In this document: piece after piece, positions 1 through 64,000 of the stretch
How positions within the stretch are numbered: the stretch's first letter is position 1
Layout of the letters: each line of letters opens with the position of its first letter
Source: Rhizobiaceae bacterium
GTDB taxonomy: Bacteria; Pseudomonadota; Alphaproteobacteria; Rhizobiales; Rhizobiaceae
Assembly (NCBI GenBank): GCA_023953835.1
Contig: JAMLJB010000001.1
Location: forward strand, 3,693,501-3,757,500
Reading direction: 5' to 3'
DNA: 64,000 nucleotides
The notes under the pieces: model-generated
Databases searched by the model: none
What the model was told of the DNA's origin: nothing
Seen by the model: only the letters and a program-made list of their open reading frames with translations
Program-made: the position numbers and the translations under genes

Positions 1-1625
1 GGGCTGAGTTCCACCGAGCGCTGGAGCGCCTGCAACGCACCCGCGCAATCGTTCGTCAGCCAGAGCGCGCGCCCCATGGACCAGTGCGCGGAGGGATTCT
101 CCTCATCGATCAGCAGGCTTCGCGCCGCACTTGCCAGCGCTTGCCGCGTCTGCTCCTCGCTATCGTCCCAGCGCTGGAAAGCATTTTGCCAATGCGTGAA
201 GGACAGGCCCGCATAGGCGCGCGAAAAGGTCGGGTCCAGCTTGATGGAGCGGGTGAAGAACTCGGCGGCGCGGCGGTTTTCGGCGGGCATGAACTGGTAC
301 ATGTGCCACAGCCCGCGATGGTAGCACTCCCACGCGTCGAGCGATTCGGGATGCTTCAGCAGCGCCCTGTCCCGCTCGGCGGTTTCGATGTGCAAGGCGA
401 TGGAAGCAACGATTCCGTCGCTGATCTCGTCGACGATCGCGAACCGCTCCGTCGAATGCGCCTCGAACGTCTCAGCCCACAATATGTGCGAAGTCTCGGC
501 CTCGGCGACTTCCACGGCGAGGCGCACATGCTGGCCGTCGCGCTGCAGCAGCCCCGTCGCGACATAGTCGACGCCAAGGCGCGCGCCCACCTCGCGCGGC
601 TCGAGGTTCTCATCGGCGATTGCGAAAACGGAGCCCCGCGCGATGATGAACAGGCTGCGCAGGCGGGCCAGCTTGGTGATTGCGTCATGCGCCAGCGCGT
701 CGCCCAGTTCGCTGGCCGCGACCCTGCCCTCGCGCATTTCGCGAAAAGGCATGACGGCGACCGAAGCCCTGCGCTGCGGCTGCGGCTGGACAGGTTCGGG
801 CGAAATCGCCACGGCAGGCAGCGCTTCGGAGCGCCGCGCACCGCGCATCCGTTGCCACGCATCGATCACCTGCGCGAAATCGACGCCTGCCGCGCGAAAA
901 CGCTCGGCGGCGCGGTCATAGGTCTGGAGGGCTTCCGGCACCATCTGGCGCTCCACCAACTCGTGCAGGAAGCGGCTTGTCGCGCCAGCATCCAGCGGCG
1001 CGATCTCCAGCCATTGGCGCGCAAGGTGAAGACCGATGTCCGAACCGACAGGCGCGCGCCTGCACAGCTCACCGATCACCGCGAACCGAAGCATCCGCAG
1101 TTCGGCGCGCTGGGCGAGCAGCCAGTGGTCGAATTCCGCGCTGTGCTCGACATCCAGCCCCTCCAGGAACTCGCCGCTCCAGCTCGCGGCCATCGGCGCC
1201 AGATCGTCTTCGTCGAGCAGAGCGAGGTCGGCGCGCCGCAGCGCCCGCCATTGCGCGACATCGACCCGGCAATCATCGAGGTCGAGTGAAATCCGGTCCT
1301 CCGAAGTGACGATCCGCGGCCTGCCGTCGCCTTCAAGCACAGCGCGCAGCTTGCTCAGCGTCCAGCGAAGTTCACCCCTTGGATCGTTCGGAACCGGCCA
1401 GAAAAGCTCGCAGAGCCGTTCGCGTGTCACGGGGCGCTCGGCCAACGCCAGATAGCCCAGCAGGCTGCGCACCTTGCGCGACTGCGGCAGGGCGACCGGC
1501 ACGCCGTCCCGTTCTACGGAAAACGCTCCCAGCAGCTTGATCGCAAGGCGCGCGGACGAGGCGGGCGCGGGCGTGTCGCTCGTTCCCACGGTCGTTTCCA
1601 CGCCGCCTACCACGCTCCCCATCAT
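1..1625 (-). CDS. SARP-type transcriptional regulator with BTAD and TPR regions (partial, C-terminus off window)
   Basis: An open minus-strand frame of about 541 codons runs from ATG at 1625 off the left edge. Residues about 27-120 look like an OmpR-type winged helix (KLLGAFSVERDG, then a region rich in SRKVRSLLGYLAL). Residues about 125-260 resemble a bacterial transcriptional activation (BTAD) domain. From about residue 288 there is the segment SVAVMPFREM, typical of the FlgO/TolB-like middle part of CadC- and adenylate-cyclase-associated regulators. After residue 430 come TPR-like helices (HRGLWHMYQF, AYAGLSFTHWQNAF). Such proteins usually bind DNA and activate nearby genes, but the target cannot be read here. 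A second in-frame ATG lies directly after the first. The C-terminus is missing only because of the window edge. Confidence 0.8.
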   Translation of the reverse strand, partial: MMGSVVGGVETTVGTSDTPAPASSARLAIKLLGAFSVERDGVPVALPQSRKVRSLLGYLALAERPVTRERLCELFWPVPNDPRGELRWTLSKLRAVLEGDGRPRIVTSEDRISLDLDDCRVDVAQWRALRRADLALLDEDDLAPMAASWSGEFLEGLDVEHSAEFDHWLLAQRAELRMLRFAVIGELCRRAPVGSDIGLHLARQWLEIAPLDAGATSRFLHELVERQMVPEALQTYDRAAERFRAAGVDFAQVIDAWQRMRGARRSEALPAVAISPEPVQPQPQRRASVAVMPFREMREGRVAASELGDALAHDAITKLARLRSLFIIARGSVFAIADENLEPREVGARLGVDYVATGLLQRDGQHVRLAVEVAEAETSHILWAETFEAHSTERFAIVDEISDGIVASIALHIETAERDRALLKHPESLDAWECYHRGLWHMYQFMPAENRRAAEFFTRSIKLDPTFSRAYAGLSFTHWQNAFQRWDDSEEQTRQALASAARSLLIDEENPSAHWSMGRALWLTNDCAGALQALQRSVELS

Positions 1626-1718
1626 GCACTCCGACTATACCGGCCTTCTCAAGATGAATCAGGAGATTTCCCGGCACCGTCGCGGTTGCTCAGGGAAACA
1701 TAACCCAAGAGGGACGAG

Positions 1719-2804
1719 ATGCTTACCCTTTCATCATACAGGACAACTGAAGGTCGCGGAAGGCTGTTCGAGAACGTGCTGGATACGATCGGCGACACGC
1801 CCGTCATCCGCGTGAACAATCTCGGCGTGCCGGGCACCACGATCTATGTGAAATGCGAGGCGTTCAATCCGGCCTCCTCGGTCAAGGACCGGCTGGCCGT
1901 CGCCATCATCGAACACGCTGAACGCACCGGCGCACTGAAGCCCGGCCAGACGGTGGTGGAAGCCACCAGCGGCAATACCGGCATAGGCCTTGCCATGGTC
2001 TGCGCGCAGAAAGGCTACCCGTTGGTGGTGACGATGGCGGACAGCTTTTCGGTGGAACGCCGTCGATTGATGCGGATGCTCGGCGCGAAAGTCGTGCTGA
2101 CGCCGCGCGCGGAAAAAGGCTTCGGCATGTACCGCAAGGCGGTGGAGCTTGCCGAAAAGAACGGCTGGTTCCTGGCGCGCCAGTTCGAGACGGAAGCCAA
2201 TGCCGACATTCACGAGGCGACCACCGGGCGCGAGATCATCAACGATTTCGCCGGCTCCAGGCTGGACTTCTTCGTGACCGGGTACGGCACGGGCGGGACG
2301 CTGACAGGGGTCTCGCGCGTTCTGAGGCGGGCGCGACCGGAAACGCGGATCGTCGTGTGCGAACCCGGCAATGCGCAACTTCTCGGCAGCGGTGAAAAGC
2401 AGAAGCGCGGTCCGCAGGGCGAACCGACGGCAAGCCATCCCGCATTCGAGCCGCATCCGATCCAGGGATGGACTCCGGACTTCATTCCGGCGGTGCTTCA
2501 GGAAGCCATCGACCACAAGAATTTCGATGAGGTCATGCCGATACCCGGACCCATGGCCATCCAGTGGGCGCGGCTGCTTGCGAGCAAGGAAGGCATATTC
2601 ACCGGCATTTCGGGCGGCGCGACGTTCGCTGCGGCGCGTGCCGTCGCGGAGAAGGCCGACGAAGGATCGGTGATCCTCTGCATGCTGCCTGATACCGGCG
2701 AGCGCTACCTTTCGACGCCCATGTTCGAGGAGATTCCGGCGGACATGACGGACGAAGAAGTGGAGCTTTCGCGGTCTACGCCCGGATGCCAGATGGCGGC
2801 ATAG
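1719..2804 (+). CDS. cysK: Cysteine synthase A-like PLP enzyme
   Basis: This 361-residue protein is a fold-type II PLP enzyme that would make cysteine from O-acetylserine and sulfide in the cytoplasm. The PLP lysine is K56 in SVKDR, the substrate loop is TSGNTGIG, the phosphate-binding glycine loop is GTGGTLTGV, and the C-terminal PDTGERYLST matches cysteine synthases. It is somewhat longer than E. coli CysK, with an N-terminal extension and a longer tail ending CQMAA. The start at 1719 follows a purine-rich AAGAGGGA. It is followed after 12 bases by a PLP-dependent decarboxylase, so the two are probably co-transcribed. A cystathionine beta-synthase-like role is less likely, since there is no CBS or heme domain. 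Confidence 0.85.
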   Translation: MLTLSSYRTTEGRGRLFENVLDTIGDTPVIRVNNLGVPGTTIYVKCEAFNPASSVKDRLAVAIIEHAERTGALKPGQTVVEATSGNTGIGLAMVCAQKGYPLVVTMADSFSVERRRLMRMLGAKVVLTPRAEKGFGMYRKAVELAEKNGWFLARQFETEANADIHEATTGREIINDFAGSRLDFFVTGYGTGGTLTGVSRVLRRARPETRIVVCEPGNAQLLGSGEKQKRGPQGEPTASHPAFEPHPIQGWTPDFIPAVLQEAIDHKNFDEVMPIPGPMAIQWARLLASKEGIFTGISGGATFAAARAVAEKADEGSVILCMLPDTGERYLSTPMFEEIPADMTDEEVELSRSTPGCQMAA

Positions 2805-2816
2805 AGGACGCGCAAG

Positions 2817-4301
2817 ATGGACGTGGACGGATATTCGGCGATGCCCGGCGCGCTGCACGGAACGGAAACGCTGGACCCGCCGGACTGGCAACAGGCCGCC
2901 TCACTTGCCCACCGCATCGTCGACGATGCGGTGGACTATCTGGCCGGGGTGCGCGACCGGCCCGTTTGGCAGCCCATGCCTGACGAGGTGCGCGCGCGGC
3001 TTGCGGCCCGGCTTCCACGCCAGCCCACGCCACTTGCCGACGTCTATGAGACGCTGCGGGAAACGGTGCTGTCCTATCCCATGGGCAACATCCATCCGCG
3101 ATTCTGGTCGTGGTATATGGGCACCGGCAATTTCACCGGCGCGCTCGGCGATTTCATCGCCGCCGTACAGGGATCGAATCTCGGCGGCGGCAGCCATGCC
3201 GCCGCATTGCTCGACCAGCAACTGGTCGGGTGGCTGCGCGCCATGGTCGGCTTTCCCGACGATGGCGGCGGCACGCTGGCCAGTGGCGGATCAATGGCGA
3301 ACCTGCTTTGCCTCACCGTCGCACGCAACGCGATGGCTGGCGCGGACATCCGCGAAAAAGGATTAGCATTTGTTGATAAAACATTGAAATTCTATGCTTC
3401 CGATCAGGTCCATTATTGCCATCGCAAGGCGCTGGAGACGCTCGGCCTCGGCAATGAAAGCCTGCGCCGGGTCGAGAGCGACGAGCACTACCGAATGGAC
3501 GTGGATGCGTTGCGCGAGATCATCCGCGCCGACCGAGCAAGCGGCAATGCGCCCGCCTGCATCATCGCGACCGCTGGCACGGTCAATACCGGAGCGATCG
3601 ACGACCTCAACGCGCTTGCGGACCTCGCAAAGGAAGAAGGCCTTTGGCTGCATGTGGACGGGTGCATCGGCGCGCTACTGGCGATTGCACCTGAAAACGG
3701 GTGGCGTGTGGACGGGCTGGCGCGCGCCGATTCCGTCGCACTCGATCCGCACAAATGGCTGCACGCGCCATTCGAGGTCGGGTGCGCGCTGGTCAAGGAC
3801 CGCGCAAAGCACCGCAGCACCTTCGCCGTCTCACCTGAGTACCTGAAAGGCACCCCGCGCGGCATTGCCTCGGGCGAATGGCTTTATGAATACGGCTTGC
3901 AGACCTCGCGCGGCTTCGCGGCATTGAAGGTCTGGATGGCGCTGATGGAGCACGGCGTCGAGAAGTTCGGGCGGCTGATCGACCAGAACATGGCGCAGGC
4001 GCGGCTGCTGGCCGCGCTTGTCGAGCAAGCCCCGCGCATGGAACTCATGTGCGAGCCGCAGGCGAACATCGTCTGCTTTCGTTTCGCCCCCGCCGGGCAG
4101 GACGAACCCGCCCTGCGCGACCTCAACATCGAGATCATGCTGCGCCTTCAGGAAAGCGGCGTGGCGGCTTTGTCGGACACGACCATCCGCGACCGCCACT
4201 GCCTGCGCGCCGCGATCTGCAATCACAGGACGCGCGACGAGGACATCACGCTGCTGGTCTCGGCAATCGAGGAAACAGGCGCGGCAATTCTCGGACATTG
4301 A
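2817..4301 (+). CDS. Group II PLP-dependent amino acid decarboxylase
   Basis: This 494-residue protein belongs to the aromatic-amino-acid/glutamate decarboxylase superfamily (fold-type I PLP). The Schiff-base lysine is K313 in DPHKWLHAPFE, preceded by the cofactor-binding aspartate in HVDGCIGA. The N-terminal half has the usual substrate-lid helices and the GGGSHAA segment. The substrate (tyrosine, tryptophan, DOPA or another amino acid) cannot be decided from sequence alone. It lies 12 bases downstream of the cysteine synthase gene and probably shares its transcript. A short stretch at 3360-3400 is visibly richer in A/T than its surroundings, but the frame is intact. Confidence 0.85.
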   Translation: MDVDGYSAMPGALHGTETLDPPDWQQAASLAHRIVDDAVDYLAGVRDRPVWQPMPDEVRARLAARLPRQPTPLADVYETLRETVLSYPMGNIHPRFWSWYMGTGNFTGALGDFIAAVQGSNLGGGSHAAALLDQQLVGWLRAMVGFPDDGGGTLASGGSMANLLCLTVARNAMAGADIREKGLAFVDKTLKFYASDQVHYCHRKALETLGLGNESLRRVESDEHYRMDVDALREIIRADRASGNAPACIIATAGTVNTGAIDDLNALADLAKEEGLWLHVDGCIGALLAIAPENGWRVDGLARADSVALDPHKWLHAPFEVGCALVKDRAKHRSTFAVSPEYLKGTPRGIASGEWLYEYGLQTSRGFAALKVWMALMEHGVEKFGRLIDQNMAQARLLAALVEQAPRMELMCEPQANIVCFRFAPAGQDEPALRDLNIEIMLRLQESGVAALSDTTIRDRHCLRAAICNHRTRDEDITLLVSAIEETGAAILGH

Positions 4302-4313
4302 CCCGCATGGCCC

Positions 4314-4556
4314 TCAACCGGGCGGCTTGATGCAGACGCCGACGCCGCGCGCCGCGCCGTCCTCGAACAGCAGTTCCACGCCGCGCAACCGGAGCGCCTT
4401 GACCAGCAGTTCCTCGGAGCCCCTGTGGAGCGCGTGCCGATGGCACTCGAAATCCTTGATGGTGCTGCGGGAAACCCCGGCCGCCGCCGCCAACTGATCC
4501 TGAGTCCAGTTGAGAAGACCACGCGCGGCGCGACATTGTTCAGGCAGCAGAGACAT
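4314..4556 (-). CDS. Short XRE-family transcriptional regulator
   Basis: This 80-residue protein is nearly all one Cro/CI-type helix-turn-helix: LLNWTQDQLAAAAGVSRSTI is the HTH core, followed by a short beta-like tail (VELLFEDGAARGVGV). It is a probable homodimeric repressor. It is transcribed away from the Mrp antiporter operon, and the 104-base intergenic region holds a near-perfect 19-bp palindrome (4599-4617), the natural candidate for its own operator. It converges with the decarboxylase gene, whose end is only 12 bases away. Regulation of the antiporter genes by this protein is an inference from position. Confidence 0.8.
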   Translation of the reverse strand: MSLLPEQCRAARGLLNWTQDQLAAAAGVSRSTIKDFECHRHALHRGSEELLVKALRLRGVELLFEDGAARGVGVCIKPPG

Positions 4557-4598
4557 TGAGCAGGACTCTTTGCGCTTCGCCGATTATTCCGTTGCAGA

Positions 4599-4617
4599 GT
4601 CAACCATAATGGTTGAC
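4599..4617. promoter_or_regulatory. 19-bp palindrome, candidate XRE operator
   Basis: GTCAACCATAATGGTTGAC is a perfect 9-bp inverted repeat around one central base. It lies between the divergent XRE regulator (ATG at 4556) and mrpA (ATG at 4661). Its size, symmetry and position fit an operator bound by a small XRE dimer. Which promoter it overlaps is not resolved. Confidence 0.6.
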
Positions 4618-4660
4618 ATTAGGCAACACCTCCTGAATCGGTTTCGAGGCATCCCTTCGC

Positions 4661-7582
4661 ATGACAGGTAGCGCAGTCCTGATTCCGCTCGTCACGATAC
4701 CCTTCGTGGGGAGCCTTATCGCGCTCGCCCTGCCCTCGAACGCCCGAAACGCCGAAGCCTGGCTTTCAGGCGTCACCGCGCTCGGCCTGTTCGTTCTGTC
4801 GGCGATGCACTATCCCGAGGTGATGAATGGCGGGTTGATCCGGCACAATGTGCAATGGGTCCCCGAGCTTGGCCTCAACATGACGTTTCGGATGGACGGC
4901 TTCGCGTGGCTGTTCACCATGCTCATCACAGGGATCGGTTTCCTGGTGGTGATCTATGCCCGCTACTACATGTCGCCCGAAGACCCGGTGCCGCGTTTCT
5001 ACGCCTATCTGCTCGCCTTCATGGGGTCGATGCTGGGCATCGTGAATTCGGGCAACCTGATCCAGCTCGTCGTGTTCTGGGAACTGACGAGCGTCTTTTC
5101 ATTCCTGCTGATCGGCTACTGGTATCACAATGCAGCGGCCCGCGACGGCGCGCGCATGGCGCTGACGATCACGGCGGTCGGAGGGCTTTGCCTGCTCGCG
5201 GCGATGCTGCTGATCGGCTATGTCGTGGGCAGCTACGATCTCGACAAGGTACTCGCTTCCGGGTCGATGATCCGCGGGCACAAGCTCTACCTGCCTATCC
5301 TGATCCTTTTCCTGATCGGCGCCTTCACCAAAAGCGCGCAATTTCCCTTCCATGTATGGCTGCCGAACGCGATGGCCGCGCCGACGCCGGTTTCGGCCTA
5401 TCTCCATTCCGCCACCATGGTGAAGGCCGGAGTGTTCCTGATGACGCGCCTGTGGCCTGTGCTCGCAGGCACTCCGGAGTGGTTCACCATTGTCGGGCTG
5501 GCGGGCATGACGACCCTGCTGCTCGGTGCGTTCTTCGCCATCTTCCAGCAGGACATCAAAGGCCTGCTCGCCTATTCGACCATCAGCCATCTCGGCCTTA
5601 TAACACTCCTGCTGAGCCTCGGCAGCCCGCTCGGCGCGGTGGCAGCCATCTTCCATATGGCCAACCATGCGACGTTCAAGGCCTCCCTGTTCATGGCGGC
5701 CGGCATCATCGACCATGAGGCGGGAACGCGCGACATGCGTCGGCTGGGCGGCCTGTTCTCTCTCATGCCGGTCACGGCGACGCTCGCCATGGTGGCGAGT
5801 GCCGCGATGGCGGGCGTGCCGCTGCTGAACGGATTCCTGTCCAAGGAAATGTTCTTCGCCGAGGCGATCGAGCATCACGCGGATTCGATCCTCGACACGG
5901 CGGCCCCTTACGTCGCCGTTCTCGCCAGCGCGTTCGCAGTCACCTATTCCATACGTTTCATCCACGGCGTGTTCTTCGGGCCAATTCCCGACGACATGCC
6001 GCGGCGGCCGCACGAACCGCCCTTCTTCATGCGCGCTCCCGCGACGCTGCTGGTGATGATTTGCCTCGTGGTCGGCATCTTTCCCGCGCAGACAGTCGGC
6101 GTATATCTGCGGAGCGCGGCGACCTCAGTGCTTGGCCCCGAGATGCCCGCGTTCAGCCTCGCATTGTGGCACGGCTTCAATGCGCCGCTCGCGATGAGCG
6201 TGCTCGTGCTCATTGCCGGGTCAATCCTCTATAAGCTGCTCAAAAATTATCTCGCCACAAGCGAGGAAGGCCCGCCCTATTTCCGCGAACTCAAGGGCCA
6301 ACGCATATTCGAGCGCGTCATGGTTTCGGTATCGTGGCGCTGGGCACGATTGCTCGAAAGCTGGCTCGGCACGCGCCGCCTGCAACCCCAGCTCAGCATC
6401 CTGTGCGCCATCGCATTGCTTGCAGGGGCGCTCTCCGTCGCGCGCCGGGGACTGCCTCATCCACCCCTCACATTCGGCAACACCGACCTGCTGTTCACTG
6501 GCCTGTGGCTGATCGGCATTGTCTGTGCCATCGGGGCAGCCTACCAGGCAAAATACCATCGCCTGTTCGCGGTCATCCTGATGGGCGGCGCGGGGCTGGT
6601 GACATGCGTGACCTTCATCTGGCTGTCCGCCCCTGACCTCGCGCTGACCCAGCTTGTCGTCGAGGTGGTGACGACCGTTCTGATACTGCTTGGCCTGCGC
6701 TGGCTTCCCAAGCGCTTCGAGGCGGTCTCGGAAGGAACGTCGCTCATCACGAGGGCGCGGCGCGGGCGCGACATGGTGCTCGCCATCGCCTGCGGCGCGG
6801 GCACCGGCTTCCTCGCCTATCTTGTCATGACCCGCTATCCGCCGCCGACGATTGCGGACTATTTCCTGCTGAACGCCTATGAACAGGGCGGCGGGCGCAA
6901 TGTGGTCAATGTCATCCTCGTCGATTTCCGGGGTTTCGATACATTCGGCGAGATCGCCGTGCTCGGCATTGTCGCGCTCACCGTTTTCGCGCTTCTGCGG
7001 CGCTTCCGCCCCGCCCCGGACAATATCGACTCGCCGGAGCAGCAATTGCTGCAACTGAACCAGACGCCTGCACCCGAAACGGGCGATGCGGAAGCGGCTC
7101 CAAGCGTGGCCGAGGACTACCTGTACGTGCCGTCGGTCATCATGCAGTGGCTCTTTCCGGTCATCATGGTGTTCGCGGCCTATCTGTTCCTGCGCGGGCA
7201 CGATTCGCCTGGTGGCGGGTTCGTGGCGGGCGTCGCCATGGCCGCCGCCTTCATCCTGCAATACATGGCGTCCGGCACGCGTTGGGTGGAAGAAAGGCTT
7301 CGGGTGCTGCCGGTCAGGTGGATGGGCGTCGGCCTGCTGATCGCCGCAGCAACAGGCATGGGCGCATGGGCGTTCGGCTATCCGTTCCTGACCTCGCACG
7401 CGCAATATGTGGCGGTGCCCTTCATCGGAAAGGTGCCTGTCGCGACGGCGCTCATCTTCGACCTTGGCATCTTTTCGCTGGTCATGGGCGCGACTGTGCT
7501 CATGCTCATCGCAATTGCACACCAGTCGATCCGCAAGCTGCGCGCCGCGAAGATTCCCGCAACCGTGACGGAGAACGCGTGA
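4661..7582 (+). CDS. mrpA: Mrp/Pha-type monovalent cation/H+ antiporter subunit A (fused with B)
   Basis: This 973-residue polytopic membrane protein is related to complex I subunit NuoL. The N-terminal two thirds carry the proton-pumping fold, with the lysine/histidine-rich TKSAQFPFHVWLPNAM and the HSATMVKAGVFL helix. The last 140 residues (from about VPSVIMQWLFP) match MrpB (MnhB), including the RGHDSPGGGF loop, so A and B are fused as in rhizobial PhaAB. It exports Na+ or K+ in exchange for protons and works only with the other Mrp subunits. It is the first gene of a seven-function, six-gene operon. Its TGA overlaps the ATG of mrpC by one base. Confidence 0.93.
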   Translation: MTGSAVLIPLVTIPFVGSLIALALPSNARNAEAWLSGVTALGLFVLSAMHYPEVMNGGLIRHNVQWVPELGLNMTFRMDGFAWLFTMLITGIGFLVVIYARYYMSPEDPVPRFYAYLLAFMGSMLGIVNSGNLIQLVVFWELTSVFSFLLIGYWYHNAAARDGARMALTITAVGGLCLLAAMLLIGYVVGSYDLDKVLASGSMIRGHKLYLPILILFLIGAFTKSAQFPFHVWLPNAMAAPTPVSAYLHSATMVKAGVFLMTRLWPVLAGTPEWFTIVGLAGMTTLLLGAFFAIFQQDIKGLLAYSTISHLGLITLLLSLGSPLGAVAAIFHMANHATFKASLFMAAGIIDHEAGTRDMRRLGGLFSLMPVTATLAMVASAAMAGVPLLNGFLSKEMFFAEAIEHHADSILDTAAPYVAVLASAFAVTYSIRFIHGVFFGPIPDDMPRRPHEPPFFMRAPATLLVMICLVVGIFPAQTVGVYLRSAATSVLGPEMPAFSLALWHGFNAPLAMSVLVLIAGSILYKLLKNYLATSEEGPPYFRELKGQRIFERVMVSVSWRWARLLESWLGTRRLQPQLSILCAIALLAGALSVARRGLPHPPLTFGNTDLLFTGLWLIGIVCAIGAAYQAKYHRLFAVILMGGAGLVTCVTFIWLSAPDLALTQLVVEVVTTVLILLGLRWLPKRFEAVSEGTSLITRARRGRDMVLAIACGAGTGFLAYLVMTRYPPPTIADYFLLNAYEQGGGRNVVNVILVDFRGFDTFGEIAVLGIVALTVFALLRRFRPAPDNIDSPEQQLLQLNQTPAPETGDAEAAPSVAEDYLYVPSVIMQWLFPVIMVFAAYLFLRGHDSPGGGFVAGVAMAAAFILQYMASGTRWVEERLRVLPVRWMGVGLLIAAATGMGAWAFGYPFLTSHAQYVAVPFIGKVPVATALIFDLGIFSLVMGATVLMLIAIAHQSIRKLRAAKIPATVTENA

Positions 7583-7920
7583 TGGAACTCGTTCTCGCAC
7601 TCGGCATCGGCGCGCTGGTGGGTTCCGGCGTCTGGCTGTTGCAGCGCCCGCGCACATATCAGTTGATCGTCGGCCTCTCGCTGATCGGCTACGGCGTCAA
7701 CCTGTTCATCTTCTCCATGGGCCGCCTGCGCGTCAACGCCGCGCCCGTGCTCGTGGATGGCGGACCCACCGACCCGTCGGCTTATGCCGACCCGATCCCG
7801 CAAGCGCTGGTGCTGACCGCCATCGTCATCGGCTTCGCGACGACGGCCCTGTTCCTCGTCGTGCTGCTCGCGGCGCGCGGACTGACCGGTTCGGACCATG
7901 TCGACGGCAGGGAGCCATGA
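7582..7920 (+). CDS. mrpC: Mrp antiporter subunit C
   Basis: This 112-residue protein has three hydrophobic helices and resembles NuoK. The segments LIVGLSLIGYGVNLFIF and DPIPQALVLTAIVIGFATTA are hallmarks of MrpC/MnhC. The start at 7582 is chosen because it overlaps the mrpA stop (TGATG) and gives the family length. The frame stays open upstream into mrpA, but that part is only a shadow. The end overlaps mrpD by ATGA, so translation is coupled. Confidence 0.92.
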   Translation: MELVLALGIGALVGSGVWLLQRPRTYQLIVGLSLIGYGVNLFIFSMGRLRVNAAPVLVDGGPTDPSAYADPIPQALVLTAIVIGFATTALFLVVLLAARGLTGSDHVDGREP

Positions 7921-9524
7921 CAATGGACCTGTCGAACCACCTCACCATCGCGCCGATCCTGCTGCCGCTGCTGACGGGCGCGCTGCTGCTTTTGTTCGAC
8001 GAGCGCCGGCACACGCTGAAGGCGCTGATGAGCGTCGGCGCGGTGCTGCTGCTGATCGTCGTCAATATGACACTGCTCGAGGTCGCGGACCGTGGCGGGA
8101 CCGGGGTATACCTGCTCGGCAACTGGCCAGCGCCCTTCGGTATCGTGCTGGTGCTCGACCGGCTGTCCGCCGTCATGCTGCTGATGACGAGCCTCCTCGC
8201 GATTGCAGCCCTGTTCTTCTCCCTCGCGCGCTGGCACAAGGCGGGCTCGCACTTCCACAGCCTGTTCCAGTTCCTGCTGATGGGATTGAACGGGGCGTTC
8301 CTGACAGGCGATCTTTTCAACCTGTTCGTCTTTTTCGAGGTGGTGCTTTCCGCATCCTACGGCCTGCTGCTGCACGGATCGGGACCGCACAGGGTGCGCG
8401 CTGGTCTGCACTATGTCGCGATAAACCTCGCGGCCTCGGCGCTTTTCCTGGTGGGCGTCAGCCTCATTTATGGTGTAACCGGCACATTGAACATGGCTGA
8501 TCTGGTCGGACGCATCGGTTCGGTACCGCCGGAAAACCGCTTCCTGCTCGAAGCAGGTGCGTCCATCCTCGGCATCGCCTTTCTCGTGAAGGCGGGCATG
8601 TGGCCGCTGTGCTTTTGGCTGCCCGGCGCATATTCCGCCGCCGCCGCCCCGGTGGCCGCCATATTCGCGGTGCTCAGCAAGATGGGCATCTACGTGCTGA
8701 TGCGGCTTTCGCCTTTGCTGTTCGGCGCGGCAGCCGGCACTTCCGCAGGGTTCGACGACAAATGGCTGTTTGCGGGCGGGCTCGCCACGCTGGCCTTCGG
8801 CGCAATTGGCGTGCTCGCCTCCCAGGCGATGGTGCGCCTTGCCGCGTTCAGTGTCCTTGTGTCGAGCGGCACGCTGCTGGCCGCCGTGGCGATGTCAGAC
8901 GACCGCACGACGGCCGCCGCGCTCTATTACATGGTCAATTCGACGCTGACCATCGGCGCGCTGTTCCTGCTGATCGAGCTTCTCGACCGCGCGCAGGACC
9001 CGGCGGCTGCCGTTCTTTCCGTCACGATGGAAGCCTATGGGGACGGCGACGAGGACGAGATCGAGGAGGAGGTGGGCGTGACGATCCCGGCGACGCTTGC
9101 CATTCTCGGCGTTTCCTTCGGGATTTGCGGCATCCTGCTTTCGGGACTTCCACCGCTGTCCGGCTTTGTCGGGAAGTTCGCCCTGCTTTCGGCCGCGCTC
9201 GACGCAGGCAACCGGATTTCCACTGCAAACTGGCTGTTTTTCGCGATGCTCATCCTGTCGGGCCTGTTCGCTCTCGTTGCGATGCTGCGCGCAGGCATCC
9301 GCATCTTCTGGGCGCCCGTCGAGATCATCGTGCCCCGCGTGCGCGTCATCGAATTCGTCCCGGTCGCGTTCCTGCTGGCGCTGTGCACATGGATGACGGC
9401 GCAGGCCGGACCGACCATGCGCTACCTCGACGCCACCGCGCAGGCGCTGCACGATCCGGCAAGCTATGTGCGGGACGTGTTGAGCTATGCCCCCGTTCCT
9501 CCCCCGATGAAGGCCGCGCAATGA
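7917..9524 (+). CDS. mrpD: Mrp antiporter subunit D
   Basis: This 535-residue membrane protein is related to NuoN/NuoM and forms the second large proton channel of the Mrp complex. Typical features are the LFNLFVFFEVVLSASYGLL helix and the VKAGMWPLCFWLPGAYSAA lysine-containing helix. A second possible ATG lies two codons downstream of the chosen one. The ATGA overlap with mrpC and a GGGAG just upstream favour 7917. The C-terminal tail (APVPPPMKAAQ) is soluble. It ends with an ATGA overlap into mrpE. Confidence 0.92.
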   Translation: MTMDLSNHLTIAPILLPLLTGALLLLFDERRHTLKALMSVGAVLLLIVVNMTLLEVADRGGTGVYLLGNWPAPFGIVLVLDRLSAVMLLMTSLLAIAALFFSLARWHKAGSHFHSLFQFLLMGLNGAFLTGDLFNLFVFFEVVLSASYGLLLHGSGPHRVRAGLHYVAINLAASALFLVGVSLIYGVTGTLNMADLVGRIGSVPPENRFLLEAGASILGIAFLVKAGMWPLCFWLPGAYSAAAAPVAAIFAVLSKMGIYVLMRLSPLLFGAAAGTSAGFDDKWLFAGGLATLAFGAIGVLASQAMVRLAAFSVLVSSGTLLAAVAMSDDRTTAAALYYMVNSTLTIGALFLLIELLDRAQDPAAAVLSVTMEAYGDGDEDEIEEEVGVTIPATLAILGVSFGICGILLSGLPPLSGFVGKFALLSAALDAGNRISTANWLFFAMLILSGLFALVAMLRAGIRIFWAPVEIIVPRVRVIEFVPVAFLLALCTWMTAQAGPTMRYLDATAQALHDPASYVRDVLSYAPVPPPMKAAQ

Positions 9525-10006
9525 GCCGCCTCCTTCCCTATCCGCTGCTGACCGCCTCGCTGCTGCTGATGTGGCTGCTGCTCAATGGCGCGACGCTCGG
9601 CCACCTTGTCCTCGGCCTGCCGATTGCCATGTTCGCAAGCTGGACCATGGCGTCTTTGCAGCCGTCCCGGCCGCGCATACGCCGCTGGAGCGCAATCCCC
9701 CGGCTGCTCGGCCTGGTCTCGGCCGACATCGTGAAATCCAACATCGCGGTGGCGCGGCTGGTCCTTTCGGCCCCGATCTCGACGTCGCGCTCGGGTTTCA
9801 TCTTGATCCCCCTGACAGTGGCAGACAGGACCGCGCTCGCGATGCTGGCCTGCATACTCACCGCCACACCCGGCACGGCATGGGTGGAGTATCGTTCGCG
9901 CAAGAGCCTCCTCCTGCTTCATGTCCTCGATGTCGGCGATGAACAACACTGGCTGGACCTTGTGCAGGACCGCTACGAGCCGCTGCTGCTGGAGATCTTC
10001 GAATGA
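9521..10006 (+). CDS. mrpE: Mrp antiporter subunit E
   Basis: This 161-residue protein has two or three N-terminal membrane helices followed by a cytoplasmic domain with LSAPISTSRSGFILIPL and the conserved TATPGTAWVEY stretch of MrpE/MnhE. It is a small structural subunit of the antiporter. The start at 9521 overlaps the mrpD stop (ATGA). The end overlaps mrpF in the same way. Confidence 0.9.
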   Translation: MSRLLPYPLLTASLLLMWLLLNGATLGHLVLGLPIAMFASWTMASLQPSRPRIRRWSAIPRLLGLVSADIVKSNIAVARLVLSAPISTSRSGFILIPLTVADRTALAMLACILTATPGTAWVEYRSRKSLLLLHVLDVGDEQHWLDLVQDRYEPLLLEIFE

Positions 10007-10284
10007 GCTTCACGCTTCTCTACTGGTCGCTCACGATTTCGCACTGGCTGTTGCTGGCCGCCATGGCCTGCTGCCTTGCGCGGCTCGTCTATGGCCCGCG
10101 CGCGCAAGATCGCGTGCTGGCCTTCGACGCGCTTTACGTCGCCACGATGCTGTTCATGCTCAGCCTCGGCATCGCCACGCGCAGCACCTTTTTCTTCGAC
10201 GCCGCGCTCGTCATCGCGCTGCTCGGTTTCATTTCGACCGCGGCGCTCGCGAAATTCCTGATGCGGGGAGAAGTCATCGAATGA
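10003..10284 (+). CDS. mrpF: Mrp antiporter subunit F
   Basis: This 93-residue protein has three hydrophobic helices. RLVYGPRAQDRVLAFD after the first helix is the conserved MrpF/MnhF loop. It is coupled by ATGA overlaps to mrpE upstream and mrpG downstream. Confidence 0.9.
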   Translation: MSFTLLYWSLTISHWLLLAAMACCLARLVYGPRAQDRVLAFDALYVATMLFMLSLGIATRSTFFFDAALVIALLGFISTAALAKFLMRGEVIE

Positions 10285-10628
10285 GCGACCCGACCGACCT
10301 GCCGCTGTGGGCGGCGATACTCATTTCCCTGTTTCTCGTGCTCGGCTCCGCAATCACCCTGCTCGGCGCCATCGGCCTGCTGCGATTCCGCAATTTCTAC
10401 CAGCGCCTGCATGCGCCGACGCTCGGTACGACGTTCGGAGCCGGCGGAATATTGATCTCATCGATCATCTTTTCGCAGATGACCGAATCACGGCCGGTCC
10501 TGCACGAGCTTCTGATCGCCGCATTCGTAACCGTGACCACGCCGGTCACGCTGATGCTGCTCGGTCGCGCAGCGCTATTCCGGGATCGCACCGAGAAGAA
10601 CGACATCGTGCCTCCGTTTCAACCATGA
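10281..10628 (+). CDS. mrpG: Mrp antiporter subunit G
   Basis: This 115-residue protein has three membrane helices. The segment GLLRFRNFYQRLHAPT followed by a glycine-rich helix is diagnostic of MrpG/MnhG. It is the last gene of the operon and overlaps mrpF by ATGA. About 155 bases follow before the TRAP transporter genes. Confidence 0.9.
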   Translation: MSDPTDLPLWAAILISLFLVLGSAITLLGAIGLLRFRNFYQRLHAPTLGTTFGAGGILISSIIFSQMTESRPVLHELLIAAFVTVTTPVTLMLLGRAALFRDRTEKNDIVPPFQP

Positions 10629-10783
10629 CTTTCGTTGACTTGTCTCCACATATTTTAGCCGTATCTTACTGGCGACAGGTTGCTGGCTGTGCTCTAAGCG
10701 CCTGAAATGATCGGTGCCGGCGGTTGGGGAACTCGCCGGACAAACGATCGAAGTGAGCACTGGAAGACAAGGGAGGAATGGAG

Positions 10784-11368
10784 ATGGCGGGTTTACTCGC
10801 GCTTTCCCGCGCCATTGATGCGTTCAACGAGTTTATCGGCAAATGGGTAAGCTGGCTGATCCTGCTGTCCATCCTCATCAGCGCCATAAACGCCGTCATA
10901 CGCAAGGTGTTCAGCGTTTCCTCAAACGCCTGGCTTGAGGCGCAGTGGTATCTTTTCGGGGCCGCCTTCCTGCTCGCCGCCGCCTATACGCTCAAGCAGA
11001 ACGAGCACATCCGCATCGACATTGTGTACGGCATGTTTTCGCGGCGGATCCAGCACTGGATCGATCTGCTGGGGCATCTCTTCTTCCTGATGCCGTTCGT
11101 ACTGCTGATGATCTACTATTTCGTCCCCTATTTCCTGCTCTCCTTCAGGACAGGCGAAGTGTCCACCAATGCCGGCGGCCTCATCATCTGGCCTGCAAAG
11201 GCGCTGCTGCTGGTGGGCTTCACCCTTCTCGCCCTTCAGGGCGTTTCCGAGATCATCAAGAAAATCGCGATCATGCGAGGGGACATGGAGGACCCCAATC
11301 CGTTCATTTCGGCGCATGAAGCGGCGGAGCTTGAAGGCCAGGCACTCGCCAAGGAGATCAAGTCATGA
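10784..11368 (+). CDS. TRAP transporter small permease (DctQ-like)
   Basis: This protein of about 194 residues has four hydrophobic helices and conserved DctQ features (SNAWLEAQWYLFGAAFLLAA, then LKQNEHIRIDIVYG). It is the small membrane subunit of a tripartite ATP-independent periplasmic transporter. Two ATGs are possible, at 10778 and 10784. The GGGAGG at 10771-10776 is only one base from the first but seven from the second, so 10784 is preferred. It overlaps the large permease gene by ATGA. No periplasmic binding protein (DctP) gene is next to it in this window. Confidence 0.88.
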   Translation: MAGLLALSRAIDAFNEFIGKWVSWLILLSILISAINAVIRKVFSVSSNAWLEAQWYLFGAAFLLAAAYTLKQNEHIRIDIVYGMFSRRIQHWIDLLGHLFFLMPFVLLMIYYFVPYFLLSFRTGEVSTNAGGLIIWPAKALLLVGFTLLALQGVSEIIKKIAIMRGDMEDPNPFISAHEAAELEGQALAKEIKS

Positions 11369-13182
11369 TCGAGTTCATCGCCACGAACATGGCGCCGATC
11401 ATGTTCTGCTCCCTCATCGTATTCCTGCTGATCGGCTATCCGGTGGCCTTTGCGCTGGCCGCCAACGGCCTGCTCTTCTTCTTCATCGGGGTGGAACTCG
11501 CGCCCATTTCGAACGGCACCATCAATCTGAGCTGGAACCTGCTCTACGCGCTGCCGGAACGCTTCTACGGCGGCGTCATGGCCAACGAAACGCTGCTGGC
11601 CATCCCTTTCTTCACCTTCATGGGCATCGTGCTCGAACGATCCGGCATGGCCGAGGACCTGCTCGACACGATCGGCCAGTTGTTCGGTCCGATTCGCGGC
11701 GGCCTCGCCTATGCCGTCATCTTCGTCGGCGCGCTGCTGGCGGCGACCACGGGCGTGGTGGCGGCATCGGTCATTGCGATGGGCCTGATTTCTCTGCCGA
11801 TCATGCTGCGCTACGGTTACGACCGGCGACTCGCCTCCGGCGTGATCGCAGCCTCCGGGACGCTGGCGCAGATCATTCCGCCCTCGCTGGTGCTGATCGT
11901 GCTGGCGGACCAGTTGGGCCGCTCGGTCGGCGACATGTACAAGGGCGCGCTCATACCCGGCCTGATCCTGACCGCGATCTATATGGGCTACATCCTGATC
12001 ATGTCGATCATCCGGCCCAAATCCATGCCGGCGCTGCCGCCGGAGGCGCGCACGCTCGGCTCGGGCGTGCTTTCGCTGCTGGTCGCGCTTGTGGCCGCGG
12101 GTGCATTCGCCTATGCCGCGCACATCTACCTCGCCCCGATGCATGGCGAGAACGCCGACATTCTCGGCGCAACCGTCGGCGTGATCGTGATCTATGTCGC
12201 AGCGCTGATCGACCGCACCTCCGGTCTCGGCTTGATGTCGCGGCTCGCGCAGCAGGTCATCATCGTGCTGATCCCGCCGCTTGCGCTGATCTTCCTCGTG
12301 CTCGGCACGATTTTCCTCGGCATCGCCACGCCTACGGAAGGCGGTGCGATGGGAGCCGTCGGCGCGCTCATCATGGCGGCGGCGAAGGGAAGGCTCAATC
12401 TCGACGTGGTGCAGCAGGCGCTTGCGGCCACGACGCGGCTATCGGCCTTCGTCATGTTCATCCTGATCGGCGCGCGCGTCTTTTCCCTGACATTCTACGG
12501 GGTCAACGGGCATTTGTGGGTCGAGCACCTGCTGACCTCCCTGCCCGGCGGCGAGATCGGCTTCCTGATCGCCGTCAACGTGCTGGTGTTCTTCCTCGCC
12601 TTCTTCCTGGACTTCTTCGAGCTGGCCTTCATCATCGTGCCGCTGCTTGCGCCCGCTGCCGACAAGCTCGGCATCGACCTGATCTGGTTCGGCGTGTTGC
12701 TCGGCGTGAACATGCAGACGAGCTTCATGCACCCGCCATTTGGCTTCGCGCTCTTTTATCTGCGATCGGTCGCGGCGCGCGCGCCTTACATCGACCGCGT
12801 GACGAAGCTGCGCACCGAGCCTGTGACCACCGGCCAAATCTATTGGGGCGCGGTGCCTTTCGTCTTCATTCAGGTGCTCATGGTCGCGCTGGTCATCATG
12901 TTTCCGCAGATGGTCATGCACTACAAGGGCAAGGTCGTGGACCCGTCCACCATCGACATCAAGATACCCGACCTTCCCGGATTCGGAGCGCCTGCGGGCG
13001 GCAACGGAGCGCCCCCTGCTCCCGGCTTCGACCTCAACACGCCGCCGGCAATCGGCGGCGGGCAATCGGGAGCCGCGCCGCAGCCGAACACGAACGATCT
13101 GTCGTCGCCACCCGACATGGGCGGCGGCAACCAGTCCGCTCCGCCGGCAAACGACCTGACGAAGCCACCGAGCTTCAACTGA
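11365..13182 (+). CDS. TRAP transporter large permease (DctM-like) with long Pro/Gly/Asn tail
   Basis: This 605-residue polytopic protein carries the DctM core: GGLAYAVIFVGALLAATTGV and the later GTIFLGIATPTEGGAMGAVG and MHPPFGFALFYLR segments. It is longer than classic DctM because of an extra pair of helices in the middle (about residues 235-300), a feature of the mannitol/chloroaromatic subgroup. A 50-residue hydrophilic tail at the end is rich in Pro, Gly and Asn with repeated N-D-L and P-P motifs. Translation is coupled to the small subunit. The substrate is unknown, and the tail has no clear counterpart in the family core. Confidence 0.88.
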   Translation: MIEFIATNMAPIMFCSLIVFLLIGYPVAFALAANGLLFFFIGVELAPISNGTINLSWNLLYALPERFYGGVMANETLLAIPFFTFMGIVLERSGMAEDLLDTIGQLFGPIRGGLAYAVIFVGALLAATTGVVAASVIAMGLISLPIMLRYGYDRRLASGVIAASGTLAQIIPPSLVLIVLADQLGRSVGDMYKGALIPGLILTAIYMGYILIMSIIRPKSMPALPPEARTLGSGVLSLLVALVAAGAFAYAAHIYLAPMHGENADILGATVGVIVIYVAALIDRTSGLGLMSRLAQQVIIVLIPPLALIFLVLGTIFLGIATPTEGGAMGAVGALIMAAAKGRLNLDVVQQALAATTRLSAFVMFILIGARVFSLTFYGVNGHLWVEHLLTSLPGGEIGFLIAVNVLVFFLAFFLDFFELAFIIVPLLAPAADKLGIDLIWFGVLLGVNMQTSFMHPPFGFALFYLRSVAARAPYIDRVTKLRTEPVTTGQIYWGAVPFVFIQVLMVALVIMFPQMVMHYKGKVVDPSTIDIKIPDLPGFGAPAGGNGAPPAPGFDLNTPPAIGGGQSGAAPQPNTNDLSSPPDMGGGNQSAPPANDLTKPPSFN

Positions 13183-13231
13183 CGGAAAAGTGCTGCGGGT
13201 TGCGCGATGCGACCCGCAGTCCTGGAAATGA

Positions 13232-14413
13232 CTATTGAAGATAGTCGTTGGGATCGACGGCCGCGGCGTCCTTGCGAACCTCGAAATGCAGCTTCGGCGT
13301 ATTCGTCGCCGCGCTGACGCCTGAAAGCGCGATGTCCTCGCCGCGCTTGACCTTCTGCCCGCGCTTGACCTTGAGTTCGCTGGCATTGCCGTAGACAGTC
13401 ACAAGGCCGTTCTCGTGGCGCACCAGAACGGTGTTGCCGAAATCCTTGAGCCCGTCGCCCGCATAGATCACGACGCCGTTTTCCGCCGCCTTTACCGGCG
13501 TTCCGGGCGGCACCTGGATGTCGATGCCATCCCGCGCGGTTCCCGACCCCTGGCCGAACCCCGACACAACACGGCCCTTGACCGGCCAGCGCATCTTGCC
13601 AATGCCGGAATCGTCGGGAGCCTCGGCATTGTCCGACTTCGCGGCGTCCGCCACAGCCTTGCCCGAACTCGGCGGGGTGTAGGCGGCGAGCTTCGGCTTA
13701 TCCTGTGTACCCTCCGCCTCCGGTTTCTTCGGAGCTTCGGCGGTCTCAACCGGCTTTGCAGCGGGTGCGGCCTGTTTCGGTGCGGCTGCGACCTTGGCGT
13801 CGCCCGCTCCCGGGATCCTGAGCGTCTGGCCGATACGGACATTCCCGTCCTCGATGCCATTGGCCTGTTTCAGCGCAGCGAGGCTGACGCCGTTCCTGTG
13901 CGCGATTCCTGTCAGTGTGTCGCCGGATTCGACCTTATAGGTGCCGGACGCCGGCTTCGCGGCGCTTTGCGCGACCGCCTTTTTCGTCTCAGCAGCGGAG
14001 GCCGGCAGAGTGCCGAGCGTTGCGGGCTGCTTCTTGACGGTAGCAGCGGCGCCGTCGCGTTCCACCGAGCGGCTGAGCGGATCGATTGGCGGCTGCATCT
14101 GGGCGGTGCGCACCGGCTCTGCGCCCGGAAGCGGCGTCGATGCGGGCTGCGTGCTGCCGCCGGGTGCTGCCAGTTGCGTGCGCTGCACCGCGCCGCCGGA
14201 AGGCGCTGCGGGCGCTTGCGATACCGGATATGTCTCTTCGGAGGGCGCTATCTGTCCGCTGTCGACCGGCTGCGAAGGAGCGGTGGAATATGTGACCAGT
14301 CCGTCGGTGAAGCGCGTTGCGCTCGAACTGCACCCGGCAGCCGTCCCCAGCATCAGCAGTGCGGCGGCCTGTGCCAGGCGAATCCGGCGGTTCTGTACTA
14401 GAATTAAACTCAT
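13232..14413 (-). CDS. nlpD: NlpD-like lipoprotein, LysM plus degenerate M23 (LytM) domain
   Basis: This 393-residue protein has a lipoprotein signal with C28 in LGTAAGC. One LysM peptidoglycan-binding domain lies at about 158-201 (TYKVESGDTLTGIAHRNG). A long Ala/Pro/Lys linker follows, then a C-terminal M23 fold at about 276-393. Zinc-binding residues are partly missing: R294 replaces the usual His before the GIDI loop and N343 replaces the His of the YxH motif, while H376 in LHFEVR remains. It is therefore predicted to activate an amidase rather than to cut peptidoglycan, like E. coli NlpD. It is downstream of serS-surE-pcm on the same strand, the standard alphaproteobacterial order. Confidence 0.85.
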   Translation of the reverse strand: MSLILVQNRRIRLAQAAALLMLGTAAGCSSSATRFTDGLVTYSTAPSQPVDSGQIAPSEETYPVSQAPAAPSGGAVQRTQLAAPGGSTQPASTPLPGAEPVRTAQMQPPIDPLSRSVERDGAAATVKKQPATLGTLPASAAETKKAVAQSAAKPASGTYKVESGDTLTGIAHRNGVSLAALKQANGIEDGNVRIGQTLRIPGAGDAKVAAAPKQAAPAAKPVETAEAPKKPEAEGTQDKPKLAAYTPPSSGKAVADAAKSDNAEAPDDSGIGKMRWPVKGRVVSGFGQGSGTARDGIDIQVPPGTPVKAAENGVVIYAGDGLKDFGNTVLVRHENGLVTVYGNASELKVKRGQKVKRGEDIALSGVSAATNTPKLHFEVRKDAAAVDPNDYLQ

Positions 14414-14455
14414 CGCAAAAAACCCGCGAATACTCGAACCAGATGAGGAGAATTA

Positions 14456-14514
14456 AACCGAGTTAATGTTACCGCCCGGTTAAGACTCGAGTCGCTGCGT
14501 AAATAAACTCGGTT
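14456..14514. repeat. Separated 9-bp inverted repeat between pcm and nlpD-like gene
   Basis: AACCGAGTT (14456-14464) and AACTCGGTT (14506-14514) are perfectly complementary and separated by about 41 bases of A/T-rich sequence. They lie in the 109-base gap upstream of the nlpD-like gene. This could be a regulator site or a loose RNA hairpin after pcm. There is no U-tract, so a classical terminator is unlikely. Confidence 0.3.
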
Positions 14515-14522
14515 GATAAACG

Positions 14523-15170
14523 CTAAATGATCGACGCGAGAGAGCGAGCGATGGGTTGAAATCGCACACGCGCGAAGTCGTCGCGCTCAAAACGGCTGCC
14601 GACCTTGCCGAGACGTGCGAGGTCCTGCTCGTCCTCCGCCGGGCCAATGGGCGCGACCATCACGCCATTGGTGGCGAGTTGATCCACGAAAATGCGCGGC
14701 AGGGTCTCGAAGGCCGCCCACACAACGATCCGGTCAAAGGGACCTTGCGCGGCAAGCCCGTTGGACCCATCGGCATGGCGCACGGTCACGCCGCTCAGTT
14801 GCAGCGCCTCGAAGCGCTGCTTGGCGTTCTCGCAAAGCGTCCTGTAGCGGTCGACAGTCGTGACGCGGGCCGACAGGCGCGCCATCAGCGCCGCCGTGTA
14901 GCCCGTGCCGGTGCCGATCTCCAGCACGCGGTGCGCAGGTTCGATGTTGAGAGCGGCGATCACCGCCGCCTGAAGATCGACGCCTTCGATGGCTTCGCCG
15001 CATTCAATCGGCACCATACGGTCGGACCAGGCGCAATCTTCCCATTGCGGCGGCAGGAACAGGCCCCTCGGGGTCGTTTCAAAAGCTGTGGCAAGCTCCT
15101 TCGGCAGGCGTCCGCGCTGGCGTAGGAAGAAAGCCGCCAAACCTTCCCGACCCGCCGTCTGCTTGCTCAT
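14523..15170 (-). CDS. pcm: Protein-L-isoaspartate O-methyltransferase
   Basis: This 215-residue SAM-dependent enzyme methylates isoaspartyl residues so that damaged proteins can be repaired. The SAM motif I is [17 protein letters not shown]. The PCMT-specific segments [11 protein letters not shown] (substrate side) and [13 protein letters not shown] follow. The length is typical. The gene start overlaps the surE stop by four bases. This is the third gene of the serS-surE-pcm-nlpD run. Confidence 0.92.
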
Positions 15171-15925
15171 CCAAGAACCTCGCTCAATTGCCGGCGCAAG
15201 TTATGAGCCGTCAGATCAAGCTGCAAGGGCGTGACGGATACCTTCTTTTGGCGAATGGCGTGAACGTCCGTTCCCTCGGTGACTTCCGTGGGCGCGCGTC
15301 CGAACCGCAGCCAGAAATAAGGCAGGCCCCGACCGTCGCGCCGTTCATCGATCCACATTGCGTGGGCAAGGCGACCCTGGGCCGTAACCTCCGTCCCCTT
15401 CACCTCCTGCGGCTGGCAGTTGGGAAAATTGACGTTGAGGAGGACACCATCGGGAAGCTCCATGCCGATCAGCTTGTCGAGCAGTTCCGGCGCCAACGCT
15501 TCGGCGGTTTCGTAAGGGACGATGCGCTCGTCATGCTCGACCGAATAGGCCTGGCTGAGCGCGATGGAGCGAATGCCCAGCATCGCGCCTTCGATTGCGC
15601 CCGCAACCGTCCCGGAATAGGTCACGTCATCCGCGATGTTGGAACCGGAATTGACGCCCGACAGGATAAGGTCCGGCGGTTCGGGCATGAGCTTGCGCAC
15701 ACCCATGATCACGCAATCGGTCGGCGTGCCGCGCAGCGCATAGTGCTTCTCCCCGATGCGGCGCAGGCGCAACGGATCGGACAGCGAAAGCGAATGCGCA
15801 AAGCCGGACTGGTCGAATTCCGGCGCGACCACCCAAACATCGTCAGTGAAATGGCGCGCGATGCGCTCAAGGCAGGCTATGCCTTCGGCATTGATGCCGT
15901 CGTCGTTGGTCAGCAATATGCGCAT
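15167..15925 (-). CDS. surE: 5'/3'-nucleotidase SurE
   Basis: This 252-residue protein is a metal-dependent phosphatase of nucleoside monophosphates. The metal-binding N-terminus is [14 protein letters not shown], and the second conserved block is [20 protein letters not shown]. The length matches the family. It starts five bases after the serS stop and overlaps pcm by ATGA, so all three are probably one transcript. Confidence 0.94.
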
Positions 15926-15930
15926 TGGAA

Positions 15931-17235
15931 TCAGGGCCTTTCGATCTTTTCAAGCCCGCCCATATAAGGCCGCAGCACGTCGGGGATTGTGACGCTTCCG
16001 TCCGGGTTCTGATAATTTTCGAGCACGGCGATCAGCGCGCGGCCCACCGCCACGCCGGAGCCGTTCAGCGTGTGCACGAACCTCGTCTGGCGCGTCTCGC
16101 GCGTTTTGTAGCGCGCCTCCATGCGGCGCGCCTGGAAGTCGCCGCAAACCGAGCAGGACGAAATCTCGCGATAGGCATTCTGGCCGGGCAGCCACACCTC
16201 GATGTCATATGTCTTGCGCGCGCCGAAACCCATGTCACCCGTGCACAGCACCACCGTGCGGAACGGCAGGCCAAGGCGTTTCAGCACCTCCTCCGCGCAT
16301 TGCGTCATGCGCTCATGTTCGGCGAGCGAGCTTTCCTGATCCGTGATCGAGACAAGTTCGACCTTGTAGAACTGGTGCTGGCGCAGCATGCCGCGCGTGT
16401 CGCGCCCGGCGGAACCCGCCTCCGAACGGAAGCAGGGCGTCAGCGCGGTAAAGCGCAGCGGCAGCTTTTCCTCCGCGAGAATTTCCTCGCGCACGAGATT
16501 GGTGAGTGGCACCTCGGCGGTCGGAATGAGGCCGAGGCGGCTGTCGCCATGGGGCACGAAAAACAGGTCCTCCTCGAATTTCGGCAATTGATTGGTGCCG
16601 AAAAGGATCGGATCGCGCACGAGCAGCGGCGGCGACACTTCCTGATAGCCGTGCTCCGTCGTGTGCAGGTCGAGCATGAACTGGCCGAGCGCGCGCTCAA
16701 GCCGCGCGATCTGGCCTTTCAGCACGGTGAACCGCGCGCCGGACAGCTTCGCGCCCGCTTCGAAATCCATCATTCCGAGCGCTTCGCCGATCTCGAAATG
16801 CTCCTTCGAGGCAAATGACCTCATCTCGGCCTGACCGACGCGGCGAACCTCCACATTGTCATGCTCGTCGCGACCGACCGGAACGTCGGCAAGCGGCAGG
16901 TTGGGAATGCTCGCCAACGCGTTTTCAAGCGCCGCGTCGAACTCGCGTTCTCGCGCCTCTGCGCTGGAGAGAAACGCCTTGATCGCGTTCACTTCCTGCT
17001 TCAGTTCCTCGGCGCGCTTCATGTCGCCCGAGCGCATCGAATTGCCGATTTCCTTTGAGGCGGCGTTGCGGCGCTCCTGCCGCACCTGCAATTCGCCAAG
17101 ATGAGCGCGGCGCGCCTCGTCGAGGTCGAGCAGACCAGCGACCGTCGATTGCGCGGCTTCCGGCGAATTGCCCCGCTTGACCAGTGCTTCGATCAGCGCG
17201 TCCGGTTTCTCGCGAATCCATTTGATATCGAGCAT
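15931..17235 (-). CDS. serS: Seryl-tRNA synthetase
   Basis: This 434-residue class II synthetase charges tRNA-Ser. The N-terminal 110 residues form the long tRNA-binding helical arm, rich in charged residues ([16 protein letters not shown]). Motif 2 is [20 protein letters not shown] and motif 3 is [19 protein letters not shown]. The start [12 protein letters not shown] is canonical for SerS. It is the promoter-proximal gene of serS-surE-pcm-nlpD. In many relatives tatABC precedes it, but here a divergent pterin-reductase gene does. Confidence 0.95.
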
Positions 17236-17394
17236 TTCTTATGACTTCCATTGCGAAGCGATGAGGCGGTGACGGGGTAAACCGCCTCGGCAGCGGACGC
17301 AAGTCGCGATAGCAAAATGGCCTGCGTTCTCAATAGATGTGCGCGCGCCATCATGCGGTCTGGACAGTTGGCCGCGCTTCGGCAAAACAGGATC

Positions 17395-18156
17395 ATGAGC
17401 AATTCGGCGGCACGTCCAATCTGTCTCGTAACTGGTGGCGCGCGACGCATCGGCAGGGCGATCCTGACCGAAATGGCGCGCGATTTCGACCTCGCCATCC
17501 ATGCCAACCGCTCCGTCGGGGAAGCGCGCGAATTGGCCGCGACGCTTGCGGCCACAGGCTGTCGTGCTGACGTCTTTCAGGCCGATTTCTCTGACCCGAA
17601 CAGCGCATCCGCGCTGGTCGGCTCCGTCGCCGAGCGGTTCGGACGCCTCGACCTTGTGGTCAATTCGGCCTCCGCTTTCGATTTCGATACGCCGTCCAGC
17701 TTCGACGCCGGGCAGATGCAGCGCATTCTTTCCGTCAACCTCGTTGCCCAGATGATGGTCGCGCAAGCGCTTGGCCGCATGGGGAGTGCCGAAGCGACGC
17801 TCGTGAACATGCTGGACAACAAGGTCTTTTCGCCGAACCCCGATTTTTTCAGCTACAGCCTCGCCAAGTTTGCGCTGAAAAGCGCCATCGACATGCTTGC
17901 CATGCACTATCGTGGCAGGATGCGCGTGTGCGGCATCGCGCCCGGTGTGACCTTGCCGAGCGGCGACCAGACCGAAGCCAATTTCGAGAAAAGCTGGCGG
18001 CACTCGCTGACCGGCACGGGGGCTACCCCCGAGCAGATTGCCCGCACGGTTCGCTTCATCTGGGAGACCCCTTCCCTCAATGCCGAAATCATCGTGCTCG
18101 ACGGCGGCCAGCGGCTGATGTCGCTCGAACGCGACGTGGCTTTCGTGGTGGAGTGA
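17395..18156 (+). CDS. SDR-family reductase, FolM/pteridine reductase-like
   Basis: This 253-residue short-chain dehydrogenase has the nucleotide-binding motif TGGARRIG, the active-site YSLAK (Tyr-x-x-x-Lys) and NSASAF at the end of beta-4. The TGxxRRIG form, with Arg after the glycines, is characteristic of NADPH-preferring pteridine reductases such as FolM. It lies three bases upstream of a dihydroneopterin aldolase gene, which supports a role in pterin or folate metabolism. The start at 17395 (MSNSAARPICLVTGG) puts the Rossmann motif at the expected distance from the N-terminus. A role outside folate synthesis is possible. Confidence 0.75.
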   Translation: MSNSAARPICLVTGGARRIGRAILTEMARDFDLAIHANRSVGEARELAATLAATGCRADVFQADFSDPNSASALVGSVAERFGRLDLVVNSASAFDFDTPSSFDAGQMQRILSVNLVAQMMVAQALGRMGSAEATLVNMLDNKVFSPNPDFFSYSLAKFALKSAIDMLAMHYRGRMRVCGIAPGVTLPSGDQTEANFEKSWRHSLTGTGATPEQIARTVRFIWETPSLNAEIIVLDGGQRLMSLERDVAFVVE

Positions 18157-18159
18157 CCC

Positions 18160-18516
18160 ATGCGACTTCGCAAGACGATCCTGCTCCGCGACCTGGAACT
18201 GAACCTTTCCATTGGCGTCCACGAGCATGAGAAGATAAGGCCGCAGCGCCTCCTCGTCTCCGTGGAGGCTACGCTGGATGCCGCGCAGGCCGAAGGCGAC
18301 GATCTTGCCGGCACTCTTGACTACGACCGCATCCGGGATTTCGCGAAGCTTCTCGAACTATCCGGCCACATCGAGCTTCAGGAGACGATTGCCCGGCGTA
18401 TCCTGGACTTCGTGCTGTCGAACCCCGGCGTCGTCAGAGCCGTCGTGCAGACCGCAAAACCCGATATATTCGACGATTGCGCCTTTGTCGGCGTGCGGCT
18501 GGAGGCCGATCGTTAA
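18160..18516 (+). CDS. folB: Dihydroneopterin aldolase FolB/FolX-like
   Basis: This 118-residue protein fits the small tetrameric dihydroneopterin aldolase/epimerase family of folate synthesis. Supporting segments are LNLSIGVHEHEK at the N-terminus, TLDYDRIRDF in the middle, and LQETIARRI with the conserved Glu. The C-terminal AVVQTAKPDIFDDC places the usual K-P-D segment. It follows the FolM-like reductase by three bases. Aldolase and epimerase activities cannot be told apart by eye. Confidence 0.85.
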   Translation: MRLRKTILLRDLELNLSIGVHEHEKIRPQRLLVSVEATLDAAQAEGDDLAGTLDYDRIRDFAKLLELSGHIELQETIARRILDFVLSNPGVVRAVVQTAKPDIFDDCAFVGVRLEADR

Positions 18517-18721
18517 AATTCAAGGTAAATTGAAAGTAAACAGACGCCCCATTTTCATTAATGATTTCAATATGTTGCAGAAACGCAACGTCGTATTTCC
18601 GCCGTTTTCTCGCCCGCGAATGACCCTTTTTTCGTTTATGTGCAGCCGTATTTGACGCCCAGATAGGGAACCGTGCAGCAGGCCGGTCATTATCCTCCCA
18701 AGGATGATCGGAATGCTCTAC

Positions 18722-18738
18722 CGCAAAAAGTTTTTGCG
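18722..18738. repeat. Inverted repeat in the leader of the outer-membrane protein gene
   Basis: CGCAAAAAGTTTTTGCG is an 8-bp inverted repeat around one base. It lies eight bases before the AAGGAG ribosome site of the outer-membrane protein gene at 18761. It could fold in the leader RNA or bind a regulator. No partner is indicated. Confidence 0.35.
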
Positions 18739-18760
18739 TCTTTGGCAAGGAGTACAAGAA

Positions 18761-19420
18761 ATGTCAGCCAAATTTAAGTTCGCGCGCCCGCTTGCGCTCG
18801 CCGGAGCCATCGCGCTGCTTGGCGCGGCGCCTGTGTTCGCCGCAGACGCCATCGAACAGGTTCCCGAACCGGCGGTTCCCATGGAGCAACCACCGCTCGC
18901 CACCTGGACCGGTCCTTATGCCGGTGTCCAGCTCGGCTACGGCTTCTCGGGCCGCGTTCAGGAGCCGGGCAATGAAATCAGCACCGATGGCGTTCTCGGC
19001 GGCGCATTCGCCGGCTACCAGAGCGATTTCGGCAATGGAATCGTGGCGGGTGTCGAAGGCGATGTCGGCTATTCGGGCGTGAAGGGCGACAATGCCGGAA
19101 CTGAGGCGAAGGCAGGTGTCGAAGGATCGCTGCGTGCGCGCCTCGGCTATGCCGTCAGCCCGGACATTCTGCCCTACATTACCGCTGGTGGTGCGGCGCA
19201 GAGCCTCAAGGTCACCGAAGGCGGCCTCAGCGACCGCAACACCATGCTCGGCTGGACCGCCGGCGCGGGTGTCGACGTGAAGGTCACCGAGAACGTGTTC
19301 GTTCGCGGCGAGTATCGCTACACCGATTTCGGCAGCGAGGACTTCACAACCGGAAGTGGCACCCGTTCGGTGGACAACCACGACAACCGGGTGAGCCTCG
19401 GTGTCGGCTTCAAGTTCTGA
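18761..19420 (+). CDS. Omp25/Omp31-like outer-membrane beta-barrel protein
   Basis: This 219-residue protein begins with a signal peptide (LALAGAIALLGAAPVFA, cleavage before AD). After a short Pro-rich linker it forms an eight-stranded-type barrel with alternating aromatic strands (WTGPYAGVQLGYGFSG, RARLGYAVSPDILPYITAGG) and a terminal phenylalanine in VSLGVGFKF. It is the rhizobial/Brucella outer-membrane immunogenic family. AAGGAG at 18746-18751 decides the start at 18761; an earlier in-frame ATG would put charged residues before the signal. A strong terminator follows. Confidence 0.88.
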   Translation: MSAKFKFARPLALAGAIALLGAAPVFAADAIEQVPEPAVPMEQPPLATWTGPYAGVQLGYGFSGRVQEPGNEISTDGVLGGAFAGYQSDFGNGIVAGVEGDVGYSGVKGDNAGTEAKAGVEGSLRARLGYAVSPDILPYITAGGAAQSLKVTEGGLSDRNTMLGWTAGAGVDVKVTENVFVRGEYRYTDFGSEDFTTGSGTRSVDNHDNRVSLGVGFKF

Positions 19421-19437
19421 CCGAAGTCAGTCCCATG

Positions 19438-19468
19438 AAAAAACCGGGCTTCAACGCCCGGTTTTTTT
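19438..19468 (+). terminator. Rho-independent terminator after the outer-membrane protein gene
   Basis: An A-tract is followed by CCGGGC, a six-base loop and GCCCGG, then seven T residues. The stem extends through A-T pairs on both sides, so it may also work in the other direction, for the GST gene converging from the right. Confidence 0.88.
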
Positions 19469-19543
19469 GTGTCCGCATTCCTGCGGTTTGCGCGAGGAAT
19501 TGCGCATTCTTCCCACATATCTGAATTTATGCGGGCGCGTTTT

Positions 19544-20143
19544 TCAGTTTTTCGGCGTTTTTTCGGCGATATCGGGCCACTTCTCATCGAAGCGCGCGGA
19601 CCATCTGCGCAATTTTCCGCGCCCCTTCTCCCACTTTCCAGCGAAGCGAAGATCGAGATATCCGATCATCGCCCGCACCGCGATCTGCCCCGCCGAGATG
19701 GTTTTCGGAAGCTTCGGAGGGTTGGCGTTCAGCACGTCCAGGCCGCGAGCGGCCTTCTCCCACTGGCGGTCGAGCCAGGGCTGATGCACCTTTTCTTCCG
19801 GGCGCATGCGCCGTTCATACACGATAGCCAAAAGACAGTCGGTGATGCCGTCAGCAAGCGCCTCCAGCTTTTCGGCCTCGAAGCGCTTGGCCGGGTTGCG
19901 CGGGAAAATCTTGTTTCCGCTCAAACGGTTAAGGTATTGGGTTATGACCCTGCTGTCATATACGCCGATCCCGTCATCGGTGATCAATGTCGGTATCTTC
20001 CCGAGCGGATTGGCGTTGACCAGTACCGGCGGGTTCTCTCCGGTGTTGACGATCTCCTCCTCAAGCGGAATGCCGCCGAGCACAGCCGACATCCGCACTT
20101 TCGCACTGTACGGCGACGCTGTGGCATAAAGCAGTCTGGGCAT
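19544..20143 (-). CDS. Glutathione S-transferase family protein
   Basis: This 199-residue protein starts with a thioredoxin-like GST domain (LLYATASPYSAKVRMSAVLGG; SPYS gives a probable active-site serine). The cis-proline strand is GKIPTLITDDG, with the glutathione-contact VYDSRVITQYL. Residues from about 85 form the all-helical C-terminal domain. Substrate is unknown. It is the last gene of a leftward run that includes the RNase T2 gene, five bases upstream. It converges on the outer-membrane protein gene with the terminator between them. Confidence 0.88.
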   Translation of the reverse strand: MPRLLYATASPYSAKVRMSAVLGGIPLEEEIVNTGENPPVLVNANPLGKIPTLITDDGIGVYDSRVITQYLNRLSGNKIFPRNPAKRFEAEKLEALADGITDCLLAIVYERRMRPEEKVHQPWLDRQWEKAARGLDVLNANPPKLPKTISAGQIAVRAMIGYLDLRFAGKWEKGRGKLRRWSARFDEKWPDIAEKTPKN

Positions 20144-20148
20144 GTTTT

Positions 20149-20811
20149 TCAGTCCTTTCCTCGCAGCCTGGGGATGCGCAGATCATCTGCCTTGCAGGAC
20201 TTGCGCTCCAGCTCGCCGCAAGTGCGGAATTGCAGGTCCCTCGTCAAGCAGATGCGCACTTCGCGCAACAGCCGTTTGCTGCATGACACGGAGATTCCGT
20301 CTTCTGGCATGCCGGGGTTGGCGTCGGAAAAGGCGCGCTCGATGTCGGTGTCGCCAATTGAACCGATGTCATTATCACCTTGGAATTGCTGTGGAATCTC
20401 TATTTCGCGAAAGGCCGCTCGGACCGTTCGAAAGTAGTCCGTCTGGCTCATGCCGGAGCAGGAACCGTGCATGCGCCATTGGTGCCCGACCAGCCCTGCG
20501 GACGGCATTATGTCGCGCAGCTGCTCGACGAGCGAATCCGGGACCCGGCGTTGTCCGGTGTAGCAATCGCGCGGATAGCCGCGTTCATATTGCGGCCAAA
20601 GCCCGTGCACGATGAACCCGTAGGGCCGCGCTGATGCGCATTGCTGGGTGTTTTCCGCATCGCCTTCCTCCGCGCAGAATGACGGCGACCAGCTCAACGA
20701 CAACACGTAGAAATCGAAATCGCCGGACGGCCTTTGGTCAGAGGCAAACGACGGAAAACAAAAGAGAAAAGCGACCGCGAGTGCGGCCGCCACACGCTTT
20801 GGAAACGCCAT
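20149..20811 (-). CDS. Ribonuclease T2 family protein (periplasmic)
   Basis: This protein of about 220 residues has a signal peptide (RVAAALAVAFLFCFPSFAS) and both T2 active-site blocks. Block I is FIVHGLWPQ (H69). Block II is HQWRMHGSC (H115), where Gln occupies the place of the usual acidic residue. Several cysteines suggest disulfides, fitting the periplasm. It would degrade RNA non-specifically to nucleotides. The frame is open to 20877, but the ATG at 20811 puts the signal peptide at the N-terminus and avoids overlap with the upstream gene. Confidence 0.82.
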   Translation of the reverse strand: MAFPKRVAAALAVAFLFCFPSFASDQRPSGDFDFYVLSLSWSPSFCAEEGDAENTQQCASARPYGFIVHGLWPQYERGYPRDCYTGQRRVPDSLVEQLRDIMPSAGLVGHQWRMHGSCSGMSQTDYFRTVRAAFREIEIPQQFQGDNDIGSIGDTDIERAFSDANPGMPEDGISVSCSKRLLREVRICLTRDLQFRTCGELERKSCKADDLRIPRLRGKD

Positions 20812-20818
20812 CTGCCAA

Positions 20819-21292
20819 TCAGCGCAGGACGCGGCAGGCGCCGTTATAGACGAACCAGCGGTCAAAGCCCGAAACACAGAATTCGACGTTCGAGCCGTAA
20901 GTTTCGTTTGCGAGGCCGAAGCCCGCCGCCAGCGTGGCGAAACCCATTTTCTCTTCGATCAGATACCAGATTTCATGCTGACCGCCGTCGGAAAGCGCCA
21001 CTGTCGCCCCGCAATACCGCCGGGCAATCGTGCTTTCCTCGTAGGCTGGCTCGTAGCGATTCTCGTGGATGTTGTGGAACTCAAGGATCGACACATCCGG
21101 CAGGTGCGGCACATGCGTCACCTGATAGCGGAAGCGCGATTGGATGCGGCCCAGCACACCGCTGTTGCCGCATGCTCCGCTGTAATCCGACGGCCCGCTG
21201 TAGAGCGCATCCGCACTCATCGATGGCGTAGCGACACTGACGGGCGCAAGCGCCAGGGTGAATGCAATCAGGCCGCGAACAAATTGGCGCAT
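20819..21292 (-). CDS. Conserved secreted protein of unknown function
   Basis: I do not recognise a named domain in this 157-residue protein. It has a signal peptide (GLIAFTLALAPVSVATPSMSA), four cysteines (C41, C94, and two near the end in FCVSGF and NGACRVLR) and an otherwise soluble beta-rich composition. It appears to be exported to the periplasm. It lies directly upstream of the RNase T2 gene on the same strand and is probably co-transcribed. Confidence 0.7.
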   Translation of the reverse strand: MRQFVRGLIAFTLALAPVSVATPSMSADALYSGPSDYSGACGNSGVLGRIQSRFRYQVTHVPHLPDVSILEFHNIHENRYEPAYEESTIARRYCGATVALSDGGQHEIWYLIEEKMGFATLAAGFGLANETYGSNVEFCVSGFDRWFVYNGACRVLR

Positions 21293-21347
21293 GGGTGGTC
21301 CCCTACAATCTCCGGTTGGCGCACATTGCGTAAGGGAAGTGCTTCGG

Positions 21348-22205
21348 TCAAGCGCTCGTTTCGGAGGCCGAAAGCCATCTGGTGTTCCACGACGCGCCGG
21401 ACGGATCGCCCAAAAGCCGGCAAAGCGCAGGCAAAATGACGCGCATCTCCTGCTCCAGCACGAATGGCGGGTTGATGACGACCATTCCGCACCCGTCGAG
21501 GGACGGTGTCCCGCTCCGGGTGCGGATCATGAGGCTGAGGTCGAGTATCTTCGGTATGCCACTTGCCGCCAGCCCGTCGCGAAACGATGCCACGGCCTTT
21601 CGGTCCTTGACCGGGTACCACAACGCCTGAACGCCGCCCGGCCAGCGCCTGTGCGCCTTGACCGCGCCATCCAGCATCCTCTCGAACTCGCCCTGCTGTT
21701 CGAACGGCGGATCGACCAGGATCAGCCCGCGCTTTTCCTTCGGCGGCACATGTGCTCCAAGCGAAAGCCAGCCGTCGAGCTGGATCGTCCGAACCTGAAT
21801 ATCGCCCGCAAACAATTGCTTTAAAAGGAGAAAATCCTGCGGATGCAGTTCGATCGCGGTCAACCGGTCGCTGCGCCGCAAAAGGTGCCGGGTGATCCAC
21901 GGGGAACCCGGATAGAGGCTTGCGCCGGCCTCCCGCGCGGCGGATACGGCTTCCAGATAGGGCGCGAGCAATGCCGCAAGCGGCGCATCGAGCGCTGCGT
22001 CTTCCAGCCTTCCGATGCCGCCGAGCCATTCGCCCGTGCGCGCAGAATCGCCGCCCGAAAGATCGTACAGCCCTGCGCCCGCATGCGTGTCGATGACGCG
22101 GAAAGGCTTGTCCTTGCGCTTCAGATATTCGAGCAAGCGGCACAGCGTGACGTGCTTCATCACATCCGCGAAATTTCCTGCGTGAAAGGAATGGCGATAG
22201 TTCAT
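21348..22205 (-). CDS. rlmJ: 23S rRNA (adenine-N6)-methyltransferase RlmJ
   Basis: This 285-residue protein begins MNYRHSFHAGNFADVMKHV, the signature of RlmJ, which methylates A2030 of 23S rRNA. The SAM-binding segment is VIDTHAGAGLYDL. The catalytic DPPF-type motif appears as LVDPPFEQQGEF. The length is typical. Neighbours are unrelated, and it is probably a single gene or part of the leftward run below holC. Confidence 0.92.
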   Translation of the reverse strand: MNYRHSFHAGNFADVMKHVTLCRLLEYLKRKDKPFRVIDTHAGAGLYDLSGGDSARTGEWLGGIGRLEDAALDAPLAALLAPYLEAVSAAREAGASLYPGSPWITRHLLRRSDRLTAIELHPQDFLLLKQLFAGDIQVRTIQLDGWLSLGAHVPPKEKRGLILVDPPFEQQGEFERMLDGAVKAHRRWPGGVQALWYPVKDRKAVASFRDGLAASGIPKILDLSLMIRTRSGTPSLDGCGMVVINPPFVLEQEMRVILPALCRLLGDPSGASWNTRWLSASETSA

Positions 22206-22221
22206 TGCCGAATGCGCGGTT

Positions 22222-22827
22222 TCACGCGCTGCCGCCCCTGCCCCAGCGCGGAGCCGGCGGCTGTTCGTTGGGGTTGCGATCCTTGCGCCTGCGGCTGAGA
22301 ATCAAGCCGGCAATACCGAGCCCAACCAGCACGAATCCTGCCGGTTGCGCGCGCGGTTCAACCCCGCCTGCATTGGCGCGCAAGATCAGGTCGACCTTGC
22401 TGAAATTCACGCCGCCAGCATCGCCCTGCCCGACATTGAAGGTGTAATCCGCATTTTCGACCGGCGTGATGAGGCCCGCTTGGTCGCGAAATATCGTTTC
22501 GGTAGACTGCGGGCTCTGCTCGCGCTGCACCGACCTCGAAAACGACATCCTGTCCGTCAGCACGTTGCGTCCGCCCACCGATGCCGTAAGCGTCAGCACC
22601 GCGATATTGCCCGAGAAATTGGCGGGTCCCCGGCTCGCCAGATCGACCATCACGCGAACCGGATCATCTTCCGGGGCAAGGCGCACGGTGACGGGCCGGA
22701 AGCCGGTCGACTGCTCGAAAACGGTGATCGATCCGAGATCACGGCCGCTGAAATTGTTCTGGTACCACGGATAGATCCCGGCCAGGGCGACGCCCGCGAG
22801 AAGAAGGAGAAGGGACAAAAAGCGCAT
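22222..22827 (-). CDS. Membrane-anchored protein of unknown function
   Basis: This 201-residue protein has an N-terminal hydrophobic segment (LSLLLLLAGVALAGIYPWY), a beta-rich extracytoplasmic middle of about 120 residues, a second helix (PAGFVLVGLGIAGLILS) and a basic cytoplasmic tail (RRRKDRNP). I cannot assign a family. The arrangement suggests a periplasmic domain held by two helices. It lies between rlmJ and holC on the same strand. Confidence 0.65.
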   Translation of the reverse strand: MRFLSLLLLLAGVALAGIYPWYQNNFSGRDLGSITVFEQSTGFRPVTVRLAPEDDPVRVMVDLASRGPANFSGNIAVLTLTASVGGRNVLTDRMSFSRSVQREQSPQSTETIFRDQAGLITPVENADYTFNVGQGDAGGVNFSKVDLILRANAGGVEPRAQPAGFVLVGLGIAGLILSRRRKDRNPNEQPPAPRWGRGGSA

Positions 22828-22857
22828 GATATTCAGATACTTCTTATATTTCTTCGG

Positions 22858-23307
22858 TTACACCTTGCGTTCCCAGCGCCGGTCGTCGGTCTGCTGCCAG
22901 TAGGTCACCTCGTGGCCCTTTGCCTTGAGGTCGCGCCAATAGCCGCGAGCCGACGAGAGTTGCGATTCGTCATGTCCATCGAACATCAGCACGCCGCGCT
23001 GATATGGGGCAAGGTCGGGCGGCTCCGCGCCTTCGACCATGAACCGGATTTGCGCATCGTTTGCGTTCGCCGTTCCGGTCGTCAACAATATGGGCTGGTC
23101 GGGCGCATTCGGCTCGGTGTCCAGCCCATGCGCCAGAAACGAATCGTCGCGAAATGTCCAGAGCACCGTGTCGAGCGCGTTGCGCCGCTCCTCGCTCGCC
23201 GTCTGGACGACCGCGCGCCAGCCGCGCGCGACGCTGCGCTCCAGCAGGCCGGGCAGCGCGTCCTCCAGCGTCGAAACGGTGAGATGATAGAAGAGGACTT
23301 CCGTCAC
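22858..23307 (-). CDS. holC: DNA polymerase III chi subunit HolC
   Basis: This 149-residue protein starts with [20 protein letters not shown], the canonical beginning of chi, and has the GWRAVVQ and DDSFLAHG segments of the family. Chi links the polymerase clamp-loader to SSB. The start is taken as GTG at 23307 because it forms a GTGA overlap with the pepA stop and gives the canonical N-terminus. ATG at 23319, four codons upstream, is the alternative. The pepA-holC order is common in Proteobacteria. Confidence 0.88.
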
Positions 23308-24797
23308 GCGCCCTCGCATGTGTCCTGCACGAAGCGGTCGAGCAGCCGCACGCCGAAGCCCGTTCCCCAGGACTGGTTGATTTCGCTGGGCGGCGCGGCC
23401 ATTGCGGTGCCCGCAATGTCCAGATGCGCCCACGGCGTGTCCTTGACGAAGCGCTGGAGGAATTGCGCCGCCGAAACCGCGCCGCCATAGCGGCCTCCGA
23501 CATTTTTCATGTCGGCGTTTTTCGAGTTGATAAGCTTGTCGTAGTCCTCGCCCATCGGCATGCGCCAGAGGCGCTCATGCGTCGACAGGCCGGCGGCGAC
23601 GAGCTGCTGCGAAAGCTCGTCATCATTGCAGAACAGCCCCGCATGGAACTGGCCGAGGGAAACCATGATAGCGCCGGTCAGGGTCGCGAGGTCGATCATC
23701 AGCTTCGGCTGGAAGCGCTGCTGGCAGTACCAGAGCACGTCGGCAAGGACGAGGCGGCCCTCCGCGTCCGTGTTCATCACCTCGATTGTCTGCCCGGACA
23801 TGGATTTGACGATGTCGCCCGGACGCTGTGCATTGCCGTCGACCATGTTTTCGACGACGCCAATGATGCCAACGACATTGGCCTTGGCCTTGCGGCCCGC
23901 AATGGCGCGCATCGCCCCGACGACGGCGGCGGCACCGCCCATGTCGCCCTTCATGTCCTCCATGCCCGATGCGGTCTTCATCGAGTTGCCGCCGGTGTCG
24001 AACACCACCCCCTTGCCGATGAAAGCAACCGGCTTGTTCCGCGGCTTGCCGCCGTTCCATTTCATGACGACCACGCGCGACGGGCGCGACGAACCCTGCC
24101 CCACGCCGAGCAGAGCGCCCATGCCGAGCTTCTTCATTTCCCGCTCGGTCAGCACCTCGACCGAAAGTCCAATGGATTCCAATGCCTTGGCGGCAGCGGC
24201 GAACTCAATCGGTCCGAGTGTGTTCGCCGGTTCGTTGACGAGGTCGCGGGCGAGACAGACGCCTTCGACCACATTGGCCAGCGCGGTGAAGGCGCGCTTT
24301 GCCGCCGTCGGCTCGGCGCAGGCAATCGTGACCCGGAGCGCCGGGGTTGGTTCCTGTTCCTCATCGTCGCGCTTCGTCTTGTATTTGTCGAAACGATAGC
24401 TGCGCAAAAGGATGCCAGCGCCGATCGCGGCGGCCTGCGCCGGACCGACCGGCACGCCCGGCAGTTCGGCCACGATGGTGACCTCGCCGCGCCCGCGAAA
24501 GGCGGCAGCCGCCGCCCCGCCCAGGCGCAGCCAGGAAAATTCGTTCAGCGCCGCGATCTTGCCGATCCCAAGCGCGGTGATCCTGTCCAGCGGAGAACCG
24601 CCCGGCGCCAGCACTTCACTCGACCCACCGAACGGACCTTTGAAGCCGCTGATCGAAAAGCTGCGCACCAGATGACCGCCGGAATCGCAGGCCGTAGCGG
24701 CAGGCGAGAGGGACAGGTCGTCGGCCACGAGCAGAATCGCCGATCCCTTGCGCGGAACGGAGAGCTTGGCAAATGTGATCGTCGGCTTGGCGTTCAT
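23304..24797 (-). CDS. pepA: Leucyl aminopeptidase PepA
   Basis: This 497-residue M17 aminopeptidase contains the signature [16 protein letters not shown] and the metal-binding [13 protein letters not shown] and [10 protein letters not shown] blocks. It uses two divalent metals to remove N-terminal residues. The N-terminus [13 protein letters not shown] matches rhizobial homologues, so ATG at 24797 is the real start. It is immediately abutted by a repeat element (24797-25064): the A of the start codon belongs to the TA at the element's end, so the ribosome site (AGG about 10 bases upstream) lies inside the repeat. Confidence 0.93.
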
Positions 24798-25064
24798 AGG
24801 GTCAGGACCTGTTGATTTGGACGAAATGGTGCGAGGCCATCCGGTCCGATACGAGGAGCAAGGACGAAGGAAATGTAAGCATTTTCAAATTCCTTGCGAC
24901 GAAGTTGCGGGCCGGATGGACCACATCCGAAGGACACCGGAACGGCTGCAAGCTGCCGCGTCGAACCGCTCGGACGATGGAACCCCATCGACCTTCGCGC
25001 CTCTCCTTGCATCTTCTTGCCGTTTCAGGCGCCATTTCGTTCAAATCAACAGGTCCTGACCCTA
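24797..25064. repeat. MITE-like palindromic element with 36-bp terminal inverted repeats
   Basis: The left end (24797-24832) and the reverse complement of the right end (25029-25064) agree at 34 of 36 positions; both begin TAGGGTCAGGACCTGTTGAT. TA dinucleotides at both borders fit a TA target duplication, as with IS630/mariner-type elements. The interior of about 195 bases encodes no convincing protein; short frames crossing it come from the repeat. It lies in the pepA-lptF divergent intergenic region, directly against the pepA start codon. Confidence 0.75.
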
Positions 25065-25366
25065 GCAATCTCACATCAGAATTGGCCGCAGGCCGGAGGT
25101 TTCTTCCATTTGCGCTCATTTGCAAGCGCGCCCTCTCCGGTGGCATACCAGATTTGGAAGAAAAGCCCACTGTGGTCGTTATTCTGTCAATAAACTGATA
25201 ACCATGTCTATTCGGCTTTTGTAAGCCAATCCAAACCAGTATCACCCATCAGGTCGGGACCATTTTTGACTCGCAGAAGGAAGGACCCCAAAGGGACTCG
25301 CTCGCACCAGATAAGACGTGATGTCGAGCAACCCGGTGCCGGCGGCGCGAACCAGTCCAAATCATC
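25065..25366. other. Intergenic remainder between the repeat element and lptF
   Basis: These 302 bases hold no convincing gene. They should contain the lptF promoter and the original pepA promoter, now separated from pepA by the repeat. I see no clear -35/-10 pair, terminator or palindrome that I would assign with confidence. Confidence 0.4.
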
Positions 25367-26548
25367 ATGAAGGTCCTTGAACGCTACATATTGCGGCGCG
25401 TGTTCGCCGTCTTTGCGGCAGCCCTCGGCTGGACCCTTGCTATTGTCTGGACGACACAGGTGCTGGCGCGAATCGACCTGGTGACCGACAGCGGCCAGAC
25501 GGCGCTTACCTTCTTCCAGATCGCGACGCTGGTCATGCCGACCGTCATCCCGCTGGTCCTGCCGTTTGCATTGATCATCGGCATCACGCAGACGCTCGCG
25601 ACGATGAACAGTGATTCAGAACTCGCCGTGATAAGCGCATCCGGCGCATCGCGGATGACGGTCATCAAGCCCATCATGCTGCTGGCGCTTGCGGTAAGCG
25701 TGCTCTCGTTCGCCGTCGACAATCTGGTCGAGCCAGCGGCACGCCAGAAGAACCGCGAACTTATCGCCGATTCGCGCGGCGACCTGTTGTCGCTGCTGCT
25801 TCAGGAAGGCGCATTCCGCCGCATTGAGGACGGCCTTTATGTACAGATCGGGGAGCGACTGCCGGACGGCAAGCTCGGCCAGATCTTCGTTGCGGATTCG
25901 CGCGAGCCGAACATCGACTTCATCTACTACGCAAAGACCGGCACCGTCGTCCGGACTGAGGACAAGTCCGCATTGCTGATGTTCGACGGCGTGGTGCAGC
26001 GGAAAACACCGACAGGCGGCGTGTCGGTCATTCGCTTCGCTTCCTACTCCTTCGACCTCGGCACATTCACGGCGGAAGTCAACGAGGTGACATTCCAGCC
26101 GAAGGACCAGACCTTTTCCTATCTGCTCAACCCGGACCCTAACGACCGCAATTTCCAGAGAAAGCCGCAGGCCTACCGCGCCGAGCTGCACCGACGCCTG
26201 ACCGAATGGCTTTATCCGGCCATTTTCGCGCTGATTGCCATTGCGGTGGCGGGAGATGCGCGGTCCCACCGGGAGGCACGGGTGCATCCGATGATTACAG
26301 CCATCGTCATTGCCCTGTTCTGGTGGTGGGTCGGCTATTTCGTCAGCGACCGCGCCGAAACGGAACCCGTATTCGTCTATGCGATGTATGGGGCGCCCGC
26401 ACTGGCGAGCGCCATCGCCATCGGGTTCATCGCGGCGAACCGCGCGCTGGAGCTGCCGATGGGCGTGGTTGACTGGGTCGCCTCGCTCTTCGGTTCGATC
26501 TGGCGCGCCATCGTCCCGCGCAGGCATGCGGCAGCGGGGGGCGCGTGA
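25367..26548 (+). CDS. lptF: LPS export ABC transporter permease LptF
   Basis: This 393-residue YjgP/YjgQ-family protein starts MKVLERYILRRVF, with membrane helices clustered at both ends and a periplasmic beta-jellyroll domain between about residues 130 and 270. With LptG and LptB it extracts lipopolysaccharide from the inner membrane. It overlaps lptG by one base and heads the run lptF-lptG-lptD-surA-pdxA-rsmA. Confidence 0.93.
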   Translation: MKVLERYILRRVFAVFAAALGWTLAIVWTTQVLARIDLVTDSGQTALTFFQIATLVMPTVIPLVLPFALIIGITQTLATMNSDSELAVISASGASRMTVIKPIMLLALAVSVLSFAVDNLVEPAARQKNRELIADSRGDLLSLLLQEGAFRRIEDGLYVQIGERLPDGKLGQIFVADSREPNIDFIYYAKTGTVVRTEDKSALLMFDGVVQRKTPTGGVSVIRFASYSFDLGTFTAEVNEVTFQPKDQTFSYLLNPDPNDRNFQRKPQAYRAELHRRLTEWLYPAIFALIAIAVAGDARSHREARVHPMITAIVIALFWWWVGYFVSDRAETEPVFVYAMYGAPALASAIAIGFIAANRALELPMGVVDWVASLFGSIWRAIVPRRHAAAGGA

Positions 26549-27633
26549 TGGGCTGGACGCTCAACCGATATTTCCTGCGCCGCTACGCCAGCATCACGAT
26601 GTGGATTTTCCTTGGCGTTTTCTGCCTCGCCTTCCTCGTCGATTTCACCGAGCTGACCAGTCGCATCAGCGGCCTGCCCGGCTTCACGGTGCCGCTCGGC
26701 CTGGCGATGTCGGGTTTGCGCGTGCCCATGATCATGTTGCAAACCGTTCCGTTCATCGCGCTGTTTTCGGCGATAGCCATGCTGATCTCGCTTAACCGCA
26801 GATATGAACTGGTCATTGCCCGTTCAGCCGGGATTTCGGCCTGGCAATTCCTGCTTCCCCCCTGCGTCGGGGCCTTTGCGTTCGGCCTGCTCGCAATCGG
26901 CATCCTCAATCCGCTGGCCGCCTATGGCATCGGACAGGTCGAGCAGATCGAGACACAGATCCGCTCCGGCGCTTCCAACCAGGTTTCTTCCTTCTCCGCC
27001 CCGTGGCTCCGCCAGAAGACCTCGCAAGGCGACACGATCATCGGCGCGCGCGCCGTGCTCGACCAGGGCATGACGCTGTCCGATGCCGTGTTCATTTCAT
27101 TCGATCGCGACGGCGATATCGTCGAGCGCCACGACGCCAGGCAGGCTTTCCTGCGCAACGGCTATTGGGAGCTTGTCGGCGTGCAGCGCTTCCGTGACGG
27201 CGAAGCGACCGAGATGCTGCCGGGCATGCGCATCCCGACCAATCTCAAGCCCGAATTCGTGCAGGAAAGGCTCGCCCGCCCGGAAACGATCCCGTTCTAC
27301 CAACTGCCCGGCAAGATCGAGGCGGCGCGTTCCTTCGGGCTGCGCGCCGACGCGTTCTCCATGCAGCTTCATTCCTTGATTGCATTGCCTTTTTTGCTGA
27401 TTGCGATGACTTTGATCGCCGCGACAGTTTCAATGCGGTTTGCCAGAATGGGTCAATCCTCAGTAATGATTCTGGGTGGCGTCACGGCTGGCTTTCTGCT
27501 TTATGTCGTATCGGTGCTTGTGCGGGCGTTTGGCAACGCCGGACTCGTGCCGCCTGTCGTGGCTGCCTGGATTCCGGTCGTGGTGGCGAGTTTTTTTGGA
27601 GTAACGTTCCTGTTGTACAAGGAAGACGGCTAG
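26548..27633 (+). CDS. lptG: LPS export ABC transporter permease LptG
   Basis: This 361-residue YjgP/YjgQ-family partner of LptF starts MGWTLNRYFLRRYASI. Helices at the two ends flank a periplasmic domain. ATG at 26548 overlaps the lptF stop (TGATG); a GTG one codon earlier is possible. The stop is directly followed by the GTG start of lptD, with no gap. Confidence 0.92.
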   Translation: MGWTLNRYFLRRYASITMWIFLGVFCLAFLVDFTELTSRISGLPGFTVPLGLAMSGLRVPMIMLQTVPFIALFSAIAMLISLNRRYELVIARSAGISAWQFLLPPCVGAFAFGLLAIGILNPLAAYGIGQVEQIETQIRSGASNQVSSFSAPWLRQKTSQGDTIIGARAVLDQGMTLSDAVFISFDRDGDIVERHDARQAFLRNGYWELVGVQRFRDGEATEMLPGMRIPTNLKPEFVQERLARPETIPFYQLPGKIEAARSFGLRADAFSMQLHSLIALPFLLIAMTLIAATVSMRFARMGQSSVMILGGVTAGFLLYVVSVLVRAFGNAGLVPPVVAAWIPVVVASFFGVTFLLYKEDG

Positions 27634-30051
27634 GTGGGGGCATTGAGGGGACATAGCCTCACGCGCAGTGCGACACAAAGGCTGTGCCGGCAGACGGCGC
27701 TGGCCTGCCTGTTCGCGTTGTCGCTCGGCGTGTACCCGACCGTTGCGCAGGACCTCAGCCCCTATGCCGCCGATGTCCCTTCCGATTCCCAGATGCTGCT
27801 GGAATCGGACGTACTGACCTACGACCAGGACGCCAACACTGTCAGCGCCTCGGGGCAGGTTCGCATCGAATATGCAGGCAACCGCCTCGTGGCGGAACGC
27901 GTGACCTACGACCGCAATACGGGGCGGCTGAAGGCGATCGGCAATGTCGAGATCGTCGAGAAGGACGGCAACAAGATCTACACCGACGAGATCGACGTCA
28001 CGGACGATTTCGCGGACGGCTTCATCAACAGCCTGCGCGTCGAGACCATCGAAAAGACCTACTTCGCCGCCGAGAGCGCCGACCGCAAGGGCGGCAACGT
28101 CACCACATTCAACAACGGCGTGTACACGGCCTGCGAACCTTGCGAGGAGCAGCCGAACAAGGCGCCGATCTGGCGCGTCAAGTCGCGCAAGATCATCTGG
28201 GACGGACAGGAAAAGACGATCCGCTTCGAGCGATCGCATTTCGAAATGTTCGGAATGCCCATTGCTTACTTGCCCGCATTCGAGGTCCCCGACCCGACGG
28301 TCAAGCGCAAGAGCGGCTTCCTGTTCCCTGGCATCGTGTTCAACAGCAAGCTCGGCACCGGCATCACGGTTCCTTACTACATCGCGCTTTCGCCGACTTA
28401 TGACCTCACGCTCAAGGGCACCGGCTATACGAAACAGGGCTTTCTCGGCGAGGCCGAATGGCGACAGAAGTTCAATTCCGGGGAATACAATCTCAAGATT
28501 GCCGGCATCGATCAGGCCGACCCGGATGCGTTCGAATCCTATTCGGTGGATCGCGGCCCGCCCGGCGACCCCAACAAGCTGCGCGGCATGGTCGGAACCA
28601 AGGGCCGCTTCGAGATCAATCCGCGCTGGACGTTCGGCTGGGACCTGCTGCTTCAGTCCGACAAGAATTTCTCGCGCACCTATTCGATCGAAGGCTTCAA
28701 CGAGTGGATTCATCGGTCGGAGGTCTACCTGACCGGGCTCGGCGAGAGGAACTATTTCGACCTGCGCTTCATGAAATTCCAGGTGCAGGAAAAGCAGCGT
28801 GACGACAATTCCTCTTCGCGCGACGACAAACAGCCCTGGGTGCTGCCGAGCTTCGATTATGTTGCGATCCCCGACGAGCCAGTGGCAGGCGGTGAGCTGA
28901 AGCTCACGCTCAATTCGCGTGTCATCAACCGCTCGGAGCTTGATTACGTCGTGGACAGCGACCTGCCCGACGATGCAGACGTGACGGCGGTACGCGGCAT
29001 CGAGGGCACGGATGGCCGGCTGAGCGGTGAAGCCGAGTGGAAGCGCGAATTCGTTGCTCCGGGCGGGCTGGTCATTACGCCGGTGCTCGCCCTGCTGGGT
29101 GAGGCGCGCATGGCCGATCAGAGCGATTCCTCGACCGCCGCTATCGAAAACATGGCCAATCAGCTTGGCGTCGGCGCGGACGTGCGGTCAGAATATTATC
29201 GCTATATGGCGACTGCCGGGCTTGACGTCCGCTGGCCGGTTCTGTTCTCGACAACGAGTTCGACCCACATTCTGGAGCCCGTCGCGCAGCTCTTCGTACG
29301 CCCCGACGAGCAGGATGTAAGGGACCTCGGCATATCCAACGAGGATTCGCAGAGCTTCGTGTTCGACGCGACCTCCCTCTTCGACCGGGACAAGTTCGCC
29401 GGCTATGACCGCATCGAAGGCGGGACGCGCGCGAATCTCGGCATCCGCTATACCGGATCGCTTGCGAGCGGCTGGACCACCAACGCGTTGTTCGGCCAAT
29501 CCTACCATCTGGGCGGCCTCAACTCATTCGCCGCGCCTGACCTCGTAAACGCCGGCGCCGAATCCGGACTGGAGACGGACCGTTCGGACTATGTCGGCCT
29601 TGTCGGCTTTGCCAGCCCGTTCGGATTGTCCGCCTCGCTGAGTGGCCGGTTCGACGAGGAGACTTTCGAGGCGCGTCGCACCGAGGCGCGCGCCGCCTAC
29701 ACAAATTCGCCGGTCTCGATCACCGCCAAATATGCTTTCATCCAGGCCCAGCCCGTGTACGGCTTCGCGACCGACCGACATGAAGTGACCGTAGGCGGCA
29801 GCCTGAGGTTCCACGAATCCTGGAGAGTGTTCGGTTCGGGCACATATGATCTTGAGTCGGATTATGTGTCGGCGAACTCTTTCGGCTTCGGATATGCCGA
29901 CGAGTGCTTCACTTTCGCGTTAACATATAGCGAGTCACGCACGCTCATCGGCGACACGCGGGAAACCGACGACACTCAGAACATAGGTTTTCAGCTGTCT
30001 TTCCGCACGATCGGCGATTTCGGCAACAGCAGCAGCAACTTCCTGCAATAG
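27634..30051 (+). CDS. lptD: LPS-assembly protein LptD
   Basis: This 805-residue outer-membrane protein inserts LPS into the outer leaflet. After a signal peptide (ALACLFALSLGVYPTVAQ) comes an OstA/LptA-like beta-taco domain (about 50-170; LLESDVLTYDQDANTVSASG). A C-terminal barrel ends in an amphipathic pattern (FQLSFRTIGDF). Cysteines C165 and C168 (ACEPCEEQ) are near the domain junction. The start is GTG at 27634, immediately after the lptG stop; no ATG gives the signal peptide. The order lptF-lptG-lptD supports the call. Confidence 0.92.
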   Translation: MGALRGHSLTRSATQRLCRQTALACLFALSLGVYPTVAQDLSPYAADVPSDSQMLLESDVLTYDQDANTVSASGQVRIEYAGNRLVAERVTYDRNTGRLKAIGNVEIVEKDGNKIYTDEIDVTDDFADGFINSLRVETIEKTYFAAESADRKGGNVTTFNNGVYTACEPCEEQPNKAPIWRVKSRKIIWDGQEKTIRFERSHFEMFGMPIAYLPAFEVPDPTVKRKSGFLFPGIVFNSKLGTGITVPYYIALSPTYDLTLKGTGYTKQGFLGEAEWRQKFNSGEYNLKIAGIDQADPDAFESYSVDRGPPGDPNKLRGMVGTKGRFEINPRWTFGWDLLLQSDKNFSRTYSIEGFNEWIHRSEVYLTGLGERNYFDLRFMKFQVQEKQRDDNSSSRDDKQPWVLPSFDYVAIPDEPVAGGELKLTLNSRVINRSELDYVVDSDLPDDADVTAVRGIEGTDGRLSGEAEWKREFVAPGGLVITPVLALLGEARMADQSDSSTAAIENMANQLGVGADVRSEYYRYMATAGLDVRWPVLFSTTSSTHILEPVAQLFVRPDEQDVRDLGISNEDSQSFVFDATSLFDRDKFAGYDRIEGGTRANLGIRYTGSLASGWTTNALFGQSYHLGGLNSFAAPDLVNAGAESGLETDRSDYVGLVGFASPFGLSASLSGRFDEETFEARRTEARAAYTNSPVSITAKYAFIQAQPVYGFATDRHEVTVGGSLRFHESWRVFGSGTYDLESDYVSANSFGFGYADECFTFALTYSESRTLIGDTRETDDTQNIGFQLSFRTIGDFGNSSSNFLQ

Positions 30052-30139
30052 CCGGATCATTGCACCCCTATCCGGCGATCATCGTTTCGCCGCATAAAAT
30101 TGGCAGAGCCTCAAAAACAGATTCATTGGGACGGAATTG

Positions 30140-31078
30140 ATGCGCGGTGTGAGGAAAAGACTGGTCCTGTTGAGTGTGCTGGCCGCATTTGCAGCCGGAG
30201 CTGTAGGCACGAGCGTTCCTGCGGTCGCCAGCGAGGTCAAGTACATCGTCAACGGACAGGCGATCACCACCTATGACATCCAGCGCCGCGCCGCTTTCCT
30301 GAAGCTTCAGCGCGCGAAGGGGAACGTCAACCAGCTTGCTTCCGACCAGATGATCGAGCAATCGCTCAAACAGGCGGAAATGAAGCGGATGAATATCCGC
30401 ATCAGCGATCGGCAGGTGGACGACGCCTATGCCAGGTTCGCAAAGAACAACAAGATGACGCTCGAACAGCTCGACACTGTCATGAGCAAATCAGGCGTGA
30501 CGAAATCTCATTTCAAGGAGTACATCCGCAGCCAGATGGGCTGGGGGCAGGTCGTGAACGCCAAGGCGGGCGGCAATGGCGACGGGCGCGTCACCGAGCA
30601 GGAAGCCGTGCGCCGCATGCTTCAGCAGGGCGGCCAGAAGCCGCGCGCGACCGAATACATGCTCCAGCAGGTGATCTTTGTGGTTCCCGCCAAGGAGCGC
30701 GCGAAGCTGCCGGCGCGCCGCCGTGAAGCGGAGGCGATGCGCAACAGGTTCAACGGCTGCAATGCGTCGCGTGAGCTCGCGAAGGGCCTGATCGACGTGA
30801 CCGTGCGCGATCTCGGACGCGTACTTGAGCCCCAACTGCCGATCGACTGGGCGGATTCGATCAAGGCGACCAAGGCCGGAGGCGCCACCAAGGTTCGCGA
30901 TACGGAACGCGGCGTGGAATTCATCGGGATTTGCAGTGCCCGCGAAGTGTCGGACGACCGCGTTGCGCAGATGGTATTCCAGCAGGAAGAAAACGGCGGT
31001 CCGGACGCAGGCGGCGATGATCTGTCCAAGAAGTTCCTGAAGGAGCTTCGTGACAAGGCCAAGATCACACAACGCTAA
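30140..31078 (+). CDS. surA: SurA-like periplasmic chaperone/peptidyl-prolyl isomerase
   Basis: This 312-residue protein has a signal peptide ([24 protein letters not shown]), then the SurA N-terminal fold ([20 protein letters not shown]) and a C-terminal region resembling a single parvulin domain ([14 protein letters not shown] onward). It helps outer-membrane proteins such as LptD fold. ATG at 30140 is chosen; a TTG one codon upstream is possible. Only one divergent isomerase domain is visible, against two in E. coli SurA. The position between lptD and pdxA is typical. Confidence 0.85.
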
Positions 31079-31097
31079 AGCACTTTTCGACGCGCAT

Positions 31098-32105
31098 ATG
31101 ACCAAGATTCTGGCGCTCACTTCGGGCGATCCTTCCGGGGTGGGACCTGAACTCGCGCTGGCCTGCTGGCGGCTTCGGCATCCGCTCGGCCTGCCGCCCT
31201 TCTTCCTGCTGTCCGATCCCGACTTCCTGCGAAGCCGCATGCGCCGCCTGGATATGAACATCCCAATCGCGATCGCCGATCCGCAGACGGCCGCCTCGGC
31301 GTTTTCCGATGCCCTGCCGGTCGTGCCACTTGCCGCTAACTTCGCCGATAGCCCTGCAACGCCGTTGCGGGAAAATGCAGCCGGGGTGATCGAGGCCATC
31401 GACCGCGCGGTCGAACTGGTCATGGCCGGCGATGCCTCAGCCGTCGTCACCTGCCCGATTGCAAAGAAGCCGCTCTATGATGCGGGCTTCGCCTTCCCCG
31501 GACACACCGAATATCTTGCGCATCTGGCGCAGTCGCGAACCGGCAAGGCTGTCCTTCCCGTGATGATGCTTGCCGGACCCGATCTCAGGACGGTGCCGGT
31601 GACGATCCATATTCCGCTGGCCGAAGTGCCGCGACAACTGACCACCGATCTCATATTCGACACCGCGCGGATCGTTGCGCACGACCTGACCGCGCGCTTT
31701 GGAATCGAAAGGCCGAGGCTGGCGATAGCGGGGATGAACCCGCATGCAGGTGAAGGTGGCGCGCTCGGTCGCGAGGATGCAGAGATCGTGCTTCCGACCG
31801 TCGAGCGGCTGCGCGGCGAAGACATTGATGCGCGAGGCCCCCTCCCCGCGGACACGATGTTCCACGCCCGCGCACGTGCGACCTATGATGCGGCGCTGTG
31901 CATGTATCACGACCAGGCGCTCATTCCGGCCAAGACGCTGGCATTCGACGAAGCCGTCAACGTAACGCTTGGGCTGCCCTTCGTGCGCACATCGCCTGAC
32001 CATGGAACGGCGTTCGACATTGCCGGCAAGGGCGTGGCGAAGCACGAAAGCCTTGTCGCAGCTTTGCGCATGGCCGCCGGCATGGCATGGCGCGAGGGCC
32101 TCTGA
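31098..32105 (+). CDS. pdxA: 4-hydroxythreonine-4-phosphate dehydrogenase PdxA
   Basis: This 335-residue enzyme of pyridoxal phosphate synthesis begins [19 protein letters not shown], the canonical PdxA start. Metal- and substrate-binding segments include [20 protein letters not shown] and [16 protein letters not shown]. The start at 31098 is chosen over an earlier open region that overlaps surA. The stop overlaps rsmA by one base. Confidence 0.94.
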
Positions 32106-32932
32106 TGGCCGCGCTCGACGGACTGCCACCCTTGCGCGCGGTGATCGAGGAAAACGGGCTGAATGCGAAGAAGGCGCTCGGCCAGAACTTCCTGCTCGAT
32201 CTCAACCTGACCTCGAAGATCGCCCGCAGCGCGGGCGACCTGACGCAGTCGACCGTGCTGGAGATTGGACCCGGACCCGGCGGGCTGACGCGCGCCCTTC
32301 TGCTGAACGGCGCAAGGAAAGTCATCGCCGTCGAGCGCGATGAGAGATGCCGACCGGCGCTTGATGATATCGCGGCCCACTATCCCGGACGGCTCGAAGT
32401 GATTTTCGGGGATGCCCTGAAGATCGATATGTCCGCGCTGGCGGATGGACTGCCGCTCAAGATCGTGGCCAATCTTCCGTACAATGTCGGCACCGAACTG
32501 CTGGTCCGCTGGCTCACCGTGCCGGACTGGCCGCCCAGCTACGAATCCATGACGCTGATGTTCCAGCGCGAGGTCGCGCAACGCATCGTCGCCGCTCCGG
32601 GCAGCGATGCCTATGGGCGGCTCGGCGTGCTTGCCGGATGGCGCACCAATGCCCGCATCGTTTTCGACGTGCCGCCGCAGGCGTTCACGCCGCCACCGAA
32701 AGTGACCTCTTCGGTTGTCCATCTCGTGCCACGGCATGAGCCGCTTCCGGCGGATGTCGCGCGGCTGGCGCGCGTGACGGAAGCCGCGTTCGGCCAGCGC
32801 CGGAAGATGCTCAGGCAGAGCCTGAAATCGCTCGGCGGCGAGCGCCTTCTGGCGGCAACCGGGATCGACGGAACCCGGCGCGCCGAAACGCTTGCGGTCG
32901 CCGAATTCGTCGCGCTTGCAAATGCAATTTAG
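32105..32932 (+). CDS. rsmA: 16S rRNA (adenine1518/1519-N6)-dimethyltransferase RsmA
   Basis: This 275-residue KsgA-type methyltransferase has the SAM motif [15 protein letters not shown], the N6-adenine active-site motif NLPYNV and the N-terminal [11 protein letters not shown]. It dimethylates two adenines at the 3' end of 16S rRNA. The start at 32105 overlaps the pdxA stop. It is the last gene of the lptF-rsmA run, and a gene on the other strand converges on it six bases later. Confidence 0.94.
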
Positions 32933-32938
32933 CGCGCG

Positions 32939-35083
32939 TCAGTCCGGTCGCAGCGACGCGACATCCGGCGGCGGCAGGGCGAGGATGCGCGCCGCCTCCG
33001 CATAGGCGGCGTCGGCAATATGCGCATGGCCCTCGGCGGTCGGGTGGAACGGTCCACCTAGGCACGCCTCGATAAGGTCCAGGACGCCCCATTGACTGGG
33101 AGGCGGCGGGGTGCCGCTCGCCCGGTACTGCACGAAAAGGCAGATGTCGTTCAGCGTGCGCACCCAGCGCTGGCGGGGCGCGTATGGCCGTGTGTCGCGC
33201 ACTGCGCTGAAGTCGAGGTCGCGGTAAGGCGAGAAAGGTTCGAAATCGAACCAACGGAACTGCTGGTTCACCCGATCCACATAGGGCAGCATCATGTTTT
33301 CCAGCGCAGAGACCGATGAAGCGGTGCGCTTCTGCGCGCACACGCCGTGTTTTGCAAAAGCCTCGCGATGCGAATCCACGAAGTGCCAGTTGCCTGCGGC
33401 CGCCGCCGATTTCAACGCCGGGTAGAGCTTCTTGTTGGCGAAATCGCTCACGAGACGCAGCGTCGGCACGTCTATGAACAGCATCCCGCCAACATTGAAT
33501 CCATCCATGCGTTCGCGCGGGTTCTGCTCGCCGCACACGCGCCCATTCTGGTTGAGTTCAATTTTCGGAAAGGCCGTCATGATGACGTTGGGCTGGCCGT
33601 TCGAGGAGCGGATCGGCAGCAGCGCAAGCGCCTTCCTCAGCGCGGAGAAACGCGCGGGCAGCGCCTGCACCCGACGCTCGGCCTCAACGACATTCTGCGC
33701 CTTCACGATGCTGGCCATGCGCGTCAAAAGGCTTTGTCCCACCACATTGAACTGCGTGGCGAAGCCGGCCAGCGGTGGGCGCGTTTTAGTCAGCACGTCA
33801 ACGATCAAGGGCGTGAAGCCGACATCATTGCCTCCAATCGAAACCAGAAGCAGGTCGATGGGCCGAAGGAAACGCCCCTGCGGACAGCGCCGCAGGGGGA
33901 CGGAGGTGTAGGTCTTTCCGTTTTGCGAAATCGGCTGGTTGAGTGACAGCGGCACCGGGTTCGCACGCGTGATCGCGTCGCGGCACAGTTCGATGGTCAG
34001 CCTGTCGATCTCGCTCATGTCGCGCCGGCGCGGCCCGTCGCCGGTCAATTGTCCGGGGTCGATGCCCTCCGCACCCTTGAACGGCAGCAGCAATCCTTCC
34101 GCCACCTCCGCGCCCGAGCAGGCATAGCCGAGGAAGGTGACGGCGCTGTGCTTCGGATCGGCAAGCGCGATCTGCAACGCAGTGCGCAGATGGTAGCTGT
34201 AGGCCGAGCGGTGGCATTTGCGGTCCAGCCAGTTGGCGGGGCCGTTCGGCCCTCGCACCGGCAGGGAATGGGACTTCTTGTATTTGATCCGCTGCGTCAC
34301 CTCGTCGTAGACGAACGCCTTGTTGAGATTGGCGCGCTGCGACTGGCGGTCGATCTCCACCGGCGAATCGGGATTGCCTTCGCCTGAAGAGAAGCTGTCG
34401 CCGATACCGACGACCAGACGGTCCTTGACCACGATGCGGGGGGCGGTCACCTCCGTGGCGTCAGGCAGGGTGACAGTGATCGCGACCCCCTGCTCCGCTT
34501 CGGGCCGGTCCGGCTCGAACGGGATTCTGGCTTCGATCTGTGCCGTGCAATCGGTGGTCCGCTCCGGGACGAGCGACGCGTTGCGGATGAGCGCGTCGCG
34601 ATCTGCTTTCCAGATGCACTCGCCTTGCGGCGGTTCCTCGAGCTTCAACACAACCGTATGGCCCTGCGGCATCACGTAGTCGGTGCGACGGCCTTCGCCA
34701 AATCGGTCCACCACGCAGGAAGAATGCCATTGCAGGTTGGCGTCCCAGCAAAATGCCTTGCGGCGATTGATATGATGCGCCCAGCCGCGCTCGGGCCGAC
34801 CGCTCGTTCTCGGATTCGCATAGAGCGTGCCGTCGGTCTTGTACCACTCACGCAGCCAGCGCGGGTCGTTGAGCAATCGTTCGAGGTCCGAGACAATGGT
34901 CGCCGGAACGGTTCCGCCCTCAGCCGCCAGCACATCGGCCAGCGCCTCGCGCTGCATCTCAAAATCGGCGTTGTTGGTGAAGAAACGGAACGGATGCTGC
35001 ACGCGCCAGTCGATGGATGGCTGCGCCGCAGCCGCCAGGCAGGAAAATAGCAGAACCGTCAGAATCGAAATCGCCCGAAACAT
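32939..35083 (-). CDS. Large secreted SGNH/GDSL hydrolase
   Basis: This protein of about 714 residues has a signal peptide (ISILTVLLFSCLAAAAQ). After about 200 residues of unassigned N-terminal region comes an SGNH hydrolase: block I GIGDSFSSGEG (S230), block III SIGGNDVGF and the catalytic block V GPFHPTAEGHAHIAD. The GDSFSSGEG form resembles secreted esterases of the SEST type. The N-terminal region is Trp/Cys-containing and may be a beta-sandwich. ATG at 35083 is chosen because it places the signal peptide at the N-terminus; the frame is open to 35158. Substrate unknown. It converges on rsmA. Confidence 0.8.
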   Translation of the reverse strand: MFRAISILTVLLFSCLAAAAQPSIDWRVQHPFRFFTNNADFEMQREALADVLAAEGGTVPATIVSDLERLLNDPRWLREWYKTDGTLYANPRTSGRPERGWAHHINRRKAFCWDANLQWHSSCVVDRFGEGRRTDYVMPQGHTVVLKLEEPPQGECIWKADRDALIRNASLVPERTTDCTAQIEARIPFEPDRPEAEQGVAITVTLPDATEVTAPRIVVKDRLVVGIGDSFSSGEGNPDSPVEIDRQSQRANLNKAFVYDEVTQRIKYKKSHSLPVRGPNGPANWLDRKCHRSAYSYHLRTALQIALADPKHSAVTFLGYACSGAEVAEGLLLPFKGAEGIDPGQLTGDGPRRRDMSEIDRLTIELCRDAITRANPVPLSLNQPISQNGKTYTSVPLRRCPQGRFLRPIDLLLVSIGGNDVGFTPLIVDVLTKTRPPLAGFATQFNVVGQSLLTRMASIVKAQNVVEAERRVQALPARFSALRKALALLPIRSSNGQPNVIMTAFPKIELNQNGRVCGEQNPRERMDGFNVGGMLFIDVPTLRLVSDFANKKLYPALKSAAAAGNWHFVDSHREAFAKHGVCAQKRTASSVSALENMMLPYVDRVNQQFRWFDFEPFSPYRDLDFSAVRDTRPYAPRQRWVRTLNDICLFVQYRASGTPPPPSQWGVLDLIEACLGGPFHPTAEGHAHIADAAYAEAARILALPPPDVASLRPD

Positions 35084-35188
35084 GAAAGCCGCCCTCGTTT
35101 TCGGTGGCGGAAGGGTGACCGACAGGCTCCGCGCCGTCAATCGATGGCAGACATTCATGGTTACCTGAGACGGAGAGTGAAGAACGGA

Positions 35189-36028
35189 CTAAAAGCCCCG
35201 GCTCGCCGCGCGGAACAGCAACCAATGCCGTTTCCACCCAGGGATGTCGGCGACCTCATGCGCCGCCTTGAAGCCCTTCCTGTCGATGGCGTCGAGATAG
35301 GCGCCAGTCAGCGCAACGGGCAGGAATGCAGGGCGCAGTGACAGGGGCAAGTCGCCTGCCTGACTGAGAAAAGCCGTGAGATGTTCTCGCGCCAGCGCCG
35401 TCATCGCTGCAACGGCGCGGCCAAGCGCGGCGTTGTCTCCGCCGTTGAGAAGGCTCTCCACGGAGAGGCCCGACGCCGCGAGGATTTCCGCCGGAACATA
35501 GCACTGGCCACGCGCGCGGTGCAGCGGCAGGAGCCGCAGCAGCCCGGCAATGGCCTGCGCGCAGCCTGCATGCCCGGCAAGTTCCGCGAAAGATGGGGCG
35601 GCAGCCTTATCGAGCACAAGCGCCGACAACTGGATGAGCGCCGATGCCGTCTCGCCGCAATAGCCCTCCAGATCGGTGCGCGACGGCATGGGGTCGTTGT
35701 AGAGATCGAAGATGCGGGCCTCGATGTAGTTATCGAAGGCACCGGGCGGCAGCTCATGGCGGGCGATGGCTTGCATCAACCCGGATGCCAGTGGGTGACC
35801 GGCAGCGGCTTCGGTCGACGTTGAATCAATAGCATCGCGCCACCATTGCAAGCGGATTTCGCCGGGCATCGGATCGTGGATGCGGTCGCGCACCGAGGCG
35901 ATCTCGACATTGAAGGCATAGAGCGCAAACAGCGCGGCGCGGCTCGCCTGCGAAGCATAGAGAACGCTCAGGTAGCGGTCCGGGTCGGCGCGGCGCAGTT
36001 CGGCCGCTATGTCCGGCTCCTGCGGCAT
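35189..36028 (-). CDS. Squalene/phytoene synthase-like protein, NDUFAF6 type
   Basis: This 279-residue all-helical protein belongs to the squalene/phytoene synthase superfamily. The first aspartate-rich motif of true synthases (DDxxD) is not intact: the region reads VRDRIHDP. The sequence EIRLQWWRDAI fits the mitochondrial NDUFAF6-like branch, which helps assemble complex I. It is followed upstream by an NDUFAF3-like gene, strengthening a complex I link. A role in isoprenoid synthesis is less likely but not excluded. Confidence 0.72.
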   Translation of the reverse strand: MPQEPDIAAELRRADPDRYLSVLYASQASRAALFALYAFNVEIASVRDRIHDPMPGEIRLQWWRDAIDSTSTEAAAGHPLASGLMQAIARHELPPGAFDNYIEARIFDLYNDPMPSRTDLEGYCGETASALIQLSALVLDKAAAPSFAELAGHAGCAQAIAGLLRLLPLHRARGQCYVPAEILAASGLSVESLLNGGDNAALGRAVAAMTALAREHLTAFLSQAGDLPLSLRPAFLPVALTGAYLDAIDRKGFKAAHEVADIPGWKRHWLLFRAASRGF

Positions 36029-36415
36029 TCAGTCCACGGCGACGAGCGCGGCCGCCACCGCGCGGTCTTCCGCGAGAAGCACGTTGTAGGTGCGCACCGC
36101 GGCACCCGTGGACATGGGGTCGGCACTGATGCGGTTTTCCCTCAGCACCGCCCGCAATGACGAATCCAGCGGCTTGAGGTCCGGTCCGGTTCCGACCAGC
36201 AGGATTTCCACGCTGTCAGCTTCGGCGATGAGCTTTGCGAAATCGTCCGTGGCAAGCGCGTCGGCATTGGCCGGTTCCCAGCCATAGATTCCAGACGGCA
36301 GGCACAGGATCGAGCCGCGATGCGACATGTCGGCGAAACGGAATCCGCCATTGCCATAGGCCTCGATTGGCGCGCGCCCGGGAAAATGCGCCTCCCGGAT
36401 GACGATTCCTGCCAT
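36029..36415 (-). CDS. Mth938-domain protein, NDUFAF3-like
   Basis: This 128-residue protein matches the Mth938/DUF498 family: GGFRFADMSHRGSILCLPSG, then ILLVGTGPDLKPLDSSLRAVL and the AVRTYNVLLAEDR segment. Its human homologue NDUFAF3 assembles complex I. ATG at 36415 is chosen (MAGIVIREAHFPGR) because it starts one base after the secDF stop; an upstream in-frame start would overlap secDF. Its position after secDF is common in Alphaproteobacteria. Confidence 0.85.
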   Translation of the reverse strand: MAGIVIREAHFPGRAPIEAYGNGGFRFADMSHRGSILCLPSGIYGWEPANADALATDDFAKLIAEADSVEILLVGTGPDLKPLDSSLRAVLRENRISADPMSTGAAVRTYNVLLAEDRAVAAALVAVD

Positions 36416-36416
36416 C

Positions 36417-38981
36417 TCAGCCCTTTGAAGGTTGCGCACCCGCAGGCGCTGCCGGCAACTGCTCCTTGTTGTCAGTCTCCGTTCCTTCCTGCCGAAGCCT
36501 GAACAGGATCAGCAGCGGGCCAGCGACGAAGACAGAGGAATAAGTACCGACCAGGATGCCGAAGATCATCGCAAAGGTGAACGAGCGGATGACTTCACCG
36601 CCCCAGATATAGAGCGCAATGAGAGCCAGCAGCGTCGTGACGCCGGTCAGGATGGTGCGCGACAATGTCTGGTTCATCGACAGGTCGAGCAACTCCTCGA
36701 TGGGCATCTTCTTATATTTGCGCAGGTTCTCACGCACGCGGTCATAGACGACAACCGTGTCGTTGATCGAATAGCCCACAATCGTCAGAATGGCGGCGAT
36801 GCTGGTCAGGTTGAACTCCAGCCCCGTGATCACATAGAGGCCGATCATCATGGTGACGTCGTGGATGGTGGCAATGATCGCGCCAAGTCCGAACTGCCAT
36901 TCGAAGCGGAACCAGATGTAGATGAGCATCGCGACCATCGACGCCAGCACGCCCATCGCGCCATTGAAGGCAAGCTCGCTGGAGACAGTCGGCCCGACCG
37001 ACTCGACGCGACGGAAATCGTAATCATCGTTCAGTTCGAGATGCACCTTGTCGACGACGCTCTGTTCCGCCTTGTCGCCCAGGTTCTGGCCTTCCACGCG
37101 GATCAGCAATTCGCTCGGCGAGCCGAACTCCTGCACCTGCACGTCGCCCATGTTCAGTTCGTTGAGGCGGGCGCGCACGTCGGCGGAATCTGCCTGGCCG
37201 CTCTTTGCCTGAACCTCAATCGAGGTGCCGCCACGGAAGTCGATGCCGTAGTTCATCTCGATGGAGAAGAACAGGATGACGGCGGCAATGGAGAGCGCGG
37301 CCGACAGGCCGAAGGCATATTTGCGCCAGGACATGAAGGGCAGCTTCGTGTCGTGAGGCACGAAGGTGATAAGCCCGCTCGGCAGTTCCTTGGGCTTCAT
37401 CCGGCGCAGCCAGACCGCAACCAGCCAGCGGGTCAGCGTGAAGGCCGTGAAGACCGTGGTGATGATGCCGATGGCGAGCGTCACGGCGAAGCCCTTGACC
37501 GGGCCGGAGCCGAGGAAAAACAGGATGACGGCGGCGATAAAGGTCGTGAAGTTGGCATCCACGATGGTTGCCAGCGCTCGCGAAAAGCCGGAATCCAGCG
37601 ACTGGACCAGTGAGCGCCCCCATCGCCTCTCCTCTCGCACGCGTTCATAGATGATGACGTTGGAGTCGACCGCCATGCCGACGGTCAGCACGATGCCGGC
37701 GATGCCGGGCATGGTGAGCGTCGCACCAAGCAGGGACAGGATCGCGACGATGAGGATGACGTTCGCCGCAAGCGCGATGTTCGCAATCAGGCCAAGCGTG
37801 CCGTAGGCGATCAGCATGAACCCGACGACGAGGATGCCGGCGATCACGGAGGCGAACTTGCCGGCGTCGATGGAATCCGCGCCTAGGCTTGGGCCGACCG
37901 TGCGTTCCTCGACGATGGTGAGGTCCGCCGGAAGCGCGCCCGCCCGCAACAGTACGGCAAGATCGTTTGCGCTCTGTGGCGTGAAATTGCCGGATATCTG
38001 TCCGCTGCCGCCAAGGATAGGCTCGCGAATCTGCGGTGCTGATATCACTTCGCTGTCGAGAATGATCGCGAACAGGCGACCGACATTCTGTTGCGTGGCC
38101 TGTGCAAATCGCTGCGCGCCCTTGGCGTCGAAGCGGAACGACACGACCGGCTCGCTGGTGCGCTGGTCGAACGTCGCCTGCGCGTCGACAAGGTTTTCGC
38201 CGGAGACGATGACGCGATTCTCGATCAGATAGGGAACCGGCGGATCGTCGGTCGAATACATCACGGTCGAGCCGGCAGGCGGACGACCGTTGATCGCCTG
38301 TTGGACGGGCACCGACTGGTCGACCATCTGGAAAGTCAGCTTAGCGGTCTGGCCGAGAATTTCCTTGAGGCGCTGCGGATCCTGGAGGCCGGGAACCTGA
38401 ACAAGGATACGGTCGGCACCCTGCCGCTGGATAATCGGCTCCGTGGTGCCAAGTTCGTTGACGCGGCGGCCGATGACTTCGATGGACTGGGTCACGGCGC
38501 TGCCGATCCGATAGTTCAGCCCTTCGTCCGTCATATTGTATTGCAGCACGCCCGGCTGCGGCTCCTGCAACGCGAATTCCCGGATCGCGCCGCCGTTGAA
38601 CAAGCCGGAAGAAATCGGCTGCGTAAGGACCTCCAGCGCCTGCTTGGCCTTGTCGAGGTCGTTGGCCTCGGAGATGCGTACCGTTACGTGACGCTCTCCG
38701 CTGGTCAGTCCGGTATATCCGATCTTCGCGTCGCGCAGCAGGGTGCGAATGTCGTCGCGCGTCGCCTGAAGTCGTTCCTTGATCAGGTCTTCCTGATCGA
38801 CCGCCAGAAGAACGTGCGAACCGCCTTGAAGATCGAGGCCAAGCGTCATCGGCTGCTTGGGCACCCAGCCCGGCAGGGATTCAAGCGTCGCTTTGGAAAA
38901 CAGGTTTGGAAGCGCCAATATCACGCCGAGCAGCACGACCGCCCAGATCGAAAACGTCTTCCAACGCGAAAAATAGAGCAT
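36417..38981 (-). CDS. secDF: Protein translocase subunit SecDF (fused)
   Basis: This 854-residue protein joins SecD and SecF in one chain. Each half has six membrane helices and a periplasmic domain. The SecD half shows LGLDLQGGSHVLL near the N-terminus and GMAVDSNVIIYERVREE. The SecF half shows YGIDFRGGTSIEV and YSINDTVVVYDRVREN. It uses the proton gradient to pull secreted proteins across the inner membrane with SecYEG. yajC lies just upstream. Confidence 0.95.
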   Translation of the reverse strand: MLYFSRWKTFSIWAVVLLGVILALPNLFSKATLESLPGWVPKQPMTLGLDLQGGSHVLLAVDQEDLIKERLQATRDDIRTLLRDAKIGYTGLTSGERHVTVRISEANDLDKAKQALEVLTQPISSGLFNGGAIREFALQEPQPGVLQYNMTDEGLNYRIGSAVTQSIEVIGRRVNELGTTEPIIQRQGADRILVQVPGLQDPQRLKEILGQTAKLTFQMVDQSVPVQQAINGRPPAGSTVMYSTDDPPVPYLIENRVIVSGENLVDAQATFDQRTSEPVVSFRFDAKGAQRFAQATQQNVGRLFAIILDSEVISAPQIREPILGGSGQISGNFTPQSANDLAVLLRAGALPADLTIVEERTVGPSLGADSIDAGKFASVIAGILVVGFMLIAYGTLGLIANIALAANVILIVAILSLLGATLTMPGIAGIVLTVGMAVDSNVIIYERVREERRWGRSLVQSLDSGFSRALATIVDANFTTFIAAVILFFLGSGPVKGFAVTLAIGIITTVFTAFTLTRWLVAVWLRRMKPKELPSGLITFVPHDTKLPFMSWRKYAFGLSAALSIAAVILFFSIEMNYGIDFRGGTSIEVQAKSGQADSADVRARLNELNMGDVQVQEFGSPSELLIRVEGQNLGDKAEQSVVDKVHLELNDDYDFRRVESVGPTVSSELAFNGAMGVLASMVAMLIYIWFRFEWQFGLGAIIATIHDVTMMIGLYVITGLEFNLTSIAAILTIVGYSINDTVVVYDRVRENLRKYKKMPIEELLDLSMNQTLSRTILTGVTTLLALIALYIWGGEVIRSFTFAMIFGILVGTYSSVFVAGPLLILFRLRQEGTETDNKEQLPAAPAGAQPSKG

Positions 38982-39041
38982 ATCCGTCTTCCGTTCCGAC
39001 CGGCCGGGTCAGTCCCGCCCGGCGGCCTTGCCTGAGCAGGC

Positions 39042-39383
39042 TTATTTCTTGACGTTCTGGTTTGCGACCGGCTCGCCCTTGACGCGCACCTCGGCGATGG
39101 TCTGCCGCACCGCGGTCACCTTTACGCCGTTGCCGAGGTCAACCTCAAGCTCGTCGCTGCCTTCGTTCACTTTGGTCACCTTTCCGACCAGTCCGCCACC
39201 GGTCACGACCGTATCCCCACGGCGGATCGCCGTGAGCATCTCGCCGCGCTTTTTCATCTGCGTGCGCTGCGGACGGATAATCATGAAATACATAATGACG
39301 AAAATGAGTATGAACGGCAGAATGCTTACCAGCGCTTCGGGTCCTGTGCCCGCCGTCTGCGCATAAGCCGGTGTTACAAACAT
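39042..39383 (-). CDS. yajC: Preprotein translocase subunit YajC
   Basis: This 113-residue protein has one N-terminal membrane helix (LVSILPFILIFVIMYFMII) followed by RPQRTQMKKRGEML and the small beta-domain GDTVVTGGGLVGKV, all diagnostic of YajC. ATG at 39383 has GGGAG just upstream. It precedes secDF by 60 bases on the same strand, as is usual. Confidence 0.94.
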   Translation of the reverse strand: MFVTPAYAQTAGTGPEALVSILPFILIFVIMYFMIIRPQRTQMKKRGEMLTAIRRGDTVVTGGGLVGKVTKVNEGSDELEVDLGNGVKVTAVRQTIAEVRVKGEPVANQNVKK

Positions 39384-39554
39384 AAGGAACTCCCCACAAA
39401 ATGCAGGCTCTTTGCCGCCTGCCCGAAAGTGCGCGGAATATAGTCGCTCGCGCCCCCATTGCAACACACGAACTGCGCTAGTTGTCACCTTTGCGTGCGC
39501 GGCGGCGCGTGATAGACCTGCCGCCGGAAAACTCCCTCGAACACAAGCCTGCAA

Positions 39555-40427
39555 ATGACTGAAAAGACGATTGAAACACTGAACTCGAAGCTTGATGAAC
39601 TGATTGCGGCAATCAGCCGGCTTTCGCCGCCACCGCCTCAACCGACCGATATTTCCACCGCCGACTGCTTTGTCTGGAACGCCGAAACCGGCGTGCTGGA
39701 CCCGGTCCAGCGCGTGAACCGCGTCGAAATCGAGCTGATCCGCGGGGTGGATCGGGTGCGCGACATACTGGTCGACAACACCGAACGATTTGCAGCCGGC
39801 CTGCCCGCAAACAACGTCCTGCTGTGGGGTGCGCGCGGCATGGGCAAGTCATCGCTCGTCAAGGCTTCCCATAGCGCGATCAATGCGGGACGTGCGCCTG
39901 CCGATGCCCTCAAGTTGATCGAGATCCATCGCGAGGACATCGACACGCTGCCGCGCCTGCTGGCCATCCTCAAGGCTTCGCCCTGCCGCTTCATCCTGTT
40001 TTGCGACGACTTGTCGTTCGACCACGACGACACGTCCTACAAGTCTCTCAAGGCAGCGCTTGAAGGGGGCGTCGAAGGCCGGCCTTCGAACGTGATCTTC
40101 TACGCCACGTCGAACCGCCGCCATCTGCTGCCGCGAGACATGATCGACAATGAACGCTCGACTGCGATCAATCCGTCCGAGGCCGTGGAGGAAAAGGTGT
40201 CGCTGTCGGACCGCTTCGGCCTGTGGCTCGGCTTTCACAAATGCAGCCAGGACGAATATCTGGATATGGTCGACGCCTATGTGCGCCATCACGACCTCAA
40301 GATCGACGCCGACCAGTTGCGTGCCGAAGCGCTTGAATGGGCCACCACGCGCGGCAGTCGCTCGGGCCGCGTCGCGTGGCAGTTCATCCAGGATCTCGCC
40401 GGTCGGCTTGGACAACCACTGGACTGA
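39555..40427 (+). CDS. DUF815-family AAA ATPase
   Basis: This 290-residue protein has Walker A GARGMGKSS (92-100) and Walker B RFILFCDDLSF (about 145-155), then a sensor-like ATSNRRHLLPRDM. These are features of the DUF815 group of AAA ATPases, conserved in Proteobacteria but without a settled function. The N-terminal 50 residues are helical. It starts divergently from yajC. Confidence 0.85.
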   Translation: MTEKTIETLNSKLDELIAAISRLSPPPPQPTDISTADCFVWNAETGVLDPVQRVNRVEIELIRGVDRVRDILVDNTERFAAGLPANNVLLWGARGMGKSSLVKASHSAINAGRAPADALKLIEIHREDIDTLPRLLAILKASPCRFILFCDDLSFDHDDTSYKSLKAALEGGVEGRPSNVIFYATSNRRHLLPRDMIDNERSTAINPSEAVEEKVSLSDRFGLWLGFHKCSQDEYLDMVDAYVRHHDLKIDADQLRAEALEWATTRGSRSGRVAWQFIQDLAGRLGQPLD

Positions 40428-40432
40428 ACGGG

Positions 40433-40771
40433 TCAGGCTGCCGTCAGTTGCCGGTGCTCTTCGTGCACGATCTCATCGAGAACCGTGTGCGGCGCAGTGC
40501 AGGCATAGTACGAGAAGGCGATATTCTCGTCCGCCAGTCCTGCCGTGCGGCAATCGGGACAATAGAAGTAAGGCTTCAGATCGGACGCGAACGCGCTGTG
40601 GTGCGGGCCGAGATAGCGCGTCAGAACGACGAGGTTCAGGTGCACGTTGTGATTGCATCCCGTGCTGGTGCAGCGGGCGCGAATATCGACACCGAGCGCA
40701 ATGTACTGTCCCAGCGTCCTGATGTCTGCCGGGTCCGGTACAGCGGGAAGTGGAAACAGATTGTGCCGCAT
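40433..40771 (-). CDS. Cysteine-rich protein of unknown function, paralogue 1
   Basis: I cannot name a family for this 112-residue protein. It has C34 and C39 (CTSTGC) and C71 and C74 (CPDC), likely a zinc-ribbon site, plus C91. Its neighbour at 40851-41198 has the same cysteine positions and an almost identical core (LVVLTRYLG... SDLKPYFYC), so the two are tandem duplicates. Both have structured leaders before their start codons. The function may involve nucleic acid or protein contacts through zinc, which is inference. Confidence 0.7.
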   Translation of the reverse strand: MRHNLFPLPAVPDPADIRTLGQYIALGVDIRARCTSTGCNHNVHLNLVVLTRYLGPHHSAFASDLKPYFYCPDCRTAGLADENIAFSYYACTAPHTVLDEIVHEEHRQLTAA

Positions 40772-40804
40772 GATCTAGGCACAAACTGACTCAACTCGCT
40801 CGTT

Positions 40805-40833
40805 TGGGCTAGCCCATACGGGAGTATGTGGGC
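40805..40833 (-). other. Foldable leader sequence of paralogue 1
   Basis: On the minus strand GCCC-A-CATAC pairs with GTATGGGC around a TCCC loop (40812-40833), a nine-bp stem with one bulged A. The same TGGGC can instead pair with GCCCA in the overlapping palindrome TGGGCTAGCCCA (40805-40816). It lies 34 bases before the ATG of the gene at 40771. Confidence 0.4.
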
Positions 40834-40850
40834 CAGCGCCAGCGCGATGC

Positions 40851-41198
40851 TTAGCCTGCTTTCGCCTGTACGACCTCGACCTGATTGTCCCGCTGCGCCG
40901 CCACGACGATCGAGTGTGGCGCGGTGCAGGAAAAATGGGTGAAGTCGATCAGCCGATCGTGCTGCCCCGCCTCCCTGCATTTCGGACAATAAAAATAAGG
41001 CTTCAGGTCTTCGGCGCGCGCGCCGTGGCCGGACCCCAGATATTTTGCCACGACCACGAGATTGACCCGAACGGTGTGGTTGCAACCCGTGGTGTCGCAT
41101 GAAGCCCAGACTTCATAGCCAAGCGCCAGATGCTGCCCGATTGTGTCGACGCTCAGCGGAAAGCGAACCTCCGGGAGCGGAAATAGATCTGATGTCAT
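40851..41198 (-). CDS. Cysteine-rich protein of unknown function, paralogue 2
   Basis: This protein of about 115 residues is homologous to the gene at 40433-40771, with C34, C39, C71, C74 and C91 in the same places (CDTTGC, CPKC, FSCTAPH). The start at 41198 (MTSDLFPLPEV) aligns with the start of paralogue 1. The frame is open further upstream, but into a hairpin-forming leader. Tail residues (QVEVVQAKAG) differ from the paralogue. No named family recognised. Confidence 0.7.
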   Translation of the reverse strand: MTSDLFPLPEVRFPLSVDTIGQHLALGYEVWASCDTTGCNHTVRVNLVVVAKYLGSGHGARAEDLKPYFYCPKCREAGQHDRLIDFTHFSCTAPHSIVVAAQRDNQVEVVQAKAG

Positions 41199-41553
41199 AA
41201 CTCTAACCCAAGAACTGACACAGCGCCCGCCGACCGAAGTCGGCGGGCACACTCAATACGGCTTCGGGCGGGCGCTAAGGGAAAGCCGCGATGAGTGCCT
41301 GATCCTAGTGCGTCCCCGAAGTGCAATACAATTCAGCACTTAGAGGAGGGTAGGCGATACACCCTACAGCCTTCGCTTGTGTCTGATCCCGCATCGCCGG
41401 GTCATCAGAGCGACATATGCCTCTGTGTAAGACAGTCGCGGCATATTCTTGCTTTGCACCAATTGCACTCTATGGCAGGCTGCATGCGCGGCCTGACTCC
41501 GCCTACCGATTCCTGCTTGCTTCGGCCGTACAAACGCCAACCGGGAGTTCGAT
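41199..41553. other. Intergenic region upstream of paralogue 2 and the DUF2934 gene
   Basis: These 355 bases carry the structured leader at 41222-41276 and otherwise no convincing gene. Divergent promoters for the paralogue and the DUF2934 gene should lie here. An AGAGGAGG-like purine stretch near 41343-41350 is not followed by a credible open frame. Confidence 0.4.
41222..41276 (-). other. Alternative hairpins in the leader of paralogue 2
   Basis: Read on the minus strand, GCCCGCCGAC and GTCGGCGGGC form a perfect 10-bp stem (41225-41248) closed by a TTCG tetraloop in the stable C(UUCG)G form. The last ten bases of that region (complement of 41222-41231) can instead pair perfectly with AGCGCCCGCC (complement of 41267-41276). 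The two folds exclude each other. The hairpin ends 26 bases before the ATG at 41198 and has no U-tract. Confidence 0.5.
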
Positions 41554-41823
41554 ATGAGCGCAAATCGTGACGAGCGCATAAGACAACGGGCACACGCTAT
41601 CTGGGATCGCGAAGGCAGGCCGGAGGGCGCTGCACAGCGCCACTGGCAACAGGCCGAACAGGAAATCGCCCAGGAAGACAGTGCGCCGGCCAAGAAGCCT
41701 GCCGCGAAGAAAGCAGCCGTGGCCAGGAAGCCGAAGGCCGAGGGCGCATCGACCAAGACGGCGGGTGCCGGCCCTGCCCTTGCGAAACGCTCCAAGGACG
41801 CGAAGAAGCCGGCGAAGGGTTGA
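41554..41823 (+). CDS. DUF2934-domain protein with Lys/Ala-rich tail
   Basis: This 89-residue protein starts with a DUF2934-like helix pair (RDERIRQRAHAIWDREGRPEG, then HWQQAEQEI). The C-terminal half is a Lys/Ala/Pro tail resembling histone H1 (KKPAAKKAAVARKPK). The tail could bind DNA, but no function is established. GGGAG stands just before the ATG. Confidence 0.75.
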   Translation: MSANRDERIRQRAHAIWDREGRPEGAAQRHWQQAEQEIAQEDSAPAKKPAAKKAAVARKPKAEGASTKTAGAGPALAKRSKDAKKPAKG

Positions 41824-41954
41824 ACGGGTTCGATTTTCACGGATCGCCGGACATGCACGTTGCCAGTTCGACCCGCGCTGTTGAAATTTTCGAGCCAAGG
41901 TGCCAAATCGAAGGGAATTGGACACGCCTGCGGGCAAGACCCTGAGACTTTGAC

Positions 41955-42782
41955 ATGGTTACCTATCTCGACGCCGAAACAGCGCCGCTGCGCAACACCG
42001 GCCAAATCCGCCTTTATGGGCCTGAGGCCTTTGAAGGCATGCGCAAGGCGTGCCAGCTCACGGCGCGCTGCCTCGACGAACTCGTGGAGCTTGTGACGCC
42101 CGGCGTGACGACCAACACGATCGACCGTTTCGTTTTCGAGTTCGGCATGGATCACGGCGCCCTGCCCGCCACGCTCAACTATCGCGGCTATACGAAATCC
42201 TCCTGCACGTCGATCAACCATGTGGTCTGCCACGGCATTCCCGACGACAAACCGCTGCGCGAGGGCGATGTCGTCAACATCGACGTCACCTATGTTCTGG
42301 AGGGCTGGCATGGTGATTCCAGCCGCATGTATCCGGTCGGCCAGATCAAGCGCGCCGCCGAGCGCCTGCTGGAAGTGACGCATGAGTGCCTGATGCGCGG
42401 CGTGGCCGCCGTGAAGCCCGGCGCACGCACCGGCGCAATCGGTGCGGCGATCCAGAGCTATGCCGAGCGGGAGCGCTGCTCAGTCGTGCGCGACTTCTGC
42501 GGCCACGGGGTCGGCAGACTGTTCCACGACGCGCCCAACATCCTGCATTACGGCTCGGCGCATGAAGGCGTCGAGATGCGCGAGGGCATGATCTTCACCA
42601 TCGAGCCGATGATCAATCTCGGACGTCCGCATGTGAAGGTGCTCTCCGACGGCTGGACGGCGGTGACGCGCGACCGCTCGCTCTCGGCGCAATATGAGCA
42701 TACGGTTGGAGTGACCGGCACCGGCTGCGAGATCTTCACACTGTCGCCCAAGGGGCTGGATCGGCCCGGCCTGCCCTCCTGA
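41955..42782 (+). CDS. map: Methionine aminopeptidase, type I
   Basis: This 275-residue enzyme removes the initiator methionine from new proteins. The dinuclear metal ligands are visible: D in NIDVTYVLEGWHGDSSRM (two), H in CGHGVGRLFHDAPNI, E in FTIEPMI and E in QYEHTVGVT. HGIPDDKPL with the substrate-side histidine precedes them. Length and order are typical, and radC follows, as in many relatives. Confidence 0.94.
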   Translation: MVTYLDAETAPLRNTGQIRLYGPEAFEGMRKACQLTARCLDELVELVTPGVTTNTIDRFVFEFGMDHGALPATLNYRGYTKSSCTSINHVVCHGIPDDKPLREGDVVNIDVTYVLEGWHGDSSRMYPVGQIKRAAERLLEVTHECLMRGVAAVKPGARTGAIGAAIQSYAERERCSVVRDFCGHGVGRLFHDAPNILHYGSAHEGVEMREGMIFTIEPMINLGRPHVKVLSDGWTAVTRDRSLSAQYEHTVGVTGTGCEIFTLSPKGLDRPGLPS

Positions 42783-42870
42783 ACCGAAATCCTCGGGAAT
42801 AATCACGTCTGCCCGCTTCAATACTTCTTAAGCGCACCCTAATATAATGGTGTGCGGCGCAGGATGAAGC

Positions 42871-43491
42871 ATGCAGGACGAGCAGGATGAGCGCGGTTTC
42901 TTCGGCGAGCAGCCGGTCAAGCCGCTGACAAGAGCCAAAGCCAAGACGGACAAGCCGCACTATCTCGGCCATCGCGAGCGCCTGCGCCAACGACTGCGCG
43001 ATGCGGGGCCGGAAGCGCTGCAGGACTATGAAATGCTGGAGCTGCTGCTGTTTCGCTCGATCGCGCGTGCCGACACCAAAACCCGCGCCAAGGCGCTGAT
43101 CCAGCGTTTCGGATCGCTGGGCGAGGTGCTGGGCGCGGCGCAGCACTTGCTGCGCGAAGTGGAGGGCATCGGCGACGCCGTCGCATTCGACCTCAAGGTC
43201 GTTGCGGCGGCCGCGCGCAGAATGGCCAAGGGCGAAGTCGCACAGCGCGAAATCTTGTCCTCGTGGCAATCGCTGCTGGACTATGTGCGCACCGCAATGG
43301 CGTATGAATCGAGGGAACAGTTCCGCATCCTGTTTCTCGACAAGCGCAACGCGCTGATCGCGGACGAAGTGCAACAGACCGGAACCGTCGACCACACGCC
43401 CGCCTATCCGCGCGAGGTCGCGAAGCGGGCGCTGGAGCTTTCCGCAACGGCTATCATCCTCGTCCATAACCATCCCACTCACCTTTTTTGA
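42871..43491 (+). pseudogene. radC: RadC, 3'-truncated by the integrative element
   Basis: The N-terminal UPF0758 region ([38 protein letters not shown]) and most of the JAB/MPN domain ([20 protein letters not shown]) are intact. The frame breaks inside the metal motif: after ILVHNHP the usual S-G-D-P-T-P-S is replaced by THLF and a stop. The lost end is about 40 residues including the metal-binding Asp, so the product of 206 residues is probably inactive. The break coincides with the start of repeats and an integrase gene, showing radC to be the insertion site. Confidence 0.85.
43465..43480. other. Left attachment junction in radC
   Basis: RadC homology stops at CATAACCATCCCA (43465-43477), encoding HNHP. 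What follows does not continue radC. A copy of this core should lie at the other end of the element, joined to the missing radC 3' end; it is not in this window. Confidence 0.6.
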
Positions 43492-43520
43492 TCACGCTGG
43501 ATCACGCTGGATAACGCTGA
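43489..43520. repeat. Short direct repeats near the attachment junction
   Basis: GATCACGCTG occurs twice in tandem (from about 43490 and 43500), followed by the variant GATAACGCTG and a diverged fourth unit. They directly follow the radC junction and may be recombinase or excisionase arm sites. There are no spacers, so it is not a CRISPR. Confidence 0.5.
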
Positions 43521-43567
43521 TTATCAAGGCTTTTTGGGGTTGTCGTAGAGTCGGATACCGTGGCATA

Positions 43568-43644
43568 GTGGGGTCGGTCTTAAGGGGATTGAAGCCCTTT
43601 TTGACCCCAGTCGCCGACCCCACAAATCCGTCTGGCGACCCCAC
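43568..43644. repeat. GACCCCAC-type inverted and direct repeats upstream of the integrase
   Basis: GTGGGGTCGG (43568-43577) is the inverse of CCGACCCCAC (43614-43623). A third copy is GCGACCCCAC (43635-43644), with a partial copy TTGACCCCAG (43601-43610). They lie 24-100 bases before the integrase start and are candidate binding sites for the integrase, an excisionase or a regulator. Confidence 0.5.
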
Positions 43645-43667
43645 TTGGAAGCCGATGGAGAACCCCA

Positions 43668-44921
43668 GTGCCAAGCCTTACCGATGGAGAAATTCGCCGC
43701 GCCTTGAAAGAGGTCGAACAGACCGGAAAACAGCTGAGCCTCGTCGATGGCGAGGGACACGGAACGGGGCGCCTCGTTCTCGTGATGAAGCCGATGCCGA
43801 CCCGTGTCACCGCCGACTGGATGGCCCAGCAGTGGCGCGATCAGAAGCGCATCAAGAAGAAGCTCGGGTCATATCCCTCGATGTCGCTCAGCAAAGCACG
43901 AGAGGTGTTCAATCGCGATTTCGCGGAGATGATTCAGAAGGGTCGCAGCATCAAAATCGCCGGTGACACGAGGCCCGGGACCGTCGCCGACCTGTTCGAA
44001 GCCTATGTCGCCTATCTCAAGGGCGCGGAGAAATCCTCTTGGAAGGAGGCGGAGAAGGGCCTCAACAAGATTGCGGACACGCTCGGTCGTAATCGCCCTG
44101 CCCGCGACATCGAACCGGATGAGATCACGGCGATCCTGCGCCCGATCTATGAACGCGGTAAGCGGTCGATGGCGGATCATGTGCGAAGCTACATTCGGTC
44201 GGCTTACAGCTGGGGCCTGAAGTCGGAGCACGACTACCGCTCGGCTTCCGCGCGCCGGTTCCGTCTCGTCTACAATCCGGCCGCAGGCATACCGACCGAA
44301 CCCAAGAAGGTCGGAACGCGCTGGCTCGACGAGGACGAATTCCTCCGGCTCTACCGCTGGCTCGAATGCCCCGACGCTCCCGTGCATCCGCCATACACCC
44401 GCGCGGTCAGACTTCTAATGCTTACGGGGCAGCGCGTGCAGGAGATCGCCCGCCTGCACATCGACCAGTGGGACGCGAAGGAACGGATCATCGACTGGTC
44501 GAAAACCAAGAACGGAAAACCGCACGCGATCCCTGTGCCGACGGTCGCGGCCGAGCTCATCGAGTCCATCAACGTGAATGAGTATGGCTGGTTCTTTCCT
44601 TCGGCAACCGATCCCTCAAAGCCGGTGAGCCACGGGACCCTCTATTCCTTCATGTGGCGCCAGCGGGACCGTGAGGTCATTCCTTACGTCACCAACCGCG
44701 ATCTGCGGCGGACGTGGAAAACGCTCGCCGGCAAAGCCGGCCTGTCCAAGGAAATCCGGGATCGCTTGCAGAACCACACGCTGCAGGATGTCAGCTCCAA
44801 GAGCTATGACCGCTGGAACTACATGCCAGAGAAGCGCGCCGCCATGGCGAAATGGGACAAGTTCGTCCGAGCGCTCCTGAAAACGAAGAAGAGCAGCAGA
44901 ACGTTGCAGGAGGCCGCGTGA
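43668..44921 (+). CDS. Tyrosine recombinase/integrase
   Basis: This 417-residue phage/P4-type integrase has a DUF4102-like N-terminus (LTDGEIRRALKEVEQTG, then KKLGSYPSMSLSKAREVF), a SAM-like core-binding domain at about 105-210, and a catalytic domain. Catalytic residues are R256 (MLTGQRVQEIARL), R347 in NRDLRRTW (an Arg stands where His usually precedes the DLRR), H370 and probable nucleophile Y380 (SKSYDRW). It lies just inside the element at the radC end, as expected for site-specific integration there. Its stop overlaps the next gene's GTG. Confidence 0.9.
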   Translation: MPSLTDGEIRRALKEVEQTGKQLSLVDGEGHGTGRLVLVMKPMPTRVTADWMAQQWRDQKRIKKKLGSYPSMSLSKAREVFNRDFAEMIQKGRSIKIAGDTRPGTVADLFEAYVAYLKGAEKSSWKEAEKGLNKIADTLGRNRPARDIEPDEITAILRPIYERGKRSMADHVRSYIRSAYSWGLKSEHDYRSASARRFRLVYNPAAGIPTEPKKVGTRWLDEDEFLRLYRWLECPDAPVHPPYTRAVRLLMLTGQRVQEIARLHIDQWDAKERIIDWSKTKNGKPHAIPVPTVAAELIESINVNEYGWFFPSATDPSKPVSHGTLYSFMWRQRDREVIPYVTNRDLRRTWKTLAGKAGLSKEIRDRLQNHTLQDVSSKSYDRWNYMPEKRAAMAKWDKFVRALLKTKKSSRTLQEAA

Positions 44922-45337
44922 GCCGCCGGCCGCTCCTTCTTGCCGGCGCGCTTGCCTTTTTCAGCTCGGCCGCCCCTGCCCATGCAGATCCATGCGAGGC
45001 CCCCCTGCCGACACAGGCCGGAGAGCGATTCTCCGGCGCGGTCCGTTATATTGGTGACGGCGATGGCCTCTGTGTCGGCAGGACGGCCGACCCCACGGAG
45101 TGGATCGAGGTCCGCCTCGCCGACTTCGACGCGCCCGAGCTTCACCAAGCTGACGGCGCCGCGGCCAAGGCGGCGCTCGCGCGCATTGCTCTCGGTCGCC
45201 AGGTCACATGCAGAGCCGAACGCGGCCGCGGCGGGCGCGTCGTCTCATTCGACCGTGTAATCGCACGCTGCCAGATTGGTCCCGACAGCATCGGCGACCT
45301 CCTTCGCCGGGCCGGCATCGTCGCGGGTGGCAACTGA
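44918..45337 (+). CDS. Secreted SNase-like (thermonuclease family) nuclease
   Basis: This 139-residue protein has a signal peptide (LLLAGALAFFSSAAPAHA) and a staphylococcal-nuclease-like domain: FSGAVRYIGDGDGL, then VRLADFDAPEL with the Arg and the DAPE metal/catalytic segment, and FDRVIARC with the second Arg. The start is GTG at 44918, supported by AGGAGG at 44908-44913 and the GTGA overlap with the integrase. It would act outside the cytoplasm on DNA or RNA. Why it is coupled to an integrase is unknown. Confidence 0.8.
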   Translation: MSRRPLLLAGALAFFSSAAPAHADPCEAPLPTQAGERFSGAVRYIGDGDGLCVGRTADPTEWIEVRLADFDAPELHQADGAAAKAALARIALGRQVTCRAERGRGGRVVSFDRVIARCQIGPDSIGDLLRRAGIVAGGN

Positions 45338-45365
45338 TGCCGGCATATTCCACCCTTGACCTGAC

Positions 45366-45381
45366 ATAGCTTGGAAGCTAT
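45366..45381. promoter_or_regulatory. 16-bp palindrome, candidate toxin-antitoxin operator
   Basis: ATAGCTTGGAAGCTAT is a perfect 7-bp inverted repeat around GG, directly before the toxin ATG at 45382. TTGACC (45356-45361) lies 17 bases before TATATG, but that -10 candidate overlaps the start codon, so the exact promoter is unsure. The palindrome is a likely site for autoregulation by the antitoxin. Confidence 0.6.
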
Positions 45382-45747
45382 ATGACTTGGGACGTCAGAC
45401 TGCACGATTCCTTCGAGGTGGAGTTCCTGGCTTTCGAGCGCGAGGTCCAGACCGAACTGCTGGCTATGGCAAAACTTCTCGCCGAATACGGTCCGCAGCT
45501 CGGTCGGCCCTATGTCGACACGCTCAACGGCTCCAAACACACCAACATGAAGGAGATGCGCTTCTCGGCCGCCGACGGCGAATGGCGCGCAGCCTTCGCG
45601 TTTGATCCCGAACGGAAGGCTATCCTCCTGATCGCGGGTGATAAGTCGGGCGTTAGCCAGAAGCGCTTCTACAAGCAGCTTATCGCAAAGGCGGACAGCC
45701 GGTTTTCCGATCACCTGGAAAACCTGAAATCCGCGAAGAAGGGATGA
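45382..45747 (+). CDS. RelE/HigB-type toxin (phage-derived Gp49-like)
   Basis: This 121-residue protein resembles Gp49/HigB toxins: DVRLHDSFEVEFLAFEREVQ at the N-terminus, GPQLGRPYVDTLNGS, the MKEMRF strand and FAFDPERKAILLIAGDKSG. These are ribosome-dependent mRNA nucleases in the RelE superfamily. The toxin gene comes before the antitoxin, the HigBA order, and they are four bases apart. A palindrome sits directly before its start. Confidence 0.85.
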   Translation: MTWDVRLHDSFEVEFLAFEREVQTELLAMAKLLAEYGPQLGRPYVDTLNGSKHTNMKEMRFSAADGEWRAAFAFDPERKAILLIAGDKSGVSQKRFYKQLIAKADSRFSDHLENLKSAKKG

Positions 45748-45751
45748 TCCT

Positions 45752-46114
45752 ATGGGACGGAGCCTGAATGAAGTAATAGCTTCGCTGCCCCACGATCAAC
45801 AGGAGCTGATCGAGGCGCGTTATAATGACCTGAAGCAGGAAGTCGAAGGCCTCCGAGAGTTGCGCCAAATCGCGGGCAAGGCGCAAGAGGACGTCGCGAC
45901 AGCGCTGAAGATCAAACAACCTTCGGTGTCGAAGATCGAGAACCAGGCCGATATGTATCTCTCGACCTTGCGCAGCTATGTTGAGGCGGTCGGTGGCAAG
46001 CTCGAACTGACAGTGAAGCTCCCGGCCCGTCCCCCGGTAACAATCCACTCTCTCGGAGATCTGGCTCGCTCCTCGCCTCATACTTCCGCGCGCCGCGGCT
46101 CCGCAAGACGCTAG
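45752..46114 (+). CDS. XRE-type antitoxin (HigA-like)
   Basis: This 120-residue protein has an XRE helix-turn-helix in the middle (LRQIAGKAQEDVATALKIKQ, then SVSKIENQAD) and a small domain after it (LRSYVEAVGGKLELTVKLP) as in HigA-type antitoxins. The N-terminal helices probably bind the toxin. It should neutralise the toxin and repress the pair's promoter. Confidence 0.85.
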   Translation: MGRSLNEVIASLPHDQQELIEARYNDLKQEVEGLRELRQIAGKAQEDVATALKIKQPSVSKIENQADMYLSTLRSYVEAVGGKLELTVKLPARPPVTIHSLGDLARSSPHTSARRGSARR

Positions 46115-46132
46115 AGCGTGCCAGGGGGGGCG

Positions 46133-47128
46133 ATGACGGAACAGGTCGAACAAGTGGCGGAAGAAGATGAGACGCCGTCTCGTGTTCCCGACTATCAGAT
46201 CAGCTTCAGGGATTGCGCGGACCAGGAGACCGCAGAACGCATTGCTCCACAGGTGAGTGCGGTTGTATCCGCGATGAGCCGTTACCTTCCGCTTGGGCGG
46301 CTGGATGGCTTCACTTTCGCCAATGATTACGCTGCAGCGCTCGCTGAGCTTGACCGAGGGTTCGGCGCTAGTGGCGCCCTCACCGCGACCCAGGAGGACT
46401 TCGGTGTTGGCGTCGCAATGTCGCCAACGGTCGTTCGAAATGGCGTCATCAAGACTCGAGTCGTGATGAGTGCCTGGTTTGCGTATGCATTGATCGGCGA
46501 CAGCGAAGAAGATCGCACCCTTGCTGTTCATACAATCGCCCACGAGCTAAGCCACGTCGGCTGCCACCTCATTGTCGAGGAAGCTCTGCCCGGCGTGATG
46601 CTGCAGCCTATTGAAGACGGCTACGCCTCTATCCTCTATCGCCACAGCAGCGCATGCTGGGACGAGTACTTCGCATCTCGGTGGAGCGCGCCGCTCAATC
46701 CTGCTTTCATTGATGGCTATCGCGATACGGTAATCACAGCTTTGGAGCGCGCCGACGAGCGCATAAACGCCGCTAAGGACCAGTTTTGGTCGGATCGCGA
46801 TCTAGAGCTCGTCGTCGATGCGGTATTTAGCTCAATCGGGAGCGTCATGAAGTTCTCGGGATACCTTCTCGGTCACGCCGACGGGGCGGGCATCGACATC
46901 TACGATACGGAAGGCCGCCTCGCGGATAAGCTCGAGGAGCTCGGCCTGCACGATTGGTTTGATGCGCTTCACGAGCGCGTACGCGACCTATTTGAGCGGG
47001 CGGGTCAGTGGGAAGAGTTGAGCGAATTCTTCGTACTAAATGACTCGGTCGTGGAAGCAGCCAACACCTACAAAATCATATGCCAGCGCTCCGTCGACAC
47101 GCCCATGTGGGTCAACATTTTCGAATGA
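46133..47128 (+). CDS. HExxH-containing protein of unknown family (candidate metalloprotease)
   Basis: This 331-residue protein has a zinc-protease motif HTIAHELSH (H137-E138-x-x-H141) in a helix preceded by a region of alpha/beta character. Acidic residues soon after (VEE, 148-150; DGY further on) may supply a third ligand. I do not recognise the family. The ATG at 46133 follows a run of seven Gs; a GTG at 46118 is the alternative. It is 62 bases upstream of the OLD-family gene on the same strand and may be a component of that system. Codon use is less G/C-biased than in core genes. Confidence 0.6.
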   Translation: MTEQVEQVAEEDETPSRVPDYQISFRDCADQETAERIAPQVSAVVSAMSRYLPLGRLDGFTFANDYAAALAELDRGFGASGALTATQEDFGVGVAMSPTVVRNGVIKTRVVMSAWFAYALIGDSEEDRTLAVHTIAHELSHVGCHLIVEEALPGVMLQPIEDGYASILYRHSSACWDEYFASRWSAPLNPAFIDGYRDTVITALERADERINAAKDQFWSDRDLELVVDAVFSSIGSVMKFSGYLLGHADGAGIDIYDTEGRLADKLEELGLHDWFDALHERVRDLFERAGQWEELSEFFVLNDSVVEAANTYKIICQRSVDTPMWVNIFE

Positions 47129-47190
47129 ACAATCAGCGGATCCCTTAACTATCAAGATACAGGATCTGGCAGCCTTTACTTGGGGGAAAC

Positions 47191-49101
47191 ATGAAAATCA
47201 GCCAGGTCCGAATTGAAAACTTTCGGTGCATCCGCGAGCTGGATGTAGGCCTTGAGGACACGACCGTGTTTATCGGTGCCAACAACTCCGGAAAAACCGC
47301 GATCCTAGAGGCAATCCGGATTGCGCTCTCGCGTCGATGGGGCCGAAGGGGAACTGGCTTCACCGAACATGACGTGCACTCCCCTGGAGAAACGCAGGAT
47401 CCAAAAACCGCTCCGCCCGTCCGCGTGTTCCTTCGCCTCGAGGAAACCGAAGCCGAGGAATGGGACCCGGACATGGTCTCTGCGCTGGATGATTTGGTTG
47501 TACTGAGCGACGCCGGCCGCAATCTCATCTCGCTTCGTGTCACGTGCGAGTGGAAGCAGGAGTCGGAAGCGTTCGAACCCTCGTGGGAATTCCTGAACCC
47601 CGAAGGTGAGCCGCTGACACAAAAGGCGCAGCGTGCGACCAACCTGTCCGGCTTTTTCTCCTACGCTCCGCTCTTTTACCTGGCAGCCCTCCGCGATGCG
47701 GCCGACGAGTTCGGTCCGCGCTCTTCGCTCTGGGGGCGCCTGCTCAAATCCATTCGCATCCCCGGAGCAGTCGAGGCAGAGGTTCAAACCACGCTGGACG
47801 GACTCGACACACAACTGTTGGCCGCCGATCCACGACTAGCAGATATCGCAAAGACGATCAGCCAAGCAGCAAAAATTGCGGTCGGGCAGAGCGAGGGTGA
47901 CGCGAGATTGCGAATGCTGCCCATGAACACATGGGACTTGATCTCCCGGGCCGCGGTCGTGCTCAAGAACGAGGACCTTCGTCCGTGGCTCCCGCTGGAC
48001 CATCATGGTCAGGGGTTGCAAAGCCTTTCCGTAATTTTCCTGTTCCAAGCTGCGGCCTTCCAGCAGTTAGAAGAGGAGCAGCCCGGGACCGAGCCGATAT
48101 TCCTTCTCGAAGAGCCCGAAGCCCACCTACACCCCCAAGCAGCTCGAACATTGTGGGATCGCGTCAGCGAGCTACCCGGCCAAAAGGTGGTGACCACGCA
48201 CTCACCCTACTTCGTCCAGCACGTGCCGCTTCACAACCTCCGGCTCGTTCGATTGCAAGACGGGCGAACCGAATTAGCCTACATGCCTCGATCAGTGGTG
48301 TCTCAGTTGCCGTGGAACGATGCGGTAGCTCAGCTGGCCGTACATCAGGGGAAAATGCTTGCGAAGGACCCAGCGACTGGGAAGGTCAGCGCGACATCAT
48401 GGTTCGACCAGACGATCGCGACGAATCTCGCCGGTTGCTACAAAGACAATGGTGATCAAGACGCGGTCTCCACGGCAATCGCCAACCTGCGTCACGAGTG
48501 CCGCGGAATGGTCACGCGACAGGAAGAGCACGAATTGTCTTTTCTTGGCCGGCGCATTCGCGGTGAGATTTTCTTTGCCCGCCGATGGGTCCTCGTGGAG
48601 GGCCAGTCGGAATACGTACTGCTTCACGCGATTGGAAGGGCACTCGATTATCCGCTCGATCGCCACGGCATTGCAGTGATCGATTTTCAGAACAATGGCG
48701 ATGCAGCTATATACCCGGCGCTCGCGACGTCGTTCGACATTCGGTGGTGGATGATCACCGACGGTGACGGAGAAGCTGCGAAATTTCGGGCGCAGCTCAT
48801 TAAGCGAGGTTTTGTCGAAGGCGATCTCGCCGACCGATTGGCAACGCTTACTCCACCCCATGGCCTGGAAGATCAGCTTGTCGCAGACGGCCACGAACAG
48901 CGCCTAAGGGCAATCCTCGCGGACGCAACCAGCAACTCCGCCCTAACGTGCGCCCAGGACGACTTTCTCAAGCGGCTCAAGAACGAGAAAATCGGCTGCA
49001 TCAGCCGGCTCGCGCTTCAGGTCGAAGGCGACCCGGCCCTGGCCGAGTCGATGCCAAAGCCATTCGTGGACCTCGTTAAGGCCTTGAAGGGAGGTGCATG
49101 A
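47191..49101 (+). CDS. OLD-family ATPase/TOPRIM endonuclease (GajA-like)
   Basis: This 636-residue protein has an ABC-type ATPase half: Walker A GANNSGKT (29-36), signature GQGLQSLS (273-280), Walker B and D-loop IFLLEEPEAHLHP (303-315) and H-loop TTHSPYF. A TOPRIM nuclease half follows, with E470 in LVEGQSE and the acidic DGDGE (524-528). This is the class 2 OLD layout found next to UvrD-type helicases, as in Gabija defence. GajA proteins are usually somewhat shorter. The stop overlaps the helicase start, so both are made together. GGGGGA precedes the ATG. Confidence 0.85.
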   Translation: MKISQVRIENFRCIRELDVGLEDTTVFIGANNSGKTAILEAIRIALSRRWGRRGTGFTEHDVHSPGETQDPKTAPPVRVFLRLEETEAEEWDPDMVSALDDLVVLSDAGRNLISLRVTCEWKQESEAFEPSWEFLNPEGEPLTQKAQRATNLSGFFSYAPLFYLAALRDAADEFGPRSSLWGRLLKSIRIPGAVEAEVQTTLDGLDTQLLAADPRLADIAKTISQAAKIAVGQSEGDARLRMLPMNTWDLISRAAVVLKNEDLRPWLPLDHHGQGLQSLSVIFLFQAAAFQQLEEEQPGTEPIFLLEEPEAHLHPQAARTLWDRVSELPGQKVVTTHSPYFVQHVPLHNLRLVRLQDGRTELAYMPRSVVSQLPWNDAVAQLAVHQGKMLAKDPATGKVSATSWFDQTIATNLAGCYKDNGDQDAVSTAIANLRHECRGMVTRQEEHELSFLGRRIRGEIFFARRWVLVEGQSEYVLLHAIGRALDYPLDRHGIAVIDFQNNGDAAIYPALATSFDIRWWMITDGDGEAAKFRAQLIKRGFVEGDLADRLATLTPPHGLEDQLVADGHEQRLRAILADATSNSALTCAQDDFLKRLKNEKIGCISRLALQVEGDPALAESMPKPFVDLVKALKGGA

Positions 49102-51008
49102 TGACGCCTGAGTTAGACGCAGTCCTTTCCAGTCTTAGTCCTATTCAGAGGGAAGCCGCCACGTGGAGCGATGGCTCCGCGATGGTGCTTGCCGGGCCAG
49201 GCTCGGGAAAAACCCGGGTGCTCACTTCTCGGATCGCAAAGATTCTCGACGACAGTCGCGGAAAGAATTTCCGCATTCTGGCACTAACCTTCACGACTAA
49301 GGCCGCCGCCGAGATGCGCGAACGAGTCGAGCAGTTGGTGCCTGGGCTGACCGAGAGGACATTCATCGGCACGTTCCACGCCTTTTGCACGCAGTTGCTG
49401 CGCCAACACGGGTCGCATCTAGGGATGTCACCTGACTTTGCGATTTTCGACCAAGACGCCGACCGGGAGGCACTTCTCGCGGACGCACTAGCGGCCGGCA
49501 CGGCTCGCGGCGAGATCGACGTTCGTGAAGGTGTCCGGTGGCTTCGGACAATCGATCAACTGAAGTCCCGGTTGGTCGTACCTGAAAAAGCAGCGTCGCA
49601 ATTTCGGGATGCCTCGACTGGCGAAGTGGTCGCGCAGGTATATCGGCTATATGAGCAAGCGTTGGGCGAACGAAATACCGTCGACTTCAATGGGCTTATC
49701 CTGGGCGCATGCCGCCTGTTCAGAGACGTCGCAGGCGTTGCGGAAAGAACACGGCGGACGTACCCTTACTGGTTGATCGACGAGTTTCAGGACACTACGC
49801 CAGCTCAATATCGTCTGATTCAGCTCGCGGCCGGAGACAAATTCAAGAATCTCTTTGCCGTCGCTGACGACGATCAGATCATCTATCAATGGGCTGGTGC
49901 GAGTTACCGGCAGATTGAAAAGATGCGGGCGGATTTCCGTCCAGAACTCATCCAACTCGTTGAAAACCACCGTTGCCCGCCGGAGATCGTGGGCGCTGCT
50001 AACCTGCTCGTCGCCCACAACACCATCCGAACGCCTGGTAAGAAACCGCTCGTTGCCGCTAAAGCGGCGACGGCGCCTTCGGTGAGCTTGCGGTTATTCG
50101 ATACAGACGTCGCAGAGAGTGAAGGCATTGCCGCGGAAATCGCGGATGGTGACGTGGCGAACCGAGGCCAGACAGCCGTCCTCGGCAGGACGCGCTCTCT
50201 GCTAATTCCAATTCAGCAGGCCTTGGCCTCGCGAGGCGTTAAGTCGGTGATCGCTCAACGGCGCGATCGCTTCATCTCACCGCAGTTCACATGGCTCCAA
50301 GCGTGTTTAGATCAAGCGCTTCGCCCCACGGATGTTCGGACTTTCAAGGTACTCGTTGACTCGGCCAACCGAGTGGCGGGGCAAGATCTCGACGCCGCGA
50401 TACTCGCTGCCGAGGCAGATGCCGCTGGTGCCGCGTACTTCGAACATTGGGGCAAGACTGCCGTTGAACTCGATGATCCGATCGGCGCTGCACTCGGAGC
50501 CTTCGCTATCCGTCTCGCACAATCGCGAAATTCTTGGCGGCAGGTTATTCGGGAAGCCATCCCGGTTCTCACGAATTCTGGCGGGAGCGCCGAAGGCGTC
50601 GTCAGCGACGCTGCCGATGACAAGGCGGCATGGGATGTCTGTGTGAAGGAAATTCGGGCCGAGAAAGGTGCTGATGTCGAACTCGATGAGCTGATTCAAG
50701 GACTCGCCCTGCGATCCAAGGAACCCCCGCGCGATCCATCTACCGTGACGCTGCTCACCGTTCACGCCTCAAAGGGATTGGAGTTCGACGTCGTCTATGT
50801 CGCGGGACTGGCAGAATCGATCATGCCATCATGGCAGAGCGTCAGCGCGGGCGACCAGTCTCCGGAGATGGAAGAGGAACGCCGAAATTGCTTCGTTGCG
50901 ATAACGCGCACTCGAAAGACGCTGATCCTTACGCGCGCGACCCACTATCGAAACTGGTCAAAAGGCCCATCCCGGTTCCTGTCCGAAATGGGCTTTACCG
51001 ATCCCTGA
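49098..51008 (+). CDS. UvrD/Rep-type helicase (GajB-like)
   Basis: This 636-residue superfamily 1A helicase has the Q-motif LSPIQREAA, Walker A GPGSGKT (33-39), motif II LIDEFQDT (226-233), motif III VADDDQIIYQWAG, motif V VTLLTVHASKGLEF and motif VI AITRTRKTLILTRA. It is complete, though longer than typical GajB. ATG at 49098 overlaps the OLD gene's TGA; ATG 49101 is equally possible, with GGGAGG upstream. The pair OLD nuclease plus UvrD helicase is the Gabija arrangement. Direct DNA repair roles are an alternative. It converges on the TIR gene from the right. Confidence 0.85.
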   Translation: MMTPELDAVLSSLSPIQREAATWSDGSAMVLAGPGSGKTRVLTSRIAKILDDSRGKNFRILALTFTTKAAAEMRERVEQLVPGLTERTFIGTFHAFCTQLLRQHGSHLGMSPDFAIFDQDADREALLADALAAGTARGEIDVREGVRWLRTIDQLKSRLVVPEKAASQFRDASTGEVVAQVYRLYEQALGERNTVDFNGLILGACRLFRDVAGVAERTRRTYPYWLIDEFQDTTPAQYRLIQLAAGDKFKNLFAVADDDQIIYQWAGASYRQIEKMRADFRPELIQLVENHRCPPEIVGAANLLVAHNTIRTPGKKPLVAAKAATAPSVSLRLFDTDVAESEGIAAEIADGDVANRGQTAVLGRTRSLLIPIQQALASRGVKSVIAQRRDRFISPQFTWLQACLDQALRPTDVRTFKVLVDSANRVAGQDLDAAILAAEADAAGAAYFEHWGKTAVELDDPIGAALGAFAIRLAQSRNSWRQVIREAIPVLTNSGGSAEGVVSDAADDKAAWDVCVKEIRAEKGADVELDELIQGLALRSKEPPRDPSTVTLLTVHASKGLEFDVVYVAGLAESIMPSWQSVSAGDQSPEMEEERRNCFVAITRTRKTLILTRATHYRNWSKGPSRFLSEMGFTDP

Positions 51009-51136
51009 GCGCCGCTCACTCAAGAAGCATATCACTCTTGACTCTCTCGCGGGAAAGATAGAACAAATAGAGAACATGATGCTGAACCCGTTCCCAGAGG
51101 TCAACGAGGAATTTGCGGCCGGAGCCCGCCATAGAG

Positions 51137-51946
51137 TCATTGCGCGCAGATCGAGAAGATCGAAGGCAGGGGCCAGCGCGTGAAATCGGTGCTTCCGTTC
51201 GGGATCACTGAAATCGACTCGCGCCTTCCTGGCGGCGGCCTGACCCGCTCGAAATGCTCCGTCAGATCGAGCGGGTTCGCGAAGGTCAGAAAGCCATCGC
51301 CAAATTCGGCCATTGGGAATTCAAAGGAAGCCCCCAGCTTGCGTAGCAACGCGCTCTCGGCCCGGTTGCGCGGAACCAGATGATTCAGCTTCTCCGGCAT
51401 CCCCACAGTTCGGAGCCAGTTGGACATCAGAACTTCGGGAGCCGCCTCGATCTTCACGGCACGCCGGCGGAGATACGCATACCACTCGGGCTGGATAATT
51501 CCGCCGCCTGCCTTCGGCACCTGCTGCCTTTCAAGCGACTTGAGAAGACTCGCAAGCCCCTTGGCCCAGCCGCCTTCGAAATCGACATACTGGAGACCGC
51601 CGATACCGAAGAGCTTCTGAAAAGTGCGAATTTTGAGAGGGACGATGAAATTGGGATCCTGGAGCTGCTTTGTCAGGTCCTCCGCGATTGAGATTTCCTC
51701 CCGGACACCCCTTCTGGCGAGGGTTTCGTCGCTACAGCACAGCAACATCTTGATCGCCCGTGTCTGAAGGGCTGTCGTGAGCTTGCCGCGCCATTCGTCG
51801 CCGGCATCGAGATCGAAGATGTCGGCGAAGACCTTGTAGCCCGCGGCTTCGAGACGTGGAGCGAGCCACAGCACGAACTGGTCGTCGCCGGGCGTCGCCT
51901 TGGAGATGAAGATCAGGTCCCGTTCAATCGGCGCGATCGCATTCAT
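51137..51946 (-). CDS. TIR-domain protein (C-terminus probably frameshifted)
   Basis: The 269-residue frame starts with a TIR domain: DLIFISKATPGDDQFVLWLA, then YKVFADIFDLDAGDEWRGKL and DETLARRGVREEIS, where an acidic residue after the Arg is a candidate NADase catalytic Glu. The rest is unassigned. The start ATG at 51946 has GAGGG upstream; an earlier ATG at 52051/52054 overlaps the DUF499 stop and is possible. The ending (RWPLPSIFSICAQ) looks unnatural. In another minus frame, a protein-like stretch (RKFLVDLWERVQHHVLYLFY) runs to a stop at 51016, seven bases from the helicase end, suggesting a frameshift near 51150. It may be the toxic effector of the operon upstream. Confidence 0.7.
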   Translation of the reverse strand: MNAIAPIERDLIFISKATPGDDQFVLWLAPRLEAAGYKVFADIFDLDAGDEWRGKLTTALQTRAIKMLLCCSDETLARRGVREEISIAEDLTKQLQDPNFIVPLKIRTFQKLFGIGGLQYVDFEGGWAKGLASLLKSLERQQVPKAGGGIIQPEWYAYLRRRAVKIEAAPEVLMSNWLRTVGMPEKLNHLVPRNRAESALLRKLGASFEFPMAEFGDGFLTFANPLDLTEHFERVRPPPGRRESISVIPNGSTDFTRWPLPSIFSICAQ

Positions 51947-52050
51947 CCCTCGGGCTCCCCATCCAAACGGACGAGCACGATTGGGCTTCCGCTCGCTCTG
52001 GACGAGCGGCGGACATCGCCGGATCGGCGGGTGATGGAACGACCTCGCCA

Positions 52051-55347
<3,297 letters not shown>

Positions 55348-55360
55348 GTCCCGTTCCCCC

Positions 55361-58156
55361 TCAAATATCCATGCGGGTCTGGCGATCCCCGCTCGTGTCG
55401 TAGATAGCCGCTGCCGCCTTCGTCAGCTCGGTCCAGTCAGCGATCAGGGCGTTGTAGGCCGTGGCCTCCTTCGCATCTTTCCGCTTGTTGGCGCTGATGT
55501 CGTAAAGGCAGTAGGCGAGATCCTTCACGGCCTCGGCCTTGGTGTTGATCTTCTTCAGCAGGACGGCAGTGTCGTGGGAAACGCCGTCCTTCTCATGCTG
55601 CCGGACCAGGTGCTGAAGGCACTCCCAAATCGTCAGGTGGCGGTCGTCTTCCGGGTCCCAATCGTCGTCGAGTTCATCACGCGAGAGGATACGGACCTTG
55701 CCCGCGGTGCTTTCGACGATGCCCGCGTGCTTGACATTATCGACAGAAATACCGCGAGCGCGGGCAAGGTTGTCTGCGACACCGTAATCCCCCTTGCCGG
55801 TCCCGTTCTGCTCGAACCAGGTGATGGCGAACCGCGTGTCGGCGTCAAACTCACCCTGGATGCCGCCGAGATATTCGTCGAGTTCCCGATTAATGAGCTG
55901 AAGTGCGGTCTTCACGCTCATCGGGCTGTCGTCGGATTCAAGAACGGCTTTGTAGCGTGAAAACACTCCAATGCCGGGACCAATGGCCGATTGCGGCATA
56001 TCCGCTGGCGCGATGTTAGCGGCCTGCAGCTCGGAGATCGCTGGAGGCAGTTCGCGTTTCAGGGCGCGGATGAACTCGGCGCGGGTAATACTCTCGGCGG
56101 TGGCCTCCTTCTTCCGGCAAACAAGAACGACAGAATTTGCGAGCGCATTGGTGCCAGTAGCGATTGTCCGGGCTGAGCGCTCCGTGCGAACTGGCCAAGT
56201 GCCGACAATCGCATAACCCGCTTCAATCACGGCCTGAAGGAAGGTCGCCCACCCGGTCGAACTCAAGCCGTCTTGCTCAACCTCACTTTGTTTAAAGGCA
56301 TAGTAGATCGTGGCAGGAAACAACGATGATGATTGACGTGCAAGACTCGAAATCGCCGCCGTCATACCTGTGAGGAAGTGTTCTTCAGCTTTCGCTTTCC
56401 CACCGTGGCGATAAGGCGTCGCCACCAACTCCTCTTCTTTGGGAACAGAGATGGTGCTTCCGAGATCAGGATATACGTCTTTGAGGTTTCGCCTGAGCCA
56501 GACATAGAAATAGTCGGACAGGTCGGCATAGCCAATATTGTCGTAGTATGGTGGATCAGTTGAGACGACTGCCCCATCCGGCAAATGTACATTCTGTGCA
56601 TCGTGCTGAATCTCAGTGCCGGCGGCGTTTGGCCCTAAACCTGAAAGGGCCTTCCAGACCCAATCGACGGCGCCGAGATAATTTCCTGTGCTATCGCTAA
56701 AGACATTGCATTCAGCGAAATCCCAAGTCATCGGGATCGCCTGTCGAGCAAACGTGAAGCGTATAAACTCCGATGACGACCATGTGGCTATAGAGCTGCC
56801 AGCATCGGCAAGCCGATCAATCGCAAACGACAAATACACGCTGACCGCTTCAGCATACGCTTTGGCGCCGTTGCCTCCGTCGCGCAACGGTGTGGGGTCC
56901 GATGAGAGACCATTGGCGATCGCATCCGCCTCTATCTGCGATCGGACATCATGCACCAGATCGCTAAAAGTATTCAGAGCCACCAACTGCCGGTCGGTGA
57001 ACAAATCACCGAAGGTTTCCATGCCGTAGGCTGGCGGTGAAAACCAACGAGGATTCTCTGGTTGATGTTGCTCAGGCTTCCATTGCGGCTCGGCGGAAAA
57101 AGCAACGGTTTCATGCTCTGTTGCTGGCGCGACATAAGCGCGACCGCCCTTACCTTCACATACTATAGCTATGAGGGTTTGCCCCATCTTGCCGGCCTTG
57201 CCAGCCGACGTAATGTGTTTAGGCGTGATCGCCGTGCCAGATATGAGGCATCGGAAGTTCGCACCGCGCCCCGCCTTCGTGCCATCCTTCGCAGCAGAGA
57301 GTTCGGCTTTCGTGCCGCCATGCCTGATCCGATAGGAAATGGTCTTCGCCTTCTTATCGACAATAGGCTCGACCCAAGCCTCCTTGCCGGCTTTGGTGCT
57401 AAGCAGGAAGCTCGACGCGATCGGCACCTGCACGTCGGAGAAGGCAGGATCGGGGCTGGGCACTGTTCGTGCCCAGATCCACGCGATCACCGTCCCTTTG
57501 CCGCCGCCGCGCTCTTTGGGCAGATCCACCTGCGGATAGAAATGCCCGATGCGCTCCCACGCCTTCTCGCGCATCCATTCGCCATAGTATTTAACGTCCT
57601 CTGCGAGCCCCTCGGCATTGCGGTAAAACTGCCGGTCCTTCACGCCGGGATGGATCGGTTCCTTGTCCTTGAACTTCGGCGGGATCTCGATCATCGCCTT
57701 CCCGATCATCACCGCGACCGGGTTCAGATCCGAACCATAGGCGGGCAGACCGAGGCGCTGCGCCTCCAGCGGGATCGAGCCGCCGCCCGAGAACGGGTCA
57801 TAAACCGGGGGAAGCTCGCCGCCGCAGCTCTTGCGGATTTCCGCACGGGCGCGCTCTAGCACCTCCTCGTTAGTCGAGTTCTCCCACTTCACCAAATCCT
57901 CGATGATCCCGAACAGCCGCTTACGCTCGACCTCCTGCGCTTCGTGCGTGGGGAATTTCTCAAGGTCGCTCGATGGATCATCGACAAGCTGAGCGAACAG
58001 CACCGCGCGACACGCCGCCAGCGGTCGGCGCGCCCACCACAGATGCAGCGTGGAAGGATGCCCGTGCCGGATCGACTTCTCACGCGCCGAGGCCGCATTG
58101 ATCGCTTCGAGCGGGATCGCGACCTCGATCAATTTCTTCTTGTAACTGTTATTCAT
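55361..58156 (-). CDS. DUF1156 DNA methyltransferase
   Basis: This 931-residue protein opens with the DUF1156 domain (EVAIPLEAINAASAREKSIR, then HPSTLHLWWARRPLAACRA). It has a SAM motif DPFSGGGSIPLEA (120-132) and a catalytic DPPY (534-537) in VSTDPPYYDNIGY, so it is probably an adenine- or cytosine-N methylase, and the motif order allows either. Residues roughly 330-750 are encoded by visibly more A/T-rich DNA than the ends (26 of 60 G+C in 56281-56340 against 39 of 60 in 57481-57540, counted by hand), suggesting a swapped target-recognition part. It overlaps the upstream gene by ATGA. Confidence 0.88.
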   Translation of the reverse strand: MNNSYKKKLIEVAIPLEAINAASAREKSIRHGHPSTLHLWWARRPLAACRAVLFAQLVDDPSSDLEKFPTHEAQEVERKRLFGIIEDLVKWENSTNEEVLERARAEIRKSCGGELPPVYDPFSGGGSIPLEAQRLGLPAYGSDLNPVAVMIGKAMIEIPPKFKDKEPIHPGVKDRQFYRNAEGLAEDVKYYGEWMREKAWERIGHFYPQVDLPKERGGGKGTVIAWIWARTVPSPDPAFSDVQVPIASSFLLSTKAGKEAWVEPIVDKKAKTISYRIRHGGTKAELSAAKDGTKAGRGANFRCLISGTAITPKHITSAGKAGKMGQTLIAIVCEGKGGRAYVAPATEHETVAFSAEPQWKPEQHQPENPRWFSPPAYGMETFGDLFTDRQLVALNTFSDLVHDVRSQIEADAIANGLSSDPTPLRDGGNGAKAYAEAVSVYLSFAIDRLADAGSSIATWSSSEFIRFTFARQAIPMTWDFAECNVFSDSTGNYLGAVDWVWKALSGLGPNAAGTEIQHDAQNVHLPDGAVVSTDPPYYDNIGYADLSDYFYVWLRRNLKDVYPDLGSTISVPKEEELVATPYRHGGKAKAEEHFLTGMTAAISSLARQSSSLFPATIYYAFKQSEVEQDGLSSTGWATFLQAVIEAGYAIVGTWPVRTERSARTIATGTNALANSVVLVCRKKEATAESITRAEFIRALKRELPPAISELQAANIAPADMPQSAIGPGIGVFSRYKAVLESDDSPMSVKTALQLINRELDEYLGGIQGEFDADTRFAITWFEQNGTGKGDYGVADNLARARGISVDNVKHAGIVESTAGKVRILSRDELDDDWDPEDDRHLTIWECLQHLVRQHEKDGVSHDTAVLLKKINTKAEAVKDLAYCLYDISANKRKDAKEATAYNALIADWTELTKAAAAIYDTSGDRQTRMDI

Positions 58157-59000
58157 GGCTGTTTAGTCGCCTTCTTAGATTTTCGAGGCTGGGCAATCAG
58201 TAATTCAACACCCAATCCAACACGCGAAAGTTCTTGTAAGACAAGTATTTCTGTCGTGACCGCTCGAATACGCCCATCAGCGCTCACAGCATCGGCTGCA
58301 GTCTGACGGCGAGCTTCGATCCGATCGCGAACCGCGTTCTCAGCACGGCGCAGCTCTGGCGATAGCAATTGCCAGACTCCCTCTCGAATTTCGCGGGTCG
58401 TATCATCAAGAGTACGACCGGCGCGCCCGGTCAGCTTCTCAGTTACCTCTTGCGCCAAAGAGGCGAAGGTCAGTGCCTTGACCTCTTTTGGCTCGGAGCA
58501 TCTCCAAGCAACATGGGAGCCTGATGCGTATGAGACCGCATGAGCGTCGTCGTCAGGGAGAGGTCCGATGTCAGTTGGCGAAAACAATGCAGAACGTGAA
58601 TGAACCTCAGCGAAGCCGTATGCGTTGTTGAAGGTCAACGCGCTGTCAAAAGTAGGCGAAGCATAGAAGACGGTATTGGGAAAGCGCGCCTCTAGCCCAA
58701 TCAAGTGGATATGCTGATCTGACAAATTGCGACGCATGAGCGGCATACGAAAAAACGGTACTGAAAGGCCGCGAAGCGCGAGCTGTGAGATTTCCCGCGC
58801 TGTCTCCCGTACCATCAGCTCCGGCAGTTTGAACTGAAAGAACAGCGGCAACCCCGGAAGATCGACCTTAACATCGTATCCAAGCTGCGCCTCTTGGACG
58901 AGGTTCGGAAAGACGGGAGCTGCCGCCGGAGCCGTGGAACTAGCCCGGATCAAATTCTCCGTGAAAGCGTAACCATACGAAAATTCAGTAAAATCCAACT

Positions 59001-59004
<4 letters not shown>
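58153..59004 (-). CDS. Unrecognised 283-residue component of the methylase/helicase operon
   Basis: I do not recognise a domain here. The N-terminal half is beta-rich with many Phe/Tyr (VKVDLPGLPLFFQFKLPELM), and the C-terminal 100 residues are helical and charged (TREIREGVWQLLSPELRRAENAVR), ending in a Lys-rich tail. No membrane helix, zinc cluster or Walker motif is visible. It overlaps the helicase gene upstream and the methylase downstream, both by ATGA, so it is an integral part of the operon. Its DNA is more A/T-rich than the helicase gene's. It could be a nuclease, specificity or adaptor subunit; this is open. Confidence 0.7.
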
Positions 59005-62504
<3,500 letters not shown>

Positions 62505-62529
62505 TACCCGGCGCTTCCCCCCTGCGTCT

Positions 62530-63393
62530 TCATAGCTGAAGCTCCGCCTTCTCTAGCGCAGCCTCGGTTTCCTTGCGGTTTATTGTAACGATATGCTGTG
62601 TGCGAGCGCTTTGCTTGGTCGCCTCGCCGAGCAGGCCAAGTCTTTTCAAGACGTAAAAAAGCATTGCGTAGCGAACCGACAGGACGCCATTGCCCTGATC
62701 CAGGCCATAGTCCTTGGCGACGACCTTCTTCTGACTCTCGGTCAGAGCAGGGTGCGGACCGATGACCACATCGAAATAATTGTTCCAGAGCCAGTCCTGC
62801 TCTCCCGTCGCGCCGGGAACGCCGGTGGCACCAACCTCCAATATGCGCGGCAGAAGGAAGTCCTTGAACTTGTGCTCGAGGTGGCAATAGGCCCGGACAT
62901 GCCAGCGGAAACCGTCATAGCCGAAGGCGTGTGGCGTGATCCTGCGCCAGATCGGGTCCGGGCGCACCTTGTTCATCGACTGGTAGAAAACCTCGACGGC
63001 CACGCCCTCACGCACCGCATCGAGAATCTTGCGCAGGACCTCGATGTCGATGTCCCGCTTGGGCGTCAGGGCCACATCGGCGCTGGGAAGCGCCGCGATC
63101 CAGGAATCATGAGAGGGAGCGGCGCCTTCGGCCACCGAGCGGAGCTGTCCGAGATAGACATATGGATCGGGATCGAGAAAGCGCAGGACGAACTTCTCGG
63201 CGGCGACGTAGCGCTTGCCGCGCGTGTCGTACTCCATGTTGCCGGGCGCCCGCTCTTGGTAGAGCGTGAGGTCCTTTGATGCCTGGGGAATCGATACGCC
63301 GAAAAAATCGACGATATCGGCGCGGTTGATCGATCCCTCCCAGAACAGGCGGAACTCAATAAACTCAAGCCTTTGCTCGACACCCCAGCGCAC
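62530..63393 (-). CDS. WYL-domain regulator (BrxR/CapW-like)
   Basis: This 287-residue protein has an N-terminal winged helix (GVSIPQASKDLTLYQE), a WYL domain in the middle (VEVFYQSMNKVRPDPIWRRITPHAFGYDGFRWHVRAY in parts, with the F-Y/W-H ligand pattern), and a C-terminal WCX-like region. Proteins of this layout (BrxR, CapW) repress defence operons until phage attack. The start is GTG at 63393, with GAGAGG about eight bases upstream; the ATG 14 bases upstream is out of frame. Two palindromes lie just upstream. It heads the defence operon. Confidence 0.85.
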   Translation of the reverse strand: MRWGVEQRLEFIEFRLFWEGSINRADIVDFFGVSIPQASKDLTLYQERAPGNMEYDTRGKRYVAAEKFVLRFLDPDPYVYLGQLRSVAEGAAPSHDSWIAALPSADVALTPKRDIDIEVLRKILDAVREGVAVEVFYQSMNKVRPDPIWRRITPHAFGYDGFRWHVRAYCHLEHKFKDFLLPRILEVGATGVPGATGEQDWLWNNYFDVVIGPHPALTESQKKVVAKDYGLDQGNGVLSVRYAMLFYVLKRLGLLGEATKQSARTQHIVTINRKETEAALEKAELQL

Positions 63394-63409
63394 CAGCGAC
63401 CTCTCATGC

Positions 63410-63424
63410 GGATAGAAACTATCC
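63410..63424. promoter_or_regulatory. 15-bp palindrome upstream of the WYL gene
   Basis: GGATAGAAACTATCC is a perfect 6-bp inverted repeat around AAA, 16 bases before the WYL start codon. It contains a GATA-N5-TATC core, similar to a second site GATA-N7-TATC at 63451-63465. Both suit a dimeric WYL regulator controlling its own operon and the divergent one. Confidence 0.55.
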
Positions 63425-63429
63425 TGATC

Positions 63430-63458
63430 TTGACAGAAATCCGTGTAGTTGATATACG
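63430..63458 (+). promoter_or_regulatory. Sigma-70-like promoter of the DUF2188/patatin genes
   Basis: TTGACA (63430-63435) is separated by exactly 17 bases from TATACG (63453-63458). The predicted start of transcription is near 63465, 30 bases before the DUF2188 ATG. The -10 lies inside the second GATA-N7-TATC symmetry (63451-63465), so the WYL regulator could block it. Strong candidate on the plus strand. Confidence 0.65.
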
Positions 63459-63494
63459 TATTATCGTCACTGAGTCAATGGCGAGGAAACCGCG

Positions 63495-63731
63495 ATGGCT
63501 GATAGATATGTCACCAAACACCCCAAGGGCTGGGCCGTGAAGGCGCCCGGCGGCGAGCGCGCGAGCAGCGTTCACCCCACGCAGCGCGAAGCCGAGCAGG
63601 CCGCCAAGCAGACGGTCCGCAAACTCGGCGGCGGCGAGGTCCGCATTCAGGGCCGCGACGGCCGCTGGCGCGATTCCGATACCGTCCCGCCTGGCAACGA
63701 CCCCAATCCGCCCCGAGACAAGAAGCACTAG
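63495..63731 (+). CDS. DUF2188-domain protein
   Basis: This 78-residue protein matches DUF2188: WAVKAPGGERASSVHPTQREAE, then GGGEVRIQGRDGRWRDSDTV. DUF2188 proteins are small, and a role is not established. It begins divergently from the WYL gene with a good promoter and GAGGAA before the ATG. The patatin gene follows after 24 bases. Confidence 0.85.
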   Translation: MADRYVTKHPKGWAVKAPGGERASSVHPTQREAEQAAKQTVRKLGGGEVRIQGRDGRWRDSDTVPPGNDPNPPRDKKH

Positions 63732-63755
63732 GCGGCGAAGATAGGGAGCACGCGT

Positions 63756-64000
63756 TGAAACGGATCCTGACAATCGACGGTGGCGGCATCCGCGGCACCT
63801 TCCCGGCGGCGTTCCTTGCCAATCTGGAGCAGGATCTGGGTCAGCCGATCGGCCGCTACTTCGATCTCATCTCCGGCACCTCGACCGGCGGTATCATCGC
63901 CATCGGACTGGCGCTCGGCATGCGCGCGGCCGACATCCTCAAGCTCTATGAAGACCAGGGACCGGCGATCTTCGCGCAGACGCGCGGCGGGTTGGCCGGC
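63756..64000 (+). CDS. Patatin-like phospholipase (partial, C-terminus off window)
   Basis: The first 81 residues show the patatin fold: oxyanion-hole DGGGIRG (8-14) and nucleophile-elbow GTSTGG with S43. This hydrolase class cuts membrane phospholipids. The start is TTG at 63756 with GGGAG about six bases upstream; it matches the usual beginning ILTIDGGGIRG. Patatins of this kind serve as CapV effectors in CBASS, where a cyclic-nucleotide synthase gene is beside them; that gene would lie past 64000. An unrelated lipase role is possible. Confidence 0.82.

Follow-up and report, generated by a model that had tools for sequence, protein, structure and literature searches.

Within the window (the whole stretch of 64,000 nucleotides of a Rhizobiaceae genome that was analyzed, whose positions are used throughout), two genes on the minus strand, designated B and A, lie in tandem 79 bp apart, and a conserved RNA element precedes the first of them (Table 1). 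Their products share 54% identity over 98 aa with zero gaps, which bears out the claim of tandem paralogues made in a first-pass annotation of this sequence, and two additional paralogues (L003 and L004) occur elsewhere, bringing the number in this genome to four. Two other genomes of the genus were compared, namely the MAG Rhizobiaceae bacterium ACE_PRO28 (G002) and Mesorhizobium denitrificans LA-28 (G001). The tandem B-A pair is present in G002 as in the window, and three homologues were found in G001, none of which is a B orthologue by similarity (the best is 58% identical to B). At G001 locus L009, A directly follows the leader RNA with no B gene in between, and its reading frame is open upstream as far as an ATG within the RNA loop. 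The order of the genes on the upstream side (41554-43491) is common to the window, G002, and G001. In the 16 kb compared at each of the G002 and G001 loci, no match was found for the gene downstream of A (39555-40427) or for those beyond it. Thus, only one flank is syntenic, and the downstream flank of A seems, from these comparisons, to have been rearranged within the genus.

Table 1. Features of the B-A locus, in positions of the window.
Feature	Position	Strand	Remarks
Gene B	41198-40851	minus	115-aa product, small and cysteine-rich; G002 orthologue at 72% identity
Gene A	40771-40433	minus	112-aa product, paralogous to B; G002 and G001 each have an orthologue
Conserved structured RNA element (model R1)	41219-41297	minus	~79 nt, before gene B
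5' domain (P1, P2, and C-rich apical loop)	41250-41297	minus	88-98% identical in three genomes
P1	41292-41297 with 41250-41255	minus	6 bp
P2	41282-41289 with 41258-41265	minus	8 bp
C-rich apical loop	41266-41281	minus	
P3	41225-41248	minus	Terminator-like 10-bp hairpin with UUCG loop; two compensated pairs
Claimed alternative pairing (41267-41276 with 41222-41231)	41222-41276	minus	Judged not to be a functional switch
Leader A hairpin, between genes B and A	40809-40836	minus	In G002 with one compensated pair
Weak promoter-like pair TTGTAT-N18-TAGGAT	41302-41331	minus	By eye; inferred start near 41296
Conserved upstream block CCTCTAAGTGCTGAATTG	41329-41346	minus	Possible operator or extra hairpin

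Five cysteines (C34, C39, C71, C74, and C91) occupy identical positions in A and B, as had been pointed out in the first-pass annotation. The first four are invariant in nine sequences from the genus and also in a set of 12 members with distant and phage relatives, which was our own choice (11 rows drawn from 22 loci that were read, the other 11 being left out), but C91 falls outside the signature because it is replaced in five of the nine genus sequences (Pro in four and Ser in one). The combination of CX4C and CX2C was observed in 20 of the 22 relatives read, the exceptions being L016, which has no CX4C (the first pair), and L019, which has CX2C in its place. This arrangement fits a single metal site that the four conserved cysteines would form. 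Relatives were detected in 32 of 394 genomes of the family (E ≤ 0.001) and in three phage records (Synechococcus phages Ssp-JY39 and Yong-M2-251, and Mesorhizobium phage Cp1R7A-A1). The phage proteins, which are also uncharacterized small cysteine-rich proteins, show homology over 71-86% of A with 35-43% identity, and both they and the Rhizobiaceae relatives are annotated as hypothetical proteins only. Three loci on viral contigs were matched by a distant-relative query (one being 100% identical to the query), and no relative was found when viral contigs were scanned with query A1 or a phage protein. Phage or viral loci that encode relatives of these putative zinc proteins are L072 (5001-5306), L073 (2929-3264), L074, L075, and L076. 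Scans of named genomes yielded four loci with query A1 and none with query P0001 alone, and plasmid searches yielded four weak records and, with the leader DNA, none. Neither A nor B reached a Pfam or NCBIfam cut-off or had a PHROG match, and the 12-member set gave only weak single-member matches to known families (best Pfam, PHD_Oberon, 6.8e-4; best PHROG, 0.0023). An AlphaFold model had a mean pLDDT of 74 with a confident core at approximately residues 20-90; a Foldseek search of the predicted model against PDB detected no solved fold at E ≤ 0.001, one viral model was matched at 9.7e-5 in a structure search, and a profile search of PDB sequences found none up to an E value of 1.

In the gene-sense RNA, the elements before B follow one another in the order P1, P2, C-rich apical loop, and P3, with a long stem predicted 5' of the hairpin, and 26 nt separate the end of the stem from the ATG of B in the window. 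The leader folds more stably than its shuffled versions (z = -3.38, with 1 of 200 shuffles as good). Both the P3 hairpin and the alternative pairing that had been proposed to compete with it are exact 10-bp complements at the positions listed in Table 1. A hairpin of 8 bp or more together with a competing duplex of 10 bp or more was found in none of 1000 dinucleotide shuffles and, by the same criterion, in 2 of 2506 tiles of 102 nt covering both strands of the window; such a combination in the B leader is more than chance. The apical loop is mostly invariant in the three genomes, and its GCCCGCC segment is 22-45% paired in the folds, so that in prediction it would offer the conserved unpaired seed region expected of a trans-acting sRNA.

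The same element recurs in G002 (before B) and G001 (before A), i.e., in all three genomes of the genus examined. Identity of the 5' domain among them is 43/49, 43/49, and 48/49, and coding sequences are 64-68% identical (one genome pair for B and three pairs for A). Considering that automatic alignments misplaced gaps in the hairpins, pairs were counted on a separate alignment, in which 98.6% of the 72 pair cells over three sequences are standard pairs. Two pairs of P3 have changed on both sides with pairing kept and one is broken in G002, whereas sliding the partners by 1-3 columns as a control left 29-47% of the cells paired and no double change. Taken alone, the built-in shuffle test of the pairs does not reach significance, with 53 of 500 shuffles attaining the observed score for three sequences only. 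One-sided changes in P1 and P2 (columns 1/49 and 15/35) give U-G/C-G and U-G/U-A on the gene-sense RNA and A-C mismatches on the opposite strand; because the U-G pairs are kept, the gene-sense RNA strand is indicated. When the sequences of the relatives are folded singly, pairing at the top of P2 is rearranged. The stretch from the hairpin to the start codon is conserved in neither length nor sequence. The possibility that the RNA is a coding sequence was rejected by eye, as 18 bases are invariant at every position and a one-base frame shift is present in G001. Selection on RNA structure, which had been suggested for both leaders, is thus supported by sequence comparison for the B leader, which appears to be a real structured RNA given its presence in three genomes, its conservation above that of the genes, the strand-specific U-G pairs, and the two compensated hairpin pairs that emerged from the covariation check proposed earlier, but it does not extend to a shared architecture, since the leaders of A and B differ.

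To examine how widely the element is distributed, a covariance model (R1) was built from the three sequences and used with strict filters, which may hide weak relatives. R1 matched 3 of 394 genomes of the family, all from this genus and with one match per genome; in a sample of 377 genomes from the order, it matched the window's own genome only, the two congeners not being among the matches. No Rfam family matched the window, L037, or L039 at the gathering cut-off, and the one match at a lax threshold (lncRNA, on the other strand and outside the leader, E = 1.9) is not credible. A wider DNA search gave matches in 84 of the 394 genomes at E ≤ 0.1, and those beyond the genus are only 18-54 nt long. 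A 21-22-base loop/stem stretch recurring in other genera (L080/G235, L082/G407, and L085/G215) was taken as chance, because the 22-mer lies within long open frames in the three places that were read. Among known RNAs, the element would come closest to small structured RNAs that expose a C-rich loop and carry a terminator-like hairpin. In outline it can be compared with PmaR of Agrobacterium tumefaciens, a rhizobial trans-acting sRNA that is described as 'spoon-like' with a long stem and a C-rich single-stranded loop (PMC6234868). The likeness lies in the long stable stem and the single-stranded loop with C-rich stretches; the element here differs in that it adjoins a protein gene and has an extra terminator-like hairpin.

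All three genomes carry an identical block, CCTCTAAGTGCTGAATTG, ahead of the RNA, with a variable stretch of 32-34 nt between the two. The promoter-like pair, kept as TTGnnT-N18-TAnnnT in three genomes (by eye), sits in the variable stretch and the last bases of the block, and the two together look like a weak regulated promoter. The near-constant length of the variable stretch, as promoters have, was counted in favor of a promoter that makes an sRNA. Consensus scans of 40300-41700 detected no sigma-70 site and no terminator; TTTTTT follows P3 in G001 only (one of three genomes, by eye), and sequestration of the ribosome site was likewise judged only by eye. The block before the RNA also belongs to an imperfectly kept dyad, AAGTGC-N11-GCACTT (41319-41341). 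With up to three mismatches allowed, the block has 8, 15, and 10 matches in the three genomes, versus 1, 1, and 4 for reversed controls. However, four sites away from the RNA locus were read and all are located in open frames of 452-712 codons, and therefore no regulon was inferred.

The leader of A has a bulged hairpin whose sequence differs from that of B (z = -1.85, with 7 of 200 shuffles as good). In G002, one G-U pair of this hairpin has become A-U and one pair is compensated (in a hand register, the MAFFT gap being elsewhere), and in G001 the 5' arm is not recognizable and the fold differs. By the perfect-duplex criterion, also with limits of 5 and 4 bp, no competing pairing was found in leader A, and its supposed alternative, GGGCTAGCCC, is a loopless palindrome. 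The notion that each paralogue has its own switching leader does not hold, as the A and B leaders differ in both sequence and shape and R1 has a single match in the window's genome and hence, with its strict filters, none before paralogues 3 and 4. Part of the leader A hairpin, TATGGRCTRG, is also present upstream of paralogue 4 in two genomes (40809-40818; L004 1840-1849; L011 1836-1845; L010 1448-1457), where the G001 copy forms an irregular hairpin and the copy of the window's genome takes a different fold. It looks as if this motif might be a common element older than the duplication.

The explanation to which we give about an even chance is an sRNA or leader module that is confined to the genus and keeps a single constitutive fold, and whose function we infer. 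A weak and probably regulated promoter at approximately 41302-41346 would make a structured RNA of ~80 nt starting near 41296, and the same RNA would become the 5' leader of the B-A pair upon read-through. Its single stable fold is predicted to present the C-rich loop on two stacked stems (14 pairs), followed by the GC-rich terminator-like hairpin. The loop would most likely be a recognition site for a G-rich target RNA or protein, and the hairpin would most likely end or protect the short transcript, with part of transcription entering the putative zinc-protein genes. Retention of the RNA before A in G001 without B was counted in favor of an sRNA and against a leader acting in cis only. Counted against the sRNA or leader module are the limitation to three sequences, the shuffle test of the pairs, the U-run in one of three genomes, the negative scans, the rearranged P2, and the lack of any copy outside the genus.

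It is also possible, with clearly less confidence on our part, that the element acts in cis only and that there is no separate sRNA, its hairpins protecting or insulating the B-A mRNA or binding a protein (possibly the zinc proteins) to tune translation. Its location directly upstream of B, or of A in G001, in all three genomes and the single R1 match in each of them agree with such a role. Against it, the hairpin-to-start stretch varies in length and sequence, and the RNA is better preserved than the proteins under its supposed control and persists in G001, where B was not found. We consider it unlikely that the conservation reflects a role of the DNA itself (as operator, binding sites, or promoter), the RNA fold being incidental. 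Although the hairpin is also a DNA palindrome and the upstream sequence at 41319-41341 forms a dyad in the window, the changes in P1 and P2 keep pairing on the gene-sense RNA strand only, with A-C mismatches on the other, and the two-stem domain, at ~48 nt, far exceeds the size of a typical operator.

The switch proposed in the first-pass annotation, in which the loop segment would compete with the hairpin for 41222-41231 and toggle B, with an analogous arrangement before A, is very improbable. In its favor, all 10 bp of the alternative match exactly in the window, which would not be expected by chance, and in the relatives a core of six (G001) or seven (G002) contiguous pairs can still form. 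Over the three sequences, 26 of 30 cells pair, and one outer pair (columns 23/77) has changed on each side. However, the alternative is intact in the window only, with 3 of its 10 pairs broken in at least one relative and pairs lost in both, so that the B leader does not have the two mutually exclusive conserved pairings of a fold-switching leader. Column 69 of the shared 3' arm has changed in G001 together with its hairpin partner (column 56) but not with its alternative partner (column 31). Imposing the alternative through its five core pairs is less favorable by 12.3, 11.6, and 11.3 kcal/mol in the three leaders. When growing transcripts were folded in steps of 3 nt (from 40 to 100 nt), the probability of the alternative came out at 0.0000 at every length, the completed 3' arm pairing with its hairpin partner and G001 passing through an unrelated fold at 67 nt. 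The contested strand is the 3' arm of the hairpin, the last part to be transcribed, by which time its local partner is already available, whereas in usual antiterminators the competitor does not contact the last-made strand. Attenuators and riboswitch expression platforms resemble the B leader in having a GC-rich hairpin with a competing complementary segment, but here it is the 3' arm, and not the 5' arm, to which the competitor binds; the competing pairing is partly conserved and 11-12 kcal/mol weaker, and a U-run is present in one of three genomes. We therefore rejected the switch because the alternative is broken, energetically worse, absent from growing folds, and dependent on the last-made strand; leader A fails the switch test as well. 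Equilibrium folding leaves room for a ligand or protein that might stabilize the alternative fold.

A more speculative extension of the sRNA or leader module, which we regard as a long shot, is that a lineage-specific sRNA gene, under stronger selection than its host genes, has been joined to a zinc-protein family shared with phages and gates its expression via leaky termination, and that these proteins may bind the RNA in turn, forming an RNA-protein autoregulatory unit. The locus also suggests that a visible, exact 10-bp 'switch' can arise incidentally from the repetition of a GC-rich word, which is testable with three genomes. If confirmed, the element would be a structured RNA without an Rfam match, limited as far as searched to one Mesorhizobium-like genus, and a case in which a leader RNA has been retained while the gene behind it differs.
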